DNA from: Polytrichum commune
Lineage: Eukaryota; Streptophyta; Polytrichopsida; Polytrichales; Polytrichaceae
Reading direction: 5' to 3'
Assembly: GCA_950295325.1 (NCBI GenBank)
Contig: OX485804.1
Coordinates: 47,542,429 to 47,606,428, forward strand
DNA: 64,000 bases
The stretch's first letter is position 1; the number at the start of each line of letters is the position of its first letter. The notes under the pieces are model-generated. The model did not search any database. It saw only the letters and a program-made list of their open reading frames with translations, and was not told the origin of the DNA. Both the position numbers and the translations under genes were made by a program. Below, in pieces: positions 1 to 64,000 of the stretch.

Positions 1-450
1 ATAGACCTATCATATTGAAGAAAGTCCCCTAGTGCGGAACATGCTTATTGGCAATGCCAATGGAATAGGGTTTTGAGTTAATTGGCACTAGTTGATACAT
101 ATTATTCGTTTGTTGACAATCTTTATTCAAAACGGAGTTGTTTCGTTCAATATCTCCAAGATCCAAAAGATTAAAAAAAAAAATTCACCACTTTACAAGA
201 GTCTATGCAAAAAGATGTGGAAGGTTGCTCCAAGGTGCATAATTGTTATTGGTTATTTTTCTTAATCAAACTCTTGTGGCAATGTTTTATCAAATGACAT
301 TAACTAGTCACCAGAGCCCAACATTTTCCTTTTAAATTGCACCCATACCCAGACCATGCCCATCAGCAGCGACCTATGCCCACCCATGCTCACCCATAGC
401 ATGACATGTGCGCACCCATGCCCACCCATGCCCACACATAGCATGACATG
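1..450. other. AT-rich intergenic DNA with CCCACCCATG repeats
   Basis: No gene is supported. From about 350 to 440 the motif CCCACCCATG recurs in tandem, and it reappears at 866-900 and 1215-1310 on the other side of the MITE at 451-860. This suggests that one simple-repeat tract was split by that insertion. Confidence 0.5.
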
Positions 451-860
451 CTCGGGGAGTGCACTTAAAGTTAAGACTAGGAATCACGTGAGTGCGTACT
501 TTTGACCCCCCTATGTATGTACTAAAAAATCATCTAAAATTTTAAAAAAATATGAAGTTGTTAAACACAATCTAAAGTTCTTGTTGTATAACTTAAAAAA
601 AAATCAATTGTAAATATTTTTAAATTTATTTTTGAAGCAAAAAACAACGCATTTTAGTTCAAACATCTATCATTTTTTTTAATAAATTTTAAAAACTTTT
701 CGTCCTGAAATTTATACCAAGTGATAGATATATACGTAATGATTTGGCACTTAAAAATTCTTAATTTAAAAACTATTTTAAGGCCAAGTATTGTAGGGGG
801 TATGCCATTAAAACACACTCACGTGTATTCCTAACCTTAACTTTAAGTGCACTCCCCGGG
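451..860. mobile_element. 410-bp MITE with 8-bp target duplication
   Basis: The ends form a terminal inverted repeat of about 40 bp. The left end begins CTCGGGGAGTGCACTTAAAG and the right end, read in reverse, begins CCCGGGGAGTGCACTTAAAG; similarity continues through a CACGTGAGTG segment. ATGACATG occurs immediately outside both ends (443-450 and 861-868), an 8-bp duplication as expected for hAT-type transposition. No coding capacity is visible and the interior is very AT-rich. The same ATGACATG word also occurs once more nearby, so the duplication is probable rather than certain. Confidence 0.7.
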
Positions 861-868
861 ATGACATG

Positions 869-1330
869 TGCCCACCCATGCCCACCCATGCTATTCAAAT
901 TGCGCCCATGTATTCAAAAATTGTGTAATGTGTATTACCCGCCTACACCAAGTCTTGGTTGGATCAGACAAATAAAAGTTCATTCACTATCGTTGGCTTC
1001 AGCCCGGAGCGCTTCTTGGTTAGCGTATTCCCTGCATCCGAGAAGTTTGACTCCGATTTGGAGTTGGATGCAAGGATGCACAAAACCGAACACGCCACGC
1101 GCGACATGATGGGGAATGTGGGGGCTCCTTTCAGCTTCCACCACAAGAGAATATTGAATTTAGCAATGGTATCCCGATTCATTGGCAATGCTAAGCTCAC
1201 TGCTGCAATGATCTCATGCCCACCCATGCCCACCCATGAACAATAATATCGCACCCATGCCCACCCAAAACCCATGGGCATGGGTGGGCATGAGTATGGG
1301 CACCCAATGTAGGGCTCTGCTAGTCACTTA
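869..1330. repeat. CCCACCCATG-type simple repeat tracts
   Basis: Tracts at 866-900 and 1215-1310 consist of the unit CCCACCCATGCC, and the second ends with its own reverse complement (GGGCATGGGTGGGCATG), so it can fold back. Open frames overlapping this segment are explained by the repeat and no gene is supported. Confidence 0.55.
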
Positions 1331-3330
1331 CCAAACCCTAACTAAATCCAGAGAGGTCTGGTTTTCAATTTAAGTTTTGTCATTGCTTTGGTGTACACTT
1401 GCTAATGCAACAAAAGATTGGAACACTTGTTCAAATCTCATTGCCTAGTGTAAACTCAAATGTGAATAACAGTTCAGCCAAAATCAACAAACATAAGCAT
1501 AAATCCTATGGGGCTCATTTTTCAATATGATTTTTGTTGGTTTTTTGTTATTCAAACTTTGAAGTTGGATAACATCAAAACATATTGGTACATGCCTGTG
1601 CTCATTGGGTTTGTGTTCATATATGTGCAAGTCGTTATTGGTTGCAATTCAACTTCCAAACCAATGGGATTGATTCAATGGAACCAAGGCAACTTGAGAT
1701 GTCAGTTGGATTTGCTCTCCAAGTCATTATTGGATTGCTTGAGTGAATTGAATCACAAATTGGACTTGGAATGAATTTAGAATTGGATGTCGGACTTCAA
1801 ATGAAGTTTTTAAGTGGATTGTAGGCTTGAGTTGGAATGCATATTATCTTTGAGTGCAAGTTTAATTTGAGGGATAAAACTGAGCAAACAACCATTCAAT
1901 GTGGATTGAGCAATTCAACATGAATTCAACAAACAACCATTTAATGTGGATTGAGCAAACAACCATTCAATGTGGATTCAACAAACAACATCCAATGAGG
2001 ATCAATAACATTGTATAGATCAAAATTGAGTTGGATAACAAACAAAGTTGAGCAAGCATTTAATTGAGAATTATGTGAGCCAAATATATGCATAAATGTA
2101 CTAGGGAAGAGCACAAACTATATTTTATTGATGGATTGGTTGGTATTTATGCATGATGAAATAGATATGTTTGCACAACTGATCCTAGTTGTCTGTATGC
2201 AAAAACTTATTCTATTTGTTTATTTGCCTCATACAAAAACCTCAATAAAGGTGGCAACAAGTTGCATTTATGCAACAAGGCTTGATGGATAAAAAATCAA
2301 ATTGAAATGGAATAAGCACCAAACTAAAATGCTTCATCGATCAAACTAAAATGCAACAAGTGAATGCAAACATTGAATTGAAATGTAACCCTAAATTGAG
2401 ATCTAAAACCCTAAACTAGACCAACAATACAAAGATTAAAGGTTGCAGTTTGACTTCTAGCAATGGGATTGATTTTGGAATTCAACCAATTTTGGCAAAA
2501 ATTTGAGTTCTGCAACAAATGGTTATTGATTTATTCCCAACGACCACTCCAAGACTTTGGCCTTGTGTGCACAAGTTTATAAAAATAAAATTGAAGACTA
2601 AAGATGAGGGTCATCTTAGCTTAGGTGTGGGATTGTGGACAAACACTATCAAACGCTCTATTCAACAAAAATTGGGTTGAATGTGGAGCACCAAAAAACT
2701 AAATCCTACGCCCTTGCACCCTACAAATTTGAGTGGTAAAGAGAGGGGATGTGAGGATGTTGAGAAAGAATGAGTGCCTATTGGCAAACTCTTCTTGAAT
2801 CCCATAAATCCAAAATGTGACATGAGAAGCATGTATTTGGTGTGCATCAATGGAGAGCATCAACGTCAGGATGGGGGAAGGGTAATGTTGAATTCACTCA
2901 TTTGTGAAGGGTTGACCCCATCGCATGCCTCCTCCTCACAATCCAATGCCACTTGCAGAAAATCGTTGTCAAAGTAACGAAGACCCTCTTCATGTTGGTG
3001 TGAGAATCGAAGTGGAGAGGGGAGGTTGGTGGCATACTCGGGGACATATGCAATGTGTCAAAGTTGGGTAGAGTGGAAGAGATCGTCATCTGTTAGGTCC
3101 AACTCTACGCATGTGTCCTCATCTCCGTCTTTGGAGTTGTTCAGGTCCAAGCCGAGGTAAGCAACTAAATCTACAATGCGGGCTTGTGTTGCAGGTGCAG
3201 CAAGTGATTGCAAATAGGAAAGGAGGATCGGAGCATCAATGGGGGAGACGCCGACTCCGGAGCATGGAGGAGTAGGTGCAATGGCAACATTTGCGGTAGA
3301 TGCAACATCAACTTTGGCTTGGATGCGAGC
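1331..3330. other. AT-rich intergenic DNA with short tandem repeat
   Basis: No gene is supported. Near 1884-2003 the words CAACCATTCAATGTGGATT and AACAAACAAC alternate in about three imperfect copies, a small degenerate tandem array. Confidence 0.4.
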
Positions 3331-3336
3331 AAGCTC

Positions 3337-4160
3337 TTACCTTCGGCGGAGGAGAAGCCATTGGTGAGCGATATTGCAAGTAATGAGCATGTCTTCAAGA
3401 ATGAAGAGGCTCAATTTGTTTTGCTGAGCAATTTGCTCAATCTTTTTCATAGTGGTTGGAGCAAAATCTACGGTGGCTTTTGCATTGGCACGCACGGCTA
3501 CCTCCTTCACCTTTAGATTTAGGTGATTTTTTTTCGAAGACTTAGCACCTTGAGGCCGAGTTGGTGCATGTGTGGATTCGCTTGGGATGAATACTCCATT
3601 AGGAGTGACAACATCACAACAATCAATAGGGAGCGCATTTGAATCATCAACATCTTGCCCTCTCGCTTTCCACTTGCCCATAATAATTGTTGCAAAATGA
3701 GGATGATTTTTTTAGCAACAACCAACAATGTTCAAGAACAAAGGCCTTTTCACATTTATATCTGTGAACATTACAACATCATCTTTAGTTGTCCCACTCT
3801 CATCAATATCCTTAATACTCCAATAGCAACCATCGAACTTGGCCACAACAACCTTTATGTCACCCCATTTTATTTCCAAAGACCTTGTAGGACAATTTGC
3901 TCCTCCCTTTGGCTTATGCCTTGCATTATGCAAAGCAACAAAGTCCTAAAATGCAGTATTTTTCTGCCATGTCCCTCTCCTTGAGTATGTGGAGGTGTGC
4001 GTAAAGCTCTTACAACACTGTTTTTTTCTTCCTTTGGACAAGAGTTCATGCCCTTCTTTGTCTTCCCACCTATTGCGTTGACATCTTCTCCCCTTGCTAA
4101 CATTGTGGAATCAATTTGGACGTTGGTGTGAATTAGGGCTTGACGGCCCCGGGTGCCCAA
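3337..4160 (-). pseudogene. decayed Myb/SANT-like transposon-associated protein
   Basis: Read on the minus strand, pieces in several frames line up in order. The first has CPTRSLEIKW followed by a segment ending KFDGCYWSI (about 3780-3890); next comes DESGTTKDDVV; last is a lysine-rich tail around 3500-3680. The pattern of arginine-x-leucine-x-x-x-tryptophan, then lysine-phenylalanine-x-glycine, then ESGT resembles the Myb/SANT-like proteins found beside PIF/Harbinger and hAT transposases and NAM-associated C-terminal regions in plants. Frames change between pieces and no intact protein can be read, so this looks like a relic. The family assignment is by pattern only. Confidence 0.35.
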
Positions 4161-4872
4161 TACCTAGAGTGTCGTTCACCCGCTAGGTACCCAACTTGGT
4201 GGGGACGCTCTTAGTGTGATCTCTCAAGATTTGCGACTTATTGTGTTGACCTTTGATTTCAAGCTATTGAAGGAAAGTCATCTTCACATACTCACAAATG
4301 GAGTTGTGTGAGTGCGTTGGCTATTGTTGTGTTATTGTGTATCGTTTATTGATTTATTATAATCTTTTGTAGTCCACCATAACTTTGGTCCGATCTTATA
4401 TTTAATCCTACAATGAAAGTTAGTGTCACAAACAACCTACTTAGTTTAGTTGGGATGAATTAGCTACAAACATGTGCCAACAGAAAAAATTAAAAATTAA
4501 AAATTAAATTAAAAGAAGAAGAAGCATACGAGCGTGCCTCTCATCCATCCATATCGAGAACTTGATCCCCTGCACATTTGTGTCTTATTCACTTAAAAAA
4601 TGTGTGTGTAGACCGATTCCGTGTCTTTGAAGCAAGTTCTAGTGTCAAAGCAACTCTAAATACAACCTGCGGACGGTGTAGTATTGGAGGGGTTTTGTAT
4701 TGGATGAATGAGAGGCAGGTACGGTCGTATGCTATAATTCCCATTTGCCCACACCTACGCGGATCCGTTTTTATGGGACCCCTTTACATCAGAAAGACAG
4801 GTGGGGCCCCGGTGAAAGAGCCCTGAATTATAATAGGGAATGTATATGTATTTGTCATGTTATGTTACTGTT
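4161..4872. other. intergenic, no gene seen
   Basis: The sequence is AT-rich apart from a short GC patch at 4745-4825. I see no recognisable coding or repeat structure. Confidence 0.4.
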
Positions 4873-4983
4873 CTCCCTCTTTAGTATGACACGTTTGGGA
4901 AACACAAAAAAAGTCGTATTTTCGAGGTGCCGTCTTCTCATTAATATGGCAAATGGCATAAAGTTGTTGTACTATCGAGGGAG
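4873..4983. mobile_element. Stowaway-like MITE, 111 bp
   Basis: The left end reads CTCCCTCTTTAGTATGACA and the reverse of the right end reads CTCCCTCGATAGTACAACA. The CTCCCTC start is typical of Stowaway (Tc1/mariner) MITEs. The right end is followed by TA, as expected for the target duplication, but the left is preceded by TT, so one copy is mutated or the call is wrong. Confidence 0.45.
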
Positions 4984-6506
4984 TACAAAAACATAAGTAA
5001 TATGAGCTTTACAATATATACACAACGAGTTTAAGCAATATAGATGGTATGAAATAATAACTGCACCTCCAAACAATTACAAATATTCTCAAGAACTTTT
5101 GAAATAGGAGTCCAAAGATCTTTGGTGTCGCCTACCCAAGTTAGCAAATGTCGTATCGAAATTCCCTACTAACTTTTGAAAACTAATAATTTCACTAACG
5201 CCAAAATATAAAGAATTCTTTGATGAGAAACTAGACAACAATGATGCATGACGTTTAGCATCACTGAACTTTGCTATAGGTGGAGCAACATCATCCACAT
5301 CTACACTAGTAACCCTAATTCTCGTTCAATTCCCAATGAGAAGTGAAGTTCCCAAGTGAAAATGGATGTATTTTAGACGTACATAACATAAATGAAAGGA
5401 ATTTCAGCATGAACTACCTCTTTAGAATGACAAAACAGAGATTCTATATGCCGCATTAGCAACAAGTCGTCGTCGTCGTGTAAAAGAGGGAGTTTTGGGG
5501 GAAGAAGTTGGGTCGTGCAGAAATGAGTGTGTCGTAAAATGGAGGGTATCATACAAACGAGTGTGGTATGAGCGAGCGAGGGAGGTTCATTTAGAGTGTA
5601 TTTCCGGAGAACGGAGCACATGTGTTGAGGCCCGTTCTGAATTGCTAAAAATGCACGGACGGACGGAGGCAATGATACATGCATACATACAGACAGACAG
5701 AGAGACAGACAGGCTATGGCATGCAGTTGCTAGTGTAGTTTAGTTTCCCCAGCAGCACAGCAGATGCAGCACGGCTATTAACTTATAATATGGCCTTCGC
5801 GTCCTTTCAGTACCCAAGTACCTGTACCAGCTAGGTATTCTCTACTCAAGTTACACCTACACTAACTTACATTCAGCTTCTCTTCTTAGTTAGCCGGCCC
5901 TCCACATACATTTGCCATTCCACTTCCCCATCTACATACATACATACATACATGTATGTTTGTCTGTCTGTACCAGTCAAGTCCCGGGAGGATTAATTTA
6001 GGCCACAATCGGTCAAGATCCCATTGTTCCCAACCCCCACTGCTTAGCCCCGCCCGGCCTTCATCACATCTGCCCTGCCCTGCCCTGCCCTGTCCCGGCC
6101 ACGCCTCCCTTCACTGTCCGAATGAAGCCCATGCTCCCTGCCCGCTCTGCCCGACTTCGAAAAATCAATTTGCCCTTGCATTCTTCAAGGTTGTTTGTCC
6201 ATACAACTCATATTCAGTGTATTTTATCTTCAAGTTCCAAATCCAATATATATGTTCGCTTTCATTGAGTGAATAAGCGATTGATCGGGAATTCATTTGT
6301 GAAGTGAAACCGTCAGTAAAGCATGTATTTAACTTGGAAGCCGAAAATGTTGCAATACCCTCATTAGCGCCGAGGTTGTAATTTTTTGTGACTTGCCATT
6401 GAAAGGGTCGTTGTCATTCTAAACAAGTTACCGTTTGGAGTAATGTATTTCTATAACATTTGACTGGAAGTATCATTTTTTAATACCCAAACATAAGTAC
6501 ATCATT
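4984..6506. other. intergenic DNA with simple repeats
   Basis: No gene is supported. There are short simple repeats: (ACAT)n near 5935-5955, GACA-rich tract near 5688-5710, and (CCCTG)n near 6072-6095. The 5740-6180 stretch is more GC-rich than its flanks and could be an old promoter or element fragment, but nothing identifies it. Confidence 0.4.
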
Positions 6507-7041
6507 TTGTCTAGATAGTGTGGGTTACAATTCAGAGTTACGTGTCGCTATAACTTTTTACTAACATTATCATTGTTTACCAACTCAATTTTATCATATT
6601 CGTCGGTGTGCATACTAACCACACTAAATATGATAGTTAGTGTCACTTACTATTAAGGGTTAAACATTCCTATATCTCTTTACTATTGATGTGTTTTTCT
6701 ACCAAGTAAAGATGTTAATCTTCTATGATGTCCCAAAAACCATTTCGACCTTTCTTGGTAAAAAATGAGATGTATAGTAAACAATTATAGTGTCCAAATA
6801 GTAAGTGACACTAAATAACATATTTAGTGTACTTATATTATTTGAGTAAAAAATGACACTCTCAGAAAAATATTATAGCAATGCGTAACTCCAACTGGTA
6901 ACCCACAATAATTAGACAAAATAGCATAGTTAGTATGCACACCGAAGAATATGGTATAACTTAGTTAGTAAAGAACGTTAATCTCAGTAACAAGTTATGA
7001 TAACATGTAACTCCAAATGGTAACCCACACTAATTAGACAA
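6507..7041. mobile_element. MITE with TTGTCTA/GTGTGGGTTAC ends and nested MITE
   Basis: The left end has TTGTCTAGATAGTGTGGGTTAC and the reverse of the right end matches it at most positions, with similarity continuing into GAGTTAC. A second copy of the right end lies at about 6887-6922, so the right terminus is duplicated. Inside, about 6622-6831 is another inverted-repeat element carrying the motif TAGTGTCACTTACTATT at both ends. It is related to the elements at 17131-17352 and 26639-26856. No coding capacity is visible. Confidence 0.5.
6622..6831. mobile_element. MITE of the TAGTGTCACTTACTATT family, copy 1
   Basis: The left side carries ACACTAAATA, then TTAGTGTCACTTACTATT. The right side carries ATAGTAAGTGACACTAAAT, then TTTAGTGT, giving opposed arms. 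It is nested inside the 6507-7041 element and belongs to the same family as two other copies in the window. Confidence 0.5.
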
Positions 7042-7265
7042 GAACACTCTGAAAATATGGACACCATGATGAGTGGTAGTGGGAACCTCCCCAAGGCTAA
7101 CCCAAAGACCCCCCACCCCCCCCCAATAGAATATCCATTTACAAATCCAAAGGACAGAGTCTATGGAGGCTGCAACATGCTGCGGGCACGGGTTTCCCTT
7201 CAACACACAAATTCTCAAGACCCCTCTATTTTAGGGAAACGTGTAAGACCCCTCAACATTCAGTG

Positions 7266-7475
7266 TTAGGGCCACTTCACACACAAGCCAAGGATTGTGA
7301 CCATATAAATGTGAGGGTCCTTGATTCTCTTCCAAAGACCGTACCATTAACATGGTCTGCTAGAATCCGTTAGGCCTATCTCTTGGAGGTGAACATGACG
7401 CAAATTCTGACAAACCATGAAACATTATTTAGAATTTGTCATGTAGAATTCCATGTATACTTTTCAACCATGATA

Positions 7476-7511
<36 letters not shown>

Positions 7512-7648
7512 TTTGTCTATTTATAGATCCTTAAGTCTTCACCTTCTAATGTGGAGTGAGCTTGGATGGTATCGACCTTTTTGACCAATGAGAGATTTTA
7601 AAATGCAATGGTCACGGGCCTTCAGTCTCGTGTGTGAAGTGGCCCTAA
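7266..7648. mobile_element. 383-bp hAT-like MITE
   Basis: The left end TTAGGGCCACTTCACACACA and the right end, in reverse TTAGGGCCACTTCACACACG, form a terminal inverted repeat; GTGACCAT is shared further in. The YAGGG-like start suggests hAT. I could not see a clean 8-bp target duplication, so the copy is probably old. It contains a (ATGT)n microsatellite near 7480-7512. Confidence 0.55.
7472..7512. repeat. (AT)n/(ATGT)n microsatellite
   Basis: A run of AT dinucleotides is followed by about seven copies of GTAT, inside the 7266-7648 MITE. Confidence 0.85.
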
Positions 7649-8555
7649 GCCTTCAATAAAGCTTTACAAAATAAACATGCTAAAAAGTCTACCAAGCCAC
7701 GAGTTGCATATATCACAGCAGTTTATCAGATTAATTACTTCAACATTCATTATTTTATCCTACTTCATCAGAATATGTCTTTTTATTATTGCTTCTTGCC
7801 ATTTGAAAGTATGAAAAAGCTCAAAATAAAAAACTAAAGTTTAAAACTTCCGAATACAATAATGGAATCTATGCCGAATGAGACATGCAACTCCCATGCA
7901 ACTACGCTGCCACGTCATGAATAGGGTATGAACCTTTACATGGATAAAGAAACAGTCTTCACTCGTTAGAACTATAAAGTCAATTTGTTCATGGAGGAAA
8001 TATTTGAGGCGGTATTATTTCCCAACTTCAAAGAGTTAACTTGCATTTTCAACATTGACTTTTGCATAAGCCCACTTCAATGGACCGTGTTGGAATGATA
8101 TACCTATATAATGGAGGAATTTTCTACCATGGAAGAACCTTCATACGTAAGTACAAATATCCCATAATCATGGTATTAGGCTGGTGTCAACTTATGTATT
8201 GACTTGGGTACACATATTCTTTCATCTCGTTATACCCAATACGATTATATACCCAATGAGAGGAGAATGGATGATGAGGGGCACGAGTGGCGAGAGAAGA
8301 ATGGATGAGAACATGTCTTCATGGATGGAATTTTGTGACAATTTTGATGAGACTTCTACCCTTGGACGATCGATCATATTGGTATCAGTGCTTGGGTTTT
8401 TGACATCATTAGGTAGGCAAGCATAAATGTTGATATTGTCTATTGATTCCAAGTGTTTGTCTTTGTACTAGTCTAAATATTTGTATGCACACAATCCCAA
8501 TTTATTCGTGGTGAATATTTCTTACTCATTGCAAATCCATAGCAACACTTTAGTA
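7649..8555. other. intergenic, no gene seen
   Basis: AT-rich DNA without recognisable coding sequence or repeats. Confidence 0.4.
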
Positions 8556-9360
8556 AGGGTGGGTTTACAATACAGATTGTGTCCAAGAAAGATGGGGTTC
8601 AAAAAACCTCTTAATGAACCTTACTTTCAGACTCAAGATTGGACCCAAAGCCTGGGCTTTGGGTCTGTCACTAGTTTAGAATGCATGAGCTAATTTGGCC
8701 GTATCAGAATTGGCAGAACATGTCACCTTGGGGACCACATGCAAGTAAGTAAATGCCCACACTTTACCCAATAATTACACACATTCAATGTTTTAATGTT
8801 CCAATGTTTCAGTGTTTTAGAGTTGAGCAAAAACTGAAGAGACTTCATTTTTAACTTCATGATGCTTAAAAATAGAACACTTGTTTGAAAATGATTGATG
8901 TTATAGAAATGCAAGTGCAGGGGACGGTTTTTGAACTTGCATCTTTTTCCTCCCAAATTGTGATATTGTAACACTACAATGTCATGACTATGTAACACCA
9001 AAACATTGAAATATTGGGGGTAACAATGGGTAAATTATCCATGCGTGGTCCATGTAGTGGCAACTTTTGCATAATTATGACACGGCCATAATTAGCTCGT
9101 GCATTCAAGACTAGTGACAAAAACCATGTTAGGGCCCCAAAAGTTATAAATCGGTTAGTTAAACAATGAGAAGTGTTTTCTTGAGTGGGGACTCTTGAGA
9201 TTTGGAGGGAAAGCGATGTTGCATTAACGCCACTTCTTTTTTTCATGCATTGGACCAAAGCACAATGTAAACTCCTTGGGTCCAATGTTTTGCTCTTGAC
9301 CAATAGAATCACTTGATTTTAAAGTCTCCTTGGTGTTGGACCCTAGTATAAACCCACCCT
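8556..9360. mobile_element. inverted-repeat element, about 805 bp
   Basis: The left end AGGGTGGGTTTACAATACAG and the reverse of the right end AGGGTGGGTTTATACTAGGG share a start, and GTCCAA with AAGA/AAGGA follow at similar distance. The interior has no clear coding sequence. No target duplication was recognised, so the exact borders are approximate. Confidence 0.4.
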
Positions 9361-9900
9361 AAGTAAGGTATAAGGGCCTAATCTGGATCCTCGGCTAAAG
9401 CATACACATGTAGTTGAGTGGTGTGTGGTAAGGTGTGGATCTAAAAATGGACATGCAAAATACACGTGTTTAAAAGAAGAGATTAGACTACGTGCTCAAC
9501 TTTTGTAAATCATTACAGACTCAATACACAACATAATGAAAGGAACGTGTGTGGATCAACTTTTTGAAAAAGAGAATCTTAAATTCAACAATAAATAAGT
9601 TACTCACTTGAGCTCCAGAACTTATGAGGAAAATGGCTATGGGCATGATTATTTGTATTTTCTGATTATATGGCACTAATCATGTGTTTCACAAGAAGAA
9701 AATTGGCCGTTTAGGAGGCGCTTAGCATGAGTGGTCGTTGGGACTTATGAAGATGAGGAGAGTCATGACAAACTGGACGACTGCAAGTATAACACCGTAT
9801 TCTACGTAGATACGTAGCTGGGGAGCGGAGCCCCTTCCAAGACCCCCGCTCCCCCCCCCTCCCCCCTCCCCCCTCCCGTCCCGCCGCAAGAACTTATTAG
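9361..9900. other. intergenic, no gene seen
   Basis: AT-rich DNA that turns abruptly GC-rich at about 9810 with a C-rich run (9840-9890). It leads into the presumed upstream region of the glycosyltransferase gene. Confidence 0.4.
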
Positions 9901-11717
9901 CGGCCCCGACGTAGGCTAATTCCGTTCAACGTTTGCGTTGCGGGAGGCTGGCATTCGTTGGGGACAAGGAGCAGAGGGCGGAGGCGGAGGCCGGAAGACC
10001 CGCCAGGGAACGCGTCCAAGACCCCAAGGCTTACCTACGGGAGGAAGACGGAAGAGCCTCCCCCCCTCCCCTTCTTCCGTCCCGCGTTGAAGACCCTGCC
10101 GTTGGACACCCTGGAAACCCCCTTTCCGTCTCGCTCCACACGCTGCCTGCCTGCTCGCCAGGCTGCTCTTCCGCTCTGCTTCTCCCTCCCCTGCTCTACT
10201 CCTCCGGCCATCGCCCTCGCCCTCGCCGTCCATCCTTCCACTTTAACCGCCTCCCCCCTCTCTCCCCCCTTTAAATCCACCAAACAAAAGCAAGGCCGAC
10301 TTCCTACATTGCCTCTCCCTTTTCTCCTTTTTTTTTGGCCTTACTTCTCAAATTTTTTAATGCGCTTGCGCAAGAACGTAGAAGCCGACAGTGATTGAAG
10401 GCCGGCGAGCTCCCTCCTCCTTCGCAGTACTTGCGTCCCTGCGCTGCCCGGGGCGGTTTATCCGGAGCTCATTCTCTGTGTCAGGGAGATCGTTTTGTGA
10501 GCCTCTGCCATCCTCAGTGTGTGTAGTGGGTTGTAGGCTTCCGTGCGGTTTTGATGTATTGGCGTGAATCTATCTGTTGGTATCTATCGCTGTTTGAGCT
10601 GAGGCAGTGAAGGCGTATTGGTGGCTTCCAGTGTTTTGTCCACCCGATGCGAGTGGCATCTGTTCTGTTCTGTTCTGTTCTGTGGCGGGGCTGTGGCTCC
10701 ATATGACCTAGTGTGACAAGAGAAGATTGGATCAAGAAGAGCTAGAGCCCGATTTGGAGTGCTGAGCTTTCTCTGCGCTTCTCTATTTAGTTTTAGCGGC
10801 ATTCTTGTGCAAGCACGGGGGTTGAAGCGACGGTGATGGGGAAATTTTAATGTGCAGGCTTTAAGTCATATACAGACCACAACGCCTTCCTCTTCTTCTG
10901 CTGTCCTTAAGTTTGATATCACTGTGCTCACTCTGTGAGAGTACCGCACATTGATCGATCCTTGTTTGGGGTGATGTCCTTCTGCACATAGCGGCCAAGT
11001 TTTGGCTTCGAAACGTAACTGACAGATGGTCAAATTGGGTCCTTTCGTAGCACTCTCTTCTTTGGCAACCTGGAGAATAAGCAAGAACGCAGGTGGTATA
11101 CTTCCATTCATCGTAGGCAATGCGTGGAGGCTTGCAGTATTATTCATTGATTACGAGAGTATTTCGCACTCGGCTCAACCGATCGAATGTGCCGGCATAC
11201 ATACATCCTGAGCTTCACATACCATAGTTTCTCTAGGTTTCCTTCCTTCAGTTTGTAATACTCTGTATGTGAAGCCAAAGGCTTTTCAATACACTTTTCT
11301 ATACATTTTTTCTATCAAGACCCTCCTGGCTCACATTGTCCAATCGCTATAGAAACAGCCTAACGAGGAGATATATTCTTCCCACTATCAATCATTTCAA
11401 GCCTGGTTCACACCTACCTAACTTCCTTTTATACCTACCTACCCTTGTTTATTTATTTATTTATTTATCACTTCCATTTTGCTTATCGAGTTGGACAATC
11501 AGCACTTAGATATATCCATCCAAAGGATCCATGCTCGCGAAAACTAGTAGCTGGGAGTCGTGAAGTGACGGGAGGATTTAAGAGATAGCCTATGCCTGCA
11601 AAGCTACCCAACATCTTGTTTAATGAACACGAAAGCACCAAACTTAGCAAGGCTTAAACATAGCCGCGTAGAGGACTATTTCTCGTGCATCTTCTCTCTG
11701 CAGAGAACTCTTTAGAG
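9901..11717 (+). promoter_or_regulatory. GC-rich promoter and long 5' leader of the GT34-like gene
   Basis: From about 9900 to 10280 the DNA is strongly GC- and pyrimidine-rich, unlike the AT-rich flanks. A TATA-like TTTAAAT lies at about 10271. Transcribed-looking sequence without a long open frame then runs to the start codon at 11718. The leader contains a (TGTTC)n microsatellite (10661-10683) and an ATTT repeat (11448-11468). Open frames here read through low-complexity sequence on both strands and do not look like genes. The promoter assignment is inferred from position and composition only. Confidence 0.3.
10661..10683. repeat. (TGTTC)n microsatellite
   Basis: Four exact copies of TGTTC plus a partial copy. 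Confidence 0.8.
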
Positions 11718-13716
11718 ATGGCGGGTATTTTGGGTGTGTCTCCGCAGCGGAGATTTAAGGGCATGTATCAAGAGTATACCGCAAGCTTGCGGTCACGGGA
11801 ATCTTTTAAGAAAGAGCTCGTCTTTAGGCACTACTGGCCTACTGTTAAAAACCTTTTTGGAGTTTTGTTAGTTGTAGTCTCAATCACTTTGATTATAAGT
11901 GCTGTAGGATTTTATGGGTCTACGATGCTCCTTGGGAGAGCAAACGAGTTAGGCCGACAATGCTTAAGAACTAGGAGAAATCCTTCTTCAAATCCGCAAC
12001 ACATGAGGTTTGCGATGGTGACATGCTCCGATGGATCTGCGAGGATCCCCGGAAGATCTTTCGAAGGCGTGATGGAGTTAGTGACTCCCAATAAGAAGGC
12101 GTATGTGGCAAAGCACGGATACGAGTTTATTGATGCCAGCATTTTATTGGATCCTATTCGACCCCCCAGCTGGAGCAAAGTCCTTGCTGTTAAGGAGCAT
12201 CTCTCTAAATACGACTGGGTTTTCTGGAATGATGCGGTATGTGTTTGCATTTGTAGCTTACTACTCTGCATTCTTAATCTGGATTCGGAGGTTTCATTTA
12301 TTTAATTTTACTTCATTGTGTTAAGCAGTGACATTAATCTCAATTTTGCAGTGAGAGGAATTTGTTGAGAATAGCACGAGCATGCAAAATGTCTTGTTTT
12401 TTCCTTTTCTTTTTAGAATCGATGCCTGAGGATGGGTTGGTGGTTGACAATATGAACTTGTTCGTCTTGCAGAATAAGCCTGAGTAACTACGGTTATTTT
12501 GAAATCAATCCTTGATGAGTGTTTATCGTTCAGATACAGTATTTAGAAAGTTTTTTTTGTGTCAAAGTGACGCTTGAGCACCTGTTTTGTATCGTGCAAG
12601 AGGTGTTCTGACGAAAGTACTCCTGTTTGATTTTTGTATTGCAGGATTCGGCTGTTACCAACCCTGACATCAAGCTGGTGAGCCCTCGCTGCCTTAATTA
12701 TGTCTTAAGTGCTAGCTATCGTACAAATGCATCTTGTTGGTAGACTGAACATTCTCGGGTTTTGCGCATCTGCAAAACTTTCATCTCATAAGCTGCTGAT
12801 ATTCTCCCCTTCTGAAATACAGGAGGACATCATCTACTCAGTTGTTGGCGATGTGAGATTTGAAGACATGCCTGACTTCATTGTTACAGAAGACGTTACA
12901 GGTGTCAATGCTGGTATGTTTTACGACCAAATGTTCAGAATTGGCGAACACATATTTAAGCTGACCATAAGTTTTATTTTGTGACGTTCATAGTGATGGC
13001 AACTAAATGTAGTCTTATTTTTGGACCCGAGCGATTTTAGCCTAGGGATTTTACTTAGGTGTTGTAAATGATATGTGAGAAGACTGAAGGTTTGTAAATC
13101 GTGGCACAGGTATGTTCTTCTTCCGGAACTCTAATTGGAGTCGACAGTTCCTTGACACTTGGTGGAATCAAACCAACTTTGTCTTGCCATTTGGTCAGTC
13201 CAAAAGTGGTGATAATACTGCCCTCAAGCACCTCATCAGCATCATGCCTAAGGATGAATACAAGCAGCATGTACGAGTCCCTAAAATGCAATGTCTTTTT
13301 AATTCCAACCTTTGGAGACCTTCATGGAGAAGCTGTCAGCGATTGTTAACCTTGACTAAGGTGGTCTGGCAAGGTATGCTTTGTGACATCACCGATATTG
13401 TAGGCTGTGTAGATTATGCTTCTGCTTTTGTAACCCACTTTTATAATGGGTTATGTCACTGTGCAGCATAGACTGAGAAAGATTTTGGCCAGTGTCCTCT
13501 GGCCTCATATGCATAACTTAGCTTTTATGGGTTTCATTGAATACAGGCGTTTATGCTAGGGGAGACTTTATGGTGCATCTAGCTGGCTTGGATGACAAGA
13601 AGAAATGGATGCAGAGTGTGTTGAAGGACACAAGCAGTTTGATACTGGACGCACAACCTCCTGCTAGACCATTGATGAGTTCAAGGAAAGAAAGTTTGCC
13701 ACTGCTGGTCCAATGA
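11718..13716 (+). CDS. GT34-like (GMA12/MNN10 type) glycosyltransferase
   Basis: Exons at 11718-12236, 12645-12677, 12823-12913, 13110-13373 and 13547-13716 join in frame with GT-AG introns to give 358 codons plus stop. The start is the first ATG after the leader. Near residues 35-70 is one hydrophobic segment (LLVVVSITLIISAVGF) after a short basic tail, as in type II Golgi proteins. The catalytic region includes HGYEFIDAS, RPPSWSKVLAVKEHL, then WNDAD assembled across the first intron (the DxD metal/nucleotide-sugar motif), followed by GVNAGMFFFRNSNWSRQFLD and GDFMVHLAG. This layout matches glycosyltransferase family 34, which includes xyloglucan xylosyltransferases and galactomannan galactosyltransferases acting in Golgi cell-wall synthesis. 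The donor and acceptor cannot be told from sequence. It is short for a plant XXT (usually about 450 residues), mostly in the stem region. Confidence 0.85.
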
Positions 13717-16700
13717 AGTAATAAGGTTAGGTAATCTTCAGAAAAAGATAAGCATATGCGGATTACTGCATGAAAGGTTCAAGTATGTTTCAATATTGTC
13801 CACCACATAGAGCAAGAGAGATCAGAAGGGGTGACAATTTTGATGCCAAATTCCTATGAGGAAATACACTGGACTTTGATCTGTTTTCAACTAAGAAGCA
13901 CCTGGGATCCATCGACGGTAGAGATTTTCCATGCCAAAAGTAGAGGCAATAGGACACATTTCTTGAGGATTACAAGGGGTCACCAGGGCCTACAGTCAAC
14001 AAACATTTTTTCCGCATGCAATTTTCAGCTTCAAGTGTGGGCCCTCCAAATCAAGATACAACTATTCTTTTCACAACTGAAGCAACTTGCACCACCTTCT
14101 ACTGGTGTACTTTTAATGGTGAGTTTTCATGGCTGTGACTCTGCATTCTTGTTATATATCTTTCATCTCTGCCTTAAATACTTGTCTTGTGTGCCATTGG
14201 TGCATTCCCTTTTCTGCCTTTATCTTCATTTCTTACTAGTTCGGTTCCTTTGGAGGAGCCCCTGACCACTTTGCAAGTCTTTTGATCAGTTGGCTTACAT
14301 TCTTGCTCATTGGGTTCATGGTGCAGGATACTGTGTATTGACGAGCCACCAGATGGTGCATGGATTAAATGGATCTACCGTACTGGGCTAGATTGGAAGC
14401 GTAGTTTGTGAAAACACGATTTTGTGGAGGCGTGTGTATCATTATTATTCTTTGCCTTGTCTTAACCAGCCAAGTTGCATAGGTTTGTACATTTAGTCAG
14501 GAGAATATTTTTTCATATGGGGCTTAACAATCAAGCCTACATCATTTTTCCGGAGCTTCAATCATATTTGAGTTTGTGGCTTATTTTTGTTTCATTTGTT
14601 CAATTTATTCACACAATCACCTCACAAAATTGGTGGATTTCTGTTTTCCTATCTTGTCCATGGGTGGCAACACAAGCGCATGAGGTACAATCCTCAAGAA
14701 TGACAGCTTCCTGCCTATTACTGATTCAGACACTGCATCTTACCCTGTATCCTTGTAATTCATCTGAAGTTTCAGTGGAACAATCTGTTTCAAATAGTCC
14801 ACTGCGAATCTGAGTTTTACTGGTAGTGTGTAGGGACTGGGTTCAGTAATTGGACACATACCTAGAGGTGGAAATTTAACACTTGGTTGAAAATTGAATA
14901 CCCCTGACAACATTCCTTTCAGCGGTTGCAGTTATGGCTATTATTGGTATTGGAGAGTTTTGATTTGGTCCTTCCGCTGGAGCAGGCTTGGACTGGAAAG
15001 AGCACTCCAGTCCAGTGTTTCTATTGTGGTTGTGCTATTCTTGCCCAAGTATGTACCTACTGCATGTACCACCAGTGCACTTCAAACCTACAATCGTATA
15101 AGTTGCCTTCTCTGCATACTGTGCTTGATTGGGTAATAAGGAACTGAGTGGCCAAAGTGGGGGGTTTATTGCTGTCTCACTCACTCTCTATGCCAAGTGT
15201 ATTATCAAAGCTATTTTGCTGTTTCCACTCTGGGCCAGCTGCACGCCAGAACAAATGAGCAATTTCCGTGCTGTGGAAAGCTGTGGTGATTGTGACTTAT
15301 TGTTGGGCTTGCCAAACCTACCTGTCCCCTGTTTCTGGAATCCTCCTCCCTCACTGCACTAACTTAACTTGCTGCCCCGGCCATGCTCCACCCATTGTTT
15401 CTGCAGTTTTGCATTTGTGTGTGGGAGAAATATCTTGATAGATTGTACCTCTTCACATCTTCATTAGTACATTCTCTATAAAAGAATTGGTGTTAAAAAT
15501 GTTTACCAGTATTCCAAGTGTGCAATTATTATGTGTTCGACAGGTTAGAAGTGCCTAGTTCTGTTATTGCCTCGATTCTAACACCTAATTTTTTCTCTCA
15601 CAAACTGAGCAATTGTGTCCGAGGAAATGAACACTAATGATATTATTTTAAGGATTCAAGATGCAACTAATTGGTTGCAAGATACAAAAAGTCAGCGCCC
15701 AACCCTTTCCCCCTAGGGATTGCATTACTCTCCCTATGGATTTGCTACTTTTGTGGATTTTTTTGGGTGAAAGTGTCCATTATGGGTGCTTCTGTCCTAG
15801 TGACTGTGTCCTAGTATCAAGGAGATGTTGTTGGGAAGATCTCCTACCTTACCACGTGTTGTAGCAACTTTGAATTTGATTCATATGCACCCATGCACAT
15901 GCACTTAGTGCATAATGATGCACATTGCCTTTATTGTTCAACGTGAATTATCATTTAGACGTATGAGGCAATGTACAAACACTAGCTTGGACATGTGTCA
16001 TTTTGGCCCACCAACAAAATATGGGTTATGTATGAAAATTATTGGTTTAACTTGTATAGCAAACCTCACATCGATCATAAATGAAACAAACACTGATTAG
16101 GGGAAAACTAAATTGTGGGGTAAAGCACCTTTATTAAATGAGAACCTCGGGATATACAATCTACTATATATAATATACAATAGTTATAACACATCTTGGG
16201 TATGGGAATGTTGATGAATATATCCAAGGGGTAGCATGCATTTTTTTTGTGCTTGCATTTATTCCTCTTGATTCATGGCCTTGCACATTCTTGGGGCACC
16301 TACATGCGGGAGGAGGGGCATTACTTTTTCACATGGGCATGGTAGGGCCCACCACCTTCTCTTTAACTATCCTCCAATCAGAACTCTCCATTTCATGGCA
16401 CAATCAAATGACATTTGTATGAAGAGAAAAGGAGGGGGGGGGGGGGGGGGGGGGGAGGGTGTTGGAGAAAGAGAGGGTTCTAGGAATTTTTAAAGGTCTT
16501 ATAGCCTTTGGGCTCCTCACTCCCTTGCATTGTCAAAAACTTTAATGGACTAGCCACTAGTGGGGTAACATTGAATCTTAATGATTTATAGGGTAAATCT
16601 TCACAAAACCTATCAATAGGGAGGGTGAAAATGCTAAGTACTATGTACTAGAGCCTATAGATTACTATCTTAAGTCAAATTATGTCATAGTTAGAGATTG

Positions 16701-17130
16701 TAAATTAGTCTACCAAACTTAATTGGGATGACACAAAAAGAACCTTCTAGGGACATGTTTTTACCACACTCCTAATAATATGTGTTGGGAAACAAAATTT
16801 GATGGTTTAGTTATAAAACATGGAGGAGAGAAGTAAACAATATTTTTCTTCTTGTCATTGGTAATCTATTTGTATATGCGTATACACATTCATGAACTTT
16901 TAATTCAAATAAGTTAAAACAAACAATAAATGTGAAACATAACTCAAAAGTACTTAGGGAAAACTCAAAGTAATTATCCATGCAATCTAATTTTCTAAAA
17001 TTGAAATCAAGATGCGCAGTAGACTCCACAAGAAATTGATCATGTATCAAACAAAATGTAAAAGAGGGGTGATTGCATCATTCACTAATCAAAATATTGG
17101 TTCATTGATACTACTTGTGTTTTGCCAACA
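13717..17130. other. 3' region of the GT34-like gene and intergenic DNA
   Basis: The first 1-2 kb after the stop is T-rich transcribed-looking sequence with no conserved coding pattern and probably holds the 3' UTR. The rest is AT-rich with a 22-base G run at 16434-16455. No further gene is supported. Confidence 0.4.
16434..16455. repeat. G22 homopolymer
   Basis: Uninterrupted run of 22 G residues, flanked by purine-rich sequence. Run length may be imprecise in the assembly. Confidence 0.8.
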
Positions 17131-17352
17131 CTACACTAAATATTTTATTTAGTGTCACTTACTATTTGAAATTACACAATGCTATAACTATGTATAGAAT
17201 ATCTCACATTTTGCCAATAAAGGTCAAATTGGTTGTTTGGACATTACATAACATTGACATTTTTACTTGGTGATAAAATACATTAATAGTAAAAAATATG
17301 GCATTTTGTAACTTCAAATAGTAAGTGATGCTAAATAGAGTGTTTAGTGTAG
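17131..17352. mobile_element. MITE of the TAGTGTCACTTACTATT family, copy 2
   Basis: The left end CTACACTAAATATTTTATTT is followed by AGTGTCACTTACTATTTGAA. The reverse of the right end reads CTACACTAAACACTCTATTT, then AGCATCACTTACTATTTGAA. The arms are about 60 bp and the element about 222 bp, with no coding capacity. It lies 200 bp downstream of the stop codon of PYD3. Confidence 0.65.
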
Positions 17353-17565
17353 CATCAGATTCCCAGAACCCAAACAGAGATGATTCTTAAACTAATGTGA
17401 ATACGAATTTAGAGGTTTGTGATGCAGTGACAACAACCCACAGTCTGAGTTGCTGATGAATAAAATATATACATAAATAAACAAAAATATTATATATACA
17501 ATTCTGAATTGATGAACACTAGACGTTCTGAGGATATATTACACTGGCCTAAGTCCTCATCTGCC

Positions 17566-20500
17566 TCACACATCTTCTGTCTCGCACAAAGTCTTACTTG
17601 CCCTCCCATTGCTTGTCACAGGCTTATGGTCTAGAAATGGATCGCGCACGACTTGTGGCTTGAAGTCGTGCTTCACATATTCCCTGAAGAAATCTGCGTA
17701 CATTTCATACCTGGCTGTCAACCTGAAGCCCCACTTGTCCTTCAGCTGCTGGCACAAATTCAAGTCAACCTTAGCTATGAGCAATCCGTCACGGCACCTC
17801 GACAAACTTGGCGTGCACGAGGCATCAGGAGCTGCGATAAAGCTTGACCCATAGAAATGGCCAAAATCCTTATGAGCTGGCTTCCCATCACCAGAAGTAA
17901 ATTCTCGTGGAAACACCTCGGTTCCAACTCGGTTGATGGCCCCCACAAAGTAACTGTTGGCAATCGCTGCATTCCGTGCCTGCACAACATACAGGGGTGA
18001 ATACAAAGCTTTAGAGTTCGGCCTTTGGATGCAAGTAGGAAATTGACTCTGCCAGCATGAAATGATGGAGAGAAGCAATGCCATCAACATACCTCAATTG
18101 GCCACATTGGTTCGCTTAAGTCACCCACAGTCGCAGACGGATTGAAGACAATCTCAGCTCCATTCATCCCAAAGGCCTGCCAGTTCATCGGATGGTGTCT
18201 GCCGTAGCATATGTTCACAGCAATCTTCCCATAAGCAGTCTCAAATACTGGGTGCCCAGTGTTGCCCTCCATGTAATACGTGCTCTCGTTGAAGTCTCCG
18301 ACTCGAGGGATGTGGTTCTGTGAGAAGTGAAATTTATAGAGGTCAGCTCTCATTCTTGCCACAATTCATGAAGTTCAGTAGTTACAATGCAGGGTAGCAG
18401 GAAACTAGGTAATGGAATGGCCATCATGAATACCAAAACTACCCTTACCATTAGTGGCATAAACTTTTACGAGTAGTTATCCTCTCTACCTCTTGGAAGT
18501 GCTCAAATGTCAAGAGACAATTTGACAGTGTCATCACTTCAAGATCATACTATGCTTCCACCTTCCCACCAATCTATAATGTCAACCAATTGTATCAAGT
18601 TTCTTATTTGAAATTTGTGATTATGTATTCTGAATTCATTATAAGAGGACCATATTTAGTTTTTGTATGGTGGTGATCCTTTGATGGTGCCTCATAACTT
18701 CTATTTCTGATAGTTCTCAAGAATACCTTGGAAACATTATATTATAACACATCTTAGAAAATATTTTCCCTTCAGGCCTTGAAAGTAGCTCAACCTAATA
18801 CCAACTCGAAAGCTAGGAGCACGCTAAGGAATGGGAGGGCTACATATTAGAACACAAAGCTAGGACCTCCAAGGATCTCTCATTCATTACAACTGTCATT
18901 AATGAGAGATCCTTGGATGACCTAGATTTGCGTTCTAAAATGAAGCCCCCTCATTCGTTTGGGTGGTCATAGTTTCGGTGGTGGTGTTGGTTGAGCTACT
19001 TTAGGGGTTTAGAAACTCCTAATGCCTACAACCTCATTCCTTCTATTCATTTCATAAAATAGGTCTCACCAAGTAAATTTAAACTGGAACAGAATACGGG
19101 TAACTAGAAAGAAATGTAGATAGACTTACCTTGCGATGCTTGCCAATAATATTCCCATGGTCTCCGATGATGACTGCTGTGTTCCAGAGCGTGTCCCCAT
19201 GAGCCTCGTCTCGCTCCAAGATGGGGCTCACAATGACCATGCCATACTTGCGAGCGAGCCCTTGTAAAAGCTGCGTAGTTTCCCCAGTCTCGGCACTCTC
19301 TGCAAACTCACACCAACTCTTCTCTCGAGTACAAAAAGCAAAAGGCATTGTCCACGCTTCCTACTTGACACAATACAATATCTTCTTAGGTGAAACACAA
19401 AAAAAAACACTACTGAAAATTCAAGTTTCTGTGAATAGATTTCTGAGCAATGGGCACCAGGCTTTGTAATGCATGTACATGCAATCTGACAGTTGGAAAC
19501 CTCAAACCTGCCAGTACACTCAATCTAGCAACACTACATATACTCACCTCATAGGCCTACAACAATCCTGTCAAAAAAGTTCATGTTGTACTCTAGTTGG
19601 ATGACATGCAAACCTCCCTGATCAGAAACATGTAGAGAGATGCATGGGAAATGTAAGTATGTATCCTCTCTCAGACAAGTACCCTTCATGTGCACGCAGT
19701 CTGGAGGGGAGAGTAGAGAAGCATGTGAGAAGGGGAAGACAATAGGTACCTGCAAGCATAGGACATTCACACCAGCTTCACCAGCAGCATTGATAAGAGA
19801 AGTCACTCTATCCATAATTGCATGTTTCTGCTCCAGAAATGGCTTTGTGGTGGGTAGGACGATTGCATTTTGTATCAAACCCACGCACACTTGCCGTGGT
19901 GCCCGCATTTGCTCTGCTTCAGCAGTGAACACAAAATTCTGGGCACATCCACTCCACATGTGTCAGTTCAGATTTAGAAGTCCTTGATTTTTGACATCTT
20001 TGCAGTACTCAAAGAGATGGCTAGCTTTGAACCAGAAAGGAGCATCAGATGGTAATCAACCTTCCAAATCACTGGCAGCATAACCTCATCAGATAATTGA
20101 GGTGATGGGATAATCACAATGAACAGAAAATATATATCCTTGTAGATGTCAACGTTCAAACAGCACTTGCAGAAAAAGGTAACCAGTATTCTCAAAAATA
20201 AGAATCAAGAGAGTTAGTTAATCCAACCCTACATGCTCAATACAAAGCCATCAAAAGGAAGCAATTAGAAACTACATGAAACAGAAAACAAATTACATAA
20301 GCAGGAATAGCCAAATGGAGGCAAGCCATTTCAACAGGGACCATCCACAACAATCTGCATGGAAGAAGCCACCTTCCATGACATCCTCACTAACTTCATC
20401 ACTTCTTCCCTGACAGAGGATCCTTGAGTTTCTGCTACATCTTCAGAGGTAATGGGAACAATCAAAAGAATATTGTATAGCATGTGTACATAGACCTCAA

Positions 20501-21137
20501 ATTCGACACAAAGAAACCAGGAGAGATAAGACAAAACCCTGAAGTAGAAAAAAAAATAGCCAAAAGATTAGTTTATTCAAGAAAATCATCCTATATCTGC
20601 AATGAAGAGAAAATGTTTGTAGCAGTGCTGGTGAATAGGATGCTAGGTCATCGGTGATGGATGCATACCTGCAAATCAAAGTTTCCTTCCTTGGCTGCAT
20701 TGCTCAAAGTATCTCCAAGTGATCCTGGAGGGGCTGGCATAACAACGCTCCCGCGGTTACAACCATACAGAACGCGGCTTACTTCCTGCCACATGTAATC
20801 CACAGCTGGAGTTCAAGAAACAACCATTTCAGGGGTTTTCATGCACGCTAAGGTTTTGAAACTCCAGAGGGGATGTCAGTAGGAGGATGAGTGTCCTTCA
20901 GAAACACCATCAAAATTATGCATGTCCTCGTGACACATCTTTCTGGAGCAATAATTTCAACATTCCACTATGTGAAGGACAAATAACATTCTTTAAGGTA
21001 ATACTGGGAGCATTCTTTTGCTCCCAGCACTGTGGGAGTACCAGCTGACTCCACACCATAATCCGCATCCAGAAAATAGTCCGGAGTAGCCTCTATACGA
21101 TTTTCGAACCGTAATATCCAGATCTATTATATACTAA

Positions 21138-21168
<31 letters not shown>

Positions 21169-21716
21169 TCAGAGGGAATCTAGCAGAAGATATCCTTGTG
21201 AAGATAGATAGCATTGCTTCATGTACTCAAGAATGTCATGCACTGAGAGCGTCAAGCAATAACTCAAGGTTTCAATTATGAAACACAAATGCTGCTTGAA
21301 TGGATGCATGAAGCTTTGAAGCTCATCGCATGACTTCCCCTCGATTAGGGTTTTCTGGGCCAATTGCACATCACCAACTCACTCCTACCATCTCCACCAA
21401 CGGGTAGATTGAGACTGCCGACTTCTATAAATTTTCACATCCATTCTGGTATGCAATGAGGAAACGCGATTGGAGAACATGATAAAATAAAGAGGGGCTT
21501 ACTAAAGGCCAAAACCCTCCTACAAAAGCCATTCGATGAGTGCTCGAATTCAAGCAACCCACTGCCACTGCTTTTTGTGGATCGGATGAAAGAAAAGAGG
21601 GCCAATTTGGGAGGTCCTACCTGGAAGACATGGGGCGGGAGCTCCGCAGACAGCAGGCGGTAGAGCGATTCGTGTCCTTGCAGAGATCCCTCTTGGAATA
21701 CTTTCTCTGCTTCCAT
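17566..21716 (-). CDS. PYD3: beta-ureidopropionase (beta-alanine synthase)
   Basis: Six exons on the minus strand (21716-21621, 20785-20669, 19938-19750, 19360-19130, 18317-18093, 17979-17566) join in frame to 423 residues; the Arabidopsis protein is of similar length. The enzyme hydrolyses N-carbamoyl-beta-alanine to beta-alanine, CO2 and ammonia, the last step of reductive pyrimidine breakdown. It belongs to the nitrilase superfamily, and the catalytic Glu-Lys-Cys set is visible: Glu opens exon 4 (EAWTMPFAF), Lys is in IIGKHRK, and Cys is in [12 protein letters not shown]. Other family landmarks are [35 protein letters not shown] and [15 protein letters not shown]. The N-terminal exons ([20 protein letters not shown]) match the helical extension used for oligomer assembly in eukaryotic members. 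Introns hold a TA microsatellite and an inverted-repeat element. No breaks were seen. Confidence 0.95.
18779..19003. mobile_element. hairpin MITE in PYD3 intron 4
   Basis: Arms of about 110 bp face each other across a loop of about 10 bases near 18900. The core CCAAGGATCTCTCATT on the left is mirrored by AATGAGAGATCCTTGG on the right. Similarity continues outward through CTAGG, TTAGAAC and AAAGTAGCTCAACC. The arms carry several mismatches. The element lies in the intron between the exons ending at 19130 and starting at 18317. Confidence 0.65.
21142..21169. repeat. (TA)n microsatellite
   Basis: About 13 TA repeats in the first intron of PYD3. Confidence 0.85.
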
Positions 21717-22947
21717 TTGGTGCTATGATCTCCTCGCAACAACAGCCTTTCAAATTGACAGGTGACCTCACAAGAGCTCACAAGACCTCAAATCAATCCC
21801 AAAACAAACTTGCAATCTGGACAAACTGACGAGCCCAACAAGTTTTTTGTCAAGTAACTTATGCTGCCTCCGACCACTTCCACAAGACCAGATTCCTGAC
21901 GACGAATTTCCGAATTCCTTGAAATGTGTGGGTTGAACGGATTCCTTCACGCTGACTGCGTGCTCATCCTTTCACTTTCCTACACGATTACTTTTTTAGG
22001 GGGGGGGGAGATAGAGTGCAGTGGTGCACTAAAGGGTGGGTTTCCATGTAGGCCCCCCGCCCACCAGATTCTAATGGAAATGTAGATGCCAGCACGTGCA
22101 ATCTACATTTCCGCTAGAATCTGGTAGGCAAAGCGGCCGACATGGAAACTAACCTCAAGTAAACTTCAACGTGCAACTTAAGTAGTGGGCGACATATGAG
22201 TCTAATAATAGTAATATGAGCATCTGAGCAATGAATTTTCATTTATGATATGTGCAAGAAATTGAATGTTGAACATGATTGACATGTTTGTTCCAAATTG
22301 AATTTCCAAATCATATGTGAAATACAACAATATAGGTGGAGTTATTCCATTCAAACAACAATTTGTCCAAGATTATTTCCACATGTTTTCATTGTATTCT
22401 CTTCACTTATGTAGTGCTTATGTGTGGCCCTCAATACAGTATCATGGTACCAAGGGGGGTTCAACATTTTGCCTGGCCCATTGTAATTCACTTTTGTTTC
22501 GCATCAACTTTCTTATGGATTTTGGTCAGTAGTTTTTGGTGACATGTGACATTTTCACTTCACAAATGGTTTTTTAAAGTGTGGAAGCTGCATGATGTAC
22601 TATGATCCACTTACTTGTGCAAGAGAAGTTCATCCAGTCATTGGACTCTCATCCACTCATAGACGCATTCATTCAAGAAGCTCATATTTAAGAAGCTAGT
22701 GAAAGACAGAGACACCTCTTCTCCAGGGAAGAGAGCCAAACCACTGATAACAAGTTTCAAGTGTAGATTTATGATGCTCAAGTGAGAGGCCATGGAGTCC
22801 CTACATCGCTTCATCATCTATACGCTTTGGAAGCTCATTCCATTCATGTCGCCATAGCTGCGTGCATCGCAAAAGAAGGGAGGACGAAGGAAATCGAGTT
22901 TGAGAGAAGACTCTGTGGGTGAGGAGGTCGCTTGATTAGCTTCCAAT
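21717..22947. other. shared upstream region of PYD3 and the WD40 gene
   Basis: This 1.2-kb segment separates two divergently transcribed genes and must hold both promoters. Apart from the hairpin at 22039-22150 I recognise no defined promoter element. A run of nine G residues lies near 22000. Confidence 0.4.
22039..22150. repeat. near-perfect hairpin, arms about 49 bp
   Basis: TTTCCATGTAGGCC at 22041 and ACCAGATTCTA..GGAAATGTAGAT up to 22087 are mirrored by ATCTACATTTCC..TAGAATCTGGT..GGCCGACATGGAAA from 22101 to 22149, with a 13-base loop. Mismatches are few. It is either a tiny MITE or a source of small RNA. It lies in the gap between PYD3 and the WD40 gene. Confidence 0.7.
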
Positions 22948-25900
22948 ATGGAGTCGTTTCCCTTCAACTTCATGGAGTGTACGAAAGACCTGAAGAGCGA
23001 CACGCTTGAGGAAATTGCAGGGATGAAGCTCGAGTCGAATATATTGGAAGATTTTGTGATGGAGATGGAAGAAGAGAAAGAGTTCATGGCCATGAAGAAG
23101 GAACTCAAAGGAGCAGCGGAATGTCTTGAAAGGAGCATCTATGAAGAAACCTCTTTTGCAGAATATTCACATGATGGCACGGACTGGGGAGAAACGTTGA
23201 GCCCATTTCTCGTCATATCTCTGTAAGTTGCCAGACGATTTTATTATTATATTCGACTGATCAGACACTTCCTTTCAAGCCTAAATTTGGCCTTATACTC
23301 ATCTTTCACAACAATGGATGTTTATCATCATTGCGATTGATGTTTTTGCTGCTTCATGTATGTATTTATATTGACAATGGCTCACTGCAGCAACATGAGT
23401 TGTTTATAATTTATTGTTAAATCACAGACGATCACAGAATAAACAAAGAAGTCATGTGTTGCAAGTTCTCGAAGGGCAACGACGATTTGATTGCCATCGG
23501 CACATCTTCAGGAACCATTGAGGTTGGAGAACTTCATCTCACTTGATGTATGATGAATCTTTTCAATGGATAAAGCTGAATTTGTGGAATGTAATGTGAA
23601 TCTTCAACCAAACCCTAACTTAAGAGTTCTGGACCTAAATTACCAAAAGGGAATGGAAAACATGCAGCGTTTGTAGAACAATCCAACAATCAGCATTTGA
23701 CTGTTTCTTCAGAATTAAAACGAACCCTCACATTCTACCCTGTGTCGTGATGCAGCTCTATAGTGCGAGAAACAGACGATTTTCATATATGCTGGACGTT
23801 GGCAGAATAGGTCAACCCAAACAGTCTTGCACCTCCATAAGCTTTCGACCGACAGCATCCTCAAATTGGACGCAGAATATGTTGGTTTCATGTGGTACGA
23901 ATCTGCGCATGCATCACACACTGATGGCATTTGAGTCATACAAAACATATGGTTGTATCACTGTATATGCTTAGACATTGTGGGATCGTTGGATGTGTAA
24001 GATATAAGCGGCCGAGTTCACTATTGGCATGCTACATCAGAAAAACACATGGGAACTTTCTTAGAGAATGACAATGAAATAAACGCAGTTGATCATCACC
24101 CCGGTGGATTAAAATTTGCAACTTCTGGATCTGACTTCAAGGTGCAAGTCCGTGACCTCCGCTTTTGATGGACAATCTATTAAGTCATATGACTTGATGT
24201 CTTGTAATGTCTTCAGAATCTAGTCTTGAGTTTTCTTGTACGATATGTAGACCTGATTAAATTTTTGATGCCTATCAAGACGATGTGGATGAATGATAAT
24301 TTAGGGTAAAAATATGCAACTGTAATTCTTAGACGAAGTGACAGCCACAGGTGAGAATATACGATGGACTCAAAAGAACGCCTCTACAAATTTTCAGTCA
24401 AGGGTAAACCTCTTCTTGAAGCGGTTGCAAATTTCAAGTATTTATCTACTTATAAAAATTTAGATATTGCTAGTTGTTGCATCCGGACATGCAATAGGTG
24501 TTTCTAAAATGCATAGAACCATGCATAGGTGTTGCATCAGGACATTTTTTCTGAAATTTTTGTACATGCAACACCTATGCATGGTTGCTTCATATCCTTC
24601 AGTCGAGTAACCCCATGTCAGAATTCTTGGCGTACATGTGCACTGTAAGTTTGAGTGAACTACATGCTATGTGTAGAAACCTGAAACACTTTTGGAAAGT
24701 TTTGCATTCTGTACTTTAACTAGAATTAAATTTGTGGTACTCTTCTTTCAAATGGATAGTTGCAATATGTAAATGCAGTACTAATGTTCTTAAACTAAGA
24801 TACTTGAACCCTTCAATCTTATTTGATATATGCTTGATACTTGATAAGCAACTAAGTTACTTGATATGATAGCTTATACCGAAAATCGCTTATGCTATTG
24901 GTTTTGTAGAAATGGAGTTACTACTGCAGGACACACCAACAGGGTGTTTGCTGTGAAATGGCATCCATCTGACATCAACATTACTTTGAGTGGAGGATGG
25001 GACAACACAATACAGGTAAGGCAACTAATACCTGCAGAGTCTGCCAGAAGACATCACCAAGAAAATGTGCTTTCCTTGCTTCGCATCTTTTGTGAGACGA
25101 TGCTCTGGAAATTAGAGATTATGGACCTACAGTTGTGCACTAGAATATCAACGCCTTCGTGGATATTGTCATGGCTGTTCTCCCCGTCGGTGGTGTCACT
25201 AGATATGGGATGCAAGAGCAGGAATATCTGTTCGAAGTCTACTTGGAACACAAATCTTTGGAGACGCTCTTGACATGAAGGATGGGAGTGATCGTGTCTT
25301 GACTGGGTCATGGCGGGGCAACAACCAACTCCAGGTCAATTTTCTGGCTCGAATAAGAACTCGTCCAGTTGATCAACAAGTACCTGTTTGAATGGGTTCA
25401 GCTCTATAAGTTCATATCGGAATGAGGAAGTGAAAAAGTTTCCAAGGAAGAGGTGAAATGTAAATCCATTTACCAGGGTAACAATTTATTTTCTTGTGTC
25501 ACAAACCTTGAATATTAGGAATATATCTTCGAATTGACAGGGTTGACTTTCTGCATTTTCATTTTCAATATAGTTTTAGAGTCCAGATTTCACTTCATGA
25601 CAGTGTGGCTGGTCATATGCCATGAAGGAGTGGGATTTTGGAAGTGGTCGGCTCATTGAGAATATCAAATGGCCAGTGCACAAGGAAGACGAGGAGGTAT
25701 ATATCACATCTCCGATAATCTCATGTAGAAAATAGTAGTTTTTGGGATACAGCATGCTTGATCCCATTCACGTCATCCATATACAAGGAGGAAGCTATGC
25801 TTTTTCTTTCTTCTTTTTGAGAAGACATATGATCAACTATTCTGGGAAGCCACCATTGCGGACTTTTATCTTTGAAACTTCCTTTACAGGGCCAGTCACA

Positions 25901-27301
25901 TTGAGTTGACTCTTTTGCAAGGGAAAAAGAAAAAGTATCACTTTTCAATCTCTCACAATCCACAACTTACAAGTAAAGTGCCAGAAAAATCCAAGATTCT
26001 ATGTGAAATGCCTGATATATGTGCCAGTGGGCTTGTCATATGACAACCAAATGCTTTGTGACATGGTATGTAGCCTTGCCGATTATATGCTGCCTTGTAT
26101 GGATGCGGTGTATCAAGCCATTTAATTGCGGCAGGAGGAAGTGGCACAAATGAGGCTTTCTTGTTCAATGCCAGCACTCGAGAAGTAAGGATTTACTCTC
26201 ACTTACACGTTTGCAAGTGACCATTAGACTCTATATTCAATAGGGATGCAATCTCTGATTACAAAATATACTTGCCCGCTGTCTATGCTGAGAATTTCCA
26301 TAGTAGTGGTATTGATCATGATCATGTTTATAGAATAAAATAATCTTGTAAGCTATCTCTAGCCAATAGCCATTTGTGTACTGTGGGGGCGCTTGTGCTT
26401 GAAGCCAATGCTAAATTATCTGTTGAATTGGTGATGAACAGGTGGTTGGGAGGTTTCCTGCACTTGATAAAGGTTATTATACAACCTTTGTATGCTCTGC
26501 TTGGTCATCATGAATAATTTGATTTCAAAATCCTACAATAGATCATAATTTATAGTGCGTGAAGATACTTGGAAATAAATCTGCATCAATCTTGGAGATA
26601 AATGTGAATAAGATCAAGGTCTATAAATATCACATCCACTACACCATTTATGGTATTTAATGTCACTTACTATTTGAAATTACGCATTGCTATAGCATTT
26701 TATTGTTAACTTAATATTTAACCAAGGAAAAATGTTAATGTTCTATAGTGTTCAAACAACCAATTTGACCTTGGAAAAAAATGACATCTACAATAGAAAG
26801 TTAAAGCACAATGTAACTCCAGATAGTAAGTGACACTAAATACCAAAACAGGGTAATGGTCAACATGACAATTCGTATTTTGTAAAGAAAGTGTTTTAAA
26901 TGTTGACATTTATTGTAAGGAGTGACAAATGAGGAATGAACGGTGGCAATGGTTGGTCCATCACAAGTGGGAGATGTCCATGTTTATCTTTTAAATTTCA
27001 CATAATTAAATATTGTCTAATCGATTAAAAATTGAAATTATTTTATATAATTAAATAAAACTTGGTTACCTATTTGAGTATAAGTGACATTATTGGGCCA
27101 GTGGACATTAATTTCCAATTGTGTACTCTATTCCTTGAACCTGATTCATTTGCGGTTGGGATGCTTGTAACATGTGCATTTGCAGCTGTACACGGGATGG
27201 CTTTTTCTCCAGATGGCCACATCCTTGCAATCTCCACCTCAGCTGCAGTCCATCTCATATCCATGGACAAAGCTTTAGCCAGAATGCACAGTGAACCCTA
27301 A
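22948..27301 (+). CDS. WD40-repeat protein of unknown role
   Basis: Exons I can place in frame: 22948-23222, 23438-23522, 23756-23894, 24002-24141, 24351-24403, 24910-25015, 25203-25334, 25628-25696, about 26124-26162, about 26442-26471 and 27186-27301 (stop). The first exon encodes an acidic, methionine-rich helical segment (EMEEEKEFMAMKKELKGAAE). The rest reads as WD40 blades: AIGTSSGTIEV, GRVHYWHATS, KVRIYDGLKR, GHTNRVFAVKWHPSD with SGGWDNTIQIWDARAG, LTGSWRGNNQLQ with EWDFGSGRLIE, AAGGSGTNEAFLFN, and VHGMAFSPDGHILAI. Such proteins are beta-propeller scaffolds; the partner is unknown. One short exon between 25696 and 26124, needed to bridge reading phase, could not be identified, so either a small exon was missed or the gene is damaged there. 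A MITE sits in the last intron. Confidence 0.75.
24518..24585. repeat. 20-bp perfect inverted repeat in WD40 intron
   Basis: ACCATGCATAGGTGTTGCAT (24518-24537) is exactly mirrored by ATGCAACACCTATGCATGGT (24566-24585), separated by 28 bases. A third partial copy, GCAATAGGTGTTTC, lies just upstream. It lies in the intron between 24403 and 24910. Confidence 0.75.
26639..26856. mobile_element. MITE of the TAGTGTCACTTACTATT family, copy 3
   Basis: Left arm CTACACCATTTATGGTATTT followed by AATGTCACTTACTATTTGAA. The right arm in reverse contains GGTATTTAGTGTCACTTACT. It is about 218 bp long with no coding capacity, and lies in the last intron of the WD40 gene. Confidence 0.55.
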
Positions 27302-28129
27302 ACTGGATGGAATGTGCAGTAAGTCCATCCCTTATTACGAACTGGTTACAAATAAGAATTGAGTGGTTGCACTGTGATAAATTGCTGTGGTGTGGACTTC
27401 CTCCCATATGTTCTAATCTAAAACTGTGAGTCTTCTTTCATTGAAATTCAGGTCTGATGAGAGCAAACACTACAAAAATATTTCATAGCAGAACTTCGTA
27501 GTCGTAGCAGGTAATCCAACCATTATCAGAAAAGATTTTGGAAGAAAGATTCACAGCTAATGATGAAGGAACCGTAAGATCTATATACTTAGTGCCCAAG
27601 TACTCTTTATAAGCTAGTGTTGGTTACACTGAAATTATATTAAGTTTGCTCCTTGTCACTGTTCAATCTACAGGCACTAATACATAGATGAGAAAGGCAC
27701 ATCATAAGCTCCTTGGACCCCTCAAGTGAGGTTGATTGAAAGAGAAGGGTATAGACCCCCATTTCTATATTTATCAGGTATATTTGTACAAGGTATGCGA
27801 ATTTGGTTTGTGCTGTACATGTCTGTAAGAGCCACCACAAGTAAAGCAGTGGTACAAAAGTATGAAAGCCAGAGCATCAAGGGCGCTCCAGGAGCATCAA
27901 GGGAGCTCCAGGAGCAACTTGCGTGCTCATGTAGCCCATTGTCAGCATTACAGAAACTCTGGGCTAGAGGTAGAGGTGTCAGAAGTTGGGGCAACTACAG
28001 TTGGCAGTGCAGTTGACTAGCTATACCAAGACTACTATACCTCCACAGTCTTTTGATGGTGCAGCCAATTGCCCTCCATGATCCGATTTCTGTTGAACAT
28101 CTATTGAGTACAATAAACTACAATCATGA
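27302..28129. other. convergent 3' intergenic region
   Basis: This lies between the stop codons of the WD40 gene (+) and the lipase gene (-) and holds both 3' ends. Near 27890 a 24-bp unit (GCATCAAGGG-GCTCCAGGAGC) is directly repeated twice. No gene is supported. Confidence 0.4.
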
Positions 28130-31100
28130 TTATTGAGCTGCTTCTACTTGATGAAGTTTGAAGTCATCACCATGAAACTCCGAGTGCTTATATGAACTTG
28201 AAGAGACCTTAGTAACTGCAGAGACATCTGCATGTCGCAGGGGACTGTCCCGCGCACTCCCATCAGGGCTCCTCTTATTGATCCACCGAATGATGTCATT
28301 GAAGACAAGTTCAATATTGTCATCAGGTTCACCAGATGTCAACCCGTGCCACATACCTGGGTACAACTTGAACTCTTTGTCAACACTAGCGGCGGTTAAG
28401 AAAAGCTCCCTACTGATCTCTGGGTCAGTTACTCGGTCCTCCTCACCATGAAGTAGCAGGAAGGGAATTGTCACCTGTACGCCGCCGAACAGTCATGATT
28501 TCGATAATTAGTACAAGAGCAATGGACCTTGCCCATCCTTTCAGACTAAGTGTTTCTCCTAATAAATGGCAACTGCGACTTCCAAGTCGCAAAATAGGTG
28601 CATCTGCATCGTTGAAGGACAATAAATTTATTGCTAATCAGAGTAGAATAGCCCAATCCCCATAAAACAGTGCTAAACCATAAAACCCATATCAAAAAAG
28701 GTAATAAGATTCCACCCAATTTGACATACAAGTAGTGAATCACCAAATACAGTGTGACCTGCTCTATTTTCGCAGCACAATAGAGTTTAGAGTAGTACCT
28801 CATTCAAACGTTTCTCTAAATAAGTGCTGGCCTCCAACATTTCCAAAGCTGTTTTCACTCGTGGTAGGTCTTGATAAACATAGGGGTTTGCCCGAATCTG
28901 GAGGCAAATCAACAGTCATGGAACTGTAAGGTATGACTAGGAGGTGCTAAACCAAAGTTTCAGATATTTTCAACTGGAGATCCAAGGAATATATCCCTAT
29001 AATTCAAATGAATCTACTTGAATCGAGTGCTACAAACTTGAGAGATCCATAATCTTAGTCATAGATTGTACAGTTATACAGACACCATCAATGTGCCTTG
29101 AAGACAAACAAGTGAAGAATTGCACCTCTGCTCTCTTGATTGGATCTTTAAAAGCAGTATCAATGACATTCTTCGTGGGCACAATCTTCCACGTTGGGAT
29201 GACTCCTGAAAGCTTAGTCAAGATGCTGGTGACTATTGGTGGTGGTTTTAGTTTATCTGCAATCTGGCAAGCCAGAAACAAATTTGACGATGATAAAATT
29301 AACCAGTATCTGTTGAAGTGAACTTGCATCAACGACAACAATACTTGCTACAAATGTTTTCTAGACGAATTCTGCATGCACCCATTATCTTTCTTTTTCT
29401 TTCTATAATTTTGACATTCCAATTAGTGCACATGAGCAAAACGACGAGAGTTTGATGGAGAAAGAGATGTGTACCTTGCACATGGGGGCTTGAAGGACAG
29501 CGCCATTCCATTCGTGAGGTTCTTTGCGGTGGATGTGCAAAACCACTGCTCCTCCCATCGACTCTCCATACAAAAACCGTGCTTTATTCTTATACTCTTC
29601 CTTCTCTGTGCAGAAGTACAATTGACAGTGTTATTTTTATTGAAAAATTACACACAATATCTGAAAACCTAACTTCCAACCAGTTGAGCGGGTCACCGGG
29701 CCCGTGATTTCGACCCCAACGTTTGCTCACCGAGACACTAGTGAAATCATATTCGCAAAGAATTATGAGACCATGAATAGATACCTCGTACGCTCTTGAA
29801 AAATGCTATCGAGTCGTCCACGAGGTCTTGGAAGCTTTCAATGTAACAGCGTTTGCCGTCCGACTTGCCATGACCCTCGTAATCAATCCCAAACACAGCA
29901 TACCCAGCCTGTGCAAGACGAATTCCGGTTCCTTTCATGAAGATGCTGCATTCCATGGCATATCCTGCCACCAAAAAATCATCCGCTTTCAAAATGTTAA
30001 CGCCAAAATTCCAACGAAACAGATCCACTGTCTTCAAGACATAGTGAGGAGTGTTGTCCACGACCAGATTGATTCCAGATATGTGGTTAACCTTTGAGGT
30101 CAAGGGTTTATTTTGAAGGCTGAGATGATTTAAGATAAGAGACTTTCAAGGCTCAAAGGAAAGTTGTTCCAAATCACGTGGAGATTGCATCCATACATTT
30201 GGAAGCTAAATATAAATTCTTGACATGCCAAAACTAACTTATGTACACCATAGTTTGACAGAACGCAAAAAATACAATCATGTGTAGAATTGGTGGCTCA
30301 AAATATTGGCATTGCATAAAATTGTAAGATGTATTTCTTCACGTACTTGACCCGTATTTGCATCCTAATTTCAACCTATTTCTTAAATTATAGGACGTCG
30401 TTCAAAGGATCCCGTAACCCAACGGGGCTTGGGTTGGGTTTCTGAAGAATTAAATACCGTGGCACAAGAAGACTAGGGCTTTGACATCCTGATGCACGGG
30501 TAGCCACCTGCATGTGAACAGCTTCAGACCTCGGCGCTCAATATATTCCTGCACAAACCGCAAACACCATGATTTACCTCAATACAGCTTCGCATTCTAG
30601 AATATCAAAAATAAATTTCTGCATCTTGTCTTTGCTTGTATTGTACGTTGGCCATCACCGTGAATGGACATTCAGTTCCGTGAAAATGACACCGAAAGTG
30701 TAGGCTGGATGAATTCTTCTCATGCATGAGATCAGTTAAGTCAACTCGTAGCTTCTTCGGGATTAACTTCAACTCCAAGTGAACTAAAAATCAGCTAAGA
30801 TAAGCTTCTTTAACGACAACTAGGTGGCGTCCTAGCTCGGGGCCCGGCATATAACACGCATTCAAGTTTCAAAAAGCATATTAGAAGAAATTAAATGATT
30901 AAATGACTCAATGCTTCCAACGACACAGGTGACCAATGTACCAACCAATCCCCATAATATTTTGAATCTTTGTATGCAAGCTGCAGATGTTAATGTACTG
31001 GTGAAAATTACAAACAAAGCCGACAATTGACCCAATTGACCCAATAATTTCCAACCCAGTTCACGGATTTCGACCCCAACTTTCGCTAATTGGGACACTA

Positions 31101-31167
31101 TAACATGTGAAGGTTGAGGGTTGAGATTTTGTACCTCTTCATACTTGACATCTTGTTCATCTGCCAT
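28130..31167 (-). CDS. monoacylglycerol lipase / caffeoylshikimate esterase-type hydrolase
   Basis: Seven minus-strand exons (31167-31135, 30548-30458, 29964-29785, 29605-29475, 29263-29126, 28897-28799, 28474-28130) join in frame to 338 residues with GT-AG introns, the usual size for plant MAGL/CSE proteins. It is an alpha/beta-hydrolase. The oxyanion region is CHGYAMECSIFM (split by intron 2). The nucleophile serine is in LYGESMGGAV, the acid aspartate in HGEEDRVTDPE and the catalytic histidine in GMWHGLTSGE. GIDYEGHGKSDG is also characteristic. Members cleave monoacylglycerols, or caffeoylshikimate in lignin-type phenylpropanoid synthesis; sequence alone does not decide which. There is no signal peptide or membrane segment, so it is probably cytosolic. 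The C-terminal 50 residues are Ser/His-rich and look lineage-specific. No damage was seen. Confidence 0.92.
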
Positions 31168-33590
31168 TATTTATCAAGTGCCCCTGCAGATGCAAAGATT
31201 AACATACACGTTAAGATACAAGTCACACAAGTAAAACAGTGTTCCAGCACTTGGAAAGACGTCGGCAGTTGCGTCCTAGAACTTATGTATAAAATCTCCA
31301 AAGCATTTCTGGACAACTTGGTAGAGAGAACTACCGTGACCTCAATGGACAAAAAGATCAAAAATTGCATTGCAAACCGCTTGGAGTTTGAAGTCGGAAT
31401 CCAAATCTAGGTGAATTAAAGGAATTCAGGTGTGCAGATGCGGAGGAAACACCCCCCCCCCCCCCCCCCACACCAAAAAAAAAGATGAGGCAGCGGTTTC
31501 TTCTTGAAATCTAGTCACCTTGAAATGGTTCCGGGTTGGGTTATTTCGTCCCAGTCACGACCAGAGTTTGATTCTCAATTGCCTCTAGAAATCCTCTAAA
31601 CAATGCTTAAGCCTTGTGAGGTGCGCTCACAATTAAAGGGACGCTCCTTTACTTTAAATTTAAAAGTGCGCTCTTTTACTTTCTCTTCTAGCTTTTAGAA
31701 TAAATATCCAAGAATCGAGCTCCGTGTTTGCATGCCGAGCATAGTCAAGTTACCTTAACCTCATTCTCATTAATTAATTAGTTCACACCTCATTGTTGCC
31801 TACTTTACCATTGGACATGAAGCTAACTCCCATCTACCCATCACGATTCAATTTTAGAAGAGGCATCAGCGCCCCAAAGAAAATCATTCATTCTCTCCCT
31901 AATATTTAGTCCGTTTACCCCGGGAAGCTACATATACTACCTACATAAGAATGATATGCTCCAATTCCAGCAGCAGCAACAGCAACAACTACAATAACAA
32001 CGGACTATTTCTCCCAAACAATCTTCACCAACGTAGAGGCTGGAGATTCAAGCTAGTTTGACACGTTGAAAAGGAAAAATATATATAATTCTGCGTAGTA
32101 GAAGCTTACCCTGGAAAGAAATCTGTCTGAAAGTCGAATTCTTCAAAGACCCGCCTCGTAAGGAGAGTAGAAATTCGCCAAATTCAGCATATAAGTATGT
32201 CTTCGACCCCCAGGAGAGGTTTTCTTCAACACAAAGCTCGCTGCCTTTGACTACCTAACCCCGAACCAGTTTTCTTACACCTTTCGATCCGGACACCGCA
32301 ACACCTCTCAAGTGACGTACTCAGGTTCCCAAACCTCTCCACTAATTCAAGCAGTAAGTGTGAGATGGACACCGACCTCCTGCTTCCAATATGGTTTCCA
32401 CGAAGGCGCAAGAAGCTGTGAGTTCCCCTACGGTGAAAGATGATGCAAGAGCTTCGAGAATGACTCGTCCGCCTGCTTCTCCCAAATGTTTTCTTTTAAT
32501 TGGATGCAACTTCCTCGGCCGGAGTCACAATTTCATGCTTGCTGGCTGGTTAGGTGCCTACAATCCAGTCAAGTCACTCGGCCACCTGAATGGATCGCCT
32601 ATGAATTGCACCGATGAATTCTTTCAACTACGTACGCGGGAGTCGTCGGTGCACTCTACAATGTTGTGCTCCGTTTTCCTTGCCCCCGTTGCAATCTTCA
32701 CCGATCCGCGCGCCCAACGCAGGCAACTTGCTCCTTGAAAACGTGCTAGTGTAGGCCGGCGGTCACGACAAGTCCCAGCAACGCGTAGCGACGACAACCC
32801 ACGACGATCGTCCACGTCCGTGGGTGTGGATGAATTTGGAAGTCGTTGGCACTCAACAAGCAACTTGCCACTCGAGTGGACAAAGGGAAGGGTGTGTGCG
32901 CGCGTGCGTGCGTTTGGAGGTTTGAGAAAGTGGACGGAAATGTTCTTCATTCATGTCATCAGCAAGACTCTACAGCCCAGTTTCTCATCCATCATTAACA
33001 AACGATTCTGGATAGACTACATCACACCCCTTCCGCCGTGGAATATCGCATGCTCACCAGGTGGGATATTGAAGGTTTAGTCGTGAACCCCTTCCCTTCC
33101 ACTTGAGTAGGGGTGCAAATTTATTAAGAAGCCGATGCATAATGTTGACGTCACCTTGGTACCATGGCGTTTTGCAAGTCGGTGGAGTGTTTTTTGGGAG
33201 GGGAGACATCATTGAACTATCACTTTTTTGTTTCAAATTAACATGTATTCCCTAGTGCCGGGAATTTTATAAGAATAATTCTTCACTTGTGCACGGCCAC
33301 CTTCACAAAATGAATAGTAGTCAGCCGTAGTATTGTTCACTTTGTGAATAGAAACCGATAGTTGGATTGGCACCATGGCTAGAGATACAAAATTGTTCCC
33401 AAACTATAATATTATATTCACTATTGGTGAACCTACCGGCCTACTAGATCCCACATGGTTGGCCACACCGACTAAACATGTAATAAAATGCACCAAATAG
33501 AGTTGGGAATCCTTCGTTATGGATCATGCCAACTTTGTGCTCTAGGGTAGGGGCTTCCCCCTTTAGAAAGGGACCACACCCACTACCATA
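31168..33590. other. upstream region of the lipase gene, no further gene seen
   Basis: Contains a C18 homopolymer (31452-31469). A moderately GC-rich stretch at 32100-33060 has overlapping open frames on both strands, none with a recognisable domain. Part of this is likely the lipase promoter. Confidence 0.4.
31452..31469. repeat. C18 homopolymer
   Basis: Uninterrupted run of about 18 C residues upstream of the lipase gene. Confidence 0.8.
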
Positions 33591-34375
33591 ATGCCCCCTT
33601 CCCACCTAACTTTAGCTAAGACCCAAAAAAATATTTCCTAAAAACCAGGTAAAGCTCCCTTGGTTATAGCGGAGGCATCCGGCTATCCCAATGCACCTAC
33701 AAGAACTTGCTCCAGAGATTTTGAAGTAGGTTTTAGTTAAGTAGCTTTCACACATGGTCATTGTTTTATCTACCAAGCAATAAATGTTGGGTAGTTTTTG
33801 TCCCATCCCCAAATGCCTTACTACTCACCTATCTTACCACTGGTTTTTGTTAATGAAACTCCTCGTGCCCTCATAGGTAAGACTAAAAAGCAACCAATCA
33901 TAAGGGCGGGAGGCGACACTTTTAAATGTCCTATATTCTTGCCACATGTTTAGGTACCGATGGGAGGGTGGGTCGGTGCTTGGGGCTTAAAACCTCCAGT
34001 TTTAAGCCATGCCACATCATTTGCCAACTAGGCTCGGCACTAGATAATGCTGATGGTGTGGAGGCCATGTTTTTAGAACCAACTTTTAGGCTTCGCTAAA
34101 GTCACGTGGGGATCCCCAAAAACAAAAACCGATGGTAAAATAGATGAGTAGTAAGGGATTTGAGGATGGGACAAAAACTATTCAACATGTCATTACTTGG
34201 TAGAGAAAACCATGAACATGTGTGAAAGCTACTCAACTAAAACCTACTCAAAAAGTTCTTGTAAGTGCATTGGGACAGCCGAACGCCTCCCCTCTAACCG
34301 AGAGAACTTTACCCGGGTTTTAGGAAAGACTTTGGTTATTTGGTAAAGTGAGGTGGGGAGGGCCGGGGGCACCTT
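33591..34375. mobile_element. foldback element with long inverted arms
   Basis: The left arm (about 33591-33855) and the right arm (about 34120-34375) are imperfect inverted repeats of roughly 250-265 bp. Shared words include TGTCCCA-TCC-CAAAT, CTTACTACTCA, TAGCTTTCACACATG, CCCAATGCAC-TACAAGAACTT and TTTCCTAAAA. The interior of about 260 bp has no coding sequence. Long arms without genes suggest a foldback or Mutator-like non-autonomous element. No target duplication was recognised. Confidence 0.6.
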
Positions 34376-37300
34376 AAACTCATGTTGTCGGCTATATATA
34401 TAAATCCCCTACAAACGCGGCACCTACATGAAAATGGTCGTGGTGTGTAGGTGACATGAGCATATATACCCACCCCCATTTCTGCTTCTCAAATGGAAGC
34501 TAAGTGCAGCCTCGTAAGTAAGTTGAGTCACTTCCCCAAGAGACCTCACCCCTCTCTTTTGTCAACTCCAAGTCATGACGTTGTGGCATCACATGGTGAC
34601 CAAGCAATGGCGTCAGTGTTCATGTCAGGCCCCCAATTGCATTATGAGCCTCCCTGGCACTCACTCCATCCCTCCACCATTGGCCCAGGATTCCTGTGTC
34701 AGACACAAGGAACAAAAAAAAAACAAAGAGAAGGAGGAGTGCAACATAAGCTTACTCTTCTGTCTCGTCTGTCTGTACGTAGGATTGGCTTCAACTTCAA
34801 CTCTTCTAGAATGCCAAATTCATCATATATAGGATGATGGGGTGGTTGCTCGAGCGTTGAAGAATCTTTGAAACAGCTGAGGTACGTAGCTAGCTAACTT
34901 GGATTTTGGTTTCCACTCATCTCATGTTACATTTGTGGGTCTTCTGTTACAACTGCTGATGTAGTTCGCGACATCCTGCAAATGAACTGCCGTCCTTCTT
35001 AGTGGCTTCGAATCTTACATTTGATCGTATTCATGGGTTTTCAAGATGAATTTTAATAGATTTTATTGACAACTACTTGACAAATCTATATGATCACTTT
35101 AAAAGAAAGGACTTTGTTCAGTTTGATGCTACAATAGTTGTATCAAAGTTACTAGCTATAACAAGAAATAAATAACCAATGTCGGGCAATACGACGTGAA
35201 TTTGAGTCCATGGGCCCTACCCTACTACAAGAGTCCTCTTGGTGCAGGGTGGGTTCTTGGCTTCCTACCTACCTAGCTAATTTTTTCCTATCAAAAAAGC
35301 TACTAGCTAGAGTTAACAAATTAGACTAAGCATACACTAATCAACTTATTTTGCTCACTCTTTAGTTAACAATCCATGCGAGGAGGACTTCCAATTAATT
35401 AGACTAGTTAGGTTAACTATCAATGTGGCTAAACTACATTAATTATTTGGTTTAGTGTCATATGGTATTTTATGTTACCATATGGCAACTTTTCTAATGA
35501 CACTTCTTACGAATAAGTTTACACATGTTGTCATCCAACTTACTTTTAGTTCATCCACTACCCAAAACTAAAGTGTATGTTTGTCATTTGAATGTAATGA
35601 AATATTGTCATGGATTCTTGAAATTTGGATTAAAAAATCACTTTTCAAGTGATAGTAATTGCAACATTGGAAATCTACAATTTCCTAATTTGTTTTTACA
35701 AGGAATGACAAATAATGTTAGGTTTACACTTAGTGTTGGTGACACTCAAAGGGCGGTTTACAAATAGCATTTAGCAAGACAAATAGAATTGGTGACATTA
35801 AATACAATATTTAGTGTACATACTATTTATGGTGAACTTATAGTGTGACTTACTCTCTGATGCACTATAGTGTGGACCACAATATACACTATCATATATT
35901 AAATATCCTAGAACCCTCAATTGTTTATGTATGTATCTCTCCACATACATGTCCTCCCCAAGTAACTTTGATGGAAACTATATTGGTTGGTAAAAATACT
36001 TGATTAATGACAATCTATTTAGATTAATGGCAATCAATAAGGAAATTGGGAAAATGGTATATTCAATTTTGTTGAAGTCTATTTGGGGGGGTTTTGATCC
36101 ATTAATTTATTAGATTCAAAATTGTCTAGGTAGGACACATATGAATTGTGTAACGTGTTAGTAGTATGAACTAGGTTGTTATGAAGCTGAGTGGATTAGT
36201 GGCAATCTAGCTAACTACTTGTAACTCCTTTCCACTCCTGTTATCTTGCACAAGCGGCATGAGGAAGGCTTGCATGGCAAGGGGGTCTCATCCTCATGGC
36301 TCTAAGGTGGAGTGGTTCATGCGGCACTTGGAATCTCTCTCTCTCTCTCTCTCTCTCTCTCCCGCTTTGCTCTAGAATTTGCCTTTGAATTAAAAAGTAA
36401 TATTACTGACAATCTAATATGAACATTCCAATAGGGCTGAGACACCTAAGGGAATCAACAGCATAGTCAGATGGTTGAAACTAACCATGGGTTAAGTTAC
36501 CATGGTAAAAAATAGTTACCAAACTCCACGTTTTAGGGTTTCTGTGACCTAAAACAACCTCTTTGCTTGACCACACCAATACTTAAGCCTCTTTTCTCCC
36601 ATGTGAAAACTCTTTTACATGTGTGAAGGACGTGAATGTGAGAGCAAGGTTGGAGGGAAGGTGAAAAAACTAACATTGGGTGAATTAGAGATTGTCACTA
36701 TCAAGTTACACAACATGGCAAAAGAGCAGGTTTGTATACTCATTGATTTGTAATGAGTATTGTCTTTGCAAAGCATCAATGGACTTGATAGGTGAGGTTA
36801 ATGTGTGACATGGATAGCAACTGAGCTTAGCTGAAGACACCTGGCACACGCCTTTCTAACACACATTTTGTTTGTTTGGGTTGGCACAGGTGCAGGTGAG
36901 GCTAGCTCTTCACATTTTCTACACCAACAATAGTACATTGTTCAAGTTTGAATACTCTTTCACCTTATTATATGATAAGCATGAAAGTAGTGTTATTGCT
37001 TTGAAATAGTATTTTGATTAGCACACAACCACTACAAAGTAGTTGAGACAGTATTGATAAATATGTACAAGTTTACATATGATATACTCAACCTAGTACT
37101 TGATGATGATATTGGTGACATTGGTAACATTAGTTACAATGGCTTCCAAACACAATACATTGCATAGTTAGACTTTGTTCTGAACTAAGGTTTTGAACTT
37201 AGGTTATGGACTAAGCTTATGTATACAAGTCATGTAATGAGCACACCAAATCTCTACATTCTGACTACTCATACCACACAGACAGAGTTTTTAGTTAACT

Positions 37301-38689
37301 CTTGAAAAATCAAGCCATTCCATATTGTACAAAGCCTAGTACTACAAGCATAATGATAGACACTATGACTTGAAAGGAAATAGATTTGTGATCGAGGAAA
37401 ATCCCACCCACCCACCCTTGCTTTATTTTGATGAAGAATAGAAAGGAAAGGGCCTCTGAAAAGAGGAAGATCAAGCTTTGAAAAAGACAACTCTCGCTCG
37501 TTTGTTTTGCATTTTTATTTTGAACTTTGTCAGCTCATGACATTGTTGACAGAGTGACTTCACTAAATCTTGGCGTGTGAGTATGAAATTACCAAATTTT
37601 AGTGCGTAAGAGTCAAAATGTGAGTGCAACTTGGGTATCTTATCATGAATTCTTACACAAGTCATTTACTTGCCAAATTGGGGTTTGAGAAAAAAATTCT
37701 TTGGTGAGGCATTTGGCCTGCAACACCAAATTTGACTTTAATTGTCCTGGAATTTGATAACAAAACTTTGTTTAAGAATCTTTTACACATTTTCTACCTG
37801 TGACCCAAGCCTTGAGTGCCATTCCAATCTCTTTGCAAGAAGGTCCATTCTTTTAGCACTTTGTGGGAATTGTGGTCTTACCAAAGATTTTTCCCACAAT
37901 GTCTCAAAATTTAGAGCAAATGGCAAGCAAATAAACCGATGATGATTTTTAAGAGAAAAATTTGCAGATACGTAGGGGAACGATTGGCCCTTCTTGAATG
38001 AGTGGTCAATCAACTGCATATTTTGCTTGCTATTGAGAGCACCGAGCACACCTTGTTGGAAATACAAATGCGCACACATGGGCCATCTATCCACAATATC
38101 GAATTGGAGCTAGACCACTTCAAAGGTAAGCCAGGCTCTAATATCGTGCAATGGTTGGATTGCGTGGAGTGGTATACGACTGCAAAGTAGGATATGATAG
38201 GTTGATAGCAGGTCGGGCGGAAAATAAATCAAAATAATTAAACATGGAATTCAACAAAGCATCACATCTTACATCTTGCACATAAAAAAACTTGTAACGA
38301 ATGAAGAGAATGTCGGACAAGTTCCTCATCTCGTGGATGTTGCAAAGATTGTCTATGCCTCCACTGGTCCTTTGTAGCTCTTGTACGTAAGTTAATTTTC
38401 TGCCAAGTTGAGCGCAATGATGGACATTGTCTTCTTGGCACGCTTTTCATATTTTGGGATCAGCGTTGAAAGGTGAAATTTCATCGGATTCGTTCACAGT
38501 GCCCAAATGTCCACGGAAGCCAATACCGTCCCCAATGTGAACTTTCAAATATTGAAATTCTCTCCATGAAACTTGTTAATGACTCTAGCACCCTCCTTAT
38601 CAAGCTATGTCATCTTACATTTAAAAATTAAAATATACTCTAAAATCCCTCAAATCAGAGATTATATGCACTTAACGGCTTCACAATCC
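34376..38689. other. AT-rich intergenic DNA
   Basis: A plant-type TATA box, CTATATATATAAATCCCC, lies near 34390. Downstream an open frame at 34493-34837 has no recognisable domain, so a small gene or non-coding transcript here is possible but unsupported. A (CT)n microsatellite is at 36334-36361. Otherwise I see nothing. Confidence 0.35.
36334..36361. repeat. (CT)n microsatellite
   Basis: About 14 CT dinucleotides. Confidence 0.85.
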
Positions 38690-39265
38690 TTAACCAACCC
38701 TTCTTTTACCAAACGAGCCCTTTTTGGACTCAAATGTGCGCTTACACCTCAATTCACTCAAAATCATATCCTTTTACTTTCAAATATGTCTTTGGACTTC
38801 TAATTTACTTAATTCGGGCCCTTTTGCTCTCAAATGTGCATTTGGACCCTCAATCCACTCAAGTTAGATCCTCTTGAGCTCAAATAAGTTTTTTTTTGCT
38901 CTTGATTATGCCTTTGCACCCTCAATCCACTCAAGTCATATCTTCTTGACCTTAAATGAGCCCCCTTGCTCTCAAATGTGCGTTTAGATCCTCAATCTAG
39001 TTAAGTTAGATCCTCTTGAATCCAAATAAGCCTTTTGCTCTCAAATGTGCCTTTATACACTCAATTCACTCAAATCAAATCCTCTTCAACTCAAATGTGT
39101 TATTGCATCCGCAAATCATTCAATCATGTCCTCTACAACTCAAATGTGCCTTTGCACCTTCAAATCACTCAAATTGGGCCCTTTTAAACTTGAATGTGCC
39201 TTTGCACCCTCCAACCACTCAAATCAGGCCCTCTTCGATTCAAATGTGCCTTTACACTCCTAATA
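38690..39265. repeat. degenerate minisatellite, about 58-60 bp unit
   Basis: The phrase CTCAAATGTGCCTTTGCACC, followed by CTCAATCCACTCAAAT and CCTCTT, recurs about ten times with substitutions and small length changes. The open frames across it are repeats of the same peptide phrase and are not a gene. Confidence 0.75.
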
Positions 39266-39289
39266 CACCTTGCTCCAAAAACTCTTTCT

Positions 39290-40170
39290 AGTTTGCATGT
39301 AATGCATGTCATCAAAGAGTTGTTGAGAGTAAGTCATGCGTATCTTGCACATAGCCCAAGAAGGCAACCGAGTTCCGCACACTCGTACACATGATGGAAA
39401 CAAAAGGACTTATATTGCTCAAAAATGTTAAGACTCGTTGGGCAAATTGCATTGCCCCTTTGAGACGCCTACTTGGAGAATACGGGAGTGTTATGACCAA
39501 GATGTACAAGGATAGAAGTGATAAGAAGTTTGGCCAAAAAGCAAAGGTGATCCTTTACAATCCATCCAATTTGTATCCTTTATGTTATCTATTTATATAA
39601 TGTTTCAAGATTTTCATATGCTCATGTGGCTTGCTTAATCAACTTAGTATATTTGGTTTGAAAATAGTGCTTGTCAAAAAAAATTACAATGGTATTCTAA
39701 AAAGTACTCTACTGAAATTACATATTGTGGCATTGTTACAAGGTTTGCCATGTTTTCTTTTTCTTTTTCTTATGTATAATGCATGTAAAACTATGTTAGA
39801 ATTGTTGTTTTAGCATGTTAGAAGTTACTTTTAGTGATGTGCATTAAGATTGAGAGATAATAATGTATTGTTGTGCTTTGTAGGTTGTCTTCAATCTTCT
39901 CCTTGATCCATATGTCTTCTTTGGCATGTTGGCATCGTTGCCAACATTAGAGGCAATTGACACACTAGTTGTGTTTGCCCAAAGAGATGTGTACATATGT
40001 GACTTTGGGGAGGCCTCGCAATTTTGACAATTGTTCACAATGTACATGAATGAGGATACAACTTTCAAACAAGACGAATTCCATGCCTTCAATCAATTGG
40101 TCCAATGCAATCATGAAGCATTAATGATGAAATGGGATGCTAATCATAACATGCCTTGTGAACAACTCGC
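39290..40170 (+). pseudogene. hAT-like transposase fossil
   Basis: Around 39391-39550 the plus strand reads KGLILLKNVKTRWANCI followed by APLRRLLGEYGSVM. After a gap, about 39883-40025 reads NLLLDPYVFFGMLASLPTLE followed by AIDTLVVFAQRDVYICDFG. The pattern (LKNVKTRW, then a leucine-rich helix, then FAQxRDVFICDF) resembles domesticated or decayed plant hAT-type transposases. The second block runs into a TGA right after EASQF, and the two blocks are in different frames, so the gene is dead. The identification rests on remembered family patterns. Confidence 0.4.
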
Positions 40171-41961
40171 ATTTGTATGATGGTGCAGTTGTGACAGGGG
40201 AGTCCTTTGAATTATTGGTGCAAAGCCTAAAGACCAATTTCAAAGGTAATCTCCCCAATTCAAAATTCTTCACAAGGTGTTTGCATGTTGAATCCAATTA
40301 CCATTAAGCTTGATCTAAATATGTGGTTTGTATTTTTGAGTGTAGGTGATGCCCATAAACTAATTGATGAGCTTACATCTCACCTCGGGGAGGTGACTAT
40401 TGGATTTTCATAAAACCATGTGAGATAAAAATAAAATAAGGTCAATTTAATTTGTTTAGGGTAAAATTTATAATTTCGTGATCTACAATAGCATTGGATA
40501 CATGTCCCCTACATGATTATATACAATAGGGTGGTGGATAATTCCTCTATTTTAGTAATCGATAAATCCAAAATAAGATCATAGATGTAGGATCCCCCTA
40601 AAAGTGTGTAGTAGGATCAATAGAATAATTTAAGGGTATGATTACTTGGATGAAGAAGTGTGTAGTTTATGTCCAACTTTGAATCAAGTGCATTAGTATG
40701 GAGGGAAATGGCGTGGGATTTTATTGGGGAAAGGAATGTGTTGGCACTCCTTAAGCGCCATTTAGGGTGTAGGCACGCACGACCACGTCGATGGCACAAA
40801 ATTGACCAAGTTTGAGACGAAGAGTAATCAAGCGAACTGGTGGTTTTGGCCAACTTGCATAATGGAATTATTCAATTGTGGCACACTCATCGACCGATTC
40901 GATCAACATGATGGACCTACATGGCGTCCCCTCACAAATTGTAGTCTTTGCTTGTCTCTGGAGGTGAGGTTTGTGGTTTATTATTCTGTTTTGGATATTT
41001 TTTTAGGGCAAGGGGATGTTGCATTTGCAATGGATCAAGTTTTGATGTGGTCACATTAGTTGTCACCACATTCTTGTATTTGACCTCGGCGATTTCATAG
41101 GTTTCAAAGGCTTTTCATCCAGGACAAGATCCCCGCAATAATTATGAAGTTATGAAATTTCTCATCAGTAATGACAACCCCTATTTGTTTCTAGAAGTTA
41201 GGTTGCGGTGTTTGGTAATGTTTGGTAGTGTTTTGGGGCAAGCGTTTGTTGCCTATCGACATTTGGGAATGCTTCAATTTTTGGTGTAGCCACTACAATT
41301 GTCACCACATTTTCATATTTGACCTCGGTATTTTCATAGATGTCGAAGAATTTTGTATTGACCTCAACATTTTCACAAATGTCTATAGTTTCATGTTAAG
41401 CTTCACATTTCTTATTGGCAATAAAAGTGATGATTCGCAATAGAAGTGATGATTTGTTGGAAACAACTGAAGATATGCTTTGCCTCACATAGATGAACAC
41501 CAATATTTTTGGAGGAGATGATTTTGTACATAGTGAAGTACATGCTTCAAGACCATGACAAGGGTGTCAACTGGACATCATTCCATCCCACCTTGCCGTT
41601 GATTGTATCTTGAGCAAATGATCATCAAGTGAGAATGAACGGTACCTACCTTGCTTGAAGCATTTCATGTCAACCCATTGACCAATAGACTGTTTTTTCG
41701 ATTATCTTTGTTGAACCAGGGACCTCAGAGAATGCAATCTTGCTCTGCATGTACTTGGTCCAGAAAGAATTCATCGTGCAGACATGCGGCCCTATAGCCA
41801 CATGAAAGGGCGGTGACTCCATTATTATGGCAAGAGTGTAATAATGTTGGAACACGATATTCAATATTTTGAGAGAGTGGGATCCTCTCAAAATAATATT
41901 GGCCATTTGGACACCTAAAAGTCATGTTAGGCTAATAAATACTAGATTATACTTCAGACGT
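40171..41961. other. AT-rich intergenic DNA with transposon debris
   Basis: No intact gene. Segments near 41700-41880 and 42790-42920 share diverged words (AATGCAAT-TTGCT-TGCATGT; ATAATGGCAAGAGTG), suggesting an old duplicated repeat interrupted by the 41962-42450 element. Confidence 0.35.
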
Positions 41962-42450
41962 GTAGTTTCCATTAAAATGAGAGTATGTTAAGCTGGGAAA
42001 TCGACTCATTTAGGTTGAGTCGACCTAAATGAGGACAATATTTTGTCAATTTTAGGTTGAGTCGACCTAAATGAGGACATTATGTTGTCAATTTAGGTTG
42101 AGTCGACCTAAATGAGGACATTATGTTGTCAATTTAAGTTGAGTCGACCTAAATGAGGACAATATGTTAGTCAATTTAGGTTGAGTCGACCTAAATGAGG
42201 ACAATATTTTGTCAATTTAGGTTGAGTCGATCTAAATGAGGACATTATGTTATCAATTTAGGTTGAGTCGACCTAAATGAGGACAATTATGTTAGTCAAT
42301 TTAGGTTGAGTTGACCTAAATGAGGACAATCTGTTAGTCAATTTAGGTTGAGTCGACCTAAATGAGGACAATATGTTGTCAACTTAGGTTGAGTCGACCT
42401 AAATGAGTCGATTTCCCAGCTTAACATACTCTCATTTTAATGGAAACTAC
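41962..42450. mobile_element. foldback element packed with palindromic tandem repeats
   Basis: Two exactly matching 54-bp inverted ends (41962-42015 and 42397-42450, starting GTAGTTTCCATTAAAATGAG) enclose about ten tandem copies of a 40-43-bp unit. Each unit is itself two adjacent hairpins: ATTTAGGT-7 bases-ACCTAAAT, then GACAA-4 bases-TTGTC. The array is nearly homogeneous (variants such as GTCGATC and GAGTTGACC are single changes). No coding capacity is visible, and no target duplication was found directly outside the arms. A loose copy of the end motif (CTCTCATTTTAATG) recurs about 120 bp downstream. Confidence 0.85.
42016..42396. repeat. tandem array, 40-43 bp unit, about 10 copies
   Basis: The word GAGTCGACCTAAATGAGGACA recurs at intervals of 40-43 bp. 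Length differences come from the TATGTT(A)GTCAA spacer. The array is bounded on both sides by the 54-bp inverted arms. Confidence 0.9.
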
Positions 42451-44178
42451 GGCGGAATTTACGGCGGAAAATCAAATGTTATTTTTTTATTTGTACTCTA
42501 CAGCTTTCCAGTGGTTTTCATTTCATTCTTGGATTGATAGTTTGCTTTATGTACTCTCAATTCACTGGAAAACTCTCATTTTAATGAATATTGTGTTTTG
42601 GAAATAATGTGATCGTGTTGGGCAATTATTATAGGCGACCTAGGAGGTCCTAGCTTATGCTTGATAGAGAATTGGTGGTAGTTTTGAGAGAAAATTGCCT
42701 TAGTAATTCATACATGAATTAAGGTTTCAGATGTTTGGTAGATATTTAGATGACTCTCAGTTTCTGTAAGATGTTTGATTTCGAGGTAATAGTAGTCGGT
42801 GCCATTGTATGACCAACAAAAAATGCAATTTTGCTATGCATGTCCAGATGTGGATGGCGGTTCTTACGAACTCAACCTTATTCCTATAGAATAATGGCAA
42901 GAGTGAGGCGGATCAAGAGTTAAAGCGTGGTTTTCATAGCATGATGTACTTGACAAAAACAAAAAACCATATCGAAACTCCAATGCCTACTTGAGGGCTA
43001 TTTTAGTTAGTTCAGTATTGCTTCTAGGAATTGAGAATTTGTTTTAGCGAGTGGAACATGAAAGGTCTTGTATATATTTCTTAATGATGTTCATTTCTCT
43101 AAATATAAAAATCAAGTTTTCTGGCCATGGATCTATGGGAATGAAAAGTGGCATGTGGTTCATTCTTCATCCATTTTTGTTGTTGCTCTTACTTGTCTTC
43201 CTAGTGGTGTCCAATATACCAACCTTGTATCGAATGTCCTTTAGCTACAACAACCCTTTCTAGATGATCTATGATGCGCTACATCATTTGGCAACCTCAC
43301 CATGATAGACTTGGATGATTGGACTTTGCCTTAAAGGAAGACAAGGTGGAATGGTTGGAGACTTCGAAGGTTGCCCCCCTCATGCCATCTAGTTTTAGAT
43401 ATTCGTTGTCATTGGTGTTAAACCTTTCACAAATTATTAGTCTTATCATGACATAATAGATGATGCTGAACATGTATAATGATGGCATTTTATTGTAAAT
43501 GCTTGTTACAAGGCTTGAATGGGACTATAGTTGAATGCATTTGTGAACATAATCAAAGTGAATGTTTTTAATTTTCTGTATTTGAATGCAACCTTGTTTT
43601 TTTGGAGTAGATAGTTGTGCAAAATTTCATGTCTTGTCACAACTGATTGTATTTTTTTGTTTTGTTCTATTTGCGTTTACAACTTGTCTAGTTCAACTCG
43701 TGTATTTTATTATCTCCATGGTTATTGGTAACCCTTTAACTAGTATCTAAATGATATTAGTTGTGTTTTGACTGGTACTTTGAATGGTTTAGGATTGGTA
43801 TCACCAATTGAAACCAAATGAATGACAATTTGAATAGTATGGAATGTTTGTTGCTCAAATATCTAGTTTAACAATGCTATAGTATTCCGTCCACTATTTG
43901 GTACTTGTACGATTTATTAAAAAAAAAAATTGCCAAAAATTAGCCTCTTTAAACAATTATAGGGTGCTAAAAAATACGTCAAAGTAGATTTTTATCTACA
44001 AATAGGGAGGAAAAGAATATTGAGAGGTGCATAAATATCCCCCCATTAAATACCCCATTATTGCACATGGTTATGAAACATAAGGGGTTGTGATCACCCG
44101 AAGCATCTCGCTTCCCTTCCCATGGAGTCATGGACACGCTTGGAGTGGTTTACCCACAATATTAGGTTAAAGGAGATC
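42451..44178. other. intergenic, no gene seen
   Basis: AT-rich DNA between the foldback element and the CACTA transposon. No conserved coding sequence was recognised. Confidence 0.4.
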
Positions 44179-44181
44179 ATG
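44179..44181. repeat. target-site duplication ATG, left
   Basis: Matches ATG at 59041-59043 immediately after the right terminus of the CACTA element. Confidence 0.85.
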
Positions 44182-44197
44182 CACTAGAGGAAAACAG
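44182..44197 (+). repeat. CACTA left terminal inverted repeat
   Basis: CACTAGAGGAAAACAG, the exact reverse complement of 59025-59040. Confidence 0.95.
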
Positions 44198-44204
44198 TGT
44201 CCAA

Positions 44205-45200
44205 CGAGACACTGAGAAACGCGGTTTTTAACGCGGTTTAACGCAGTTTAACGCAGACACTTTTTTTGACGCACAAAATCCAAAAATGTCACGGACGTCT
44301 TTTTGCTTTAACGTGCCCTGTTAAAACATGTTAAATGAGTTAACATGTTTTTACGTGCTGCGTTAAAACACGTTATTCAAGTAAGCTTAACTTACTTGGC
44401 ACGTGACGGACTTGCCACGTGAGCATTTCCCGCTTTTGTGCATTCCACGTTGGATCTGACATAGACATTTCCCAATTTTTTAAATTCCACGTCAGATATG
44501 ACGTGGACAAGTCTCCGTCCTTGTGATGGATGCAAAAATTGCTGATGTGGCATGGAAATCTGACGTGGCGTTTAGGTTTTCAATGGCTGGGATTGTGACA
44601 CGTGGCGTGATCCTGGATTTCGCGTATATTTTCGCATCGACTATGTTATTTTGTGTTTACGTAAACGCAATGTGACGTGTTCTGGAAGTGTGTCCTGGAC
44701 GTTAATTTTGACGCTTTTTGACGCTAATAAACAGATGTGTCACCTATTTTAACGCGTTTCGGGAAAGTCTTTAGACATAGGATGATGTTCGCCACGTCAA
44801 CTATTTGACGCATCCAATTGAATTTTGTGTCAAAAGAAACACAATGCAGTGTTTATGTTGACGCTGATAAACAAATGTCTCACATATTTTAACTCGTTTT
44901 GGGAAACGTCCTTAGACGTAGGATGACGTTCGTCACGTCAACAATTTGACGCATCCAATTTGAATTTTGTGTCAAGGGAAACACAATGTAGTGTTCATGT
45001 TGAGGCATAGCCAGCGTCCATTATGACACATACAAACAGTGAAACACTCATAAACATGAACGATGACGTCAACTGATACGCGACATAACATATTTTATAA
45101 CGCCTTTGAAACGTCATGTATAACACATTGTAACACAAAAATGAACGCGTCATAACGTGTATTAACAACGTCAATCACACTTTAACACAACGCCACGGGG
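44205..45200. repeat. left subterminal repeat region of the CACTA element
   Basis: Dense short repeats built on AACGC, TTTAACGC and ACGTCA/GACGT in both orientations. A segment near 44700-44840 (GACGCTAATAAACA to ATTTGACGCATCC) recurs at about 44860-44960 as a diverged direct repeat. These are candidate transposase-binding sites. Confidence 0.7.
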
Positions 45201-46489
45201 GGGTCACACCCCCTTACATTTCATAGCCACGTGCGATAAAAGTTTGCTACCCTATATTACATGCCATAGATAATTTTTAAAATTATGATATTTTTTCTAC
45301 ATACACATAACCATTGGTAATATATTTTGTATATTTTTTTGAAATTTTTAGTCATCTTCATTTTTTGTAGTAATTATTTTAGTTCAATGTTGCGTCATTC
45401 TAGTTAGAAACGGTATGTTTTATTAAAAAAACAAATCATCAAATTTGGTTACAAATTTTTACTATGTAATAGATACCATGTATATCTACTCATGAAAAAA
45501 AAATCATAAACTTTTGAACCATTTTGGTGATGCTTTATGTAAAAAGTAGATTTTGTTTTATCGCATGTGGTGTTCAACTTGACAATGAAGTGCACCCCCC
45601 GTGCACAACGCACATAAACATCGGTAAACACTACATGTCCGTCACATGAAGCTCATTAGTGTGCGCACTACAACATGGAAAATTAGCCAATTGCATTGAA
45701 TATAATGCTCATACAATGTCCTGTCATTCAATAGCATAATGCATAAAGGTTGCCTGTTGATTGTGATAGCGAACACCTTTCTACTAAAATGGCGCGAGAC
45801 TACTTCTTGGAGATGCAGATGATCTTGGGTTTGGGATGCGCGCAAACGCTGCGTAGCGTAAGGGGCTGCTCATGCTGGATTCTTCTTAATCTACACAGCC
45901 CAGATCATCGCGCTAACGGTGAGTTCATAGCAACACATCATCCAATCAAATTAGGGTGAAGAACGCTTTAGTAAGTGAGCTCTAGATCTTACGTACCTTT
46001 TTAACGCACTTAACTGGCCTTGTCGCTCGCTTGGACTGAGCCTTCTTTTCCTTCAATGGGAATTTCAACTTCTTTGTCCCCGCTCGTGTTGTTGCCCTTC
46101 CATGCTCTAGAATTCCTGGAGGTGTTTCATCACCAGCCCCCACTGCCGTTGCTGCCACTTCGACTTCGGCACGCCTTAAGTTGCTCGCGGGCCACCAAAT
46201 GAAATGACCCATGGCCTACTTCATTGTGAGGATGTCTTCATCCTCTATTGGGCACTGAAGGTCGTGGTCGTCTTTCAAGCTTGTCATCACTTGCACGGAG
46301 AACTCGTCCTCTTCAATGGTTTTGCAGTGGACCGACTCTCCAGGCATTCCGTGCAGCATTCCTAACCCAACAACTTCGTGCAGGGGTTGTCATGAGCGGC
46401 ACTGAGCAACTGCACCGCCACTCCTTTCGCAAATCCACCCTGCGATACCAACAATGTATCGCAGTTACGTTATTTACTTATGTTCTGTA

Positions 46490-46770
46490 ACGTCACTTGA
46501 AACATGTGCTATGTCATTCGAGTCGGAAATTTGTGTCATTCGAGACGCAATTTTACATCATTGGAAACGCAATTTTATGTCATTTGAGACGCAATAGTAC
46601 GTCACCAGAAACGCAGTTTTATGTCATTCGGGACGCGTTTTTATGTAACACGTGACGCAATGTTATGTCATTCAAGACGCGATTTCATGTCATTCGAAAC
46701 ACAGACGTTATTTGGAACGCGATTTCACGTTCCTTGAAACGCAAAGTCCTGTCATCTAAAACACAATGTA
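46490..46770. repeat. array of about 20-22 bp ATGTCATTCGAAACGCAAT-type repeats
   Basis: About a dozen imperfect copies in a row of GTCATT-GAAACGCAATTTTAT. The same motif recurs at 47700-47960, 49880-49985, 54480-54770, 55300-55410, 56965-57085 and 58040-58250. Confidence 0.8.
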
Positions 46771-46807
46771 ACATACTGGAAAATGTGATCTACACAATCA
46801 ACGCCCT

Positions 46808-49712
46808 TTAACAGGCATGATCTGAAACCTTCTTCTCGATGGAGAGCGTTACGATCGTTTCGACAACATGTTGCTCGTCCGCTATTTCGAAGGACGTCTT
46901 TTCCTCCGAAGGTGCTTTGGGTCCGTCACTGCCGTCATGCGAACCTTGAGGAGGTGAACCTACGTCATTGGGAGTGGCGGCCTCCTCCGTCTCCACATCT
47001 TTTTGCGGGGCGCCCTCCTCCGTCCTGGCGTCTTCTTCGGGCCCCTCCCCCTCATCCGGCTCTGTCAGAGTGTCCACGGCCTCCTCCGGCTTTGTGCGTG
47101 CGTCCGGAGCCTCCTCTTGCGCAAGGGGTGCGTCTGCACCATCCCCCATCTCCGTGCAGTCATCCGGGGACTCCTCCGTCTCCGTGGCAGCCTTTCTTGC
47201 CGGGTCGGGGAGCGTGGCTACATCCTCTGTGTCGTCCATGTCAGGCTCCGGAGTGACAACGACTTCTTTTGCTGTCCTACTGCTGCCTCGCTTGGGCTGC
47301 GCTCTCCCTCCAGAGTCCTTGGTGCCCTTCTGTTTGGGCGCCGCTGGCTCGACGAATGGTGGAGGTGCAGCCCTGGCCATGGTGGCGTGTAACTCCGTCA
47401 GCAAGTCCTCCACCTTCTTCAACCTCTTCTCTTGGGCCGCACACAATGCTTCAATCTTATCCATCCTCGCATCATCATCACCTTCTGGCTTCCGCTTCTT
47501 TGTTGTGAGGCGGTATTCCAAGTCCTTTCGCCTCATTGCCTTCACCTCGATCGCAACTTCCGCTTCTGTTGGCCTTCAACCTAATTTTATACTCTGCGCA
47601 TGAGTCCCACCTTGTCATTCTTGGCCAAACAACCACAACTGTGCTCATCTATCCTAGTGCATCACTTGTAACATTACACCGTCCACATATGTTTAAAGTG
47701 ACACAACCATGTTACTTTAAATGTGCTGAAACGCAGTTTTACGTCACTTGAAACGCAGAGTCATGTCACTTGAAACACAAGGTAACGTCATAAGAAACGC
47801 AGTGGTCACGTCGTGAGGAACGCAGAGAAACGTTTCTTGACACACGCGCGTCACTAGAAATGCAATGTCACGTCATAAGAAACGCAGATAAACGTCACTT
47901 GAAACATCAAATTAACGTCATTAGAAACACAATGTCGCGTCATTAAAAACACAACTTTACGTCATCGCGGATAGGTATTGTAAGAATGAACTTACCAGTG
48001 CTGACACTGCCGCTAAGGATTGGTTCCATGTGTTACCAGACTTCGACGGCCTCCCAAGCGAAATGCTCGACATGAGTTGGAACTTCTCTTGCACTGCTAG
48101 GTCTTCCTGCAATTCCACCAACCTCTCCCAATGGCGCTTGGCTATGTCGGCTGGCCTCGCGGCTCCCTCCTTGATGAGCTTATTGATTTGGTACTTCAGC
48201 CGCGTCACGCACCTCGACATCCTTTTGTTGAACCACCTCTCACTGAGTTCAGTGGTTTCACCATAGAATTCGAACTCCGTCCGCACTCGTTCAATCAGCG
48301 CCTTCTTTGCCGCCTTCTGTTGTCCATGCCAACCGGGCCGCACTGTTGGATCCAACTCCCGTGCAAACTTCTGCAGTTCCCTAAAAACCACTGGCTCGTG
48401 GGATCCGACCGACACGCCATGACGATCCAGTTTGATGCGCTGCGGGTCCTTCGGAGAGAGATCATCTTCCTCCTCGTATCCTTCCATGTCTTCTTCCTCC
48501 TCCATATCTTCATCATCGAATTCATCGTCATCGGCATCCTCAGCCTCCTTGGAAGATGACGACAAGCGTTGCGGTGTGTGGGAGGCAGATCCCGAGCTAC
48601 GAATGGCCGTCTTTCGCTTTGCAACTGGCGCCCGGGAGCTGGATGAGCGCCCTAGTGGTGTGGAGGTGTCCGTGTTTGCAGGGCCGCGCCATGGCGGATT
48701 AAACATGTCTTCGCTCAACTCCTGCGAGGGTCTCCTCGGTGGTGCAGGTATTCTCTTCAACACCCCTGCAGGTTTCTGGCGACTTGGCCCCGGAGACGCC
48801 CTCCCACTGGACTTGGCCGTGGGCGTAGGTTTCGGAGGGCTTCCTCCCGCCTCTCGATCCATCCACCTTGTCTCCACGCGGCGCTGCTGGTTGCCCATGC
48901 TCCCGGGTGGCTTTCTGCCCTTCCGACCGTCCTCCTCCCAGTCCTCCATTTCGTGCAGCAGCGCCTCTTCTCGACGCAGTGCAGCTCGGACCGCCGTCAC
49001 CAACAAACAGTTCCTTCTAAGCAGCAACTTAGAAGCTCGCGGCCTCCACCCAACGAAAAGCTCCTTGCTCTCCTTGCGTTTCTGTCAGAGTGAAAAGAAA
49101 AGTACGAACCGAAAGCCGTCCACCTAACTGTCCGCGATGACGGCGTAGAACGACATTGGTGCCACGAATCCCTAAAATTCAAGCAGTGAGCCACTATGTT
49201 TAAATTTCAACTTATGAAGCAACCGGCGATTAGGTATTTGTAGTTGGTGAAGACGAAATGACGAAAAAGTTGGTTGCTTCAGGGTTTTTTACCTGAACCT
49301 CTCACTCCGTTGTGCTTGCTCTCCTTGCGGCCCAGCATTCGCTCATCAAAAGCAATAGGTTTAGGGCAGGGGGACTTACGAAAGCTTTGCCGCCTCGACT
49401 AGGCGCCGCTTCCTCCGCTCCATCCGAGTACGAGCAAGCTAGACGCTGGCGCGAGCTTCGCCTCGACTGGAAGTCCAACTCCATATCATCCGATCACCGC
49501 CTTCTCGCACTTGTCTTCACCGCTGGAGCAGCGGAGGACTTGATAGAAGAAACCGCACGCGAAAGAAACAGACCGCTCACGAAGTTTCCTTCAAATCCTG
49601 CCTCCTTCAATCGCAACGCCACCTCCCTACTGTTTGCCGCGACCCTTGCATCACACAGCAGCTCGTAGGGAGGAGTGACAACATCCGCCTTCATATCTGC
49701 ATGGATCCACAT
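46808..49712 (-). CDS. TNP1/Ptta-like second protein of the CACTA element
   Basis: Minus-strand coding blocks at about 49712-49494, 49082-47998 and 47560-46808 are separated by stretches of the 20-bp repeat with plausible splice sites (acceptor CTGACAG before KRKESKELFVGW; donor GTAAGTTC after 47998). The middle block encodes a proline/serine-rich part, an acidic stretch (DDEFDDEDMEEEEDMEGYEE) and then a helical basic region. That region ends AKRHWERLVELQEDL followed by AVQEKFQLMSS, like the plant Ptta/En-Spm transposase domain (PF03004). The last block starts with a coiled coil (MDKIEALCAAQEKRLKKVED) and ends in a long acidic tail. TNP1/TnpA-type proteins bind subterminal repeats and assist excision. 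Exon borders and the start are tentative, and whether 49494-49712 belongs is uncertain. Confidence 0.6.
47700..47960. repeat. 20-bp CACTA repeat array in a predicted intron
   Basis: Repeats of AACGCAGTTTTACGTCACTT and variants, lying between two coding blocks of the minus-strand gene. Confidence 0.7.
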
Positions 49713-52378
49713 GATGAAAGGGCAATCCGGCTGCCATAAGTGATCTCGAGTTCGTGACCCTATAAGCGAGCGCCAGTTAAATCATCCGGCGGTGATAAGG
49801 TAAATGTCCCCTACTTCCGCGGAAATTCAGAACACCACTATATTTAGAAATTACTCCTTAAATGCTAAATAGTGTTTACCAACGTCATGCATAACAATAC
49901 AACGTCACTTGGAACGCGGTGTAACGTCAACTGGAACGCAATATCACGTCAACTGAAAAGCAATTTCTACGTTAACGTAGAAGGCAGCTTCTATTAGTTA
50001 ATAACAAAAAAAATTGCTCCAAGCCACGCTACGCCATGCTGTCGAGAAAAATGTGTACTATCCGGTAAGCACGGGGCTTTTTTTTATGGTAGTGTTTAAA
50101 ATTTTATAGTACCTTTTCCTTCTCCTACACCCTTGTTGTAAATCCCTCTCAATGTTGTCCTACTAAATTTCAGAATGGTATAACTTTCATCTAACTCAAT
50201 CTCTTCAAGTATTAAGTACCTTACTAAAACTATCCACACCAAATTTTAGCACAAGCGAAGCTCATACTAAAAAGTTATGCATGTTTTCCTAATACTATCT
50301 TCCTAGCATGAATGCTGTGGTATAACATCCGGTCACTAAAACTCTAATAACTTCTAACCATTAAGTCCAATCAATCTCAAATTTTGACACATAATAGATA
50401 GATAAGATCAGAAGGTAGTGTCGAATTTTTGTAGCCATAGCTATAGTATTAAAAAAATCTATATTTTTAAACATTGTTATCTTAGTTGCCTTTGTTCCTA
50501 GACATTCTTCACTTCAACCCTTCACAATTTTTTCTCCTCAAAGACTGAAGCTCCCAAATTTTTACCTCAATTTCTATATCTCATAAAAAACATCCTCCCA
50601 AATTTTCATAACAATCGAACACTCCAATCATTCACAATTCACAAATCCTTCATTCCAAACTTATGCTCACTTAATAATAAATGAAACAATATAAATAATA
50701 CACTTAGTGCAACCTAGTCATTCTAAAATTCTCACCCCCTCACCCTCTTGTATAGATGAGCTTTCTAAACACTTTTTCTTCTAAAAATGCTCAAAGTTCC
50801 TTCAACTCTACACAATAACTAACTCCAAATGCTAACGTTTTTCCCCTTAATACACTTCTAACACCCCTTAAATATTTTTCTTCATTGCCCCCTTCGGCCA
50901 ATAGAAAACCATTGGGATAAGGATTTCTAGAACCCCAAGTGGCTAACTAATAGGAGACATTTTAGGTAAAAGATTTTCTAGAACCCTTATCTTGCTTGAA
51001 ATAGGAAAAATTTGGGTTAAAGGTTTCTAGAACCCTTATCCCGCTAGAAATAGGAAAGTTTTGGATTAAAGGCTAATCCGGCAAGCCAATAGGAAAATTC
51101 GGGTTTAAGGCTTCTAGAGACCTTATCCCGCTAACAAATAGGAAACGAAAAGGTTAGGCCTTTTAGAACGCCTAGGTAGTTAGATAACGGTCCGCCGGTA
51201 AATCCTATCTTTTCCAAATCCTACCTACCACATCCATTTACCGAGTCACTCGGTCTTGAACTTAAGACCGGTTCTCAACTAACTTACATCATTATATAAA
51301 TATCAATTTAAAAATAACAATAACATATAAAATGCCTAAGTTCTAACTAGTAGTCGGCCCACATCACGACAACGCCACGCCCCGCCGCTCCTGCTCCAGC
51401 TCCTTCTCCTTCTCCTTCTCCGTCTTTTTTTTCCTTTATTTCTGCTCATTGGAGTTTGGACAAGGGTTATGGGACCGGCCTAGGGTGGGGGGTGGACCGG
51501 GGGCAGTGGAGAAATTATCTGGGGAGGTCGGCCATAGTCTTCAACTTTTGGACATTTTAGAGGAGAATAAAGCTGACAAACTAGATTTACAGCTACAACA
51601 TCATTGATGGTGGAAAATTATATATGACAGTTATCCGTTTGCTGCAACATTCAATTTTGCAAGTTTAGGATCGGCCATAGTCAAAGTGCCAACAAGCAAA
51701 TCTTCGAGGGGCCTGTAATGCTTGGATGCCAATTTCAGAATTACATAGCCATCTTTTCTTTTCTTTTTTTTGCAAGTTTCCCCTACTACTGTGGGTTTCT
51801 TGGTTGAGCCTTATAGGAGAAAGACCAGGAAAGTCTATTGTCCTGCAAACTTTATCAGCTCGGCTAATCTCAAAGACCTGCGGGTTGAATGACGATGCAA
51901 AGACTTGCAAAGATGGGTTCGGATCTGAAGGCCATGGATAATGCTATGCTTTTAGGAAAACCTCTGCTGGGGTTCAAATGCATGTATGCTTCACTTTTCA
52001 TTTTTCAATGAATCACGCTACTTTTCCCCATTCTTCTTCATTGATTTTCTGGTCAAAAGAAGGAACATTCTAGTACAATCCACCCTCTATAAATGTTACA
52101 CCTATAAGTGTTAACTCTCTCTAAATGTACAGAAGAGATGTCGTCATACGTCAGTAGTGACGTTGTTTTGCGTCCTCGGAAACGCGATGTAACATATTGT
52201 AACGTCAATCGTGACGTTATTTTCCGTCATCGGAAACTCAATGTAACATACTGTGACATCTTCTTAAACGCGTTCTGCCATCATTTTAAACGGTGTTTAA
52301 CGTAATCCACACACACGTATGAACATCAGTAAACGTATGAAGGCAAATTCCTAACCTCTCTCTGGCTTGCATGCAGAA
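49713..52378. other. central non-coding region of the CACTA element
   Basis: Lies between the two divergent genes and probably holds both promoters. A TATA-like CTATAAATG is at about 52086, 290 bp before the transposase ATG. The 20-bp repeat is present at 49880-49985 and 52130-52330. A 1.2-kb AT-rich middle part (about 50090-51300) lacks it and may be a later insertion, but I found no termini. Confidence 0.4.
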
Positions 52379-52576
52379 ATGGTGATTTCCAAAAAAAAAC
52401 GCAAATGGAGATCGACTGAGGAAATCATTCACCATCATGAACTTCAATTCGCTGCAAGTAGGGATGTCCCTATAACAAGGTGGTCATGCCCATGCATGTA
52501 CTGTCATGGAGGCCGACGTTTGTCTGTGCGTGCAATAACAAGGCATCTCAAATCTTATGGACGCGACCAATTTCTA

Positions 52577-52937
52577 TACCGTAACACCATAGCAGGTTCC
52601 CCACCTGCCGCACAAATATTTAATTTTTTTGAAAAATAAGGTTCGCGTTCTAAAAATAGATTTTTTTGAAATTCGTGTTCTCATTTATTGGATTAAAAAT
52701 CATTCGTGTTTAGGGTGGGAAAGATGTGCAAAAATTTCATCCTAATTGCGTTTTTATCCATTTATGGCGGCCCAACTTGTTTAAACCTAAGTCATTACCC
52801 TAATCTTGATTTTTTGTCTTTTCGTTTTTATCACAGTATAATTTGAGAGTTATTCATTTCTCTTTGCCTGTAATTTTTGTTTTTTTATGTTTTTTTTTGG
52901 AATTATTTATGAACGAACCTGCTATGGTGTTACGGTA
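52577..52937. repeat. 23-bp exact inverted repeat pair in the transposase gene
   Basis: TACCGTAACACCATAGCAGG plus TTC (52577-52599) is mirrored exactly at 52915-52937, separated by 315 bases. The first copy is coding (YRNTIAG) and spans the exon 1 donor site; the second lies at the start of the next coding block. Confidence 0.85.
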
Positions 52938-54670
52938 CCGCTTCATGATTGGTGGGGATCCTCCAGGGGGGTACCCGGAGCATGGAGCATGGTACTACAG
53001 CGACGAGGAATGGACGGTAGGCAATCAACGCTGCGACGATCAGTATTTTGAGAAACTCGTACCTGACGACGCAGACTGTGATCCGTATGGCCACCACGAC
53101 GTCCAAAAACAGTTTGAGGACGCTCTGCGAACCGCAGAAGAGTTACAAGAGATGACGCAAGATTCCGAGAATATGCCGAATGAGGACATCGATGAGACAG
53201 AGTTTGCAGATAGCACAATCGAGGCTTTGGAGTTACTATACTCGCAGGCCTCACATCCAGTGTATCCAGGTAGTTCTGTGAGCCTAATATCAGCAATGGT
53301 TGTATTGATGACATTGTGCACGACGCATGGGGTGAGCAACGCATTTGCAACTGAGCTACTTCACTATCTGTCGGGGGAGCTGCTACCAAAAGGAAACGTC
53401 TTGCCTGCGAAGCATTACACAGCGAAGAGGATGCTGCAGGCACTTGGACTAGCATACAATATTATACATGCGTGTCCGTCAGGATGTGTTTTATTTCGGG
53501 GTGAGCACAAGGACCTCGAATCATGTCCCCAGTGCGGGAAAAGCAGATACCGAGAAGGTACGAAGACAACGTCGATGAAGGTTGTTCGGCACTTCAATTC
53601 CCTCTCACTCCAAGGTTGAGGCGCATGTACAGCTATCCTATAATTGCGAGGCTTCTGAAATGGCATTCGGAGCGAGAGGTGGGCATGAAAGACGATGGGG
53701 AAATCAGGATGGAGACCGTCATCGACAATCCCGCTTGGAAACACATCGGAGTCATAGACCCCACGTTCGAGGCGGAAAAGCGCAATGTGCGAATGGCACT
53801 GTCGCTTGATGGCATGAACCCTTTTTCGGTTCAGAGCACCTCACATTCAACGTGGCCTGTCCTCTTGGTTGTCTACAACCTCCCACCGTGGTTGCTCACA
53901 AAACGGTTTTTCATCGTGATGAGTATTTTAATTTCAGGCAAGGAGTCACCAACAGACAAGAATATAGATTTTTTCATAGCGCCTTTGGTGGAAGAATTGC
54001 AGGAGCTATGGGAAGGCATACCAGCCATAGACGCTTCAGCAGATGGCGCAGATAGGAGATTTACTCTTCGTGGCATCCTTTTATGGACAATTTCGGATTT
54101 TCCTGCTAATGGCTTGATTTCTGGACAACAAACTAAGGGCTACAAAGCTTGCCCCGTATGCGGTCCCAACATTGTTTCTAGAAGCGCCAGGGGCCCCAAA
54201 AAAGACAAAATAGTGTACGTAGGTGCACGCCAATGTCTTCCGGAGGACCATGTGCTCCGTTCAGATCTGCGCTTCAACGGGTTTGAAGATAAAGGAGTTT
54301 CCAATTCGAGGATGAGTGGCGAAGACATTATGCGGTTCGCACAAGAAAGAGACACATACCTTGCCTCAGGAGGAAGGGCGAAGGGTCCACACGATCCTGT
54401 GAGGACGCACGGAGTGAAGAAACTTTCAGTGCTCTTCTCCCTTCCGTATTGGAAGGTGTGTGCCCTCACTTACAGCTAATTCACATGCGTTAACGTCCAC
54501 AAAAGCGTTGAGCGCAAATTGTGTTACCCAACGTCAAAGTGAACGCAGTGTGACATCGAACTTTGTTACCCGGCGTCAAAGGAAACGCAGTGTAACATCG
54601 AACTGTAACGTAATGTCAAATCATGTTAAACCATGTCATTCGAAACGCAGAGTAACGTAAAACTGTGTTA

Positions 54671-54708
54671 ACTACCCTTGTCACTGCGGAATGTCGATAT
54701 GAATGCAG
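54671..54708. repeat. 38-bp exact copy of a transposase exon inside an upstream intron
   Basis: ACTACCCTTGTCACTGCGGA and the following 18 bases are identical to 56370-56407, the first bases of the DUF4218 exon. This copy lies in the intron 54456-54857, surrounded by the 20-bp repeats, in the same orientation. Confidence 0.9.
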
Positions 54709-55464
54709 TGTAACGTAAAACTGAGGTAACCAGCGTCCCAGTAAACGTAAGCGAAAGAACGCTGAACGCTAAGTCATATTCAAGTGACGTTAGTTTTGAC
54801 AGTACTTGGGATATATACAAATGAGGAGTTTCGACCATGGTGTTCAATGTGGTGCAGGACTTGCTCATCAGACATACACTGGACATCATGCATTGCGAGA
54901 AAAACCTTTGTGAAAATATAATAAAGACTTTGTTTGGGGAGACTGATTTTCCACGAGGACGCCTGGACTTCAAAGATATGGGAGTCAGGTCTGACCTATG
55001 GTTGAGACAAACACATGGTACAGACGCCCGGCAATTCATGCCACATGCACCTTATGTTCTCCTTCCGCAAGCGAAGACGGACATGCTTGGCGTAATAGGA
55101 TCAACAAAGGTGCCACAGAATTATGCTGGCGCAATTTACAAAAGGGTTTTTGAAGGAAGACTGAGATTTCTTAAATCCCATGACTTTCACGTCCTCATGC
55201 AACAGGTATTGTAAATTCACGTTTATTTTGCGCCACTTTGCTATCAGAATTATTGAATGTGTGTATGCTATAGACTTACCAGGCGGATGCTCCATTGCGT
55301 CAATGGAAACGTAAGGTTAACGTCAAAGCACGTTTCTTCATGTTAAGTGAAACGTGATAAAACGCATTGTAACGTTACTTGAAACGCAGAGTAACGTCAT
55401 GCGAAACGAGTATGGTACATGAACAAAATATGAATTCCATATTGCTGCAAAATAAGCATAAGGC

Positions 55465-56345
55465 CAGGGTTGTCTATCGCGACGTCATGACGGGGTCGTG
55501 CCGTCATGACGCGTCGTGTCGGGTCGGACCCCTCCGTCACGACACAATAGGCTCCTCGTAGGGTCAAACTAGGGTCAACCTAGTAGGGTGGGTAAAATAC
55601 TTACCTTCTTGCCAAGGTGGCGTCCTATGTGGCAAAAAATGCCGACGTGGATGTGCATATTTCCCTTGGCATGTAAACCATTTTGCCATTGTGTTTACCA
55701 TTTTGTTAAAATCAAAGTAATAAAATATTACTAAGGAGGGTGTAGGTCGGACGGGGGGAACGGGTGGGGAGCGCGGGCGGGCGTGTGGGAACGCGGGGGA
55801 ACATGGGGTCGGACGGGGGGGGGGGGGGGGGACGGGGAGGGAGGACGGGGAACGGGGGGAAGGTAAGTGGGAACGGGGGGGGCGGACGGGGGGGAACGCG
55901 GGGAGCGGGGGATGGGAGCGGGTTTAGGAGGTTTGGATAGGACGGGATGGATGGGAACGGGATTAGGGGAACGGGATTAGGGGAACGGGAGGGAGGACGG
56001 GGGGTCGGACGGGGGGTCGGACGGGAGGGTCGGACGGGAGGGAACGGGTTAGGGAACATGTTAATGGGCTAAGGGAGCGGGGTTAGGGTACGGGGAACGG
56101 GGGCGGACGGGCGTTAGTAATTTTATTCCCCACTTTACCTCTACTTTGTTGACATGTCAGCACACGTGGACATCGTAACTCCTACGTGTCCGCAATGGGG
56201 TAATGTAAATACACAAAAAATTCGGTAAAATTCAAGTCCGGCAGGATAAAGACATCATCCGGCATAATGTCGTGACGGATACGTGTCGTGACGGCACGAC
56301 ATTATGTCGGGATTACCCTCCGTCACGACACAATAAACAACCCTG
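55465..56345. mobile_element. 881-bp non-autonomous hAT element nested in a transposase intron
   Basis: Starts CAGGGTTGTCTAT and ends with the mirrored ACAACCCTG. CATAAGGC stands outside both ends (55457-55464 and 56346-56353), an exact 8-bp target duplication. CAGGG ends with 8-bp duplications are the hAT signature. Subterminal parts repeat CGTCACGACACAATA and CGTCATGACG palindromes. The middle (about 55735-56110) is a G-rich array of GGTCGGACGGGG and GGGAACGG units with no coding content. It lies wholly in the intron 55206-56367, so it need not disturb the protein. Confidence 0.93.
55735..56110. repeat. G-rich GGACGGGG/GGGAACGGG array
   Basis: About 375 bases of imperfect G-rich repeats with runs of up to 14 G, inside the nested hAT element. 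The proline-rich open frame on its minus strand is a by-product of the repeat. Confidence 0.8.
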
Positions 56346-58177
56346 CATAAGGCGCTTGCATTTGCAGATACTACCCTTGTCACTGCGGAATGTCGATATG
56401 AATGCAGATGCCCAGACCTGTATCATGAGGGTTAGCAGGGTATTTAGACGCTTGTGCAATCGCACGGTCAACGCGTCTAAAGAACAAGAGTATGTCGAAG
56501 ACGCATCGGTGACGCTTTGTATGATTGAGCGCGAGTTCCCTCTAGGATCAATGGTCATCATGATGCACCTTCTTGTGCATCTCATGGAGGAGCTCTTCCT
56601 ATGCGGCCCAGTTCAAAGCCGCTAGATGTACCCAATGGAGCGATATATGAAGACCCTTAAGGATTATGTACGTTCGTACGCTAGGCCAGAGGGTTTCATG
56701 GCCGAGGCATATTTTATGGAAGAAACACTTGGATTCTATTCGGAGTATATGGAACGTTACGGCGCTATATCCCGAAGAGTGTGGGATGCAAACGAAGACC
56801 AGGCAATGCACGATGAAATGGTGGAGGGCAAGGGAATAAGGCGAGTGATGTCCCGCACTCTTCGTGACTGGATTCACAACTTCGTAGTCACAAACGTTGC
56901 CACACTTCAGCACTACAGAAGGTGCCAAGTTATGCCCTCATATGCGCACTTGAATTTGTAACGTATAGGTTAACGTCTGTAAACATGGGTTAACGTCATT
57001 GGAAACATGGGTTAACGTGTACGTCACCGAATTCTACGTTAAAATGCGTTAAAATGCGTTAACATGCGTTAAAACGCGTCACGTTGTACACTGTCTCCCT
57101 CTAGTCTTACGTAGAAGCTCTTTGACTTCTGTTCATGATTGCACGCACCACTAATGCTAATTGCACACTCCAGGGCGTACGAGGTGGAGTAGAAGTCGAG
57201 GGCCACACTACGCCACCAGAGAAATCGTGGAAGACCTAGGCGAAGGAGACGGAAGCCCTCTGACATGCCTTCACAGCTAAGGGTTTTGCAACCATTTCCG
57301 GATTGGTTGACAGTAGCGGTCGACACCCACCGTGCGGCTGGCTCAAGGAGCATCGACCAAACCACGTATGATTTGTCCAAGCCTCCCTCGCTGAATGCAA
57401 CTGCTTATCGGTCAATGAAGGCTTATGGCATGCACTTCCGTTGCCGCTCAGTTGAAGCTTCAAGCACCACTATGGACAGTGGAGTGCACGCAACCTTCAC
57501 TGACGATGCAGGGGCAGCGACGGAGGAGTACGTGGGCCATGTTGAAGAAATACTCGAATTAGACTACAGGCGCACGTGCGTCGTAGTTCTTGTTTGTTCA
57601 TGGGTTAAAGGAAGAATAGGAGGTGCTGCAGCAACAATGAAGCGGGATGAACACGGGTTTCTTTCCATGAATTTCGCAGATCACTACAAAGTACCTTTGG
57701 GTCCCCAGTCGTTTGCGTTCCCCATTCACGTACAGCAAGTGTTTTTTGTCGCCGATGAGGGGCCGTGGAAAGTGGTGTGCAAGGTTGAAGTTCGAGGCAG
57801 CCGTGGAGGTCGCGCATTTGCTGAAGAACATGACGATGCAGATGCACAAATCTCCGGCCCGGTTTCATCACGTGCCAATAACATAGACAGGCGTAGAACA
57901 GAACCTTCACAAGTGGAGGACTTCGTTCGCCACGGGTCTTTCGTAGAAGGGCACGTGGAGGAGGCAGTAGCGGCGGATGCTAACGATGAGGAATCGGACC
58001 ACCTCCTCGGCGATTCCTCAGATAGTGAGCAATGATCTGAGGAGTAGCGTTTCAAATGACGTTACATGATGTTTCAAATAACGGAGTTTAACGTGTCTTC
58101 CATTTCTGTGAAGCGTTTTTTATGACATCCATAAACGCAATTCATGATCAAGCAACGTCAACAATGACGCGTTCACG

Positions 58178-58600
58178 TTAGCTATATAATTACGTTTCTT
58201 GAAACACAGTTTAACGCAATTTATGTCACTTTAAACGCGGGCGTCACTATTGACACCCCCTAGGATGTTGACTAGGTCAAACCCGCCACGTCAGCCATAG
58301 CCTCCACGCACATGTGACACGTCAGCTATATGATTACGTTTCTTGAAACACAGTTTAACGCAATTTATGTCACTTTAAACGCGCGCGTCACTATTGACAC
58401 CCCCTAGGATGTTGACCAGGTCAAACCCTAGTCGCCACGTCAACCATAGCCTCCACGCACATGTGACACGTCAACTATGTGATTACGTTTCTTGAAACAT
58501 CGGTTGACGCGTTTTTATGTCACTGGAAACGCGCGCGTCACTATTGACACCCCCTAGGATTCAAACCCTACCTTCCACGTCAGACCTATCCTCCACGAAC
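58178..58600. repeat. three tandem copies of a 144-149 bp unit near the CACTA right end
   Basis: TACGTTTCTTGAAACA recurs at 58191, 58335 and 58484. Each copy is followed by an ACGC-rich stretch, GCGTCACTATTGACACCCCC TAGGAT and CCTCCACG; the third copy is shortened. Adjacent to the subterminal repeats. Confidence 0.85.
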
Positions 58601-59024
58601 CCGTTCCAAGTCAGCAAGGCATTCCACGCAGGATTTGCTAATACGTTTTCAGTAACACATTTAAACGTGGCACATGTCACGATAAACACCCTCTATGTTA
58701 AAATAAACGTGTTGACGTGGGGATCTTACTATATTTAGCCATTTAATAACTACTGTGAGGTAAAAAAACGAGGTGAAAAAGTTACTTTCCACAAAGGACA
58801 CTTATGTTTAAGTTGACGCGATGTTGTTATTTGTAACGCTACACCGTTCTTCCAAAATTCAAATGTGTCATCTCTGACACAGGCTGTTAAAGAAACGTCA
58901 ATAGTGACGCGTGCACGTTAAAACGTTTAACGTGCAGTATGTTTATTTGGATCACATTGCCACACTAATTCCGGATAGTCTGGGTTTACGTTTCGGATGA
59001 CATAGAGAAACACTGGACAAAACT

Positions 59025-59040
59025 CTGTTTTCCTCTAGTG
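59025..59040 (-). repeat. CACTA right terminal inverted repeat
   Basis: CTGTTTTCCTCTAGTG, the exact reverse complement of 44182-44197, followed by the ATG duplication. Confidence 0.95.
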
Positions 59041-59043
59041 ATG

Positions 59044-60556
59044 ATGTGATTTTTAGGAAGCACTTGGATGTGCTAAGGACTTCTATGGGGAGCCAAAATG
59101 AATTGGGTAGGTGATGACAAGAAACTCATTCCACCAGTACTGAACTAATTCAAGTTGGAAGCTGAACAACCATTATTAAAAACTTGCTATGAAATCCAAT
59201 GCCCAAGCAACCATGGACCCCCCACCACTACCACCACCACCCGGAGAACTTTGTGAACCTGCTAAGCAAGGTTTGGAGGACACTTGATGCAAACACGTCC
59301 CTAGCCCTCTAGTGAATATGTTACACTAGTTGAGATTGCAATGTGCTAGGTTTGGTTGAGGATGAGCGAGCCTTCTCATCCCTTAATAGTCTTGAAGGAT
59401 AGATTGTAGAATAGCCTAGACAACCACCTATCCGTTATTGTTGGCATGCATGCACAACAAGTTTACACTCTCAAGACGATGATTGTTTCAGGCAATGGGT
59501 ATCATCCTAGAGAGGTGCCAATATGGCACAACCGCTTAAAGAGTGAAGATTTAAGTATATCCATGTTTTAGTAGTGGAGTTGTTTTGTTTCTATCAGGTG
59601 TGCATTTATGAAAACGCCAACTGGAGCTTCTACTTGGTTACCTGACAGCCTGAATGCCATGTCACCTAAAGTGAAAACCCAGTCACTGGTGCACGGGGAA
59701 ACGGGATATCTTGGTTCCCAAGCAAGCTCCCTTGTCTTGGCTATGTGTTTGTCACTGCCGCCATGCCATATTTGACTTTCAATCCGTCATGACTCTAGAA
59801 TCTCCTAAGATCACTTACATATTCCCATTGCTTGGAAGTTCATAGTAGCTTGAGCAATGGCGTTCACGTCCAACAGTCGTGAAGATGGTGCCCTGCCCTG
59901 TCCACATTCTTCAGTCAGCTGGTTGTTTCTTTGGGTGAACGAGCTGTATGCATAGGGGAGTGAGCTACAGAGCTGGTCGGAGCAGTAGCTTATGTGGTGG
60001 TTGGACTCTTGTGGAAACTAGAGCTACAAGTGCTTTGGAATTCGTGAGTGGAAGCAAGTGCAATCAACTAGGTGGAACTAATCAATGTGAGAGCAGCAGT
60101 GCGAGCGGCTGGAATATCTTCTGACATCTGGTAACTTGAATTGAGGAGTTTGTGAAGAAGGTAGTTACAGATTCTGAGATGCAATGTCAGACTCGCTTTG
60201 ACATGTTCGGCGGTGCACATTAAGTTGTGTTTGCGAAAGATGATCCCCAAATTGCATCAAATCTTACTTCCCGAGGCCGTTATCAATTCCATTTTGTTGG
60301 TACATTTTCATTCCAGTTGCTTTGGGATGGGTGCAGCAAGTGCAATTCTAGAAATTAGATAATGCTCAGAAATGTGAGGAGAGTATTTGTCCCAAAATCG
60401 ATCCTTGTCAACGATTCATCACGCCTTGTGCCCACTGCCATTTTGTCGAAAATGCCAGTAGCGTACGTTTTGTGGGTTTCCTGGATTGCAGGAATATTTC
60501 ATGGGGATGTTGTATAATTTTGTGCTTATTTGTCAACAACGAATTTGACCAAAACT
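59044..60556. other. intergenic, no gene seen
   Basis: Mixed-composition DNA between the CACTA element and the reductase pseudogene. A short CCACCACCA tract lies near 59221-59240. It could hold promoter remains of the pseudogene, but nothing is recognisable. Confidence 0.4.
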
Positions 60557-60886
60557 ATGAGCCCACAAATGCAGCCAGGAGAGATCTGTGCCTGGACATG
60601 GGGGGTTTGGCTACCTCACGACATGGATCGAGAAGTACCTCCTCGGGGGGGGGGGGGATACCGGGTGCGCGGCACCGTGCAGTCCTCAAAGGACACCGAG
60701 CAGTTAGAGACACCACGGACGCTCTTGCCAGGTGATGAGTTTGTAGAGAGGCCTATTTGCGTGAGGAGGTCGGGTGGAAGAGCACCATGGAAGGCTGCAA
60801 ATGGGTGGTGTTCCACATTGCAAGGCTGCAAGCCATGTCTGGGGAGTCCAACCAAGCGGGCGAGGCAGTCGCAGGGACCCGGTACC

Positions 60887-61874
60887 CCATGTCACTGGGG
60901 CGCTCCATGGCCCCAAGCGCAGACCCAATCCGGGCCATGAGAGCGTCCCGGGCCCATCAACGGCCCACAAGCCTCGCGGGCAGCCACCCCTGCCGGGCTG
61001 CGGGCAGGGCAGGTAGGGCCTAGGCAAGGCTCAGGCCTATGGAGGAGGGGGGAGGCAGGCTCTGGGCCAGTGCCCCAGGAAGTTTCTAGGCAGGGTCGGC
61101 AAGATCCTAGTGATTCTAAATCCAACCAGTTAAATGTTGACATCTTCTGGTTTTGCTACATTCATCTGAGATATATTCTATGGAATCCTCTAAAATGATC
61201 AGTTTATTAAAGTCTTGAACTTCAACCGGTTATTTTTCGAACTCAACCGGCTCATCTGCAACTGATCAAAAAATTACTTTAAGTCTTGAACTTCAACCAG
61301 ATATTTCTCGAACTCAACCAGTTCATTGCAACAAACCGGTAAATTTCCTTAAGTCTTGAACTTCAACTGGTTATTTCTGGAACTCAACCGGCTCATCTAC
61401 AACTGATCATAAAATTTCCTTAAGTCTTGAACTTCAACCGGTTATTTCTCGAACTCAACCAATTTATCTGCAACTATAGGTTTGGGCCGTTAAATTTGTT
61501 AAAGTTCAAAACTTCAGAAATTTTACCGGTTAGTTGCAAATGAACCGGTTGAGTTCAAGAAATATCCAGTTGGAGTTCAAGACTTAAGATAATTTACCGA
61601 TCATTTTAGAGGATTCCATAGAATATATCTCATGAATGTAGCAAAACGGAAGATGCCAACATTTAACCAGTTGGATTTAGAATCACTAGGATCCTGACTG
61701 ACCCTGCCCAGAAACTTCCCGGACCCTGGCCAAGAGCATGCCTCCCCCCTCCTCCATAGGCCCAAGCCCCGCCCGCCCTGCCCGCGAGGCTTGTGGGCCG
61801 TTGATGGGCCCAAGGCGCTTCAATGGCCCGGATTGGGTCTGCGCTTGGGGCCATGGAGCGCCCCAGTGACACAG
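60887..61874. mobile_element. 988-bp foldback Mutator-like element with 9-bp target duplication
   Basis: CCCGGTACC stands directly outside both ends (60878-60886 and 61875-61883). The 9-bp size is typical of Mutator-like elements. The arms are long inverted repeats of about 300 bp (left to about 61205, right from about 61580). They share TGTCACTGGGGCGCTCCATG, GCCCCAAGCGCAGACCCAAT, CATCAACGGCCCACAAGCCT, CCTAGTGATTCTAAATCCAA and ATATATTCTATGGAATCCTC in mirror. Outer arms are GC-rich, inner arms AT-rich. The middle is a tandem array. No transposase is present, so the element is non-autonomous. Removing it with one duplication restores continuity of the flanking reductase reading (TRY then LLEAA), which fixes the borders. 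Confidence 0.9.
61206..61600. repeat. about 71-bp tandem repeats in the foldback core
   Basis: Four copies of a unit beginning TTAAGTCTTGAACTTCAACC, with ACTCAACCGG and CTCATCTGCAACTGATCA following, run in one direction. One further copy runs in the opposite direction at about 61500-61600. ACCGGTT-type palindromes recur in each. Confidence 0.8.
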
Positions 61875-62703
61875 CCCGGTACCTGCTGGAGGCCGCGTTT
61901 GGCTCGGTGGCCAACACCGTGAAGAAAGTGGTGGGCCGGTGGCGACAACTTGGATTAACAAGGATGATTGGACGGACACAAACATCTTCACCAAGGACTA
62001 CTTGAGCAGCTTGGGACATGGTCCGGGACCCGCCCATAATCCGCGAGGGGTCCCGGTGGCCACTGTATGTCACAAGGCTGGCACCACACGGTTTTTTACA
62101 ATTGGGTTTTTTATTGTTTTTTTAAAGAACTCAATCATCTGAGGTCCAACAAAATCTGGTTTTATTCAGTTTTATTACAGATAAGTTGAGATTATAGGGC
62201 AAAGGGCAAATACATATGGCGGCAACTGAAATAAAACCATGATTTTCTTCGCGGAACTCGGATTTTTTGCATTGAAACCAAAAACCCAATGCATCAGCCG
62301 GAAAAAGTTGGAATTTTTTCACCCTTGGGATGTCAGGGGTTTATCTTAGGCCCCACGCTTGTGCCATGGGATCGCTACAGCCTCCAAACCCTCAAGGACA
62401 TCGCAGAAGGCAACATGCCAGTGTTGCATGACATGACACTCCACGTGGTGGACGTCTGAGACTGCACGAATGCGCATCGCCATTATGGATGATCCATCAA
62501 CCGACAGCCACCGCCACCTCTCGTTCGGGGCTGTGGGGAAGATGGTTGATCTCGGACTAATTGTCCACGACCAATACAAAGGAGCCAAGGGTTTAAGCCC
62601 CTCCATGTGGGTCATGCCCAACACCATCAAGGGCGCGTTCAAGTACGTCATCTCCGACATCCCAAGCATCCACTCCCGGATCGGTGAGCACTTCACGTCG
62701 TAG

Positions 62704-64000
62704 GAGACGAAAACCTAGAATGGTGTCTACTGGTACATGTTGTACACAAAGTCCAATCTCACCATAAGATGTGCTTTTCAGGTGTCCATTCTTAATTATA
62801 AATCTTGCCATATACCACTCAAATAGAGCTGCCTAATTAAGAAGTATGACCAAATAAAGCCGGCATGCCTGGTTATGTACATGACTGACAATAAATGTTC
62901 AAGAGTACGTTGTGTATGTTAGTATGATTTGTTGTGATAAGTACACCCAATTATGGCAGAAACAGACATCTTTTTTGTTTCATCTTTCACCAGATTGTAT
63001 GTTAACAGTGCATGTTTCAATGTAGCTCCCAACTCAACATGCATGATACTAAGATCCATCGAGAGAAATTTCTCCAGGCAGTTCCTATGAAAGGTTGAGG
63101 GCCAATTGTCATTGTATTCTAAACATTATAATACTTGACGCCAATTCTATTCTAAATACTAGAGCCATGGCTGAATAAATAAGTGCCTGCGGACAGATTT
63201 GCAGTTGATATTTGAACCTGATTCCAATCTAGAATGAACCCAAAGCCTTTTCACTCAAGGACTCCCCTTCAAAGAAAGGCATTCACAAAAAAAACCATGA
63301 AATGTCAAACATGAAGGTCAAATCATGATAAAACTTATGCTCACATGACTAACATGCGACCATATGTCACTGTGGCCGAATTTTACTCCACTGTAGCATC
63401 TAAATTTTACTTCAAACTACCCCAAATGGTTGGCAGGAGAATTCAATTTACTCTTGTAGTAAATAATTCAAAGGATCACCTGGTCTTGTCCAAAACTTCC
63501 ATATAGAATGGAGAATTTGTTCACAAAAAAGAGTGCTCTAACCGAACCTCCTTGAACCTTACTTACATCCTATCATGGAACTACACCATTGCAGCAAATT
63601 ATATCAAAACTGCAAGCTCCGGTCTACTTTTCCTTTCAAGCTGCTAACACCACCAGAAAGAAACTTAAGCCGCAACCCACAAAATTGAGATGAAGTGCTG
63701 TGAATCACAACAGGGCCGCCCATGCACATAAATATAACTGAACTTTGTAACCCAGACAACCCCTGGTGGGAATACTAACAGAAACAAAGAGCTATGAAAA
63801 GGCATCTGGGTAGACTCTACATTACTCATCCTAGCATTTTTTGCAATTACAACCCATTAAGGAATTATTTGCAGATCCAAGCTTGCCTATTCTTTACAAA
63901 CTACATGTTTTCAAGATAACCCAGAACACAGTCGACTCCTTGTCAGCCATTTGGAAGGAGTGTTGGAAGTTGAATCATGTGCTACTGCTCTGAAGCCATA
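62704..64000. other. intergenic, no gene seen
   Basis: AT-rich DNA with no recognised coding sequence. The last 100 bases read openly on the minus strand for about 30 codons to a stop and could be the 3' end of a gene beyond the window, but nothing supports it further. Confidence 0.35.

Follow-up and report, generated by a model that had tools for sequence, protein, structure and literature searches.

A Probable MITE Family with a Palindromic Core of Variable Unit Number in the Moss Polytrichum commune

A Hairpin Array between Inverted Arms

A stretch of 64,000 nucleotides of Polytrichum commune DNA (GCA_950295325.1, contig OX485804.1, positions 47,542,429 to 47,606,428; hereafter the window, with features given on its forward strand and counted from its first letter) contains a segment in which inverted arms surround an array of small hairpins. 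What is this segment, where does it end, and how did its array arise? The arms, at 41962-42015 and 42397-42450, match each other as inverted copies in 54 of 54 bases, as a preliminary description of the locus had claimed, and they form the longest exact inverted pair in the window among pairs of at least 20 bp lying within 2 kb. A single array lies between the arms and overlaps them (42008-42407); TRF assigns it a period of 41, 9.6 copies, and 92% matches. It divides into ten stem-loops, i.e., nine full units of 41 to 43 bp and one partial unit, in agreement with the earlier count of about ten. The near-identity that had been ascribed to the units amounts to moderate homogeneity, with a mean pairwise identity of 90% among the nine full units in an alignment that scores one shifted linker variant as mismatches. 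Two kinds of unit stem are present, but describing all units as pairs of abutting hairpins was too strong: the larger stem (ATTTAGGT/ACCTAAAT) is perfect in 6 of the 10 window units, and 3 of 9 have a perfect five-pair GACAA/TTGTC stem.

Folded as RNA, the core strand reaches −276.8 kcal/mol (z −28.5), and folded as DNA it has a z of −22.3; in both cases, 0 of 100 shuffles were as good. Because the unit is itself nearly palindromic, the optimal RNA fold is a single long imperfect hairpin, which bears out the proposal that the segment could fold as one long stem. Searching Rfam at gathering thresholds gave no matches within the window.

The Arms Lie Inside a Larger Element

The genome searched comprises 407.8 Mb in 64 contigs, about 406 Mb of it in seven contigs of 42 to 78 Mb. 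The 489-bp core found many copies there (40 of 277 candidates were scored), and a comparison of flanks revealed that the sequence beyond the arms is conserved between copies as well, which led us to the real ends of the element. The segment common to the examined copies spans AACACGATATTCA to TGAATATTGTGTT and occupies 41851-42597 in the window, where it measures 747 bp and holds ten stem-loops. Its ends are 13-bp terminal inverted repeats (TIRs) of the sequence AACACRATATTCA, situated at 41851-41863 (left) and 42585-42597 (right) and matching end to end; the likeness between left and right ends extends over 25 bp, with a score that 4 of 500 shuffles reached. A 4-bp target-site duplication (TSD), TTGG, adjoins both TIRs (41847-41850 and 42598-42601). 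The arms had been taken for the limits of the element, yet the TIRs and TSDs lie 111 bp and 147 bp outside them. This outer inverted repeat became evident only through the comparison of copies: when just the flanks were aligned locally, it was not above chance, 267 of 1,000 control segments scoring as high. Before the copies were compared, TA or TTAA within the arms had been candidates for the target duplication; they were dropped in favor of the 4-bp TSDs.

Two further features connect the ends with the core or give them structure. At the left end, 41862-41901 reads as a subterminal hairpin (CAATATTTTGAGAG...CTCTCAAAATAATATTG) and is mostly paired in a fold of 41800-42700. At the right end, 15 bp (42572-42586; inverse CATTAAAATGAGAGT) are repeated inside both arms with 15 of 15 matches, a likeness equaled by 0 of 500 dinucleotide shuffles. 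No likeness above chance was detected between arm and left end (252 of 500 shuffles as good) or between unit and right end (394 of 500), while the unit gives weak leads in its likeness to the left end (19 of 500) and to the arm (28 of 500). The window copy, for which coding capacity was checked, has no ORF of at least 130 aa within 41851-42597.

Copy Number and Mobility

Patterns from the different parts of the element recur genome-wide in consistent proportion: the left 35 bp at 253 places (up to 3 mismatches), the right 35 bp at 257, the arm at 496, i.e., about two per element, and the unit core at 1,663. Matches with 2 to 3 mismatches were accepted, each pattern had 0 matches when reversed as a control, and positions were taken from the first 100 places listed per pattern. 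Such proportions fit a genome holding about 250 copies of the element, each with two arms and ~6.5 units. In the 80 loci extracted, element length ranges from 362 to 1,409 bp, a few of these loci having a disturbed right end; for 20 of 20 left ends read at least 7 kb downstream (L041-L060), the right end followed within 665 bp. No arm or unit was matched in viral contigs or plasmids, nor the unit in GTDB genome contigs, as expected for a plant element.

Evidence of transposition comes from the TSDs and from empty sites. An exact 4-bp duplication flanks 65 of the 74 copies having both termini, as against a mean of 1.7 and a maximum of 7 when left and right flanks were paired at random by permutation; in the remaining nine, the duplication is one base (seven copies) or two bases (two copies) off, and 0 of 74 copies fit a TSD of 5 or 6 bp. 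Six of the 80 loci were left out of this count, namely L007, L008, L045, and L072 by name, and L044 and L063, whose end match stops short of the last base; the flanks are TAAA/TAAA in L008 (by eye), TCCT/TTCT in L044, and GGGT/GGGT in L063. Target sites are rich in A+T and show a weak, symmetric bias toward C at −5 (32 of 74) and G at +5 (29 of 74). Among eight alignments of seven copies with other extracted loci, three reveal paralogous empty sites with one TSD, two of them ungapped at the junction (L021 in L060 and L025 in L051) and one with a single-base gap beside it (L030 in L052); two L066 alignments cross the junction with four- and five-base gaps, and three alignments fail to cross it.

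The suspicion that the segment belongs to a mobile element is thus borne out, the core being part of a larger one, and the possibility raised at the outset that arm and unit might occur nowhere else, in fixed copy number, is contradicted by their recurrence and by unit numbers that differ between copies. It had also been considered that the structure might be an assembly artifact, which is very unlikely because the same arrangement recurs at many loci whose flanks differ.

The host sequence of L066 is also present in L057 and L044, and by eye its surroundings resemble the inner part of a second, larger foldback in the window, suggesting nested repeats. That second foldback (60887-61874) has inverted arms of 94 bp at 94% plus inner stretches, encloses a 71-bp tandem repeat (61210-61475), and is flanked by an apparent 9-bp direct repeat, CCCGGTACC (60878-60886 and 61875-61883), from which it is possibly Mutator-like. 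The window also harbors a CACTA-type element of ~14.9 kb (44182-59040), with CACTAGAGGAAAA at 44182, TTTTCCTCTAGTG at 59028, ATG on both sides, ACGTCA/AACGCA-like tandem repeats inside, and a tnp2 transposase frame at 53523-54479 (Pfam Transposase_21), whose named relatives, among 120 listed of 213, are from flowering plants at 40 to 45% identity, which makes a host outside the well-sampled flowering plants likely.

A Probable Non-Autonomous DNA Transposon Family

Given TIRs, a fixed 4-bp TSD, many short copies, and paralogous empty sites, we interpret 41851-42597 as one member of a family of non-autonomous DNA transposons of the cut-and-paste type (MITEs) whose palindromic core varies in unit number. 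To this reading, together with the array mechanism proposed below, we assign a probability of about 0.9. Many family members exceed the 500 bp under which most MITEs fall according to passages of one survey (PMC10741241). Judged by descriptions in the literature rather than by comparison with repeat databases, such a family is new; in the titles, abstract openings, and passages of the open literature, searched by words and not by sequence, we found no published description of the element.

The element would be moved by a putative transposase supplied in trans. A search for an autonomous partner with the exact TIR and another base at position 15 yielded 81 places as against 57 for the reversed control, and no such partner was found among the loci inspected. 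Two candidates were rejected. A 13-kb convergent TIR pair is without a TSD, and a pair of arms 5.6 kb apart (C2:4076774/4082348) turned out to be a family copy, L085, with a foreign element in its array. The latter (341-5549 of L085, ~5.2 kb) lies inside the hairpin array, ends in CAGCCC...GGGCTG, and has an 8-bp direct repeat, GTCCTCAT, on both sides; the 8-bp duplication suggests a hAT element, and two frames of the insert gave no Pfam match. Another convergent TIR pair, L081, is an old 467-bp relative with the TSD TTGT, whose right-arm region looks by eye as if replaced by unlike sequence; it may represent a stage that preceded or followed completion of the family's foldback core.

A Ladder of Unit Numbers

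Copies hold between 1 and 23 stem-loops, and none of the 80 measured cores has fewer than one. A set of copies chosen independently of the core, by an exact match of the first 35 bp on C1 and C2, comprised 50 extracted of 55 listed places, of which 49 gave a unit number; decayed left ends are underrepresented in it. These 49 unselected copies have 1 to 14 stem-loops (mode 5, mean 6.49), and the other 30 loci, mostly found through similarity of the core, have 9 to 23. Element length accordingly forms a ladder that starts at 373 bp and rises by about 41 bp with each added unit. In a further set of 43 exact left ends, 21 were pairable by position with a listed exact right end, and 18 of these 21 pairs fall within 0.1 unit of 373 + 41.4(n−1).

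In the one-unit copies L044 and L084, the core consists of 115 bp, namely arm, 7-nt loop, and arm (54 + 7 + 54), and therefore the array sits at the center of a simple palindrome; in the third one-unit copy, L074, the left arm is damaged and the core measures 104 bp. We infer that the one-unit, 115-bp palindrome would be the basic form, and that slippage or unequal exchange may add and remove units in source elements as well as after insertion.

Two pairs of copies have near-identical flanks: L078 and L079 on both sides (about 99% alike over the compared stretches) and L076 and L077 on the left side only. Both pairs are probably duplicated chromosome segments, and within each the unit numbers are equal, at five per copy.

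Changes of the Array before and Probably after Insertion

Linker types shared by the family tend to follow one order: of the 74 copies with a linker, 39 begin with type B and 41 end with type E. This suggests a single ancestral array that was modified through local duplication and loss. The sequences of single units record such events. We counted 178 private unit sequences, found in one copy only, among 75 copies (the 76 of the divergence tests, from which L007, L015, L017, and L072 are omitted, less L074). Fourteen recur within their own copy (in 11 of the 75 copies), and in L027 three successive units recur five places on. The other 164 of the 178 occur once, and therefore most of the expansion may predate insertion.

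Unit number n is nearly unrelated to pairwise distance between copies (Mantel r 0.07, p 0.12) and has no trend with divergence (rho 0.06, p 0.69), so the case for drift after insertion is carried by the spread of n. In the 48 of 50 unselected copies that entered the divergence tests, more diverged copies lie farther from the median n (rho 0.36, p 0.011), and the SD of n in successive divergence tertiles is 2.36, 2.81, and 3.89 (one-sided permutation p 0.005). We take this to mean that unit number changes both before and after insertion; for the part after insertion, the evidence is moderate because the spread result is one of two correlations of n with divergence that were tried and because L078 and L079 kept n = 5.

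An alternative with an appreciable, though minor, chance of being correct is that all of the length variation was inherited from varied source elements and has been static since insertion. The single occurrence of most private variants and the unchanged number in L078 and L079 agree with this, as does the finding that three of the four closest pairs (<1% apart) differ by 3 to 5 units, all three involving L003. Against it stand the 14 private variants duplicated within their own copy and the growth of the spread with divergence, both of which may partly reflect old source lineages.

About equally doubtful is an extension of the MITE reading in which the perfect palindrome itself acts as an instability module: hairpins extruded at replication or excision would add and remove units, unit number would thus be reshuffled again and again by transposition and replication, and only sources with perfect arms would keep jumping. 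If so, the ~250 insertions of readable relative age would amount to a natural experiment on hairpin-driven repeat instability in a plant.

Decay of Arms and Stems

The arms of the family consensus are perfect inverses of each other. The comparison of arm differences covers those 62 of 76 copies whose arms reach 45 or more ungapped matches out of 54, which leaves aside copies with indels in an arm. Per 54 positions, the arms differ by a mean of 2.47 within an element and 2.46 between elements, which contradicts the earlier idea of ongoing homogenization of the arms. Deviations occur in one arm (or are unequal) in 153 cases and are shared in 2, where 3.9 shared cases would be expected under independence, and exact arms like those of the window copy are present in 8 of the 62 copies. 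The arms thus decay independently and without continuing homogenization; therefore, their identity goes back to the state of the source when the family spread.

No selection on structure is visible in the unit stems. Of 5,096 base pairs in 637 stem-loops, 177 are changed: 176 on one side and 1 on both sides, which is left unpaired, so that none of the 177 is compensatory. These data speak against upkeep in place and not against a role in source elements, because copies decay mostly after insertion. Divergence is 0.025 and 0.026 for the two arms, 0.020 and 0.022 for the inner ends, and 0.024 and 0.011 for the TIRs. Measured over ends and arms, copies differ from the consensus by a median of 2.0% (0.3 to 5.6%, 76 copies) and the window copy by 1.4%.

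C>T changes reach 8.7% at CG (103 of 1,189) and 8.0% at CHG (84 of 1,051), as compared with 1.6% at CHH (107 of 6,890); the A>G/T>C rate in the copies is 0.6%. Plant transposons are commonly methylated, and an excess of C>T at CG and CHG is the expected pattern. This mode of decay suggests that the copies are methylated and fits their silencing.

Less probable than inheritance of all length variation from source elements is that the unit hairpins are kept by selection, as sites for a transposase or host factor or because they give rise to protective small RNA. One would then understand why every measured core has at least one stem-loop and why n has its mode at 5, why the consensus arms are perfect, and why they repeat 15 bp of the right end; in passages of one report, internal repeats of Galileo, and by suggestion those of Tetris, carry extra transposase sites (PMC4079207). 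The absence of compensatory changes among the 5,096 stem pairs argues against such selection, as do arms that diverge as fast as the inner ends. Since what the two tests chiefly register is neutral decay of inserted copies, selection acting on source elements stays compatible with them.

Two readings that do without the larger element fare far worse. A free minisatellite or satellite seed, independent of transposition, would account for a tandem array with local duplications such as the repeated block in L027, but the 1,663 units are the number expected if ~250 elements hold 6.5 units on average, and all extracted arrays lie inside the element (100 of the 1,663 places were listed), making this reading highly improbable. 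The least probable, a foldback element ending at the 54-bp arms, has in its favor that exact long arms around an array resemble Foldback/Tetris-type elements, and is dismissed for the extracted copies on the grounds that the outer sequence is common to them, that TSDs lie beyond the arms and none adjoins them in the window copy, and that there are about two arm matches for each element end, which leaves few free foldbacks at most.

Significance of the Family

Mobile elements with internal repeats are, to our knowledge, already known. What the present MITE family offers is ~250 insertions that share a palindromic core, differ stepwise in unit number, and carry ends from which relative age can be read. 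The gain and loss of units can therefore be set against time, and this inside a palindrome that should replicate poorly. The family is in this sense a record of how tandem hairpin repeats grow and shrink, it allows a test of the notion that mobile elements are nurseries of tandem repeats, and it adds a plant MITE family with a 4-bp TSD.

Comparison with Known Systems

Several classes disagree with the ends of the element, for which TSD lengths of 4 to 6 bp were compared, as their features are given in passages of PMC10741241. Mutator-like elements need a TSD of 7 to 12 bp, Tc1/mariner (Stowaway) elements the TSD TA, and CACTA elements CACTA/G termini with a 3-bp TSD, whereas the moss element has varied 4-bp TSDs and begins with AACAC. 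For Ginger, with TG...CA termini and a TSD of 4 to 6 bp, the TSD fits but the AA...TT termini of the moss element do not. A Foldback (FB-type) assignment fails on the internal position of the arms. Sola, as described in passages of the same survey, shares 4-bp TSDs and has variable TIRs; it has been reported in a moss and is said to be uncommon in flowering plants (PMC10741241). The moss family agrees with Sola in TSD length, and Sola is the first candidate for its superfamily; the search for an autonomous copy tied no transposase to the family.

Among systems with internal repeats or foldback structure, SVA and LAVA are likewise mobile families with a central VNTR, but these are composite retrotransposons of hominoid primates, as far as passages of their description go (PMC4432496), while the moss element is a plant TIR DNA element with a palindromic unit. 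The SIRC elements of Arabidopsis consist, in the corresponding passages (PMC10342631), of short direct repeats proposed to be MITE-derived, some with palindromes; their repeats are separated by unrelated spacers, whereas the units of the moss element abut and are alike. MuTAnT, a Mutator-like family of Medicago, is similar in being a plant family of 218 mostly short copies with a modular foldback and related empty sites, and differs, according to parts of the same account, in that its TIRs form the foldback, its TSDs are 9 nt, its targets are TA repeats, and a putative autonomous copy is known (PMC4486113).

Closest to the moss element in logic, by analogy with passages of its description (PMC4079207), is Tetris, a foldback transposon of Drosophila virilis with TIR-220 repeats. 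As portrayed there, it too is a non-autonomous TIR element with internal tandem repeats variable in number, part of its repeat region resembles its own end, and no autonomous partner was found for it. In Tetris, however, the repeats lie within the terminal inverted repeats and the TSDs are 8 to 10 bp (PMC4079207), whereas the moss element has its repeats in a separate central palindrome, with TIRs of 13 bp and TSDs of 4 bp, and is present in about 250 copies with 1 to 23 short palindromic units, the count of which indicates no large satellite outside the element.
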